Shown piece after piece: positions 1 to 35,561 of a stretch of 35,561 nt of DNA; the stretch's first letter is position 1; each line of letters begins with the position of its first letter. This DNA is from Spirochaetes bacterium ADurb.Bin218 (lineage in GTDB: Bacteria > Spirochaetota > UBA4802 > UBA5550), in assembly GCA_002069965.1 (NCBI GenBank), contig MWCI01000033.1, positions 1 to 35,561 on the forward strand, written 5' to 3'. Below the pieces are notes generated by a model. The model saw only the letters and a program-made list of their open reading frames with translations, searched no databases and was not told the DNA's origin. Made by a program: the position numbers and the translations under genes.

Positions 1-6
1 CACAGA

Positions 7-78
7 GGGTCAGAGCCTTTTTGCAATTTGAACTCTCATACAAAGAATATTTAATCTATAAAATGGGGTCAGAGCCTT
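7..78. repeat. Two direct copies of GGGTCAGAGCCTT
   Basis: The 13-base word GGGTCAGAGCCTT occurs at 7-19 and again at 66-78, 59 bases apart, in the non-coding stretch before hypC; the second copy has one more leading G. Words of the form GGGGTCAGAGYC recur in many bacterial genomes beside REP-associated (IS200-like, Y1) transposase genes. No transposase is visible here, so the mobile-element link is inference. Confidence 0.45.
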
Positions 79-98
79 AATCAAAGAACAAAAAAATC

Positions 99-126
99 TT
101 GCAATATAACCCTACTCTCCTACTAT
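99..126 (+). promoter_or_regulatory. Possible promoter of hypC
   Basis: TTGCAA (99-104) and TACTAT (121-126) are separated by 16 bases and lie just ahead of the AGGAGGA ribosome site at 134-140. The -10 matches 5 of 6 consensus bases and the -35 matches 4 of 6. The implied leader would be very short, so the true promoter may lie upstream of the window. Confidence 0.3.
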
Positions 127-147
127 GGGGCACAGGAGGAAAATATT

Positions 148-381
148 ATGTGTCTGGCAGTTCCAATGACAATAGAAAGATTTGAAGGGAATTATGCAGT
201 AGCATCAGCAAAGGGAGTAGAGGTTTTAGTTAACTACGCCATGACTCCAGATCTCAAAATAAAAGACAAGGTCCTTGTCCATGCTGGATTTGTCATTGAA
301 AAACTGGATGAAGATCAAGCAAAAGAGATCGAGGCTACATGGGAAGAATACTATAAAGCAACAGAATCACAAGCTGGCTAA
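148..381 (+). CDS. hypC: HypC/HybG-family [NiFe]-hydrogenase maturation chaperone
   Basis: This is a 77-residue protein of the usual HypC length. It begins MCLAVPM, the family signature in which Cys2 is essential. In the family, HypC binds HypD and the hydrogenase large subunit while the Fe(CN)2CO group is built and delivered. The family segment VLVHAGFVIEKLD is present at about residues 42-54. The start is firm: AGGAGGA lies 7 bases upstream, and any later start would lose the essential Cys. No other hyp or hydrogenase gene follows, so the rest of the maturation set, if present, must lie upstream or elsewhere. The gene converges with the histidine kinase, leaving 5 bases between stops, and its stop codon sits in a hairpin. 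Confidence 0.9.
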   Translation: MCLAVPMTIERFEGNYAVASAKGVEVLVNYAMTPDLKIKDKVLVHAGFVIEKLDEDQAKEIEATWEEYYKATESQAG

Positions 382-395
382 TTATCTCAGCCAGC
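373..395. terminator. Hairpin spanning the convergent hypC and kinase stop codons
   Basis: GCTGGCT (373-379) pairs with AGCCAGC (389-395) around a 9-base loop. The hypC stop TAA (379-381) and the kinase stop TGA (minus strand, 389-387) both fall inside it. There is no clear T-tract on either side, so it is a weak intrinsic terminator or a barrier between converging transcripts. Confidence 0.5.
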
Positions 396-2690
396 CATGA
401 CAGAGGCAATAACCTCCCCTATTTCATCTATGTTATAGGGTTTTTTTAAGACAGCTATAAATCCATAATCCCTGTAGTTGGACATTACAGTATCATGGGA
501 ATAGCCACTGGAAACAATCCCCTTAAGCATTGGATCAATTCCTCTCATTAACTGAAAAGCCTCATTGCCTCCCATACCACCTCTAATCGTTAGATCAAGC
601 AGAACAAAGTCAACCTTAAGTCCGCTTTCATGAAGCTTTCTAAAAATTTCTACAGCCTCCCTACCCTCTGAAGCGGTATAAGTCTCAAAGCCAAAGGATT
701 TTATTATTTCCTCTGCAACCATTCTAATCATTTCATCATCATCCATTATAATGACTCGCCCACTGTAGCACTGACCACTTTTACAGGCAAGGACATTTGA
801 TTCAAAATAAGATTCAGATGCTGGTAAAACAAATTTAAACATTGCACCTCTGGCAGTATTTAGAGCTAATATTGAGCCATTATGCCTTTTTATTACAGAG
901 TAAACAACAGAGAGTCCCAAACCACTGCCAGAGGGTTTAGTTGAAAAAAATGGATCAAAAATCTTACCAAGGAATTTCTCCGGTATACCAGGCCCTTCAT
1001 CCTCTATGGAAATCTCCACATAATCCCCTGGAACTACCCCATAGTCATTGTCAGCCTTTAAGGAAATATTTTTGCACCTGACATAGATATTTCCCTCAGA
1101 CATTAGTTGTGCTGAGTTTATAAGTATATTGTTCAATACCTGAGATATCTGAGACTCATCGGCATTTACTATTTTTACATTGTCATCAATTTCAAAATTG
1201 GTCTTAATCTTACTGCCACTGAGGGCAAATTCGCTTGAGCGCTTTATAAGATCAGGAAGTGAGATCAATTTTTTTACAGGTTCTCCTCCCTTTGAAAAGG
1301 TCAAAAGCTGCTCAGCAAGATTACGTGCTCTCAGGGCTGAGTATTCTGCATCCTCAAGGTACTTCAAAGCAATCGAAGGATCAGAATATAAATTTTTCTT
1401 GGTTAGAGCAACAGCACCCAACATACCTGTAAAAAAATTATTAATGTCATGAGCGATACCTCCAGCAAAAATGCCTAAGGATTCAAGCTTTGATGAATTT
1501 ATAAGATGCTCCTTCATCCTCTTTATTTCTGTAACATCCTCAATTACAAAAACATAACCATAAATGTTCCCATCAATAGCCAAAGGAGAAACCCTGAGAG
1601 TTAAAGATCTCTTATCATCACCAGCAGAAAATATAAGTGGATTATAGAGATCAAAAAATTTAGAACCAGAAATAATATCGATGCCGGCAAGGTTTACAGC
1701 ATTTCCATCACTATCTTTTACCACAAGGATAGAGCGAATATCCTTTAGTCTAACATCACTGGAACCAATTAAGAGAATTTTTCTGGCACTTTCATTGATA
1801 AGCTCAATGCCAAAGCTGCTATCAACCTCAATAATTCCTGGCGCAAGAACAGTAATTGTTTTATAAAGACGCTCCTTTTCTTTTTGAAGAGATATATTCA
1901 TAGCCATAATTTCATTTTGCGAGGCAGCCATTTCCTCATTCATCTGCTCAATCTCTTCGTATTGTGCCTCAAGCTCTTCATACTGACTCTGGATTTCCTC
2001 TGCAAAGCGGGACTGTTCATCAGCATACTCTTTAATAACCTTTTGCTGATTTGTTGCAAGCTCATATAAAGCTTCTGTTTCAATAATATTCCTGTAAGAG
2101 AGATATGCAATTACGAAAAGCATCAATATAGAAAATATCTCCCTTGAGCTTAACACTCCATAATTGACCTTTCCACCTGTATAAGTAGCAAAGGGCATAT
2201 CTACTCCATTGAGCCAGGCCAGAATATAAAAGGCAATAATGCTGATTATAACTACGAAGGACATGGCCCTGAATAATCTTTTATTATACAAAAACTGAAA
2301 TGCAACTAAGTTTGCAGCCAACAACCAGTTAATGTGATTGCTCTGAGCAGCATAAAACCAGTTTATAGTAAAAGCATAATTAAACCGTGCAATGATTGGT
2401 ATAGAAAACATGATCACTGCAACAATCAAAGCATAAACAATAGGATTTGCACCACGTTTTTTCCTTTTATAAACTCTATAGGCAAAATAAATAGCAAAGC
2501 CATATAAGACAATTGTTGGTAACAAAACAGTGATTCTGTGACCTGCAATAAACTGAAATGTGAGTCCGATGGCGGAATTTAAGACAGTAACGGCAATGAA
2601 AATTTTTGCACCTCTAATCTCAACTATGTCCATAGAAGAGTATTCACTTCTTGGAACACTTTTGCCAAAGAAAAAGTCTTTTATGCTCAT
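387..2690 (-). CDS. Membrane hybrid histidine kinase (6 TM, coiled coil, PAS, HisKA, HATPase, receiver)
   Basis: This 767-residue sensor kinase has about six hydrophobic spans between residues 27 and 200, which may themselves sense a membrane or small-molecule signal. A Glu-rich coiled coil follows at about 205-275, then a PAS-like domain at 280-390. The dimerisation/phosphoacceptor helix has His414 in GGIAHDINN. The ATPase domain has NN near 520, DEGPGIP at 564-570 and GSGLGLS near 588-594. The C-terminal receiver has DDD at 650-652, phosphoacceptor Asp699 and Lys749. The kinase should pass phosphate from His414 to Asp699 and probably on to a separate partner. No DNA-binding regulator or phosphotransfer protein lies beside it, so the output is unknown. 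It is divergent from PEP carboxylase, which may be coincidence. The Shine-Dalgarno is weak. All catalytic residues are present. Confidence 0.93.
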   Translation of the reverse strand: MSIKDFFFGKSVPRSEYSSMDIVEIRGAKIFIAVTVLNSAIGLTFQFIAGHRITVLLPTIVLYGFAIYFAYRVYKRKKRGANPIVYALIVAVIMFSIPIIARFNYAFTINWFYAAQSNHINWLLAANLVAFQFLYNKRLFRAMSFVVIISIIAFYILAWLNGVDMPFATYTGGKVNYGVLSSREIFSILMLFVIAYLSYRNIIETEALYELATNQQKVIKEYADEQSRFAEEIQSQYEELEAQYEEIEQMNEEMAASQNEIMAMNISLQKEKERLYKTITVLAPGIIEVDSSFGIELINESARKILLIGSSDVRLKDIRSILVVKDSDGNAVNLAGIDIISGSKFFDLYNPLIFSAGDDKRSLTLRVSPLAIDGNIYGYVFVIEDVTEIKRMKEHLINSSKLESLGIFAGGIAHDINNFFTGMLGAVALTKKNLYSDPSIALKYLEDAEYSALRARNLAEQLLTFSKGGEPVKKLISLPDLIKRSSEFALSGSKIKTNFEIDDNVKIVNADESQISQVLNNILINSAQLMSEGNIYVRCKNISLKADNDYGVVPGDYVEISIEDEGPGIPEKFLGKIFDPFFSTKPSGSGLGLSVVYSVIKRHNGSILALNTARGAMFKFVLPASESYFESNVLACKSGQCYSGRVIIMDDDEMIRMVAEEIIKSFGFETYTASEGREAVEIFRKLHESGLKVDFVLLDLTIRGGMGGNEAFQLMRGIDPMLKGIVSSGYSHDTVMSNYRDYGFIAVLKKPYNIDEIGEVIASVMAG

Positions 2691-2738
2691 ATAAAAATCC
2701 AGGGCTATATTTTTTAACCAAATAACTCTAAGGTGCGA

Positions 2739-2765
2739 TTAAAATAATTTCAAGAATTATTTTAA
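2739..2765. promoter_or_regulatory. AT-only inverted repeat between kinase and ppc
   Basis: Eleven-base arms TTAAAATAATT (2739-2749) and AATTATTTTAA (2755-2765) flank the loop TCAAG in the divergent intergenic region. This could be an operator for either gene. AT-rich palindromes also arise by chance in AT-rich spacers. Confidence 0.3.
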
Positions 2766-2772
2766 AAATTTG

Positions 2773-2800
2773 TTGAATGCCGACATAGACTTTCTAATAT
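2773..2800 (+). promoter_or_regulatory. Probable promoter of ppc
   Basis: TTGAAT (2773-2778) and TAATAT (2795-2800) are spaced by 16 bases, about 30 bases before the AGGGAG ribosome site of ppc. Confidence 0.4.
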
Positions 2801-2836
2801 CGCAAAATTAAAAATCATAACTCCAGGGAGCAGACA

Positions 2837-5386
2837 ATGAATGAGAGGATAATTTCAGAAAACTTCGATGAGCATGTTAAACGAAAATTTCATTTTTTAA
2901 ATAGCGTCTTTCTTGGTCTTCCCCTTGACAACAAAGGTGAGGGAAAAATACTTATGCAATTTAAGGAGCATGTTTTACAGTCCGTAGAAAAAGAACTCTC
3001 TTCCGACAAGATCATCACATCGTTCTTTGAAAAATTTTCAGAAGAAGAAATAATATCCTCTCTATTTCAAATCATAAAATACATTGAACGGGAGGTTGTT
3101 CTCTTTGATTCAGTGGAGGATGCTGCCTTTGAAAAAATAAACAATCTCAACAGCCCAAACTCTCTTGAAAATATAATAGCATCAGCAATAACAAATGGGA
3201 AAACCGAGGAAATACTGGAGTTGCTAAAAAAAATAAACATACGCCTTGTACTTACAGCTCATCCAACTCAATTCTATCCAGGAGCAATCCTTGGTATAAT
3301 AAACGATCTGAATCTTGCTATAAGGGAGAATAATCTTACAGAGATCAGCAAAATTCTTGAACAGCTCTCCTTTACTCCATTTTTCAACAAGAGAAAGCCA
3401 ACGCCATATGATGAAGCACTGAGCCTTATATGGTATCTTGAAAATGTATTCTTTGATGCAGTCATTAACATCCAGAAAATAGTTTCCCAGACGATTCCAG
3501 AAAACAATTCAGAGCTACTTAACCCTGACATGGTGGAGATGGGATTTTGGCCCGGAGGAGATAGAGATGGCAATCCTTTTGTAACATCAGATATAACCTT
3601 AAGGGTTGCAGGGCGATTAAGATTTGCAATACTACGGAAATATTATGAATATATACTGAAGCTAAAACGCAAACTTACATTTAGAGGAATATACGAAAAG
3701 CTAAAGTATGCAGAGGTTGAGCTCTTAAAAAGCATGTATAGTGAAGAAAAACCAACGATAAGTCTTGATGACTGGAAAAGTCTTATCAGAGAAATACAAA
3801 ACACATTAATCACAAAGTATAATGGTCTTTATCTAAAAGAAATAAATGAGCTCATGAACATCACATCAATATTTGGCTATCACTTTGCAACAATTGATAT
3901 ACGCCAGGATAGCTCAGTTCATAAAGATGTGCTTGATGAGATTCTTTTAAATATAAATGCAACAGAATATTATAATTCCCTCTCACAGGAGGAAAAATAT
4001 AGCTACATCCAATCCATTGAGAATTTTACTCCACTGTCCTTATCTAAAATATCAGAGGATACAATTAACTGCATAAAAGCCATAAAGGAGATCCAGAGGC
4101 TCAATGGTGAAAAGGGATGCAATAGATACATAATGAGCAACTGCTCCAGTGCGGATGACATCTTTACTGTTATGTCACTATTTCATCTTGCAGGATGGAG
4201 AGATAAATTCACAATAGATTTTATACCTCTTTTTGAAACAATAAAGGATCTCGAGAATGCAGCAGCTATAATGGAAACCCTTTACTCAAATCCCATTTAC
4301 AGAGATCATCTCAAAAATAGAAACAACAGGCAAACCATCATGCTCGGCTTTTCTGATGGAACAAAGGACGGAGGCTATTTTACAGCAAACTGGTCAATAT
4401 ATAAGGCAAAAGAAATACTCTCTGCTATATCAAGAAAATATGGTATCGAGGTGACATTCTTTGACGGTAGAGGTGGCCCTGCCGCAAGAGGTGGCGGCAA
4501 AACTCACAATTTTTACACAGCCCATGGCAAGAGTATAGAAAATACTCGGATTCACCTTACAGTTCAAGGCCAGACTGTAAGCTCAAACTTTGGAACAGTT
4601 ATGTCTGCACAATACAATATTGAGCATTTGCTCAGTGCAAGTCTGAGAAATCGACTCTATAGCCAATACAATGAAGACTTCTCTGAAAAAAATCGCTCTA
4701 TCATGGAAATGCTCTCACAGGAAAGCCATAGAACATACATGGAATTGCGCAATGACCCTCTATTTTTGCCATATCTCCTCAATAGAAGTGCAATGCCCTT
4801 TTACGGAGAGGCAAACATTGGCAGCAGACCAGATAAGAGAAACTCAAGAGAAAACTTTACTCTGAAGGATCTCAGAGCAATACCTTTTGTTGCAGCATGG
4901 AACCTAAACAAGCAAAATGTTCCTGGATTCTATGGACTTGGTAGCGCCTTAGAAAAAGCCATCAAAGAAGGGAAAGAAGAAGATATCCGCTCTCTCTATA
5001 GAGATTCCCTATTTTTCAGAACTTTAATCCAAAACAGTATGATGGTTTTGAAAAAGACAAATATGAAAGTAACATCTCACCTGCAAGAAGACAGGCAATA
5101 TAGCAACCTCTGGCAAAAGATAAAGGAGGAATCAGAAAGAACTGAGGCCAACCTACTCCGCGTATCGGGACTCTCCTATCTCATGGAAGAAAATCCAAAG
5201 GATCGCCTATCTGTTGAAATGAGAGAAAATATGATTCTGCCTCTGTGTATAATACAGCAATATGGTCTCATGAAAATTGACCATCTGCAAGACAAAAAAT
5301 CCACAGAAGAAGATCTAAACACATACAAAAAAATAGTTATAAGGGCATCTTACGGGATTATCAATGCAGGCAGAAATACAGTTTAA
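2837..5386 (+). CDS. ppc: Phosphoenolpyruvate carboxylase
   Basis: This 849-residue enzyme forms oxaloacetate from PEP and bicarbonate, refilling the TCA cycle. The catalytic landmarks are in order: LTAHPTQ with His142, GGDRDGNPFVT near 240, GFSDGTKDGGYFTANW (the K-DGG substrate loop) and the Arg-rich loop FDGRGGPAARGGG. The length is normal for the bacterial enzyme. The protein ends GRNTV, not the QNTG tail of the enterobacterial and plant enzymes. From memory, the Bacteroidetes-like group also has a variant ending (RNSA), so this is probably a subfamily trait and not damage. The start follows AGGGAG. The gene stands alone and is followed by a 9-base tandem repeat. Confidence 0.97.
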   Translation: MNERIISENFDEHVKRKFHFLNSVFLGLPLDNKGEGKILMQFKEHVLQSVEKELSSDKIITSFFEKFSEEEIISSLFQIIKYIEREVVLFDSVEDAAFEKINNLNSPNSLENIIASAITNGKTEEILELLKKINIRLVLTAHPTQFYPGAILGIINDLNLAIRENNLTEISKILEQLSFTPFFNKRKPTPYDEALSLIWYLENVFFDAVINIQKIVSQTIPENNSELLNPDMVEMGFWPGGDRDGNPFVTSDITLRVAGRLRFAILRKYYEYILKLKRKLTFRGIYEKLKYAEVELLKSMYSEEKPTISLDDWKSLIREIQNTLITKYNGLYLKEINELMNITSIFGYHFATIDIRQDSSVHKDVLDEILLNINATEYYNSLSQEEKYSYIQSIENFTPLSLSKISEDTINCIKAIKEIQRLNGEKGCNRYIMSNCSSADDIFTVMSLFHLAGWRDKFTIDFIPLFETIKDLENAAAIMETLYSNPIYRDHLKNRNNRQTIMLGFSDGTKDGGYFTANWSIYKAKEILSAISRKYGIEVTFFDGRGGPAARGGGKTHNFYTAHGKSIENTRIHLTVQGQTVSSNFGTVMSAQYNIEHLLSASLRNRLYSQYNEDFSEKNRSIMEMLSQESHRTYMELRNDPLFLPYLLNRSAMPFYGEANIGSRPDKRNSRENFTLKDLRAIPFVAAWNLNKQNVPGFYGLGSALEKAIKEGKEEDIRSLYRDSLFFRTLIQNSMMVLKKTNMKVTSHLQEDRQYSNLWQKIKEESERTEANLLRVSGLSYLMEENPKDRLSVEMRENMILPLCIIQQYGLMKIDHLQDKKSTEEDLNTYKKIVIRASYGIINAGRNTV

Positions 5387-5432
5387 ATTAAAAAAATTAA
5401 AAAAATTAAAAAAATTAAAAAAAATTTTTTAA
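5387..5432 (+). repeat. 9-bp tandem repeat (TTAAAAAAA x4) ending in an A8T6 palindrome
   Basis: Directly after the ppc stop, TT pairs recur at 5388, 5397, 5406 and 5415, giving a strict 9-base period. The last unit runs into TTAAAAAA-AA-TTTTTTAA (5415-5432), a weak all-A/T hairpin. The array could act as a weak terminator or a bend upstream of the promoter at 5462, and its copy number may vary between strains. Confidence 0.6.
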
Positions 5433-5461
5433 CTTTTTTCCTCTGCAGATCTCTATAATGA

Positions 5462-5498
5462 TTGACAATTGGTTTACCAAATATTATATGGTTAACCA
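5462..5498 (+). promoter_or_regulatory. Promoter with two TGGT-N2-ACCA palindromes (unit A)
   Basis: A perfect -35 TTGACA (5462-5467) is followed by a candidate -10 TATATG (5485-5490) at 17 bases. TTGGT-TT-ACCAA (5469-5480) lies in the spacer and TGGT-TA-ACCA (5489-5498) overlaps and follows the -10, with centres 19 bases apart. A regulator bound at either would block RNA polymerase. The half-sites resemble those of FadR-subfamily GntR proteins (TGGT..ACCA), and such a gene lies 250 bases away, so it is the likely ligand (inference). Confidence 0.55.
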
Positions 5499-5524
5499 CA
5501 ACATTAAAACGCGGAGGAACCATT

Positions 5525-5680
5525 ATGATGGAAAGTTACATTTTAATCGCAGGTTTAATCCTTTTTTCTGGCACAGTTACCTATGATTTGCACAAAAAAA
5601 CTGTGGAAGCTCAAAAAGCTAATGCAGCTACTACCCAGCAGGTAGATAAGGGCTTCTTTGACCAGGATAAAAGAAAATAA
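5525..5680 (+). CDS. Small single-span membrane protein (51 aa)
   Basis: The 51-residue product has one hydrophobic segment at about residues 4-19 (YILIAGLILFSGTVTY). A short polar Lys/Gln-rich tail follows, ending DKGFFDQDKRK. I do not recognise a family. The start at 5525 is chosen over the upstream ATG at 5462 because GGAGGA (5513-5518) lies 6 bases ahead of it and because 5462 overlaps the promoter. A second ATG follows at once. The gene has its own strong, apparently operator-controlled promoter and its own terminator, which supports it as real despite its size. It is probably a membrane-anchored accessory or regulatory peptide; the function is unknown. Confidence 0.65.
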   Translation: MMESYILIAGLILFSGTVTYDLHKKTVEAQKANAATTQQVDKGFFDQDKRK

Positions 5681-5721
5681 CCCCCAAAAATAAACAAAAA
5701 CAAACATTTGTGAATAGGAAG

Positions 5722-5747
5722 ACGGATCTTTTTGATCCGTTTTTTTT
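5722..5747 (+). terminator. Intrinsic terminator of the small membrane gene
   Basis: ACGGATC (5722-5728) pairs with GATCCGT (5734-5740) around TTTTT, followed by an unbroken T-run to 5747. The stop codon of the convergent GntR gene lies at the end of this T-run. The 20 bases before the hairpin (5700-5719) recur at 6966-6985. Confidence 0.85.
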
Positions 5748-6522
5748 ATTTATAAATCGGGATCTCCTCACGGAACTGCATTACGTTTTTTTTTAGGTTA
5801 TCATAATCCTCTTTAACATACATAAATCCATTTTCAATTACAGCATGTTCCATGACTATATCATTTATCACTTTATGTCTTTCTTTCATAGCAGCAACAG
5901 CTTTTTCACTATTTCGCTCTGATAGAGCCTCAAAAACTTTTATATCGTTTTCAATGATCACATCCCTGCAATCAGTAAGTTTATAGAGCATTTCCGCAAC
6001 AAAGACCTTCAAAGGCTTGAGGCTTATGGTAACTGCAAGGCTTATAATGTTGCGTGCAGCCTTTGCAATCTCATTATCAATCATATAATCACACTCAGCA
6101 AGAACATGGGGAGATTTATTAAGCTTCTTTTTTAAAATAAGAGTTTCTATAATTTCCAGTTCTTCTTGAGTTATTTCCTCTGCAGCGCGTTCAATGTTTG
6201 CCACATCATTTGTTGCCTTATAGTTCATCAAGGACTGATATGTTCGAAGCTCCATTTTTTTTGTTGTCTGAATAATTTTTATAAGAGCATCAAGAGAAGT
6301 ATCATCGTAAAAATTTTTGATATATGTTCCACTCTGAGGTCTTGTTTCAGCAAGGCCAGCGTTTATGAGCATTGCAATAGCTTCCCTTATGACAAAACGG
6401 CTTGTATTGAATCTCTCTGCAAGTTCACGCTCTGGAGGGAGCTTACTGTTAACCTCATATCTCCCTGTTAAGATATCCTTTTCAAGTTCAGAAAAAATTT
6501 TGCTTGCAAGTCTTTCTTTCAT
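5746..6522 (-). CDS. GntR-family transcriptional regulator, FadR/FCD subfamily
   Basis: This is a 258-residue regulator. The N-terminal winged helix-turn-helix (about residues 8-75) has the family core LPPERELAERFNTSR, VIREAIAMLINAGL and RPQSGTYI. An all-helical FCD-type ligand domain follows (about 95-235). Most FCD domains bind metal through an Asp and three His. Here the D-x3-H position reads DYMID, the next His is Asn (IIENDIKVFEAL), and only the His of KERHKVI is kept. The effector may therefore be bound without metal, as in acyl-CoA-binding FadR proteins. Palindromes TGGT-N2-ACCA occur on both sides (5469, 5489, 6844, imperfect at 6775) and are its likely operators. The nearby FadL porin suggests hydrophobic or fatty-acid substrate control. 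The function is inferred from family and context only. Confidence 0.88.
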   Translation of the reverse strand: MKERLASKIFSELEKDILTGRYEVNSKLPPERELAERFNTSRFVIREAIAMLINAGLAETRPQSGTYIKNFYDDTSLDALIKIIQTTKKMELRTYQSLMNYKATNDVANIERAAEEITQEELEIIETLILKKKLNKSPHVLAECDYMIDNEIAKAARNIISLAVTISLKPLKVFVAEMLYKLTDCRDVIIENDIKVFEALSERNSEKAVAAMKERHKVINDIVMEHAVIENGFMYVKEDYDNLKKNVMQFREEIPIYK

Positions 6523-6835
6523 AGCTGTTTGCCTTCTATTATGATAATATAATAAACCACATCCACCTGTGGGGATTAAAAAATCCGTCCAGGCGGTATA
6601 AAAATAGCACCCTATAATTCACACAATGAAGTTTCCTATTATCATAAAGAGGCACAGAGATAAACTTTGGTCATGCTTATATCTGCTTATATTTTTTATT
6701 TATTTTTAAATCAATCTGATCTCACAGTATAAGACAAATACATAAAAAAAGAGAGTTGTCAAGCTATAAATACTTTGGTATGCCAATTTTTTAAAAAATT
6801 TTTATTCTTTTTTTAATATTAAGTTTATAATATGT
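6523..6835. other. Intergenic leader region upstream of the GntR gene
   Basis: No gene is supported here. On the minus strand a TTGACA (6762-6757) could be the -35 of the GntR gene, but the -10 is poor and the implied leader would be more than 200 bases. Close to the gene, three short potential hairpins follow one another at about 6555-6600 (arms CCACA/TGTGG, GGATT/AATCC, CCG/CGG). TTGGTATGCCAA (6775-6786) is a TGGT-N2-ACCA palindrome with one mismatch and may allow autoregulation. The word AGTTTCCTATT at 6630-6640 recurs at 7083 and 8556. Confidence 0.35.
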
Positions 6836-6863
6836 TTGACAATTGGTCGACCATATTTATATT
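6836..6863 (+). promoter_or_regulatory. Promoter with TGGTCGACCA operator (unit B)
   Basis: TTGACA (6836-6841), a 16-base spacer and TATATT (6858-6863) make a near-consensus sigma-70 promoter. The perfect palindrome TGGTCGACCA (6844-6853) lies in the spacer. The first 12 bases, TTGACAATTGGT, are identical to the promoter at 5462. Further TTGGT words follow at 6862, 6873 and 6883, spaced 10-11 bases apart, so regulator molecules could line one face of the helix. Confidence 0.6.
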
Positions 6864-6869
6864 GGTTGT

Positions 6870-7013
6870 TAATTGGTTAGGTTTGGTCAGAACTGTTCTC
6901 GCTGACCATGCATGCCAGGGTTTTAAGAAAAGGGTGTTAAACCTGATTTCTAAAAAAACTTTCCAACAAACATTTATGAATAGGATGCTATCCTTCCGCG
7001 GGATAGCATCCTA
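6870..7013 (+). ncRNA. Candidate small RNA (unit B)
   Basis: A strong promoter ends at 6863, and no convincing reading frame with a ribosome site follows. The predicted transcript would contain a first hairpin TGGTCAG/CTGACCA (6884-6890 with 6902-6908, 11-base loop) and a second with 12-13 perfect pairs (6982-6993 with 7001-7012, loop TTCCGCG). The last hairpin lacks a T-tract, so termination there is uncertain. The 20 bases ahead of it, ACAAACATTTATGAATAGGA, match the end of unit A in 19 of 20 positions. It may be a regulatory RNA paired with the membrane-peptide gene or a decayed copy of it. Confidence 0.4.
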
Positions 7014-7072
7014 ACTTAAATAATATGGAAAGTTTAAATGACAATCTGATTATCTATTTTTGCTGCATTCAT

Positions 7073-7095
7073 AAAGCACAAAAGTTTCCTATTCA
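7073..7095 (-). repeat. Partial copy of the FadL-gene 5' end
   Basis: Read on the minus strand, TGAATAGGAAACTTTT then GTGCTTT (23 bases) matches the first codons of the FadL gene (8568-8545), which has one extra A. It lies directly beyond the FadL terminator. The two copies are direct repeats enclosing the porin gene, about 1.47 kb apart. Confidence 0.6.
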
Positions 7096-7127
7096 AAAAA
7101 AACGGCTGCCCTAATTACTGGGCAGCC
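7095..7127 (-). terminator. Intrinsic terminator of the FadL-type gene
   Basis: On the minus strand, GGCTGCCC and GGGCAGCC (7127-7120 with 7111-7104) form a perfect 8-bp stem with an 8-base loop, followed by a run of eight T (7102-7095). It lies 27 bases past the FadL stop. Confidence 0.9.
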
Positions 7128-7153
7128 CCCTCTTTTTAAATAATCATGAAGGT

Positions 7154-8569
7154 TTATAAAAACTTATACTCTATGCTAAAGGATATAACATTTGCATATT
7201 TTGAGTATTCTGTCTTGTGATAAGTGTAAACCCCAGGGGTTGCAGTTGGCTGCTTTGTTGCATTATTGCTTGCTGTGATATAAAAATTATGCATGTAAGA
7301 AACCATAAGATTAAGGTTTTCTTCAGTTCTAATTTTTATACCAGTTCCAACGTTCCACAGGTCTATCTTGTTGAGAATTTCACTTAAGTACTCATCCTTA
7401 ACATTCATACGGTCATAATTTACCCCACCTGTCCAGTGGATATTTTTAAGAAACTGCCAGTCAAAACCAACTCCAAGCTCCCATGCAGTATCAAAATCAT
7501 ACTTAATTAAATTTTGCTTATAAGCTCCTGCTGTTATTGGTGTGGATGCAGTTGGCTTCTCATAGGTTCCCCAATTTGGGAAGTAAACAAGACCTGAAAG
7601 AGCAACCTTAAATTCAGGAGTCACAACATACTCAGCACCAAGCATAAGCTTTGCAGGGAGGTCAAACCTGAACTTTCTCCCATCTGTATAACCAGACATA
7701 GAAGAAAGAGCCCGCTCTCCACCAAAGGCAGGTGTAGCAACAGAGAGATCCTCATTGACATCAACTGTCCAATTCATCTTTGACATAGACTCAAAGGTCA
7801 TTGCCAGATTCAAATTAGATGCCGGCTGAACATTTACGCCAATTATTCCCATGTAACCAGTTGCAGTCCACTTGCCATCATAAACTGTTGTTTTTTCAAA
7901 ACCAGAACCAAGACCTGATTTAGTCACCTTGAGTTCAATTGTCTGAGATCCCTCAATAACTCTCCCACCAAGAGACACTGTCATCATGTCATTTACCTTG
8001 TATGCTCCACCTATTGTAAGTGCTGGAAACATGCTGAGCATATCCACACTTACATTTGCTCCATAAGAAGGAGTTGATGAATCCCAATAGACTTTCTTTG
8101 CCCCAGAAGACCCCCAGCCAAACATAGAATCAACTGTCTGAACTGCAAGGTTGAGATTAGGAGAACCATTAGCCCAGAAAGTACTTCCACCACCACCGAT
8201 GATATGAAGTCCAGCATAAGCAGCCCAGTCATCCTTTTTATAATTTACATAGAGAGAAGGAACATACTTACTTGGCTTATGAGTATCATACCTCTTCTGA
8301 CCCATATAAGTATCAGACTTAACTGCTGTGGTGTTGTTGTTATCTATTGTCTGGTTAGAAAAGTGAACATGAAGACCATCAAGCATCTTCACAGTTCCTG
8401 CTGGATTGTAGGTCACACAATCCACACTGTCTGTTGCAGCTGTTCTTGTGGGGTTTCCAATCCATTCAGCACTTTGATCTGTAATTTGATCAATGTAGCT
8501 TGCAAATGAAGGGGTGAAAGAACACACAATCGCCCCAAAGAGGGAAAGCACTAAAAGTTTCCTATTCAT
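7154..8569 (-). CDS. OmpP1/FadL/TodX-family outer-membrane transporter
   Basis: This 471-residue outer-membrane beta-barrel probably passes long-chain fatty acids or other hydrophobic compounds. A signal peptide spans about residues 1-23 (Lys-rich start, hydrophobic core, PSFA cleavage site). The mature N-terminus carries the family hatch motif NPAG (55-58). The rest alternates polar and hydrophobic residues as in barrel strands and ends with an aromatic residue, EYKFL, typical of Bam-dependent barrels. The start at 8569 is preferred to the upstream ATG at 8599: GGAGGA lies 5 bases ahead of it, and the longer form would put ten extra residues before the signal peptide. The gene is monocistronic with its own terminator. 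The adjacent FadR-type regulator is a plausible controller, but no TGGT-N2-ACCA site is visible just upstream. Confidence 0.9.
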   Translation of the reverse strand: MNRKLLVLSLFGAIVCSFTPSFASYIDQITDQSAEWIGNPTRTAATDSVDCVTYNPAGTVKMLDGLHVHFSNQTIDNNNTTAVKSDTYMGQKRYDTHKPSKYVPSLYVNYKKDDWAAYAGLHIIGGGGSTFWANGSPNLNLAVQTVDSMFGWGSSGAKKVYWDSSTPSYGANVSVDMLSMFPALTIGGAYKVNDMMTVSLGGRVIEGSQTIELKVTKSGLGSGFEKTTVYDGKWTATGYMGIIGVNVQPASNLNLAMTFESMSKMNWTVDVNEDLSVATPAFGGERALSSMSGYTDGRKFRFDLPAKLMLGAEYVVTPEFKVALSGLVYFPNWGTYEKPTASTPITAGAYKQNLIKYDFDTAWELGVGFDWQFLKNIHWTGGVNYDRMNVKDEYLSEILNKIDLWNVGTGIKIRTEENLNLMVSYMHNFYITASNNATKQPTATPGVYTYHKTEYSKYANVISFSIEYKFL

Positions 8570-8981
8570 CTGATTCCTCCAAAAATTTATTAAAAGCACC
8601 GCTTTATATATGTTGCAGTGACTTTTTGCTTTATTTATTTTTATTTTTTTGTTTAATCTTTAATCCCCCAATATACCGTCTTTCCGGTTTTTATTTTTTT
8701 TTAGACTAAAAAAATCCAGAAAAAATTTTCTGGTTTCAATTTTATATATTTTCTATTTTTGCTACATTTCAATTTAACACTATATCAGATTGAAATTAAA
8801 TTTCAAGCAAAATTTTTACTTACATTAAAATAAAAAATCAATAGTAAAATTTTTGTATAATAGGTTTAATTTTAAACTTATTTTATTATGTTAACTTTTA
8901 AAATACAGAGTAAAACAATAGTGATAATTAAAAAAACTATCGTAAAAATTAGTTTATATAAAATTTTTACCGTGGAAAAAA
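8570..8981. other. Long AT-rich intergenic region
   Basis: About 400 bases lie between the FadL-type gene and the upstream TPM gene, with no supported reading frame. Bases 8570-8580 hold the porin ribosome site. I see only short imperfect hairpins (for example CCAGAAAA/TTTTCTGG near 8712-8732 and ACCG/CGGT near 8680) and no recognised riboswitch. The porin promoter should be here, but no single candidate stands out. Confidence 0.4.
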
Positions 8982-9872
8982 TTACCAATCGCTTGAAGCT
9001 CCACCTCCGCCAAAATCTCCTCCACCTCCACTAAAACCACTGTCTGAGGAACTGGATGAATTATAATCTGATGAACTATAACTGGAGCCATCATAAGAGG
9101 ATGAACCTGCAACAGAACCAGTGGACACAGCATAGGCAATGCCTCCAAAAATAAGACCTAAAACTCCACCAACTAAAGCGGTAACAACAGCCAGAACAAG
9201 ATCAAAACCACCTGTCAATATCATAAGAATAGGGAATAGAATACCTCCCCCAATAACAGACCATAAAAGTTTCTTTCTACCTAAGTATATTGTAACTCCT
9301 CCAAAGATTATAAAAAAAAGCAAAAAAAGCCAGGGAACTGAATCTTCACCAGAGGATTCGTTGTTTTTAACCTCTATAGCTTGAGATACAGAATACTCAC
9401 CTTTAACAGCAGCTATAATTGCCAAAACTCCAGATTCAAAACCTTTATCATAATTGCCAGCCTTAAAATGGGGCTTAACCTCAAGATCCAAGATCCTGCC
9501 TGCAAGCAAATCTGTAAGCTTACCCTCAAGTCCATATCCAACCTCTATCCTCATTTTGCGATCATCCCTGCTGACAATAAATAAAACACCATTGTCGAGT
9601 TTCTTCTGCCCTATTTTCCAGGATTTTGCCACATTTATGGAATACTCTTCAATAGGATAACCCTCAAGGCTTTTTACTGTAAGTATCACAATTTGAGTTG
9701 AATCGCTCTTTTCCAGTTGGATCAGTTTTTCTTCAAGGGTTGCTTCCATTTCCGCTGAAATCATATCGCCATAATCATTAACATGGGAATTGAGCTGAGG
9801 GATATTAAAAGCCATAAGCTTAATAGATATAAAAATCAAAAGTATTGATAATAAAAAGGATGTTCTATTCAT
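8982..9872 (-). CDS. Secreted/membrane TPM-domain protein (YgcG-like)
   Basis: The product has 296 residues. A signal peptide (1-22) is followed by a TPM domain (about 25-160; VNDYGDMIS, TQIVILTVKSLEG, NGVLFIVSRDDRKMRIEVGYGLEG, LLAGRILD). Two hydrophobic spans follow (about 178-198 and 203-245), and the tail is Ser- and Gly-rich, ending in FSGGGGDFGGGGASSDW. This is the standard layout of YgcG/TPM proteins, which often sit beside LemA; some TPM domains have phosphatase activity and plant relatives help repair photosystem II. No LemA is present here. The tail probably lies at the cell surface or periplasm. It follows the CheB-like gene by 73 bases on the same strand, but a functional link is not evident. 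Confidence 0.85.
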   Translation of the reverse strand: MNRTSFLLSILLIFISIKLMAFNIPQLNSHVNDYGDMISAEMEATLEEKLIQLEKSDSTQIVILTVKSLEGYPIEEYSINVAKSWKIGQKKLDNGVLFIVSRDDRKMRIEVGYGLEGKLTDLLAGRILDLEVKPHFKAGNYDKGFESGVLAIIAAVKGEYSVSQAIEVKNNESSGEDSVPWLFLLFFIIFGGVTIYLGRKKLLWSVIGGGILFPILMILTGGFDLVLAVVTALVGGVLGLIFGGIAYAVSTGSVAGSSSYDGSSYSSSDYNSSSSSDSGFSGGGGDFGGGGASSDW

Positions 9873-9945
9873 TGGAGCTCTCCTGCTACTATTAAAAAAT
9901 CGCCTTACCTATTTCTTAAAATATATTGCAGGGGAGTGAATGTCA

Positions 9946-10521
9946 TCAAAAAAGTGAGTTAAAATAGGCAACCATCTCATCTGGAGAGAAAACCATATCT
10001 ATTCCGCCACGTTCTATGGCTTCTTTATTCATTCCATAAACAACAGAGGTCTCTTTATTTTGAGCAATTGTTGTAAAACCTTTTTTGTGAAGATCAACAA
10101 TTGAGTCAACTCCATCGTCACACATTCCTGTTAAGATAACTGGAATAAAAAGTGAAGGCTCAAATCCAAAAACAGAAGAAAATAGCACATCAACAGAGGG
10201 CTTAAATCTCTTCACAGGAGGCTCATCTGTAATGGCTATCTTATAGGTATTAGAATTATACATCACCCTCATATGTCTGTTTCCCGGAGCAATAAAAGCC
10301 TTCTGGGGAAGAATTTCTGCACCTTCAAAGCCTTCCATCACATCAAAGGGTGTATGATTATTTAGCCTCTCCGCCCACATGCCAGTATAGCTCTCTGGCA
10401 TATGCTGAGCAATCAATATGCTAAAAAATTCTCTTTTAATGCCATTAAGAAGCTGTTCTATTACAGGCAAAGCTCCAGTTGATGAGCCTATGAGTATAAT
10501 CTTAAAATCATCAGTGGTCAT
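9946..10521 (-). CDS. Stand-alone CheB-type methylesterase domain
   Basis: The 191-residue product is the catalytic half of CheB without a receiver domain. The serine-hydrolase triad is intact: Ser14 in IGSSTGA, His40 in AQHMPES and Asp136 in LTGMCDDG, each in the same local context as in the full-length CheB of this window (Ser166, His193, Asp289). The family removes methyl esters from, or deamidates, glutamates on chemoreceptors. Without a receiver it cannot be switched by phosphorylation from CheA, so it is either constitutively active or controlled by a partner. The unknown gene 6 bases upstream is a good candidate partner. The CheA-linked cheB lies 16 kb away, so this enzyme may serve another receptor set. 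Confidence 0.88.
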   Translation of the reverse strand: MTTDDFKIILIGSSTGALPVIEQLLNGIKREFFSILIAQHMPESYTGMWAERLNNHTPFDVMEGFEGAEILPQKAFIAPGNRHMRVMYNSNTYKIAITDEPPVKRFKPSVDVLFSSVFGFEPSLFIPVILTGMCDDGVDSIVDLHKKGFTTIAQNKETSVVYGMNKEAIERGGIDMVFSPDEMVAYFNSLF

Positions 10522-10527
10522 ATAAAG

Positions 10528-11004
10528 CTACTGAATTGGAATATTCATAAGAGATGAGTCTATTGCATTTGCCATCACTGAATTTTCCTTTTCCCCTTTT
10601 ATTGCCTTAAATGAAACAAGCATAAAATCATACTGCCAGAAGGAATTAACCTTTCTTAAGGATAAATTGTCCACTATGGTATACATCTTCTCTTTGTTTT
10701 CTCCTTCAAAGAGCTTGTTACCAAGAAGAAATCTATCCAATGCAGCTTTTCGCTCCTGCCCTGCCTTGAAATAAGAAAAATTCCATGAAATTGCTGCAAA
10801 ATAAATCATTGTCTTGAACTGAAAAAAATCATCCTTGCTAACCTTTGCCAAGAGAGGTGATGCAAATTCCAGAAGTATATTAGAAACCCTTCTCCCTTTA
10901 TACTCTTCAAAAATAGCCTCCTCCGGAAAAACATCCTCTGGCAATAATTCTATTCTTGCTATATCAACCTCTTTTCTTCTTTTTCTGAAATTACCCTTGC
11001 TCAT
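10528..11004 (-). CDS. Hypothetical protein, cotranscribed with the CheB-like gene
   Basis: The product has 158 residues and belongs to no family I recognise. The N-terminus is strongly basic (KGNFRKRRKEVD), and the rest looks soluble and mainly helical, with aromatic-rich stretches (IYFAAISWNFSYF; NSFWQYDFMLVSF). There is no signal peptide or membrane span. It ends 6 bases before the stand-alone CheB gene, so the two are almost certainly cotranscribed and may work together, perhaps as a scaffold or regulator of the receiver-less esterase (inference). Confidence 0.75.
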   Translation of the reverse strand: MSKGNFRKRRKEVDIARIELLPEDVFPEEAIFEEYKGRRVSNILLEFASPLLAKVSKDDFFQFKTMIYFAAISWNFSYFKAGQERKAALDRFLLGNKLFEGENKEKMYTIVDNLSLRKVNSFWQYDFMLVSFKAIKGEKENSVMANAIDSSLMNIPIQ

Positions 11005-11109
11005 AAAACCTCACATATCACTTTATATCTTCCGAAAATAAAAAGAGCTTATCTATTGTAAAGCATTAATCATGAGATGTTTTAATTTATAAGATATTTT
11101 AAAAAATTA

Positions 11110-11137
11110 TTGAATCATTGCAGTGATATTTTATACT
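11110..11137 (+). promoter_or_regulatory. Probable promoter of the 11.2-14.2 kb operon
   Basis: TTGAAT (11110-11115) and TATACT (11132-11137) are spaced by 16 bases, about 30 bases before the first gene of the plus-strand cluster. The -10 matches 5 of 6 consensus bases. Confidence 0.5.
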
Positions 11138-11166
11138 ATCCAAAATCTTTAATTTTAAGGTAAATT

Positions 11167-11448
11167 ATGCTAAAAAGAACACCTTTACTGGCTTTTATTA
11201 TTGCAGGTCTTATGACTCTCCTTATAGCCCTATTATTTCAGGAAGAGGATAGATCTTTTACCACAGGACAAACTGTGATTTTTTACTTTTTCTCATTTTT
11301 CCCTTCCATGGGTATTGCAATGCTCTTTGATCCCTTTCCTAATAAAATCAAAGAGATGTATCTCAAGATTAACTTCTATATTCAAGAAGAAAACCCTGAG
11401 GATCAGGTTGCTAAAGTCTTAAAAGAAGAACTGGAGGGTAAAAATTAA
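11167..11448 (+). CDS. Small two-span membrane protein
   Basis: The product has 93 residues and no family I recognise. Two hydrophobic spans (about 7-24 and 36-56) are followed by a charged cytoplasmic-type tail ending in KVLKEELEGKN. The Shine-Dalgarno is a modest AAGGT. It is the first gene of a tight plus-strand series: its last codons contain the GGAGGG that appears to serve the next gene, whose probable AUU start overlaps its stop codon, so translation of the two is likely coupled. Confidence 0.7.
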   Translation: MLKRTPLLAFIIAGLMTLLIALLFQEEDRSFTTGQTVIFYFFSFFPSMGIAMLFDPFPNKIKEMYLKINFYIQEENPEDQVAKVLKEELEGKN

Positions 11449-12127
11449 AGCTGTATTGTTTGATATTGATGGCACAATACTAAACTGCAACAGCGCAGGC
11501 AGAGCCTCTCTTATTGAGGCAACAAAGGAAGTCTTTGGCACTGTTGGCAGAATGGAAAAGCTGGATTTTCAGGGGAAGACAGATCCTGTAATTCTACAGG
11601 AATCTCTGCAGATAATGGGATACAAGCAAGAGGATATAGAAAAAAATCTAAAAAATCTTAAAGAGAGATACTTCTATTATTTAGGTGAAAACATACACAA
11701 ATACGAGGTTATAGTTTATCCGGGGATCAAAGAGCTTCTCCAGATACTTAAAAAAAGAGACGATATTGCCCTCGGCCTTCTTACTGGGAATTTCACAGAA
11801 AGTGCCAAGATAAAACTCAGCGTTTGCAATCTCTTTGACTATTTTTCCTTTGGTGCCTTTGGAGATGATGCTCCAATGCGAAATCTGCTTCCAGAGGTTG
11901 CAAAAAAAAGAATTGATACAATTTACAAAATAGATATCAGCTTCAAAGACGTAATAATCATAGGGGATACAATATATGATATAAGGTGTGCCAAATACGC
12001 TGGGGCTGTATCTGTTGCAGTAGGAACAGGTTGGGTTCCTGCTGACATTTTACTCAAAGAAAATCCTGATTACTTTTTTCCTGATCTATCAGATTTTCAA
12101 CAATTTTTAAAATTACTGGAGGATTAA
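11444..12127 (+). CDS. HAD-superfamily phosphatase, phosphoglycolate-phosphatase-like
   Basis: The haloacid dehalogenase-type hydrolase carries motif I FDIDGT (nucleophile and acid Asp), a cap domain (about 20-90), motif II LLTGN, a Lys in the region before motif IV, and motif IV GDTIYDIRCAK. It resembles Gph-type phosphatases that hydrolyse small phosphomonoesters; the substrate is not shown. The only standard start is TTG at 11456, but this would delete the first beta strand and lies 17 bases from GGAGGG (11433-11438). The ATT at 11444 lies 5 bases from GGAGGG and yields MIKAVLFDIDGT, the normal HAD N-terminus, giving 227 residues. No ATG, GTG or other TTG exists in frame before the stop at 11420. 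The start is an inference; the family is certain. Confidence 0.88.
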   Translation: MKAVLFDIDGTILNCNSAGRASLIEATKEVFGTVGRMEKLDFQGKTDPVILQESLQIMGYKQEDIEKNLKNLKERYFYYLGENIHKYEVIVYPGIKELLQILKKRDDIALGLLTGNFTESAKIKLSVCNLFDYFSFGAFGDDAPMRNLLPEVAKKRIDTIYKIDISFKDVIIIGDTIYDIRCAKYAGAVSVAVGTGWVPADILLKENPDYFFPDLSDFQQFLKLLED

Positions 12128-12625
12128 ATGCAACTTGGACATGTTGCTGTAGCATTAACTATTGCCTCTTTTGCTCCTGAGCTTACTGGAGGTCAAGTGG
12201 AGGCATTATCTCTTGAAAGCATCTTAGTAGCTCTCTTTGCTCATGAATTTCCAAACTTTGATGGACTTGTTATTATGGCAAAACTTGCACCAAAAAAATT
12301 TCACTGCACCTGGTCTCACTCTCTCATTGTGGGATTTCTTGCAGGGCTTATAACGTGGTTTATAAATCCTGCATGGGGATATATTTTCTGGGCAAGTATA
12401 TTTCTCCATTACCTGGCTGATATGCCAAGCAGCGTTGGATTACCTCTGTTTATGCCCTTTTCTTATAAACGCTATACCTTTAATCTCTGGGCGGACACAG
12501 GTTACTTTGGTTGGGTGAGCTTTGTGGGAACATATCAACAGGCCTGGACCTGGATACTTGAAGGCGGAGCCTATGTTGTGCTCATGATTCGCCTCTATCA
12601 ATTAAAAATATGGCCCTTTGTTTAA
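12128..12625 (+). CDS. Membrane-bound metal-dependent hydrolase, YdjM-like
   Basis: The 165-residue, multi-span protein has His and Asp residues placed as in the YdjM/LexA-regulated membrane hydrolase family. These are His5 near the N-terminus, HEFPNFD, CTWSHSLIVG and HYLADMPSS. These ligands sit at membrane edges and are thought to bind divalent metal; the reaction of the family is not established. The ATG directly follows the stop of the HAD gene, so the two are translationally linked. It lies in an operon with a phosphatase and an FAD oxidoreductase, which might mean a shared lipid or alcohol substrate (weak inference). Confidence 0.75.
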   Translation: MQLGHVAVALTIASFAPELTGGQVEALSLESILVALFAHEFPNFDGLVIMAKLAPKKFHCTWSHSLIVGFLAGLITWFINPAWGYIFWASIFLHYLADMPSSVGLPLFMPFSYKRYTFNLWADTGYFGWVSFVGTYQQAWTWILEGGAYVVLMIRLYQLKIWPFV

Positions 12626-12634
12626 GGTAAAAAT

Positions 12635-14188
12635 ATGAAGCTTGCAAAAAAATATGACTTTATAATTATAGGCTCTGGCTTTGGCGGAGCCATGTCTGCA
12701 TATAAACTCATGTCAAAGGGCTACTCTGTTCTCATAATCGAAAAGGGTAAAAGGCCACTCCGTGATGATTCATGCTGGGACGAGGTAAGACTTCACTTAA
12801 AAGATCCCATGTATAGAAGTTCCACTCCTTTTTATGTTGATCAAAAAAATGGCAAAATAGAGACTATGTGGAGTGACGATACAGTGGGTGGAATGTCTAC
12901 TCTTTATGGTGCTGTCTCTTTCAGGATGAGAGAGGATGACTTTAACGGCCCACCTCTTGCAGACAAAAACGAAAGGGATCTCTCATGTGCCTGGCCATAT
13001 TCCTATAAAGATATAGCCCCCTATTACAGTGAGGCGGAAAAATTACTTGGTATTGCAGGAGAAAAGGGTTCTGATATTACAGAGCCTCCAATAAAAGGAA
13101 AATTTCCCCAAAGGGCAAATGCAGTTTTTTCACGACCGTCAAAAAAGCTCTGGAAATCTGCTCAAGATCTTGGTCTTCACCCATTCCTTTTGCCAATGGC
13201 AATAAACTTTGATGGGAAGCATGGCAAAGGACAGTGCATACGCTGTTCCACCTGCGATCACTATCTATGCAAAATCGAAGCAAAAAATGATCTCTCTGTT
13301 GCAATATTACCTTATCTGGAAAGCAAGGGAGTCGCCCTATTGTCTCAATCCCGTGCACTGAAAATAAATACTGTAAAAAACAGAGCTGTATCTGTAGATA
13401 TAGCTAATGAATCCACCGGGGAGATCTACACAATAAAGGCAGATAACATTATATGCTCTGGCGGAGCTTTATACTCTCCTTATATCCTTCTTTGCTCAAA
13501 GATTGATGAGATAACAGGAAATAAAAATATTGGCCACTACCTCATGCGCCACATAAACGGAGTAGTTGCAGGAGTTTTCCCTTCTGTGGCAAATCCAGAT
13601 AAAATATTGCAAAAACAAATTGGAATACCTGACTTTTACTTTGGAGATCCAGAAGGAAAAAGAAAGCCCTATGGACCATGGGGAATGATCCAGGATGTTT
13701 CAAGTATAGGGAAAGGGGTAATCAAGGCAAACTCCCCTGCTGGATTAAAAACTATTGCAGCATTTTTATCCGACTATCTGATAAATCTTCTCTGCATAGC
13801 AGAGGATACTCCAAACTACAACAACAGAGTATTCATAAACAACTCTGCAAAGGATAACTTTGGCATGCCGACCTTGCATGTATATCACAGATATAGCAAA
13901 AGGGATATAATGGCACGAAATGCCCTTTATAAAGAGGCAAAACGCATACTCCGCAATGCAGGAGCTTTACTCTTTTATTCAATGCCTATAGAAACATTTT
14001 CCCATGCCCTTGGGACATGCAGAATGGGTCTAAATCCTGAAACATCCGTGGTTGATGAAAACTGCAAAGTTCATGGCATGAAAAATCTCTACGTTATTGA
14101 TGGAAGCGCAATGCCCTCTGGAGGTTCGGTAAATCCGAGTTTAACAATTGCAGCTCTTGCGCTAAAGGCAGCAGACTCTATATCTTAG
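12635..14188 (+). CDS. GMC-family FAD-dependent oxidoreductase
   Basis: This 517-residue flavoenzyme opens with the FAD-binding Rossmann motif GSGFGG (13-18) and the acidic end of strand 2 (IIEKG). The C-terminal GMC domain has HALGTCRMG (His457) and the FAD-proximal segment LYVIDGSAMPSGGSVNPSLTIAAL (Asn500), giving the His/Asn catalytic pair. The family oxidises alcohols, sugars or sterols. A four-Cys cluster, Cys201, Cys204, Cys207 and Cys212 (CIRCSTCDHYLC), lies in the middle; related GMC proteins carry similar clusters, which could bind a metal or an Fe-S centre. There is no signal peptide. It is the last gene of its operon, and its stop overlaps the murJ stop. Confidence 0.9.
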   Translation: MKLAKKYDFIIIGSGFGGAMSAYKLMSKGYSVLIIEKGKRPLRDDSCWDEVRLHLKDPMYRSSTPFYVDQKNGKIETMWSDDTVGGMSTLYGAVSFRMREDDFNGPPLADKNERDLSCAWPYSYKDIAPYYSEAEKLLGIAGEKGSDITEPPIKGKFPQRANAVFSRPSKKLWKSAQDLGLHPFLLPMAINFDGKHGKGQCIRCSTCDHYLCKIEAKNDLSVAILPYLESKGVALLSQSRALKINTVKNRAVSVDIANESTGEIYTIKADNIICSGGALYSPYILLCSKIDEITGNKNIGHYLMRHINGVVAGVFPSVANPDKILQKQIGIPDFYFGDPEGKRKPYGPWGMIQDVSSIGKGVIKANSPAGLKTIAAFLSDYLINLLCIAEDTPNYNNRVFINNSAKDNFGMPTLHVYHRYSKRDIMARNALYKEAKRILRNAGALLFYSMPIETFSHALGTCRMGLNPETSVVDENCKVHGMKNLYVIDGSAMPSGGSVNPSLTIAALALKAADSIS

Positions 14189-14195
14189 AGTCTGC
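14171..14195. terminator. Hairpin containing the GMC and murJ stop codons
   Basis: GCAGACTCT (14171-14179) pairs perfectly with AGAGTCTGC (14187-14195) around a 7-base loop. The TAG of the GMC gene (14186-14188) and the TAA of murJ (14187-14185) overlap inside it. A broken T-run follows on the plus side. It probably ends or blocks both transcripts. Confidence 0.65.
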
Positions 14196-15729
14196 TTCTT
14201 ACTCTCTTTAAAATAAAATAAACTTCCTCTGACTTTAAGAGATAGCATAAGAAAAAGTATATAATCCCAGCAGAAATAATAATTAGCGTCATATATATTA
14301 ACTTAAGATAAAACACAGAAGATTGCCAATTAATTAACATTGAAAACAAATAAACAGCAATCCCCATAAAAAGAGCGGCAATTGCTGACTTCAAAAAAGA
14401 AAAAAGCACTTTTTTTAAATCCACACCTCCAGTGGTTTGCTTAAGCCTTAAAAATAAAATCATCATCTGAACAGCAGCAGAAATTGAGTTTGCCAGAGTA
14501 AGACCTGCATGCTTAAGGCTTGTTTGCATAAGTGTATAACCAAAAATAATATTTAATACCAGAGCAACTGTTGCAGAGATCACAGGAGTTTTTGTATCCT
14601 TCATAGAATAAAAAGCCTGAGTTGTAATCCTGAGGCCAGCAATGAAAACTATTCCAATACTTGCAGTTACAAGAGAACTATAGGTTAAAATACAATCATT
14701 AAAGGTAAATCTTCCATGCATAAATATAACAGAGATTATAGGAACCCCAAAGGAAATGAGCCCAACTGCAGCAGGAATTGATATAAAAATAGCAGAAGAA
14801 AGAGAGGCAGAAAAAAGATCCTTAAATCTCTTACTGTCAGCACTTGCACTGAGCCTGGACATTTCTGGCAGTATAACATTTCCAATTGATATAATAAAAA
14901 CTCCAAGGACAAGCTCTGTAAGTCTGTTTGTGTAATATATATAAGTAACACTACCTTCAGAAATCATAGAGGCAAGAAAGTTGCTAACAAGAGTGTTTAT
15001 CTGGTAAACTGCAATCCCAAACAAAGCAGGGGTAAGCATCTTAAAAATATTTCTTATTCCTGGATGCTTGAAATCCAGAGAAAAATAAAACTTAAAGCCA
15101 CTTTTTTTGAGATATGGAAGTTGAAGAAGGAATTGCAATAGTCCACCTAACAAAACGCCAATTGCAACACCATATATACTCTCTGCAAATAATTTTGAAA
15201 GTCCAACTATGCCAGTGATAATTCCAACATTCAAAAGCACAGGTGAAAAAGCTGGTGCAAAAAAAATTCTGTGAGAATTAAGGTATCCCATAGCAAAGGC
15301 AACAAATCCAACAAAAAATAGATATGGGAACATCAATCTTATGAGATTCACCGAGAGATTAAAAATCTCAGGGGTATCATTTCTTCCAAAAAAAATTTTC
15401 ATAAAATAAGGAGAAAAAATAATCCCTGCAGCTACTATTAAGGCAATTGCAAAAAACTGGACAGACATAGTCTTTACCGCAAGCTTTTTTGCCTCTTCTT
15501 CCCCTTCTTTAATCAGAGTCTCTGTATAAACTGGAATAAAGGAAATAGTAAGAGCTCCCTCAGCAACAAGACGACGAAATAGGTTTGGAATCATAAATGC
15601 TACATAAAAAACATCAGCTGTCCTTGCTGCACCAAAATATGCCGCCATCAAAACATCACGGACAAGGCCAAGTATTCTACTGCAAAGTGTTGATAGGGCC
15701 ACAACTCCTGTTGATTTAACTAAAGACAT
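14185..15729 (-). CDS. murJ: Lipid II flippase MurJ
   Basis: The 514-residue polytopic membrane protein of the MOP superfamily moves lipid II across the inner membrane for peptidoglycan synthesis. It begins with the family signature STLCSRILGLVRDVLMAAYFG and includes ADVFYVAFMIPNLFRRLVAEGALTISFIPVY, rich in conserved Arg residues of the central cavity. The length and about 14 spans are normal. AAGGT lies 8 bases before the ATG. It appears monocistronic and converges on the GMC oxidoreductase with a 4-base overlap. Confidence 0.96.
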   Translation of the reverse strand: MSLVKSTGVVALSTLCSRILGLVRDVLMAAYFGAARTADVFYVAFMIPNLFRRLVAEGALTISFIPVYTETLIKEGEEEAKKLAVKTMSVQFFAIALIVAAGIIFSPYFMKIFFGRNDTPEIFNLSVNLIRLMFPYLFFVGFVAFAMGYLNSHRIFFAPAFSPVLLNVGIITGIVGLSKLFAESIYGVAIGVLLGGLLQFLLQLPYLKKSGFKFYFSLDFKHPGIRNIFKMLTPALFGIAVYQINTLVSNFLASMISEGSVTYIYYTNRLTELVLGVFIISIGNVILPEMSRLSASADSKRFKDLFSASLSSAIFISIPAAVGLISFGVPIISVIFMHGRFTFNDCILTYSSLVTASIGIVFIAGLRITTQAFYSMKDTKTPVISATVALVLNIIFGYTLMQTSLKHAGLTLANSISAAVQMMILFLRLKQTTGGVDLKKVLFSFLKSAIAALFMGIAVYLFSMLINWQSSVFYLKLIYMTLIIISAGIIYFFLCYLLKSEEVYFILKRVRSRL

Positions 15730-16098
15730 AGGTCTACCTTAAATTTTATTTAAAAGACAGTGGCAATATTTCCTCACTTGATTTTTTGATCAAATATAAA
15801 TTAAAAATTTTTATATAATAAAAGCAAAAATTCTTGACACTTTTAATCCATTTGTTAATCAGGCTTTATGATAACATCGGGAAGAATTTTTTATTTTTAC
15901 GCGATGTATTCTGGGATTATTTAATAACTGCTCATATTCCAAATTAATCAGCATGGTATTCCCGTGCTGATATTTTTTTATATTGCTCTTTTTAATGCCT
16001 TTTAGTTTCTACTCTGAAACAGAAAAAAACTTACCTTTATTGTTGACACAAGAGCAAAAAAGTCAATACTAATCTCAAATTAAACAAGTGGTAAATCT
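15730..16098. other. Intergenic region between murJ and the TPR gene
   Basis: This 370-base divergent spacer contains a plus-strand TTGACA at 15834-15839, an intrinsic terminator at 15947-15979, and a second plus-strand promoter (TTGACA 16043-16048 with TACTAA 16067-16072, 18-base spacer) that probably drives the TPR gene. The part between the first -35 and the terminator may be a small transcript. A short complementary pair, ACATCG (15874-15879) and CGATGT (15902-15907), lies within it. Confidence 0.4.
15947..15979 (+). terminator. Intrinsic terminator with no upstream gene
   Basis: ATCAGCATGG (15947-15956) pairs with CCGTGCTGAT (15962-15971; one G-T pair) around a 5-base loop, followed by seven T (15973-15979). 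No plus-strand coding gene precedes it, so it must end a short RNA or act as an attenuator for the TPR-ABC operon. Confidence 0.75.
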
Positions 16099-17568
16099 AT
16101 GAAAAAATATATTCTAACACTTTTTTTTATTTTTTTCATTATCACAGCACAGGCATCAGAGTATCACTATAAAGGCAAAAGCGCCTACATACACAGGAAT
16201 TATGAAAAGGCGCGGGAGATGTTTTTAAAGGATATTCAGATCTCTGATGAGGGGGACTCTTATTACTTTCTTGGTGAAATTGAAAAAAATGATAAAAATT
16301 ACGATCTAAGCCTGGAATATTTTAAAAAAGCAGTATCCGCAAAAAAGATATCACGCAAGTTGCTCGTAAACTCATACTGGAATATTATAATCTTTTATGA
16401 GCAAAAGGGAGATTATCAAAACTATATTAAATACTCTCGGGATTTCTGGCAAAAGACAGGGGAAAGGTCTGCGAAACAAAAAATTGATTCTCTAATAAAC
16501 AAGTTAATGTGGAGTGATAGCCAGGAGGCTGTTGACAAATATAATGAAGGCATTTCTCTATTGAAGAAAAATGATCAAGACAACGCTGTGATGGCTTTTT
16601 CTCAGGCTATAAATATTGACTCAAATTTTCTTGCACCAAGATTTGAGCTTGGTCTTATATCTTATAAAAAGGGAAACTACTCTGAAGCTGCAAGGCAATT
16701 TTCAATAATTACAGAGAGAATCCCATTCTATGCTGAAGTGCAGTTGCTGCTGGGCAGAATAAATTTCTCAAACAAAAACTATGCACCTGCTGCAAAAAAT
16801 TTCGATGCCGCTCTTACTTATGGATTTATAGATAAAAAAACTGAATACGACACAATTCTTAAACGGGGAATTTGCTATTATCACACAGGAGATTACGAAA
16901 ATGCTGAAGAAGACATATCCCTTGTGGCAGATAGTTCCCAAAATGATTTGGAGCCCCATCTTCTTCTATCTGCAATATATATAAAGAAAGGTGATTTTGA
17001 ATCCGCACTTAAGTATCTTGCAAAGGCAGAAAAAATATCCCCTGATAATTCATCCATAATATTTCAAACTGGCAGTATTTACTATCATAAAAATGATGCA
17101 AGATTTGTGAAATACTTTGACAAACTCTTTGACATAGAAAATCAAAATCCCAAAAACTATGAAAGCTATATCAAGGCCTTTAAAATTATAATGAATTATC
17201 ATTACCAGCGGCAAAACTATCAACGCTCTTTTGAAATAGCCCAAAAAAATCTTTCTGTTGTTACACAGGACTATGAATCAATTTTGATTGCTGGACGATC
17301 TGCAACTTATTTAGGAAAAAATGAAGAGGCTGTTTCTTTTTTTAAAAAAATTTCTATTGTTGAAAGCAAAGACAAATTGCTCTATACAAAGGCTCTTGGA
17401 CTTTCTGGTAAAAAGAATGAGGCCCTTAATATTTTACGCACATTAAGAGGTAGCTCTGCCTACCTTGAGGCAAAGGAAGATAAAATACTTAAAACTTACA
17501 TTGATGAACTGGAGGAAATAATAAAAGAATCCAATAAACAATCACAAACAAACACAACTGGAATGTAA
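16099..17568 (+). CDS. Secreted tetratricopeptide-repeat protein
   Basis: The 489-residue protein has a signal peptide (1-19, KKYILTLFFIFFIITAQA) and then at least eight TPR units. Examples are YHYKGKSAYIHRNYEKAREMF (24-44), SYYFLGEIEKNDKNYDLSLEYF (52-73), KYNEGISLLKKNDQDNAVMAF, PRFELGLISYKKGNYSEAARQF, KRGICYYHTGDYENAEEDI, HLLLSAIYIKKGDFESALKYL and ILIAGRSATYLGKNEEAVSFF. Such solenoids are protein-binding scaffolds, here probably in the periplasm. The tail is polar (SNKQSQTNTTGM). It is cotranscribed with the degenerate ABC-type protein, which starts 5 bases downstream. I cannot name a function. Confidence 0.85.
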   Translation: MKKYILTLFFIFFIITAQASEYHYKGKSAYIHRNYEKAREMFLKDIQISDEGDSYYFLGEIEKNDKNYDLSLEYFKKAVSAKKISRKLLVNSYWNIIIFYEQKGDYQNYIKYSRDFWQKTGERSAKQKIDSLINKLMWSDSQEAVDKYNEGISLLKKNDQDNAVMAFSQAINIDSNFLAPRFELGLISYKKGNYSEAARQFSIITERIPFYAEVQLLLGRINFSNKNYAPAAKNFDAALTYGFIDKKTEYDTILKRGICYYHTGDYENAEEDISLVADSSQNDLEPHLLLSAIYIKKGDFESALKYLAKAEKISPDNSSIIFQTGSIYYHKNDARFVKYFDKLFDIENQNPKNYESYIKAFKIIMNYHYQRQNYQRSFEIAQKNLSVVTQDYESILIAGRSATYLGKNEEAVSFFKKISIVESKDKLLYTKALGLSGKKNEALNILRTLRGSSAYLEAKEDKILKTYIDELEEIIKESNKQSQTNTTGM

Positions 17569-17573
17569 TAGCT

Positions 17574-18341
17574 ATGATTGAACTAAAAGATGTAGCCTTT
17601 ACCCTTGATGAGAACTTAACAGTGGAAGTTGATGACCTTGAGATATCAGAATCTGAAATAGTTGGAATCACTGGCAATGGAGGATCTGGTAAAAGCTCCC
17701 TTTTAAAATTATTATATGGCGACATCAAAGATTTTGAAGGCTGTTATTTTTTTGATGGTAAAAATATTTCTAATATTTCCAAAAAAGAACGAAAAGTGAT
17801 ATTTTATTTTTTACCTCCAATTGCTGATTTCAATCCAGAAGATACATTATTCGATCATGTAATCAGGGGTCAGCTAAATTACAAAAAATTCCTCAACCCA
17901 TACTCCCCTGCTCAAAAGGAAATGACATCAGATATAATTCATTCGCTAAATTTATCTCATCTTTCTAATCATAGATTAAAAAGCTTAAGTCATTCTATTA
18001 TAAAAATGGCTAATCTTGCACAGGGGATTAACTCACAGTGCAAAGTGTTGCTTATGGATTCACCAGAACTATTTCTTGATTTTCGCCAAAAGATAACACT
18101 TACCAGAAATCTAAAAAAATATGCAGCTACAGGAAAAATTTCGATCATAGTTGCATCATCTGACCTGGATTTTTTAATAAAGCTTTGTGATAAAATTATA
18201 TTTCTAAAAAATGGTAAAATATTTGCCACAGGTCACAGCGAGATTATTACTGATTCGTTAATAAAAGAAGTATTTGGAGTTCAATCCATTATAAGCAAAA
18301 ATATAATCTCTACATTACCTGAGATTCATATAATAGAATAG
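17574..18341 (+). CDS. Degenerate ABC-transporter ATPase-like protein
   Basis: The 255-residue protein has the fold order of an iron-siderophore/cobalamin importer ATPase (BtuD/FecE/HmuV type), including the family-typical GHSEIITDSLIKEVFGV near the C-terminus. Walker A is intact (GNGGSGKSS, 34-42), so nucleotide binding is likely. The rest of the active site is not. The Q-loop Gln is Pro82 (FLPP), the LSGGQ signature reads LSHSI (138-142), the Walker B catalytic Glu is Ser163 (LLMDSP), and the switch His is Ser196 (ASSDLDF). Hydrolysis by the normal mechanism is therefore unlikely. No permease or binding protein is nearby. It may act as a nucleotide-sensing adaptor with the adjacent TPR protein, although that protein is predicted to be exported. 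The open frame and clean operon spacing argue against a simple pseudogene. Confidence 0.85.
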   Translation: MIELKDVAFTLDENLTVEVDDLEISESEIVGITGNGGSGKSSLLKLLYGDIKDFEGCYFFDGKNISNISKKERKVIFYFLPPIADFNPEDTLFDHVIRGQLNYKKFLNPYSPAQKEMTSDIIHSLNLSHLSNHRLKSLSHSIIKMANLAQGINSQCKVLLMDSPELFLDFRQKITLTRNLKKYAATGKISIIVASSDLDFLIKLCDKIIFLKNGKIFATGHSEIITDSLIKEVFGVQSIISKNIISTLPEIHIIE

Positions 18342-18342
18342 C

Positions 18343-18696
18343 TTAAGTGTAGTACTCAATCTTTGTTTTGCCCTCTTGCAGAGACTGGGCAAAAATGATA
18401 TGGTCAAAATAATTTACATAATCAATTGCTTCTTTAAGATCAATATTTGCCCCAAGTATGATTACCCTATTCCCAAAATTCCTTGCATAGTAAGATACAT
18501 CAACCAAAGCATTCAAGCCAGAGGCTGTAACAAAAGGGACATTCTCCATATTTATCATTATACTCTCCCTTTCAGAAAAATTATGAACCACTGACTTAAA
18601 ATAATCTGCAGTTAAAACAGTTAAATTCCCAGAGACATCTAAAACGTTTATGCCGCTAAACTCTCTTACTGAATATGTTATTGCACCACCGAACAT
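18343..18696 (-). CDS. STAS-domain protein (anti-sigma-factor antagonist-like)
   Basis: The 117-residue single STAS domain is of the SpoIIAA/RsbV type. The phospho-switch helix reads VPFVTASGLNALV; Ser59 matches the serine phosphorylated by partner kinases, while the preceding acidic residue of many relatives is Thr57 here. The family frees sigma factors or other targets by binding anti-sigma kinases when unphosphorylated. No anti-sigma kinase or PP2C phosphatase is in the window. It is the last gene of the acpP-rnc-NUDIX run, one base after the NUDIX stop, and it converges with the ABC-like gene with no visible terminator between. Confidence 0.85.
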   Translation of the reverse strand: MFGGAITYSVREFSGINVLDVSGNLTVLTADYFKSVVHNFSERESIMINMENVPFVTASGLNALVDVSYYARNFGNRVIILGANIDLKEAIDYVNYFDHIIFAQSLQEGKTKIEYYT

Positions 18697-18697
18697 A

Positions 18698-19144
18698 TTA
18701 TCTCCAGAGCTTACCTATATATCGACCATGGATCTTACCCTTAATTATATCCACTAATTCATTATTTATTGGTGGAAAAATTGTTATATCTGAAAGTTCC
18801 TCAGTGGAGAAAAATTTAAAATCATGAAGTCTCTTATCTTCACCAAGGACAAAATCCCCACCGAGGTAGTTACACAAAAAACAGATATTAACCACATGAC
18901 GCTTGCCAGAGGGATCTATAGAATCAGAGACTAAAACCAGATCTTTTACATCAATTGCAACGTTTAACTCCTCCTCAAACTCACGACGAAGAGCCTCATG
19001 GAGTGACTCACCATAATCTACTCCACCTCCTGGTAGTAACCAGTAAACCTCATTATTTTTTTTGTGAGCAATAAGCAATAACCTGTTACCCCTGATAAGG
19101 ATACCTGCAACACGGATTCTAACCTTACCCGACTCACTGCTCAA
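18698..19144 (-). CDS. NUDIX hydrolase
   Basis: The 148-residue NUDIX-fold hydrolase has its box at about residues 39-61 (GGVDYGESLHEALRREFEEELNV). The catalytic REFEEE core is complete, and the usual Gly near the end is Asn. Members cleave nucleoside diphosphates linked to another group, such as oxidised dNTPs or NDP-sugars; the substrate here is unknown. The start is TTG at 19144: its TTGA overlaps the TGA stop of rnc, with GGTGGT a few bases upstream, so translation is coupled to RNase III. Confidence 0.9.
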   Translation of the reverse strand: MSSESGKVRIRVAGILIRGNRLLLIAHKKNNEVYWLLPGGGVDYGESLHEALRREFEEELNVAIDVKDLVLVSDSIDPSGKRHVVNICFLCNYLGGDFVLGEDKRLHDFKFFSTEELSDITIFPPINNELVDIIKGKIHGRYIGKLWR

Positions 19145-19896
19145 AGTTCACCACCATTTCGCTCAATTTTTTTTAACAATTGCTCTGCAGCTAACATCTC
19201 AGCTTTACGCTTACTGCTACCTGTTCCTCTGGACATCTCTGTTCCTTTAATCAAAAGCCGCACTACAAATTCCTTTTTGTGATCTGGTCCTCTTTCTTCA
19301 ACTACCTCATATATAGGCCGCTCTTTGTACTTTTTCTGAACATACTCCTGTAGAGTAGTCTTTGGATCCCGCAGGTATGTCATCTGATCTATTCGCTCAA
19401 TGTCTTTTTTTAGAAGACCCAAAATAAATTTTCGAACTTCCTTTAATCCCTGATCAAGGTATACAGCACCTATCAATGCCTCAAAGGAATTTGCAAGTAT
19501 TGAGCTTCGATCTCTACCTCCACTTAGCTCCTCACCTTTACCCATGAGAAGATAATCCCCTAAATGAATCTCCCTTGCGACCTTTGCCAGAGTTGCTTCA
19601 GAAACAACAGCAGATTTTATCTTAGCCAGATCCCCCTCAGGATAATCTTCAAATCGCTTAAAGAGATATTCATTAACAATAAGACCAAGAACAGAGTCCC
19701 CAAGATACTCAAGGCGTTCATTATCTTTTATTTTATCTGTATTTGCCTCATTTACGTAAGATCTGTGGATTAAGGCTCTGTTAAGAAGATTTTTATCTTT
19801 GAATTTTATCTGAAGCTTATTCTGAAGAATACTTAAACTTTTAAGTCTAACCTTTTTACTGTCTGACTCTGCTTTTTCATTCTTTTTATGATTCAT
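19141..19896 (-). CDS. rnc: Ribonuclease III
   Basis: The 251-residue double-strand-specific endoribonuclease processes rRNA precursors and structured mRNAs. The catalytic domain carries the signature NERLEYLGDSVLGL with Glu63 and Asp67, and the second acidic helix has SFEALIGAVYLDQG. The C-terminal double-stranded-RNA-binding domain (about 178-247) runs from DPKTTLQEYVQ to SSKRKAEMLAAEQLLKK. A charged N-terminal extension of about 20 residues precedes the domain. It lies 5 bases after acpP, a common pairing. Confidence 0.97.
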   Translation of the reverse strand: MNHKKNEKAESDSKKVRLKSLSILQNKLQIKFKDKNLLNRALIHRSYVNEANTDKIKDNERLEYLGDSVLGLIVNEYLFKRFEDYPEGDLAKIKSAVVSEATLAKVAREIHLGDYLLMGKGEELSGGRDRSSILANSFEALIGAVYLDQGLKEVRKFILGLLKKDIERIDQMTYLRDPKTTLQEYVQKKYKERPIYEVVEERGPDHKKEFVVRLLIKGTEMSRGTGSSKRKAEMLAAEQLLKKIERNGGEL

Positions 19897-19901
19897 AACA
19901 T

Positions 19902-20144
19902 TTATCTTTCAGAAATCTTTCTATATATATACTTATATATATCTCCAAGAGTCCGGAGCTTTTCTGCTTCCTCATCTGGAATTTCAAGATCAAACTCTAC
20001 TTCAAAGGCAATTATCAACTCTACTGTATCAATTGAATCAACAGCAAGATCATCTATGAGAGATGTATTTTCAGATAATTTGTCTTCATCTATCTCCAGT
20101 TGATTGGAAATTATTCTGTTTACTCTTTTTATTATATCGTCCAT
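19902..20144 (-). CDS. acpP: Acyl carrier protein
   Basis: The 80-residue acidic carrier holds growing fatty acids on a phosphopantetheine arm attached to Ser37 in LAVDSIDTVEL. It aligns residue for residue with classic ACP from its first Met (DDIIKRVNRIISNQL). The start at 20144 is preferred over the ATG at 20159, which has no room for a Shine-Dalgarno and would add five residues outside the fold. The gene opens the acpP-rnc-NUDIX-STAS operon under the strong promoter at 20192-20220. Confidence 0.95.
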   Translation of the reverse strand: MDDIIKRVNRIISNQLEIDEDKLSENTSLIDDLAVDSIDTVELIIAFEVEFDLEIPDEEAEKLRTLGDIYKYIYRKISER

Positions 20145-20191
20145 TATACAATCTTCCATTCCTGATGAAAAATCTACTCTATTAAGAGATA

Positions 20192-20220
20192 ATTTTACAA
20201 AAAGCTCTCCTGATTGTCAA
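20192..20220 (-). promoter_or_regulatory. Promoter of the acpP-rnc operon
   Basis: On the minus strand, TTGACA (20220-20215), a 17-base spacer and TAAAAT (20197-20192) form a near-perfect sigma-70 promoter. It lies just after the rpmF terminator and about 50 bases before acpP. Confidence 0.75.
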
Positions 20221-20226
20221 GAGATA

Positions 20227-20257
20227 ATAAAAAAAGGGATACTTTTTAGCACCCCTT
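20227..20257 (-). terminator. Intrinsic terminator after rpmF
   Basis: Minus-strand AAGGGGTGC (20257-20249) pairs with GTATCCCTT (20242-20234), including two G-T pairs, around TAAAAA, and a T-run follows (20233-20227). It separates rpmF from the acpP operon. Confidence 0.75.
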
Positions 20258-20282
20258 CTTTTATAAAAAGAATTAGCTAAAA

Positions 20283-20474
20283 TCAATCTTCAATTTTAAC
20301 TTTCTTCTCAAGAACTAATACGTTCTTGTAATAGCCGCATTCTGGACATACTCTATGGGGTAATGTATATGCTCCACATTTAGGACATGGTCTTAAATTT
20401 GGAATACCGATTGCCTCATGAGCTCTCCTCATACGGGATTTCGATTTTGATTTTCTTCGCTTTGGTACCGCCAC
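20283..20474 (-). CDS. rpmF: 50S ribosomal protein L32
   Basis: The 63-residue basic ribosomal protein starts [18 protein letters not shown]. It has the four-Cys zinc ribbon CPKCGAY...CPECGYY, so this is the zinc-bound C+ form. Translation begins at GTG, with GGAG 7 bases upstream. The usual neighbour plsX is absent between rpmF and acpP, and a terminator and new promoter lie there instead. Confidence 0.97.
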
Positions 20475-20634
20475 TTTAGAACTCCATATATTTAAATTTT
20501 AACCCTAAATTGCTGAAAATGAAAAGGGGTTTATAGCCAACTATAATAAAAGTTTAAACTAAAATATAGGCATATATGTCAAGCACTTTAAAAAATAAAA
20601 AATTACAAATTAACTAATTAAAAAACTCCATTCT

Positions 20635-21327
20635 CTACTGTAAATTAGCGTTTAAGAGAAAAAGCCTCTCCCTTGCTCGTATGGCAAATTGCGAACCTGA
20701 ATAAAGAGAAATTACTTTTGAAAAATATTCCTTTGCCTTAACTTTATCATTTTTTATTAAATACAACCGCCCTATATTATAGATCACCTGATCCATGGCT
20801 ACATAATCCTTGGCAGTGGACTCATATTTTTCTAAAATATCAATTGCCTCATCTATCTTCCCTGTTTCCTCTTTTGAGGCAGAAAGTTTAAGAACTCCAA
20901 GAGATAAAAATATATCGCTCTTTGATGTTTTATTTACATATTGTGAAAGATATGAAGCAGCCTCATCATATTTTCCATCATCAAATAAAATATTACCAAG
21001 CAGGTATAAACTCAAAGTTCTTGCTCTACCAAAAGAAGTAGATTCTATTAGCTTTTTAAGCTCAGATACTGCATTTTCTTTAACTTGTGTATCCTCTGGA
21101 TTTGCTCTATAGGAATCAAAAATCACTTCAAATTTCTCGTAACTTACTGTCAGCTTGTGATCAATATATAAATATATAGCAATAGCTGCAACTATTGCCA
21201 GAATAATTCCAGAGAAAATAGGCACAACAGGCCTATTGGTCCTCTTAAAAAAATCCTTAAAATTCATAAAGAATTTTTCAATTATATTTCTTTCTATCTC
21301 TATTGTGCTTTTTGCTTTGCCAGCCAT
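20635..21327 (-). CDS. Membrane-anchored TPR protein, YfgM-like
   Basis: The 230-residue protein has a cytoplasmic basic N-terminus (1-34), one membrane span at about 36-55 (VVPIFSGIILAIVAAIAIYLYI) and an extracytoplasmic helical-repeat domain with TPR-like units (LYLLGNILFDDGKYDEAASYL; IYNIGRLYLIKNDKVKAKEYF). The architecture matches the YfgM/TPR_21 family, linked in E. coli to the SecYEG translocon and periplasmic chaperones. The gene begins 2 bases after rpsA, so it is cotranscribed with it. The specific role is inferred from architecture. Confidence 0.8.
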   Translation of the reverse strand: MAGKAKSTIEIERNIIEKFFMNFKDFFKRTNRPVVPIFSGIILAIVAAIAIYLYIDHKLTVSYEKFEVIFDSYRANPEDTQVKENAVSELKKLIESTSFGRARTLSLYLLGNILFDDGKYDEAASYLSQYVNKTSKSDIFLSLGVLKLSASKEETGKIDEAIDILEKYESTAKDYVAMDQVIYNIGRLYLIKNDKVKAKEYFSKVISLYSGSQFAIRARERLFLLNANLQ

Positions 21328-21329
21328 AA

Positions 21330-23000
21330 TTACTTTTTATCTCCAAGTTCAATATTTATTATGTCACCGATGGTTACTGTATTTGGACTTGTCTTTTTGA
21401 GTATTTTATTCACCTCTTCTTTTTCTGACATAATCTCATAGTGCTTAATACTCAGGGATAACCTCTTTTTCTCCACATCAACATCCAGAACAACTGCATC
21501 AACAGGATCTCCAATTTTAAAATGTTCCTCTAACTTCTCTATTCTATTTCTGGAGGTCTCTGAGATATGAACAAGGCCTTCTACATCATCTGCCAGCTTA
21601 ACAAAGAGCCCAAACTGTGTAATACCAGAAACCGTTCCATGAACCTTTGTTCTTGGAGGATATTTTTCTTTTATTAGCTCCCATGGAGATTTTGTAAGCT
21701 GTTTCATGCCACAGGATATTTTCATTTCATCCTTGTGTATCTCCAAAATCTTAAATTCAACTTCCTGACCCACTTTAAAGCTCTTATTCAAATCCTTAAC
21801 TTCATCCCATGAAATATCAGAAACATGAATAAGACCATCAATCCCTTCTTCAAGCTCAACAAATAAGCCAAACTTAACAATCTTTTTAATTGGTCTTTTC
21901 CATATAGAATCAATAGGGAATCTCTCATCTATAGTTTCCCATGGATTCTGAGATAACTGTTTAAAGCCAAGGGCTATCTTTTTGTCCTGAGGTTCAATTG
22001 AGAGAATAACAAAATCAGACTCATCTCCCTTAGAAAAGTAATCTTTAACATTGGCATTGGACTTTGTCCATGAAAGCTCAGAATTTGCAACAAAGCCCTC
22101 AATATCCTCATCAATCTGAACAAAAGCGCCAACAGGAGTAATTGTTACAACCTTTCCTTTAACAATATCCCCAGGGTTAAACTTTTGAGCAATTGCAAGC
22201 CATGGATCTTCCTTAAGCTGTTTGAGCCCAAGAGATACCTTCAATTCATCTCTGTTGATTGATAAAATAACAAAGTCTCTTACCTCTCCAAGCTTTAAAA
22301 TCTTTCTCTGCTTGAAGACCTTTTTCCATGACATATCATTTCTATGAAGAAGAGCATCTATTCCATCAATGCGAACAAAGGCACCAAATTCAACAAACTT
22401 AACAACTTCCCCTTTAACAATATCTCCCTCTTTATACTTAGAGAGGAAATCTTCCCATTTCTTTTTATTCAACTCTTCTATGTAATCCTTTCTTGAAACA
22501 AGGACTGATTTCTTCTTTTTATCAACATCTTTAACTACAAAAAAATACTCCTCATCTGAAGAAGAAACAGATTTAAGGTCAGCGGCCAGAGATGCTGGCA
22601 AAAAGGCATTAACTCCAGATAAGGACAGGATCTTCCCTTTATCGTTTGAAGATTTAATTTTTCCCTTTACCTCTCTATTCCCCTTATTATATGACTCAAT
22701 AAAATCCTTCCAACTCTTCTCTGCAACAGCAGCCTTTCTGGAGAATTGATATACTCCGTCCACAAGCTTGCGGTTCATCAGTTTAACCTCATAAACCTCT
22801 CCAACCTTTGGAACAGTATCAAATTCCTCAAGAGGCACTCTTCCATCTGATTTTGTGCCGACATTAACATAGGCATAACCTGAATCTACAGTTACAATCT
22901 CTCCTTTTACAATCATCCCTGGCTGAATATCTTCAAGCGCTGAATCAGCTACAGATGCCATATCAATTGTATCATAATTATCTTCTGTCATAGGGGTCAT
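21330..23000 (-). CDS. rpsA: 30S ribosomal protein S1
   Basis: The 556-residue protein has six S1 RNA-binding domains, beginning near residues 26, 113, 192, 277, 364 and 451 (for example GDIVKGEVVKFVEFGAFVRI and RTKVHGTVSGITQFGLFVKL). Domains 3-6 are the well-conserved RNA binders, and the first two are more divergent, as expected for the ribosome-contacting part. It helps load mRNAs with weak or structured start regions. The start follows AAGGTG. It lies downstream of cmk, a classic order. Confidence 0.96.
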   Translation of the reverse strand: MTPMTEDNYDTIDMASVADSALEDIQPGMIVKGEIVTVDSGYAYVNVGTKSDGRVPLEEFDTVPKVGEVYEVKLMNRKLVDGVYQFSRKAAVAEKSWKDFIESYNKGNREVKGKIKSSNDKGKILSLSGVNAFLPASLAADLKSVSSSDEEYFFVVKDVDKKKKSVLVSRKDYIEELNKKKWEDFLSKYKEGDIVKGEVVKFVEFGAFVRIDGIDALLHRNDMSWKKVFKQRKILKLGEVRDFVILSINRDELKVSLGLKQLKEDPWLAIAQKFNPGDIVKGKVVTITPVGAFVQIDEDIEGFVANSELSWTKSNANVKDYFSKGDESDFVILSIEPQDKKIALGFKQLSQNPWETIDERFPIDSIWKRPIKKIVKFGLFVELEEGIDGLIHVSDISWDEVKDLNKSFKVGQEVEFKILEIHKDEMKISCGMKQLTKSPWELIKEKYPPRTKVHGTVSGITQFGLFVKLADDVEGLVHISETSRNRIEKLEEHFKIGDPVDAVVLDVDVEKKRLSLSIKHYEIMSEKEEVNKILKKTSPNTVTIGDIINIELGDKK

Positions 23001-23024
23001 ATCTACACCTTAAAATCTAATTTA

Positions 23025-23696
23025 TTAAAGCCTTTTTATCAATTCTTTTATTTTCTCTACAACTTCCTCAAAAGAAAGCTGAGATGTATCAATATAAACA
23101 GCATCCCACGCCTTTACCAGAGGAGCAAGCTGCCGGCTCTTATCCTTATCATCTCTCTGAATAATCTGATTTCTGATATAATTTTCGTCAACATTTTTTC
23201 CCAAATCTGAATATTCTTTAACTCTTCTTTCGGTTCTCACATCCACAGAGGCATCAAGATAAATCTTTAAATCCGCATCAGGGAAAACCACTGTGCCAAT
23301 ATCTCTACCATCCATTATTATTGACTCTTTGCTTGCCCAGCTTCTAAGCATAGCATTAACAAAATCTCTCACCTCTGAATTTTCTGAGAAAATGCTGATA
23401 TTTTTTGCAACAGACTCCTCTCTAATCAAGAGAGAAACATCTTTATCATTTACAAAGGTTCTGCTTTTACCAGAGGAGTCAAAAACCTGTGAAAAAGTGA
23501 CATCCCTCAAAGATAAAACAGGGTTCTCCACCTTATCAGGATCACCATATTTATCCATAAAAAACCATGTTATAGCTCTATATATGGCACCTGAATCTAT
23601 ATATTGCAATCCAAGATCTGCTGCAACCCTTTTACAAACACTGCTTTTTCCAGATCCTGCTGGTCCATCAACTGCTATCACTATTCTTTTATTCAC
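23025..23696 (-). CDS. cmk: Cytidylate kinase
   Basis: The 223-residue enzyme phosphorylates CMP/dCMP to the diphosphates in pyrimidine recycling. The N-terminus has the P-loop VDGPAGSGKSS, followed by the family segments YIDSGAIYRAITW and MDGRDIGTVVFPDADLKIYLDAS with its Arg-rich CMP site; RRVKEYS and RDDKDKSR follow. The length is typical. It lies 6 bases after scpB and 24 before rpsA. Confidence 0.97.
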   Translation of the reverse strand: MNKRIVIAVDGPAGSGKSSVCKRVAADLGLQYIDSGAIYRAITWFFMDKYGDPDKVENPVLSLRDVTFSQVFDSSGKSRTFVNDKDVSLLIREESVAKNISIFSENSEVRDFVNAMLRSWASKESIIMDGRDIGTVVFPDADLKIYLDASVDVRTERRVKEYSDLGKNVDENYIRNQIIQRDDKDKSRQLAPLVKAWDAVYIDTSQLSFEEVVEKIKELIKRL

Positions 23697-23702
23697 TACA
23701 AA

Positions 23703-24317
23703 TCACTCTGTATCTAAAGAAAATTCTTTTATCTCAGAAAGTTTTGGCAAATCAGATAACTTACTCAGACCAAAATAGCGTAAAAATTCATCTGTTGTCC
23801 CATAAGCAAGAGGTCTACCTGGCAATTCCTTTCTACCAACAGGCTTTACCAAATTTCTCTTCATTAAATTTGCAACCATCATTCTGGATGAGGCACCTCT
23901 TAGCTCATCTATATCTGCCAATGTTATTGGCTGCTTATATGCAATTATTGCCAGAGTCTCCAGCATCCCCTTGGAAAGACTCTCTCTCTTTTTAAGGCCA
24001 AGGGCATGGCGCAATTGCTCTGCAAGCTTTGCGTTTGTGACAAACTGATATCCATTGGAAAGCTCTGCAAGTCTTATACCTCCATCACGCTCCTCATACT
24101 CATCTACAAGAGAGTCTATTATAATCTTTGCATGAGTAGGATCTATCATAAAATTCTTAACAAAAAAACTTACAGGCACTGGCTCATTGCTGAGAAAAAA
24201 AACTGCCTCAAAAAGGCTCTTGAGATAATGCTCCCTGTCAGCCTCATCATCGGGCTGAATCTGCTCTGTATCCACCTCTTCAGATTCAATATGATCTATC
24301 TTATCAGAATCACTCAT
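23703..24317 (-). CDS. scpB: Segregation and condensation protein B
   Basis: The 204-residue kleisin-associated winged-helix protein binds ScpA and completes the SMC condensin. It has an acidic N-terminal extension (about 1-25) before the family core. Recognisable segments are YLKSLFEAVFFLSNEPV, GYQFVTNAKLAEQLR, SKGMLETLAIIAYKQPITLADIDELRG and GRPLAYGTTDEFLRYFGL. It is cotranscribed with scpA, 45 bases upstream. Confidence 0.95.
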   Translation of the reverse strand: MSDSDKIDHIESEEVDTEQIQPDDEADREHYLKSLFEAVFFLSNEPVPVSFFVKNFMIDPTHAKIIIDSLVDEYEERDGGIRLAELSNGYQFVTNAKLAEQLRHALGLKKRESLSKGMLETLAIIAYKQPITLADIDELRGASSRMMVANLMKRNLVKPVGRKELPGRPLAYGTTDEFLRYFGLSKLSDLPKLSEIKEFSLDTE

Positions 24318-24362
24318 AACTTTCCCGATTTATAAATTTAAAATTTTCCAGCAATAATAAAA

Positions 24363-25130
24363 TCACTCTTTTATATCCTCAATAGTAAAATTACGTATAA
24401 TTCTTATATCACCAAAAACTCTATGTTGCTGAACCTTAATCATTCTGGTTTTTGTCATTTCAAGAACTGCAAGAAAGCTTGCTATAACTTCTGCCTTTGT
24501 AGGATTAACAGAAAATATCTCATCAAAAAGAATAACATCCTTTTCTTTTAGAAGTTCAGCAATGTATTCAATCCTGTCGCTTACTAAAATTTCGTCAAAT
24601 ACTATTTCTGCAGTCTCAACAGAAGCAACAGAATTTAAAACATTGGAAAAGGCTCTTAAGAGATCATATAGTGATACATCAAAATAATATTCCTCATCTC
24701 CCAGCTCAGTTAAAACATTGTTTCTAACAAAAACATTATCCTGGCGCTCAAACATTGTTTTAAACTCATCTGTGACTCTCTGAAACTTTTTGTATTCAAG
24801 AAGTTTTTGTATAAGTTCCGGTGGTAACGGCTGAGTATAATACTCATCCTCCACTTCTCCTCCAGGAAGCAGAGCCTTGCTCTTATAATAAATGAGTTCT
24901 GAGGCAAGCAAAATAAAATCAGAGGCAAGCTTTACATCAAGACGCTCCATTATCTTAAGAAACTCAAGATACTGTTCTGTTATCTTCGCAAGAGAGACCT
25001 CTGTTATGTCTATTTTGGACTTTCGTATCAATTCCCATAAAACATCCAGAGGCCCTGTAAATTTGTCAATATTGACAACATAGCGAAGTTCGTTTTCCTG
25101 ATTGTCAGTGATAATGTTGCTTTCTTCCAT
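24363..25130 (-). CDS. scpA: Segregation and condensation protein A (kleisin)
   Basis: The 255-residue kleisin bridges the two heads of SMC in chromosome condensation. The family N-terminus reads DKFTGPLDVLWELIRKSKIDITEVSLAKITEQYLEF; SDFILLASELIYYKSKALLP follows, and the C-terminal winged helix includes VIASFLAVLEMTKTRMIKVQQ. The ATG lies only 19 bases from the T-run end of a strong terminator hairpin, and the Shine-Dalgarno is poor, so expression may depend on read-through from cheY. Confidence 0.95.
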   Translation of the reverse strand: MEESNIITDNQENELRYVVNIDKFTGPLDVLWELIRKSKIDITEVSLAKITEQYLEFLKIMERLDVKLASDFILLASELIYYKSKALLPGGEVEDEYYTQPLPPELIQKLLEYKKFQRVTDEFKTMFERQDNVFVRNNVLTELGDEEYYFDVSLYDLLRAFSNVLNSVASVETAEIVFDEILVSDRIEYIAELLKEKDVILFDEIFSVNPTKAEVIASFLAVLEMTKTRMIKVQQHRVFGDIRIIRNFTIEDIKE

Positions 25131-25148
25131 ATTTTTAGTTTCAAAATT

Positions 25149-25176
25149 AAAAAAATACCCCCTATGGTTAAGGGGT
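25149..25176 (-). terminator. Terminator between cheY and scpA
   Basis: Minus-strand ACCCCT (25176-25171) pairs with AGGGG-G-T (25163-25157, one bulged G) around a 7-base loop, followed by a T-run (25155-25149, after one A). It ends cheY transcription or attenuates scpA. Confidence 0.7.
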
Positions 25177-25224
25177 TTGAGGGTTTTTTATGTTATTAAA
25201 TAAACAGCGTTAATCCTTATAAAA

Positions 25225-25584
25225 TCAAGCAAGAGCCTTTTCCGCAGCTTTTTGTAATCTCTCAGGTGGAAATGGCTTAACGACAAAATCCTTAACACCC
25301 AGTTTGATAGCTTTAGTCAAAAGGCTTTCCTGACCTAAAGCTGTAACCATTATTATGCGAGCTCCAGGATCAAAAGATAGAATCTCTCCAGCAGCCTCAA
25401 TTCCATCTTTTTCCCTCATGGTAATATCCATAGTTACAAGATCAGGCTTTAATTTCTTATATAATTCAACGGCTTCATTCCCGTTTTCAGCTTCGCCGAT
25501 AATTTCATGTCCTGCAGGGACAAGGGCATCTTTCACTAGTGTTCTCATAAACTTCGCATCATCTACTATCAATACTCTTGCCAT
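25225..25584 (-). CDS. cheY: CheY-type response regulator
   Basis: The 119-residue single receiver domain has acidic pocket Asp8-Asp9, phosphoacceptor Asp53 (VTMDITM), Thr81 (MVTALGQ) and Lys103 (VVKPF). As CheY it would take phosphate from CheA and bind the flagellar switch. The MTALGQ and KDGIEAA pattern is of the Thermotoga/Bacillus kind, which works with CheC/CheX phosphatases and not CheZ. This fits the CheC domain on the local CheA. It lies 137 bases after cheB and has its own terminator. Confidence 0.93.
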   Translation of the reverse strand: MARVLIVDDAKFMRTLVKDALVPAGHEIIGEAENGNEAVELYKKLKPDLVTMDITMREKDGIEAAGEILSFDPGARIIMVTALGQESLLTKAIKLGVKDFVVKPFPPERLQKAAEKALA

Positions 25585-25721
25585 TTCAAAACTCCATAGT
25601 ATTTTATAATTAGTATAGATATTACAGCTATTTATGTCAATCCATTATGGAAAAAAATTTTTTACAACCCTCAATTTTACTAAAAAATTTTATATTTAAC
25701 TATAAGTCAACCATTTATTCA

Positions 25722-26756
25722 TTAAATATTCTTTATAATTCTCTCTGTTATTCTTTCCAGAGGCACAATTTCATCTGTTGCTCCTATTTCTACAGCTACC
25801 CTATTCATGCCATAAACAACAGAGGTTTCTTCATTCTGAGCAATGGCAAAACCCCCTTTTTTCTTTATTTTAAGCAAGCCCTCAGCTCCATCTCTACCCA
25901 TTCCTGTCATTATAACTCCAATAGCCTTATTCTCAACATGCTCTGCAACAGAATTAAAAAGAACATCTATAGAAGGCATATGGCCAGAGACCTTCTCTGA
26001 TTTAAATACGTGAATTTTATATTTATCACCTTTTTTATATATCTCCATATGAGAGTGACCTGGTGCCAGATAGCCATGTCCTGGAAGAACATCGTCTTCA
26101 TCCTCCGCTTCTTTTACAATGAGATTTGAACTATCATTTAGCCTTTTTGCAAAGGCAGCGGTAAATCCCTCTGGCATATGTTGAACCACAAGAACAGGGG
26201 ATGGAAACTTATCCGGAAAATTCTTAAAAACAGTTATAAGAGCCGAAGGCCCCCCTGTAGAGGTGCCTATTGCCACAACCTTTTCTGAAATCCCTTTTAC
26301 AGAAAATTTTGAAGGAATCTGAATCTCAGGGGTTTCTCTCTTAACAGGGATCTTCGATCTGGCAACAGATCTAACCTTCCTGACAAGCAAATCGCCGATC
26401 TCTTCCACAGACATTGATAGAAGGCTTGAAGGTTTAGGAATAAAATCAACAGCACCAAGCTCAAGAGCCTTAAAAGTGGCATCAGCTCCATGCTGTGTCA
26501 AGACGCTCATCATTATTACAGGTCTTGGTTTTGTCTTCATTATGTGTTTAAGAGCAGCAAGACCATCAAGAATGGGCATCTCTATGTCCATTGTGATCAC
26601 ATCTGGATCAAGCTCCTGATTCTTAAAAATAGCAGTCTTCCCATTATTGGCGGTTCCAACAACCTCTATATCCTCTTCCTTTTCAAGGATATCTGTTATT
26701 ATCTTCCTTACAAGGGAAGAGTCATCAACCACCAGGACTTTTATCTTTTCAGACAT
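25722..26756 (-). CDS. cheB: Chemotaxis response regulator methylesterase CheB
   Basis: The 344-residue enzyme has a receiver domain (3-120; Asp11-Asp12, phosphoacceptor Asp57, Lys109 in PKPSS). A linker leads to the methylesterase domain (155-344) with catalytic Ser166 (GTSTGG), His193 (VQHMPEGF) and Asp289 (MTGMGRDG). It demethylates and deamidates chemoreceptors when phosphorylated by CheA. The start overlaps the end of cheA by 8 bases, so translation is coupled. No cheR is present in the window. Confidence 0.97.
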   Translation of the reverse strand: MSEKIKVLVVDDSSLVRKIITDILEKEEDIEVVGTANNGKTAIFKNQELDPDVITMDIEMPILDGLAALKHIMKTKPRPVIMMSVLTQHGADATFKALELGAVDFIPKPSSLLSMSVEEIGDLLVRKVRSVARSKIPVKRETPEIQIPSKFSVKGISEKVVAIGTSTGGPSALITVFKNFPDKFPSPVLVVQHMPEGFTAAFAKRLNDSSNLIVKEAEDEDDVLPGHGYLAPGHSHMEIYKKGDKYKIHVFKSEKVSGHMPSIDVLFNSVAEHVENKAIGVIMTGMGRDGAEGLLKIKKKGGFAIAQNEETSVVYGMNRVAVEIGATDEIVPLERITERIIKNI

Positions 26757-29700
26757 TACTCTTAAAACCCTTTACAAGCAATTTAAGGGATTCTGTTTCA
26801 GGAAGCAGCATTAGATTGCCAATTATTTGTTCATCTTCAAAGAAGAAGGCTGTTTCCATCACAACTGCATAGTCATGTTCAATATTATGCATCACAAGGA
26901 CTGAGTCTATGACAGCTTGCAAAAAATCATGGACAAAGACAGGAACATTTGGCTTCACTATCATATTGGACTTTTCTGCATAAACGTTTAAAATAGATGA
27001 GCCAATTATATTTGTTAACTCTTTCAGAGCAGAAATTCCATCTTCACTTAATTCTTTTGTAGACTGATTTTTATATCCATAAAGCATATCAATAAGATCA
27101 AAGCCTGTTTGCTCCTTCAAAAGAAGAAGAAGAGTGCCATTCATTTCACCTTCTATACCAAGCATTACGCCAATATATGGCTCATTGAGCCCACCAAGAA
27201 AATCTGGAATTTTTTCAACAGGAGTAAATCTAACCTCTGGTATAGAAAGATCTATCCTCTTTGAAAGAATCTTAGAGAGAGACTCTGCAGCATTTGCAGC
27301 TCCAATATTTGAAATTATACTAAAATCATTTATATCCTCTTTTGATATTCCAAGCTCATCTCCTATGTGAGAATCAAAGTCTCCTATGCTTAAGGAACGT
27401 GCTATATTTTGCTTTAACTCCTCCTTAAATTCAGAGAGAGCTCCCTTTACCTTTTCTTCTATTTCTTCATCTTCTTCTATTTTTTCATCACCAGAAGAAA
27501 CTTGTGAGCTAACAGAAGGGGCCATTTCTTCATTGTCCTGTATTTTTTCTTCTGATAGCTCCTCATCCTCTGCCAAAGCCTCTTTCTCCTCTTCAATGTT
27601 TTTCTCATCATCAAAGACAATGACATCGGATATATAGTTTGGCTTTTCACTTTGCAATTTCAATTCCTCTGCAGCAAATTGCTTATCCAGTTTACTCATG
27701 GAAGAATAATCCTCTTCTTCCATGTCTTCATAATCTGCAGAGTCTACCAGACGATCAGCAATTAACTTCTCCCTTTCTTCCTGAGAAAGCTTTTCTTGCT
27801 GAGAAATAACTCTATTTATCATAGTCTGGATATCCAGAATAAGACATATACTTCCGTCGCCAAGTATAGAGGCACCAGCAAGTCCTTCCACTGTTGTGTA
27901 GTTTTGCTCAAGGGATTTAATTACTATCTCCATCTTCCCTTCAAGGGAATCAACAATTAAGCCAATCTTTCTATTCCCAAAACCAACAACAACTACAGGA
28001 ATTTTATCATCAGGCTTTAAAGCGCTTTTTATTCCTATAAACTCATTCAGTCTAAGGAGGGAAAGTATCTCGCCCCTGAGATTTATTACCTCATGACCTT
28101 CAATTGTTGCAATGTCAGTATTGGATATCTTGATTGTTTCAATAACATCAGAAAGAGGAATCGCATAAACCTCTCTCCTTACCTTTACCATAATTGCAGG
28201 TATAATTGCAAGAGTAAGAGGAAATGTCAGAATAAATCTTGTTCCCATACCCTTTTCGGTTTCTATACTTACTGTTCCATTAAGTTCGTTTACAATTTCT
28301 TTAACAACATTCATACCAACTCCACGGCCGGATATATCTGTTATTACCTTTGCGGTGGAAAATCCAGGTATGAATATAAAATTATATATATCAGAGTCAT
28401 CCATATTAGCAAGAGCCTCAGGGGTTGCAAGATTCTTCTCTATGACTTTTTTCTTAATAGCATCAACATCAAGGCCTCTTCCATCATCACTTATCTCTAC
28501 AAAAATCTGGTTTCCGCCCTGATAGGCATTAAGTGTAATTGTGGCTACCTCTGGCTTACCCAATTTTACACGCTCCTCTGCTGGCTCAACACCGTGATCT
28601 ACAGCATTGCGAATAAGATGAAGCAGAGGTTCTCCAATTACATCTATAACCTTCTTGTCAAGCTCTGTATCCTCTCCTTTGATAATAAGTTCAACATTCT
28701 TTTTGTGCTCTCTGGCAAGATCTCTCACAAGCCTGTTAAACCTGCTAAATACCTGCCCTATAGGCACCATCCTTGTCTTCATTATACCTGTCTGGAGATC
28801 CTTGGCAATACGAGACATTTGCTCCATTCTGTTTTTGAATTCTGTTATAAGTGTCTTGTTATTTGAATATTTTCGTAATTCCTCATAGAGCCTATAAAAA
28901 CCAGAGTTTGCTATAACAAGCTCACCAACATTATTAAGTAGCAGATCAAGCTTATCAATAGACACTTTAACAGTTTTCAACATAGGAGTTTTTCTTCTAT
29001 CATGATCAACAGGGAGATCATTTTTTCTTCTTTCAAAAATATTTATATCGCTATCCTCATCACCAGAAGAACTATCTGAATCATCTGTAAAAGAATAAGA
29101 ATTGGATGATGCAGAGGCATAACTCTGCTCTCGATTTTCATTATTCCCATTTGCAAAGGATTTTGTTAGTTCAATTTCAATTGGAGCGCCTAATTTAATG
29201 GCTTCCTTCCCATCTTTTTTCACTGTGGTTATTCTGCGAAGTTCAATCTTTTCTATTTGATCTATATCACAATTTTTATACACCTGTTCTGCCTGAGAAT
29301 CTGTTATAATAACAATCTTGAATACATTTATATTGCTGTCGGCACTCATTTCCTCAAGGGATGGGAATATCTTCAATATATCACCTATGCGCTCAAGATT
29401 TGTTGAAATGAGCTGACTCTTTACCCACTTCATCTGAGCTGATGGCTCTATTGTAATAGTAGCCTCAATGACATCTTTCCCCTGAGCCAGAGCTTCTTTC
29501 AAAGAAGAAACCTCAGAGGAAGTGAAAGTTGTTTTTACAATCTCCTTTGGAGGTTGTTTCCTCTCAGGCTTATAATCTCCTAACTTCTCCTTTCTGGAAA
29601 GCTCATTTACCTCATTTATTCTCTCCTGAAGTGGCTTTAGATCCTGATGAGGTTCAACCCCAGAGGCAACAAGCTCAATAACCTCACTTATCATATCAAA

Positions 29701-29982
29701 ACACTTAAATATAACATCTACGACATCAGGTGTTACAACATTGGTTTTATCCCTTATACCCTGAAGTAAATTCTCAAGTCTATGAGCCAGATCACTTAAA
29801 TCATTTAGACCAACAAAGGCTGCAGAACTTTTCAGGGAATGAGCAGCCCTGAATATATTATTTATAATCTCCTCATCATCGGGATTTCTTTCAAGCTCCA
29901 AAACGTTTTTGTTCAATTCTTGAAGAAGCTCATCAGCCTCTTCCAAAAAAATATCCTGATATTCACCGAGAGAAAAAGTCAT
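26749..29982 (-). CDS. cheA: CheA histidine kinase fused to a C-terminal CheC phosphatase domain
   Basis: The 1077-residue protein is much longer than usual CheA (about 650-700). In order it has an HPt domain with His48 (RAAHSLKSSAAF), a P2-like domain (about 160-265), dimerisation helices (about 333-400) and an ATPase (about 400-575; Asn459 in HLIRNAVDHG, DDGRGLD, GRGVGMNVV). A CheW-like P5 domain (about 590-725), an acidic Glu/Ser-rich linker (about 730-880) and a CheC-type domain (about 880-1077) follow. The second CheC site is complete: Ser984-x3-Glu988-x2-Asn991. The first keeps Asn892 but has Ile889 in place of Glu. CheC proteins remove phosphate from CheY-P, so one chain appears to make and destroy the signal. 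No reading-frame break exists between the parts. Confidence 0.95.
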   Translation of the reverse strand: MTFSLGEYQDIFLEEADELLQELNKNVLELERNPDDEEIINNIFRAAHSLKSSAAFVGLNDLSDLAHRLENLLQGIRDKTNVVTPDVVDVIFKCFDMISEVIELVASGVEPHQDLKPLQERINEVNELSRKEKLGDYKPERKQPPKEIVKTTFTSSEVSSLKEALAQGKDVIEATITIEPSAQMKWVKSQLISTNLERIGDILKIFPSLEEMSADSNINVFKIVIITDSQAEQVYKNCDIDQIEKIELRRITTVKKDGKEAIKLGAPIEIELTKSFANGNNENREQSYASASSNSYSFTDDSDSSSGDEDSDINIFERRKNDLPVDHDRRKTPMLKTVKVSIDKLDLLLNNVGELVIANSGFYRLYEELRKYSNNKTLITEFKNRMEQMSRIAKDLQTGIMKTRMVPIGQVFSRFNRLVRDLAREHKKNVELIIKGEDTELDKKVIDVIGEPLLHLIRNAVDHGVEPAEERVKLGKPEVATITLNAYQGGNQIFVEISDDGRGLDVDAIKKKVIEKNLATPEALANMDDSDIYNFIFIPGFSTAKVITDISGRGVGMNVVKEIVNELNGTVSIETEKGMGTRFILTFPLTLAIIPAIMVKVRREVYAIPLSDVIETIKISNTDIATIEGHEVINLRGEILSLLRLNEFIGIKSALKPDDKIPVVVVGFGNRKIGLIVDSLEGKMEIVIKSLEQNYTTVEGLAGASILGDGSICLILDIQTMINRVISQQEKLSQEEREKLIADRLVDSADYEDMEEEDYSSMSKLDKQFAAEELKLQSEKPNYISDVIVFDDEKNIEEEKEALAEDEELSEEKIQDNEEMAPSVSSQVSSGDEKIEEDEEIEEKVKGALSEFKEELKQNIARSLSIGDFDSHIGDELGISKEDINDFSIISNIGAANAAESLSKILSKRIDLSIPEVRFTPVEKIPDFLGGLNEPYIGVMLGIEGEMNGTLLLLLKEQTGFDLIDMLYGYKNQSTKELSEDGISALKELTNIIGSSILNVYAEKSNMIVKPNVPVFVHDFLQAVIDSVLVMHNIEHDYAVVMETAFFFEDEQIIGNLMLLPETESLKLLVKGFKSNV

Positions 29983-30016
29983 AGCTTTCTACTCCATTAT
30001 AATAAATTTAAAAGCC

Positions 30017-30547
30017 TCAATTTATGGTCTTTGCAACTTCTGAGTCTTCAAGCAAAATAGACAGGGACATATTTAGTATGACTATAAGTCTATCCTGAAA
30101 TCTGCCTATACCTGTAATAAAATCCTCCGAAACCCCTGTTATAAGCTCAGATGGTGGATCTACATTGGCAAGGGGTATTCTAACAACCTGGTAAACATTA
30201 TCTACAAGCAAGCCAACCTGTTTGCCAGAGGTCTCCACAACTATTATTCTTGTCAGGTCTGTTATTTTCCCCTTTGGAAAGCCAAATCTTATACGCACAT
30301 CAACAACAGGTATAACATTGCCACGAAGATTAATAACGCCTTTGATAAATTTTGGGGTATTGGGCAAGCGTGTTATTTCAGGATATCTAAGAATCTCATG
30401 AACCTGCAGAATATCTACCCCATACTCTACATCATCTAACATAAAACTTACAAGCTGGATTTCCACATTTTCTGCACTTTGTTCAGATGCTCCAATGTCC
30501 TGAATCTCAGAAGTTTTTGCATTTTTAATAACCTTATTTAAATCCAT
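30017..30547 (-). CDS. cheW: Chemotaxis coupling protein CheW
   Basis: The 176-residue adaptor links chemoreceptors to CheA. After a polar N-terminal extension of about 28 residues comes the CheW fold: VEIQLVSFMLDDVEYGVDILQVHEIL, then FIKGVINLRGNVIPVVDVRIRFG, then VGLLVDNVYQVVRI. The core matches standard CheW length. It lies 34 bases ahead of cheA and is the first gene of the chemotaxis operon, preceded by about 230 non-coding bases. Confidence 0.96.
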   Translation of the reverse strand: MDLNKVIKNAKTSEIQDIGASEQSAENVEIQLVSFMLDDVEYGVDILQVHEILRYPEITRLPNTPKFIKGVINLRGNVIPVVDVRIRFGFPKGKITDLTRIIVVETSGKQVGLLVDNVYQVVRIPLANVDPPSELITGVSEDFITGIGRFQDRLIVILNMSLSILLEDSEVAKTIN

Positions 30548-30668
30548 ATAAACTTTCCCTATAATGAAAATTTACGGCTTATTTCAATATAAAAAAATAA
30601 TAGAATAAGATCAATCAATAATAAAAATTTCTGCATAAAAAACAGAATTAAATTTCAATATTACCCTG

Positions 30669-30683
30669 ATTTTATCATAAAAT
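30669..30683. promoter_or_regulatory. 7-1-7 AT palindrome upstream of cheW
   Basis: ATTTTAT-C-ATAAAAT is a perfect 15-base inverted repeat, 122 bases before the cheW start. The 7-1-7 layout is that of Fur/PerR boxes, but the bases match the consensus only in part. The AT-rich context makes chance likely. Confidence 0.25.
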
Positions 30684-30778
30684 AATTTGCAGTAAAAATT
30701 CAATTAAAATATAAAACAGAACTTAGATTTTAAAAAAAATTGGCTGGATAAAATTGAAGGTATTTAACACAAAAACTC

Positions 30779-31105
30779 TTATAATCCATCTCTCTGACTG
30801 GTAATACCTCCAAAAATATCACCAATAAGACCTTCATCAAGAAGGGATATAAGCTGACGGGCCTTTTCTTCTATTGCACCTTCAATGCCATTATTGATTT
30901 TCTTTAGCTGAAAATACTCATCAGCAATATTAAGAGCCACAAGTATTACCAATTGCAAAGAGCTCACATTGGAGGTATTTAGCTTTACCTCATCAATTTT
31001 TTTGTTAACATACTCTGCAAGCTCAAGTATATACTCAGGGGGGGCATCACCCTTTATATTATAGCTCTGCCCCATTATTGTTACTTTTACTTTATTCTCT
31101 TCCAT
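30779..31105 (-). CDS. zapA: Cell-division protein ZapA
   Basis: The 108-residue protein has the ZapA N-terminal module (VKVTIMGQSYNIKGDAPPEYILELAEYVNKKIDEV) and the long helix that forms the tetrameric coiled coil (LQLVILVALNIADEYFQLKK). ZapA bundles FtsZ filaments at mid-cell. It lies 12 bases after the coiled-coil/acidic protein, so the two form an operon. Confidence 0.92.
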   Translation of the reverse strand: MEENKVKVTIMGQSYNIKGDAPPEYILELAEYVNKKIDEVKLNTSNVSSLQLVILVALNIADEYFQLKKINNGIEGAIEEKARQLISLLDEGLIGDIFGGITSQRDGL

Positions 31106-31117
31106 AAAGCTATCCGC

Positions 31118-31819
31118 TTATTTGATATCATCATCCTCTATGATAATAATATCGTCATCGTCCTCTATCTTTTTTGCTTTTTTTTCTGAAGGAGCAGCTT
31201 CCTCATCAAAATCAGATTCATCAATGATTATCTCCTCGTCAGAGACATCCTCAATTATAAGCTCTTCCTTATCATCAAGGAGTATTATTTCTTCTTCATC
31301 TTCCATCTTTGTGGATTTTTTTTCCTCTGCCAGTAAATCTTCATCTTCATCTATAATTATTATATCTTCATCTTCTTCTTTCAGGTCCTTAGACTGTGGG
31401 GAAACATCCTCTACAACAACTTCCTCATCAAGAGGCATTGTCTCTTCCACAAGAACTTCCTCTGCTGGTTCAGAGATCTCAACTGGTTTATCCTTTGCAG
31501 CCTCTTCTACTGCTGTAAAATTAAACTCTCCTGATTGTAACACATCAAGCTTACCAAGTAAGCCAAGAATTTTCTTTTCAAGAGCATCTTCTTTGTCTTT
31601 AAGATCCTGCAACTCTTTCGTTGCCATCTCAAGCTCTTTTTTAACCTTCTGGATTTCCTGCTCCTTCTCCTCAAGAGCAAGTTTTGCATCTTCTATTTCA
31701 CCCTTTAAAGTTTCATTCTCATTCTCAAGCTTAGAATTTTCTGTTCTCAATTCACCAATGAGATGTAAAGCTTTTATAACCCTGCTTTCCAGTTCTTCTA
31801 ATTGCTGCATTGTTATCAT
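31118..31819 (-). CDS. Coiled-coil protein with repeated acidic/hydrophobic motif tail, zapA operon
   Basis: The 233-residue cytoplasmic protein begins with a heptad coiled coil (about 4-95; LEELESRVIKALHLIGELRTENSKLENE), as in ZapB-like division proteins. The acidic tail (about 115-233) repeats a short motif of two acids, three or four branched hydrophobics and two acids. Examples are EEVLVEE 120, EEVVVED 132, EDIIIIDED 151, EEIILLDD 176, EELIIED 185, EEIIIDE 195 and DDIIIIEDD 222. Such motifs could dock repeatedly on a basic groove or pair as beta strands. The start ATG has GGAGG 8 bases upstream. A division role is inferred from the zapA pairing. Confidence 0.85.
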   Translation of the reverse strand: MITMQQLEELESRVIKALHLIGELRTENSKLENENETLKGEIEDAKLALEEKEQEIQKVKKELEMATKELQDLKDKEDALEKKILGLLGKLDVLQSGEFNFTAVEEAAKDKPVEISEPAEEVLVEETMPLDEEVVVEDVSPQSKDLKEEDEDIIIIDEDEDLLAEEKKSTKMEDEEEIILLDDKEELIIEDVSDEEIIIDESDFDEEAAPSEKKAKKIEDDDDIIIIEDDDIK

Positions 31820-32147
31820 AATTCAAACCTCCGGTGGCTCTTTATTCTTTTTAACTTAGAGCCTGTTATTTTTTTATCGTAACAGACCACAAATTTCATT
31901 CATTAATAATATATATATTTATTTATTTTAAAAGTAAAATTACAATAAAATTTATATATTTTCCAGGAATATTTTTAATTTTTTTTCAATGTAAATTCAT
32001 TCATCTCCGGGTAGAATTATTAATGATTTTTTAATAATAATCTCATAATATTTATTTTCTAATTTTGGAAGGAAAGTTATAAAAAAAGGAGCAATCCTCT
32101 GATGTGGGACAGCTCCTTTTTTATAAATGCCATTTTCTAAAGATAAA
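31820..32147. other. Intergenic region between rplT and the zapA operon
   Basis: About 330 very AT-rich bases hold the ribosome site of the coiled-coil gene at one end and the rplT terminator at the other. I see no gene. The promoter of the zapA operon must lie here, but none stands out. Confidence 0.4.
32082..32122. terminator. Bidirectional terminator after rplT
   Basis: AAAAAAGGAGC (32082-32092) pairs with GCTCCTTTTTT (32112-32122) around a 19-base loop. The A- and T-runs make it work in both directions; its natural load is the minus-strand thrS-infC-rpmI-rplT operon. Confidence 0.85.
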
Positions 32148-32504
32148 TCAAGCTGCTTTTTTCTTGATATCTTCTACTATTTTTCTAAAAGCATCCATAT
32201 CACGGACAGCTATATCAGCAAGCATCTTTCTGTTAAGCTCAATTTTGCCTGCTTTAAGTGCACCGATCAATTGGCTATAAGATATACCACATGCTCTTGC
32301 AGCAGCGTTTATCCTCATTATCCATAAAGCCCTAAAATCTCTCTTCTTCATTCTCCTGTGCTTATAGGAGTTTTGAAGAGCTCGCCTTCTGGCATCTTTG
32401 GCTGTTCTGAAAAGTTTGCTTCTGGCTCCATAAAAACCCTTAGCATCTTTAAGAATTCTCTTCCTTCTTTTCAGATGTATTCTTCCAGTAGTCGCTCTTG
32501 CCAT
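32148..32504 (-). CDS. rplT: 50S ribosomal protein L20
   Basis: The 118-residue ribosome-assembly protein has the long basic N-terminal tail (HLKRRKRILKDAKGFYGARS) and the globular domain WIMRINAAARACGISYSQLIGAL. L20 represses its own operon in several bacteria by binding structured mRNA. It is the last gene of the IF3 operon, 31 bases after rpmI. Confidence 0.98.
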   Translation of the reverse strand: MARATTGRIHLKRRKRILKDAKGFYGARSKLFRTAKDARRRALQNSYKHRRMKKRDFRALWIMRINAAARACGISYSQLIGALKAGKIELNRKMLADIAVRDMDAFRKIVEDIKKKAA

Positions 32505-32535
32505 CTTTTCCCTCTTTAATTTTCAAATAATACTA

Positions 32536-32733
32536 TTAACCGTATGGGAGCATTGCCTTAACTTTAGCTGCTTCCACATCAGATAAAACAGCTGTTCCAC
32601 GAAGAGACGCTTTACGCTTTGGGGACTTCTTTTCAAGCAAATGGCTCTTAAAACCCTTTGCGCTCATTACCTTCCCATTTTTTGTAATTCTAAATCTCTT
32701 CTTTGCCCCACTATTAGATTTTAATTTAGGCAT
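32536..32733 (-). CDS. rpmI: 50S ribosomal protein L35
   Basis: The 65-residue basic protein has the family pattern MPKLKSNSGAKKRFRITKNGK and LLEKKSPKRKASLRGTAVL, which is full length. It lies 42 bases after infC, in the classic infC-rpmI-rplT order. Confidence 0.98.
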   Translation of the reverse strand: MPKLKSNSGAKKRFRITKNGKVMSAKGFKSHLLEKKSPKRKASLRGTAVLSDVEAAKVKAMLPYG

Positions 32734-32775
32734 AATCTTTACCCCTTATCATTCTTTCAAGAAAATTTTAACATC

Positions 32776-33327
32776 TCACGCTTTTTTGGGATTAGAGGGA
32801 TTCATAATCATAGTAATATTCTTTCCCTCCTGAGCAGGACTCTTCTCCGGAATAGCGCAATCCTTCAAAGCCTCCTGAATTCTATCCATAACCTCAAAGC
32901 CAAGTTCTGGATGAACCATTTCTCTTCCACGAAACATCAAAGTAAACTTTACTTTATCACCTTTCTCCAGAAAACTTCTGGCATTATTTATCTTATGATG
33001 AAAATCGTTATTATCAATTGCAGGCCTAAGCTTTATTTCCTTAACGTGTATGACCTTTTGCTTTTTCTTTGCCTCTTTTGCTTTCTTAACCTGTTCAAAT
33101 ATAAACTTACTATAATCTATTATCTTTACAACCGGGGGATCCTGATTTGCTGTTATCTCCACAAGATCCAGACTTCTCTCCCTTGCCATCTCAAGAGCCT
33201 TGCTTGTCTCAATTATTGCAGGCTCACCCTCCTCACCAACAAGACGCACAGTAGCACTATCTATCTCTTCATTTATTCTAAACTTATCAAACTTATCTTT
33301 TCCAGGTGTTTTACCCTTATTTACCAA
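32776..33327 (-). CDS. infC: Translation initiation factor IF-3
   Basis: IF-3 binds the 30S subunit and rejects wrong start codons and initiator mismatches. The N-domain (FRINEEIDSATVRLVGEEGEP), linker helix (KKAKEAKKKQKVIHVKEIKL) and C-domain (FHHKINNARSFLEKGDKVKFTLMFRGREMVHPELG) are all present. The ATG at 33393 would add 22 non-conserved residues. The purine-rich site GGGGG (33337-33333) points to TTG at 33327 (5 bases away, 183 residues) or the adjoining ATT at 33330. Either is a discriminated start codon, as expected for an IF-3 gene that represses itself. Confidence 0.95.
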   Translation of the reverse strand: MVNKGKTPGKDKFDKFRINEEIDSATVRLVGEEGEPAIIETSKALEMARERSLDLVEITANQDPPVVKIIDYSKFIFEQVKKAKEAKKKQKVIHVKEIKLRPAIDNNDFHHKINNARSFLEKGDKVKFTLMFRGREMVHPELGFEVMDRIQEALKDCAIPEKSPAQEGKNITMIMNPSNPKKA

Positions 33328-33503
33328 AATTACCCCCGTAAATATTTTTAGTCTCTCTAAGTCAGAGTGAAACAATATAGCAATTAAAATCAATAAAAAA
33401 ATTTAATCCGTCAATATATTTTTGACATATTACCCTCTTCCCCTTCTTATAATAAGAGGTAACTCTGGTTTTCATAAGATAATAGTTCAATCAGAGCAGA
33501 ATT

Positions 33504-35420
33504 TTATCTCTTGCTTTCCATATCCTCCATAATCATTGCATAAAATTCATCTATAGCCATAGTCACAGAGTTATTTTCCCCTCTTTTCCTTACAGAAACA
33601 GTGCCAGATTCAGCCTCATTTTTACCAATTACGCATATATATGGCACTTTTTGAGTTACAGCCTCTCTAATTTTATATCCTACAGATTCATTTCGCAAAT
33701 CCATCTGAGGTCTCAGACCCTTATCTATCATTGCTGCATAAATTTCCTTTACCTTTGACTCCTGCTCTCCGGATACATTTATAAGTATTGCCTGCACAGG
33801 AGAAAGCCACAGTGGAAATTTGCCACCATAATGCTCAATAAGTATTCCCACAAACCTTTCAATAGATCCAAGCAATGCCCTGTGGACCATAAAAGGCCTA
33901 TGTCTCTGGCCATCCTCTCCGATATAATACATATCAAATCTTTCAGGAAGATTAAAATCAAACTGAATGGTTGTCATCTGCCATTCCCTGCCTATGGCAT
34001 CTCTTATTTTGAGGTCAATTTTTGGCCCATAAAAAGCTCCGCCTCCCTCATCAACCTCCACCTTAAGATTTGCCCACTCAATTGCCTTACGCAAAGATTC
34101 CTGAGCCTTCTCCCATCTCTGAGGTTCTCCCACACTCTTCTCTGGCTTTGTTGCAAGATAAGCCTTTATATCTGTAAAGCCAAGTGTTTTCCACATCCAC
34201 AAAGAAAATCTCAACACTTCCTTTATCTCATCTTCTATCTGTTCTGGGGTACAAAATATATGAGCATCATCCTGTGTAAATCCACGAACTCTAAGCATCC
34301 CATGTAAAACACCGGATTTTTCGTATCTATAAACTGTTCCAAGCTCTGCCCATCTAAGAGGTAAATCCCTGTAAGAATGCAGGCTTGTTTGATATATCTT
34401 TATATGAAAAGGACAGTTCATTGGCTTGATATAATAATCATTACCATCTATCTCCATGGAAGAATACATATTATCTTTATAAAAGCCAAGATGCCCTGAG
34501 GTCTCCCATAAAATGGAACGACCTATATGTGGTGTATATAAAATCTCATAGCCATTTTTGAAATGCTCCTTGCGCCACCACTCCTCAAGAATTGTCCTGA
34601 GCCTTGCTCCCTTTGGATGCCAGTAGATGAGACCTCCTCCAACATCATCATGGGTGCTAAAGAGATCAAGCTCTTTGCCCAATTTGCGATGATCTCTCTT
34701 TTTAACCTCTTCTAAAAATTCAAGGTATTTCTTAAGCTCCTTTTCCTCAGGAAAAGCTATTCCATAAATTCTCTGGAGCATTTTATTCTTTTCATCGCCT
34801 CTCCAGTATGCCCCTGCTATTGAAAGGAGTTTAAAGGACTTAATCTGTTCTGTGTTCCTTAAATGGGGTCCACGACATAAATCTGCAAACTCACCCTGCC
34901 TGTAAAGAGATACCTTATCTACCACCAATTCATTTAACATCTCGACTTTATAGACCTCCCCCTTTGATGAGAAAAAGTCTATAGCCTCACCTCTGGACAT
35001 CTCCTCCCTTTTAATATCAAGCTTTTCCTCAGTAATCTTTTTCATCTCTTCTTCAATTGCAACTAAATCATCAGGGGTGAGAGTTTTACTCATATCTATA
35101 TCATAGTAAAAGCCATTTTCTATTGCTGGTCCTATGGCAAACTTTGCATCAGGAAAGAGCCTTTTCACAGCCTGAGCCATTAAGTGTGAGGCCGAATGCC
35201 AGAAAACCTCTTTCCCTTTTTCTGAATCAAAGGTTATAATAGCAAGAGAACAATCCTCTGTAACAACAGAAGAGAGATCCACAAGATTGCCATTAAGCTC
35301 TGCAGCAACAGCTGCCTTTTGCAAACTCTTTCCTATAAGGCCTGCAACTTCATACAGAGTAATTCCATAAGGAACTTCTTTAACTGTAGAATCCGGTAAT
35401 TTAATATTTATTGTCTTCAA
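33504..35420 (-). CDS. thrS: Threonyl-tRNA synthetase
   Basis: The 638-residue class II synthetase has a TGS domain (1-62), the second editing-site-bearing domain with HSASHLMAQAVK (about 75-86), and SLYRQGEFADLCRGPH. The catalytic core carries the zinc-binding PMNCPFHIKIY and RVRGFTQDDAHIFC, and an anticodon-binding domain covers the last 100 or so residues. It charges tRNA-Thr and clears Ser-tRNA-Thr. Translation starts at TTG with GAGG 7 bases upstream. It lies 67 bases after the tRNA gene; that leader is too short for a T-box. A hairpin with arms TTACCTCTT/AAGAGGGTAA lies between thrS and infC. Confidence 0.98.
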   Translation of the reverse strand: MKTINIKLPDSTVKEVPYGITLYEVAGLIGKSLQKAAVAAELNGNLVDLSSVVTEDCSLAIITFDSEKGKEVFWHSASHLMAQAVKRLFPDAKFAIGPAIENGFYYDIDMSKTLTPDDLVAIEEEMKKITEEKLDIKREEMSRGEAIDFFSSKGEVYKVEMLNELVVDKVSLYRQGEFADLCRGPHLRNTEQIKSFKLLSIAGAYWRGDEKNKMLQRIYGIAFPEEKELKKYLEFLEEVKKRDHRKLGKELDLFSTHDDVGGGLIYWHPKGARLRTILEEWWRKEHFKNGYEILYTPHIGRSILWETSGHLGFYKDNMYSSMEIDGNDYYIKPMNCPFHIKIYQTSLHSYRDLPLRWAELGTVYRYEKSGVLHGMLRVRGFTQDDAHIFCTPEQIEDEIKEVLRFSLWMWKTLGFTDIKAYLATKPEKSVGEPQRWEKAQESLRKAIEWANLKVEVDEGGGAFYGPKIDLKIRDAIGREWQMTTIQFDFNLPERFDMYYIGEDGQRHRPFMVHRALLGSIERFVGILIEHYGGKFPLWLSPVQAILINVSGEQESKVKEIYAAMIDKGLRPQMDLRNESVGYKIREAVTQKVPYICVIGKNEAESGTVSVRKRGENNSVTMAIDEFYAMIMEDMESKR

Positions 35421-35487
35421 AGCAGCATCCTCGATCTAAAAAATCTGAATTTCACTGCGGGGACCTGGCTATGCAGGTGAAGGATTT

Positions 35488-35561
35488 TGGGCGATACTGG
35501 AATCGAACCAGTGACCTCCTGCGTGTCGAGCAGGCGCTCTAACCAGCTGAGCTAACCGCCC
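35488..35561 (-). tRNA. tRNA-Val (anticodon GAC)
   Basis: A complete cloverleaf is read on the minus strand. The acceptor stem is GGGCGGT/ATCGCCC (one G-T pair) with discriminator A, and the D-arm is GCTC/GAGC. The anticodon stem is CCTGC/GCAGG with loop TCGACAC, and the T-arm is ACTGG/CCAGT with TTCGATT. The anticodon reads GAC (Val). Position 33 is C where U is nearly universal. CCA is not encoded. Its first base is the last base of the window. Confidence 0.92.

Follow-up and report, generated by a model that had tools for sequence, protein, structure and literature searches.

The gene located at positions 26749..29982 (minus strand) of the window, i.e. the whole stretch of 35,561 nucleotides that was analysed, encodes a CheA protein of 1077 aa that continues into a CheC domain. 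This protein is most likely a bifunctional chemotaxis kinase carrying a tethered CheY-P phosphatase with a single catalytic site, the activity being suggested by its sequence features. The domain make-up and the predicted fold, the conservation of the second catalytic site, the loss of the first one and the conserved locus are established below.

Domain organization of the CheA-CheC fusion

The fusion gene was identified as an open reading frame with matches in Pfam, NCBIfam and PDB. The CheA portion contains the complete P1, P3, P4 and P5 core together with P2, all recognized by Pfam, in order and on the minus strand: the P1/Hpt domain (residues 8-93, 29704..29961), where the phosphorylatable His48 lies within the motif AAHSLKSSAA; the P2 response-regulator-binding domain (residues 172-249, 29236..29469); the P3 dimerisation domain (H-kinase_dim, residues 336-403, 28774..28977); the P4 ATPase domain (HATPase_c, residues 453-590, 28213..28626), with both the N and G boxes for ATP binding in place; and the P5 CheW-like domain (residues 597-724, 27811..28194). 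An acidic linker follows (residues 725-874, 27361..27810, minus strand), which is mostly unconserved and differs in length among relatives; Asp and Glu account for 33% of its residues 725-870. The alignment reveals a conserved island in this linker, the KVKGALSEFKEELKQNI segment (approximately residues 844-860, 27403..27453, minus strand), located directly N-terminal of the CheC domain; it is likely a helix and could serve for docking or as a spacer.

The CheC domain occupies residues 875-1077 (26752..27360, minus strand) and is supported by profiles, PDB matches, alignment and predicted fold. Pfam CheC matches residues 984-1017 above the gathering score (E 1.3e-8), and the NCBIfam model CheC_Thtogales spans residues 887-1071 (E 1.4e-32) with 113 bits, below the equivalog cut-off of 250 of this model. 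The Thermotoga maritima CheC structures 1xkr and 2f9z are matched at about 3e-15 with the whole protein and at 3e-16 with the tail alone. Thus, the layout proposed by the sequence-only reading, a CheA of 1077 residues leading through an acidic linker into a CheC-like domain, is confirmed by Pfam, NCBIfam and PDB matches and by the AlphaFold model; the profile search that it had suggested recovered CheA, CheW and CheC, the last one indeed after residue 880. CheC is normally a separate protein, while here the domain sits on the CheA chain.

Predicted fold and catalytic sites of the CheC domain

An AlphaFold2 model of the CheC domain, obtained from a 17-row alignment, has a mean pLDDT of 83.7 and a pTM of 0.82 and displays the pseudo-twofold fold typical of CheC. 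Its best structural match is T. maritima CheC 1xkr (TM 0.86, Z 26.6); T. maritima CheC comes first, both by itself and complexed with CheD, and is followed by archaeal CheC, FliY and FliM; CheX is matched with a TM of about 0.5.

The second catalytic site, S984-x3-E988-x2-N991 (27010..27033, minus strand), aligns with SALREIGN of T. maritima CheC and presents the S/D-x3-E-x2-N motif of the family. In the first site (27307..27318, minus strand), I889 aligns with the catalytic Glu and replaces it, while N892 aligns with the Asn and is kept. The two-site motif of T. maritima is therefore absent and the domain is of a one-site CheC type. Both sites had been described in these terms, with one intact and the other deprived of its Glu, and the alignment with T. 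maritima CheC proves the residue numbers right.

Among 17 aligned close relatives the Ser, Glu and Asn of the second site are invariant (17/17), and the Glu position of the first site is always occupied by Ile, Leu or Val. The same state, a first site lacking Glu and a complete second site, is found in all 32 non-duplicate fusions that share the genomic context described below, in the window's order and in families f11 and f34; the Asn of the first site is kept in 32/32. Considering all the non-duplicate fused domains, Glu and Asn of the second site are kept in 41/41. Outside the syntenic block, three of the nine fused domains keep the Glu of the first site and lack Asn at the aligned position, which in one of them (L112) is found one residue out of register, and five of the nine lack Ser or Asp at the first position of the second motif.

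Selection for catalysis would account for the invariance of the second site. This conservation speaks strongly for a working site and, together with the known activity of the family, allows CheY-P hydrolysis to be predicted. The first site, which retains the CheC fold, has probably lost its activity or serves at most for docking. The way in which it degenerated varies: the Glu is replaced by Ile, Leu or Val in the window's order and mainly by Ser, Thr or Ala in f11/f34, while f10, f28 and one member of f22 show the opposite pattern, a retained Glu with the Asn missing. Five separate CheC proteins from this phylum were compared: four retain the Glu and Asn pair in each of the two sites, and the fifth is a very long branch. 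A single-site CheC also occurs outside fusions, since the archaeal 3qta shows the same alignment pattern. A speculative proposal, which we consider rather doubtful, is that a CheC domain fused to the kinase can dispense with one of its two catalytic sites, or is under selection to lose it, the first-site residues being lost in ways that vary between fused lineages; the result would be a weakened, dose-matched and CheD-regulated phosphatase in each kinase dimer.

Genomic locus, distribution and descent

The fusion gene is preceded by cheW (30017..30547, minus strand, Pfam) and followed by cheB (25722..26756, minus strand), which overlaps its end by 8 bases, and by cheY (25225..25584, minus strand), whose product is the likely substrate and shows 85-98% identity across the order. 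The block cheW-cheA(CheC)-cheB-cheY-scpA is common to the window's order, f11 and f34, with thrS, rplT and zapA upstream wherever the contig extends that far. In the window, zapA (30779-31105) and a gene for a zapB-like coiled coil, below the cut-off (31118-31819), adjoin the che genes. Elsewhere in the window are a hybrid histidine kinase with a C-terminal receiver domain (387-2690, minus strand) and an ORF of 481 aa with no Pfam match (7154-8599, minus strand).

A survey of CheA proteins with a C-terminal CheC, as the earlier reading had recommended, was carried out across Spirochaetota and found the fusion to be widespread: the fused-domain profile matches 44 of the 46 sampled genomes of the window's order, nearly always within a CheA-sized frame, and further spirochaete families as well. 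The two genomes of the order with no match are incomplete. Besides the window, 18 loci from metagenome-assembled genomes hold relatives, all of them whole except three: L019 stops at a contig edge before the tail, L021, from the same genome, lacks the beginning of the gene, and the sequence of L014 ends part-way through CheC. The window itself comes from a draft assembly of 160 contigs, but a chimeric contig or a frameshift joining two genes, whose probability is negligible, is ruled out, since many independent genome assemblies, from several families, contain the same fusion as one open frame.

In the tree of CheC domains the window's order forms one clade (98/99) and f11 with f34 another (97/87), while the branch dividing fused from separate CheC is weak (57/66). 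Since the block is common to the order, f11 and f34, gene order points to a single vertical origin of the syntenic block. A second layout is found in f28, f27, f9 and f10 (L139, L140, L142, L143), where cheD directly follows the fused cheA-cheC; in f28, f27 and f9 cheX is also close to it. One f34 genome contains a second, more divergent CheA-CheC fusion (L131, G193:C9:233000-238500).

Chemotaxis partners in the genome

The genome of the window (G000, 3.03 Mb, 96.6% complete, 160 contigs) encodes four CheA proteins, and CheC is present only in the one of the window. Two separate CheX, both with ExxN motifs, are encoded on C43 and C7, and five CheD are found, two of which, at C11:47649 and C24:35517, carry GGAxMF and lie outside the other che clusters, while the remaining three lack this motif and belong to those clusters. 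Neither CheZ nor a separate two-site CheC was found in a search of this genome, at its 96.6% completeness. A weak CheX match at C11:33058 corresponds to FliM and not to CheC. Further clusters with CheA, CheW, CheR, CheD and CheB are located on C82 (L118) and at C11:3000-14000 (L119); the CheD of both lack GGAxMF, and on C82 two different cheD flank cheR on both sides.

The observation that cheC, cheD, cheX and cheZ do not occur separately holds for the window; genome-wide it fails for cheX and cheD, and the check for separate cheC and cheD that had been proposed recovers the latter and not a separate two-site CheC. The two CheX and five CheD refute the idea of a genome devoid of separate partners and leave unsupported the suggestion that the fusion replaces stand-alone phosphatases and CheD; a built-in phosphatase acting alone thus does not give the full picture. 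Furthermore, since five CheD are encoded, control of the tethered CheC by CheD may still occur.

Proposed role of the tethered CheC domain

In the preferred reading, the CheA part would autophosphorylate at His48 and transfer the phosphate to CheY, the product of the second gene downstream. CheY-P would then be hydrolysed at the only intact site (S984/E988/N991) of the C-terminal CheC domain, which hangs on a flexible acidic leash. The first site would maintain the CheC fold and, devoid of the catalytic Glu, would be inactive or a mere docking face. Phosphatase action would be located at the receptor array, may be modulated by one of the two GGAxMF-type CheD, and would couple CheY-P removal one-to-one to the number of kinase molecules, with the separate CheX perhaps active elsewhere in the cell. 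Plausible putative functions of the fusion are tethering, localisation and a sharper adaptation. Counted against this scheme are the weak split between fused and separate CheC, the non-syntenic fusions with no Ser or Asp at the start of the second site and the lesser weight of CheC catalysis in Bacillus subtilis described below; moreover, the genome encodes two CheX that carry ExxN motifs, and the contribution of the tethered domain may therefore be minor.

A less probable possibility, which nevertheless deserves attention, is that the domain is mainly a dock for CheD: CheY-P binding would shift the affinity for CheD, moving it from or to the receptors beside the kinase, with hydrolysis being secondary. 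Indeed, the contribution of B. subtilis CheC through CheD binding exceeds that through its phosphatase activity (PMC3513319), two CheD of the genome share the GGAxMF motif with T. maritima CheD, and cheD directly follows the fusion in f28, f27, f9 and f10; conversely, in the window's order cheD does not adjoin it. D1019 (26926..26928, minus strand) is invariant across the order and corresponds in the alignment to the Asp in VIDM of T. maritima CheC; it possibly lies on a CheD-facing surface; the CheC-D149K variant of B. subtilis is a point of comparison (PMC3513319). However, the corresponding Asp is lost in the syntenic f11/f34 fusions while a GGxxMF CheD is still there, and thus the CheC Asp and the CheD motif do not seem to co-vary; no joint change between them was found among the CheD loci compared, roughly half of the set (plus strand). 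Moreover, the catalytic Ser, Glu and Asn are invariant, a constraint that CheD binding should not impose.

It is improbable that the domain only binds or localises CheY-P, with no useful catalysis, like the CheC-like middle domain of FliM. FliM has no catalytic CheC motif. The loss of one site in all 32 syntenic fusions is compatible with such a module, as is a weak Pfam match of FliM to residues 879-983 (E 9.8e-4), which at 19.5 bits stays below the cut-off of 27; no FliMN_C match was found by Pfam in the fusion protein, which does not qualify as a FliM. The completeness of Glu and Asn at the second site in every fused sequence argues for catalysis instead, and the fold matches CheC well above FliM (Z 26.6 vs 17.9).

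Relation to known systems

The fusion type is already published, and the window provides a further member: fusions of CheC/CheX with F1-class CheA were described in Leptospirae, and a dual kinase/phosphatase role was proposed for them, by Berry, Andrianova and Zhulin 2023 (PMC10782961). As described there, those proteins likewise are spirochaete CheA followed by a CheC/CheX-family domain on one chain, to which type the present protein belongs; one-site catalysis, a conserved locus and CheD are not mentioned in the passage on these fusions. The window's order probably belongs to a class other than Leptospirae, as no genome beyond the order carried the label "same class" in the survey. Apart from this work, no report of CheA-CheC fusions was found in a literature search that took in few subscription papers or CheC-class reviews. 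Added here are the single-site state in all the sampled fusions, the conserved locus, the cheD layout and the genome-wide list of partners.

T. maritima CheC (1xkr, 2f9z) resembles the fused domain in fold, length and second site (SALxExxN), with 24% identity, but it is a separate protein with two complete sites and was crystallised with CheD. The Haloarcula CheC-like protein (3qta) similarly keeps SALxExxN at the second site and lacks the first motif in the alignment, but it is archaeal and separate. CheX, common in spirochaetes and present in two copies in this genome, is a CheY-P phosphatase that likewise has one ExxN site per chain, but it is a separate protein of about 155 aa with a shorter fold. 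Rhodobacter sphaeroides CheA3 (Porter 2008, through PMC10782961; PMC6829392) combines phosphodonor and phosphatase in one chemotaxis protein, as is proposed here, but with another phosphatase domain and a split kinase.

The presence of signal source and eraser on one chain offers a clean test, provided by nature, of how a chemotactic response is set by the proportion of kinase to phosphatase and by their location, and the conserved loss of one site poses an exact question, namely whether one site per kinase is a tuned dose.
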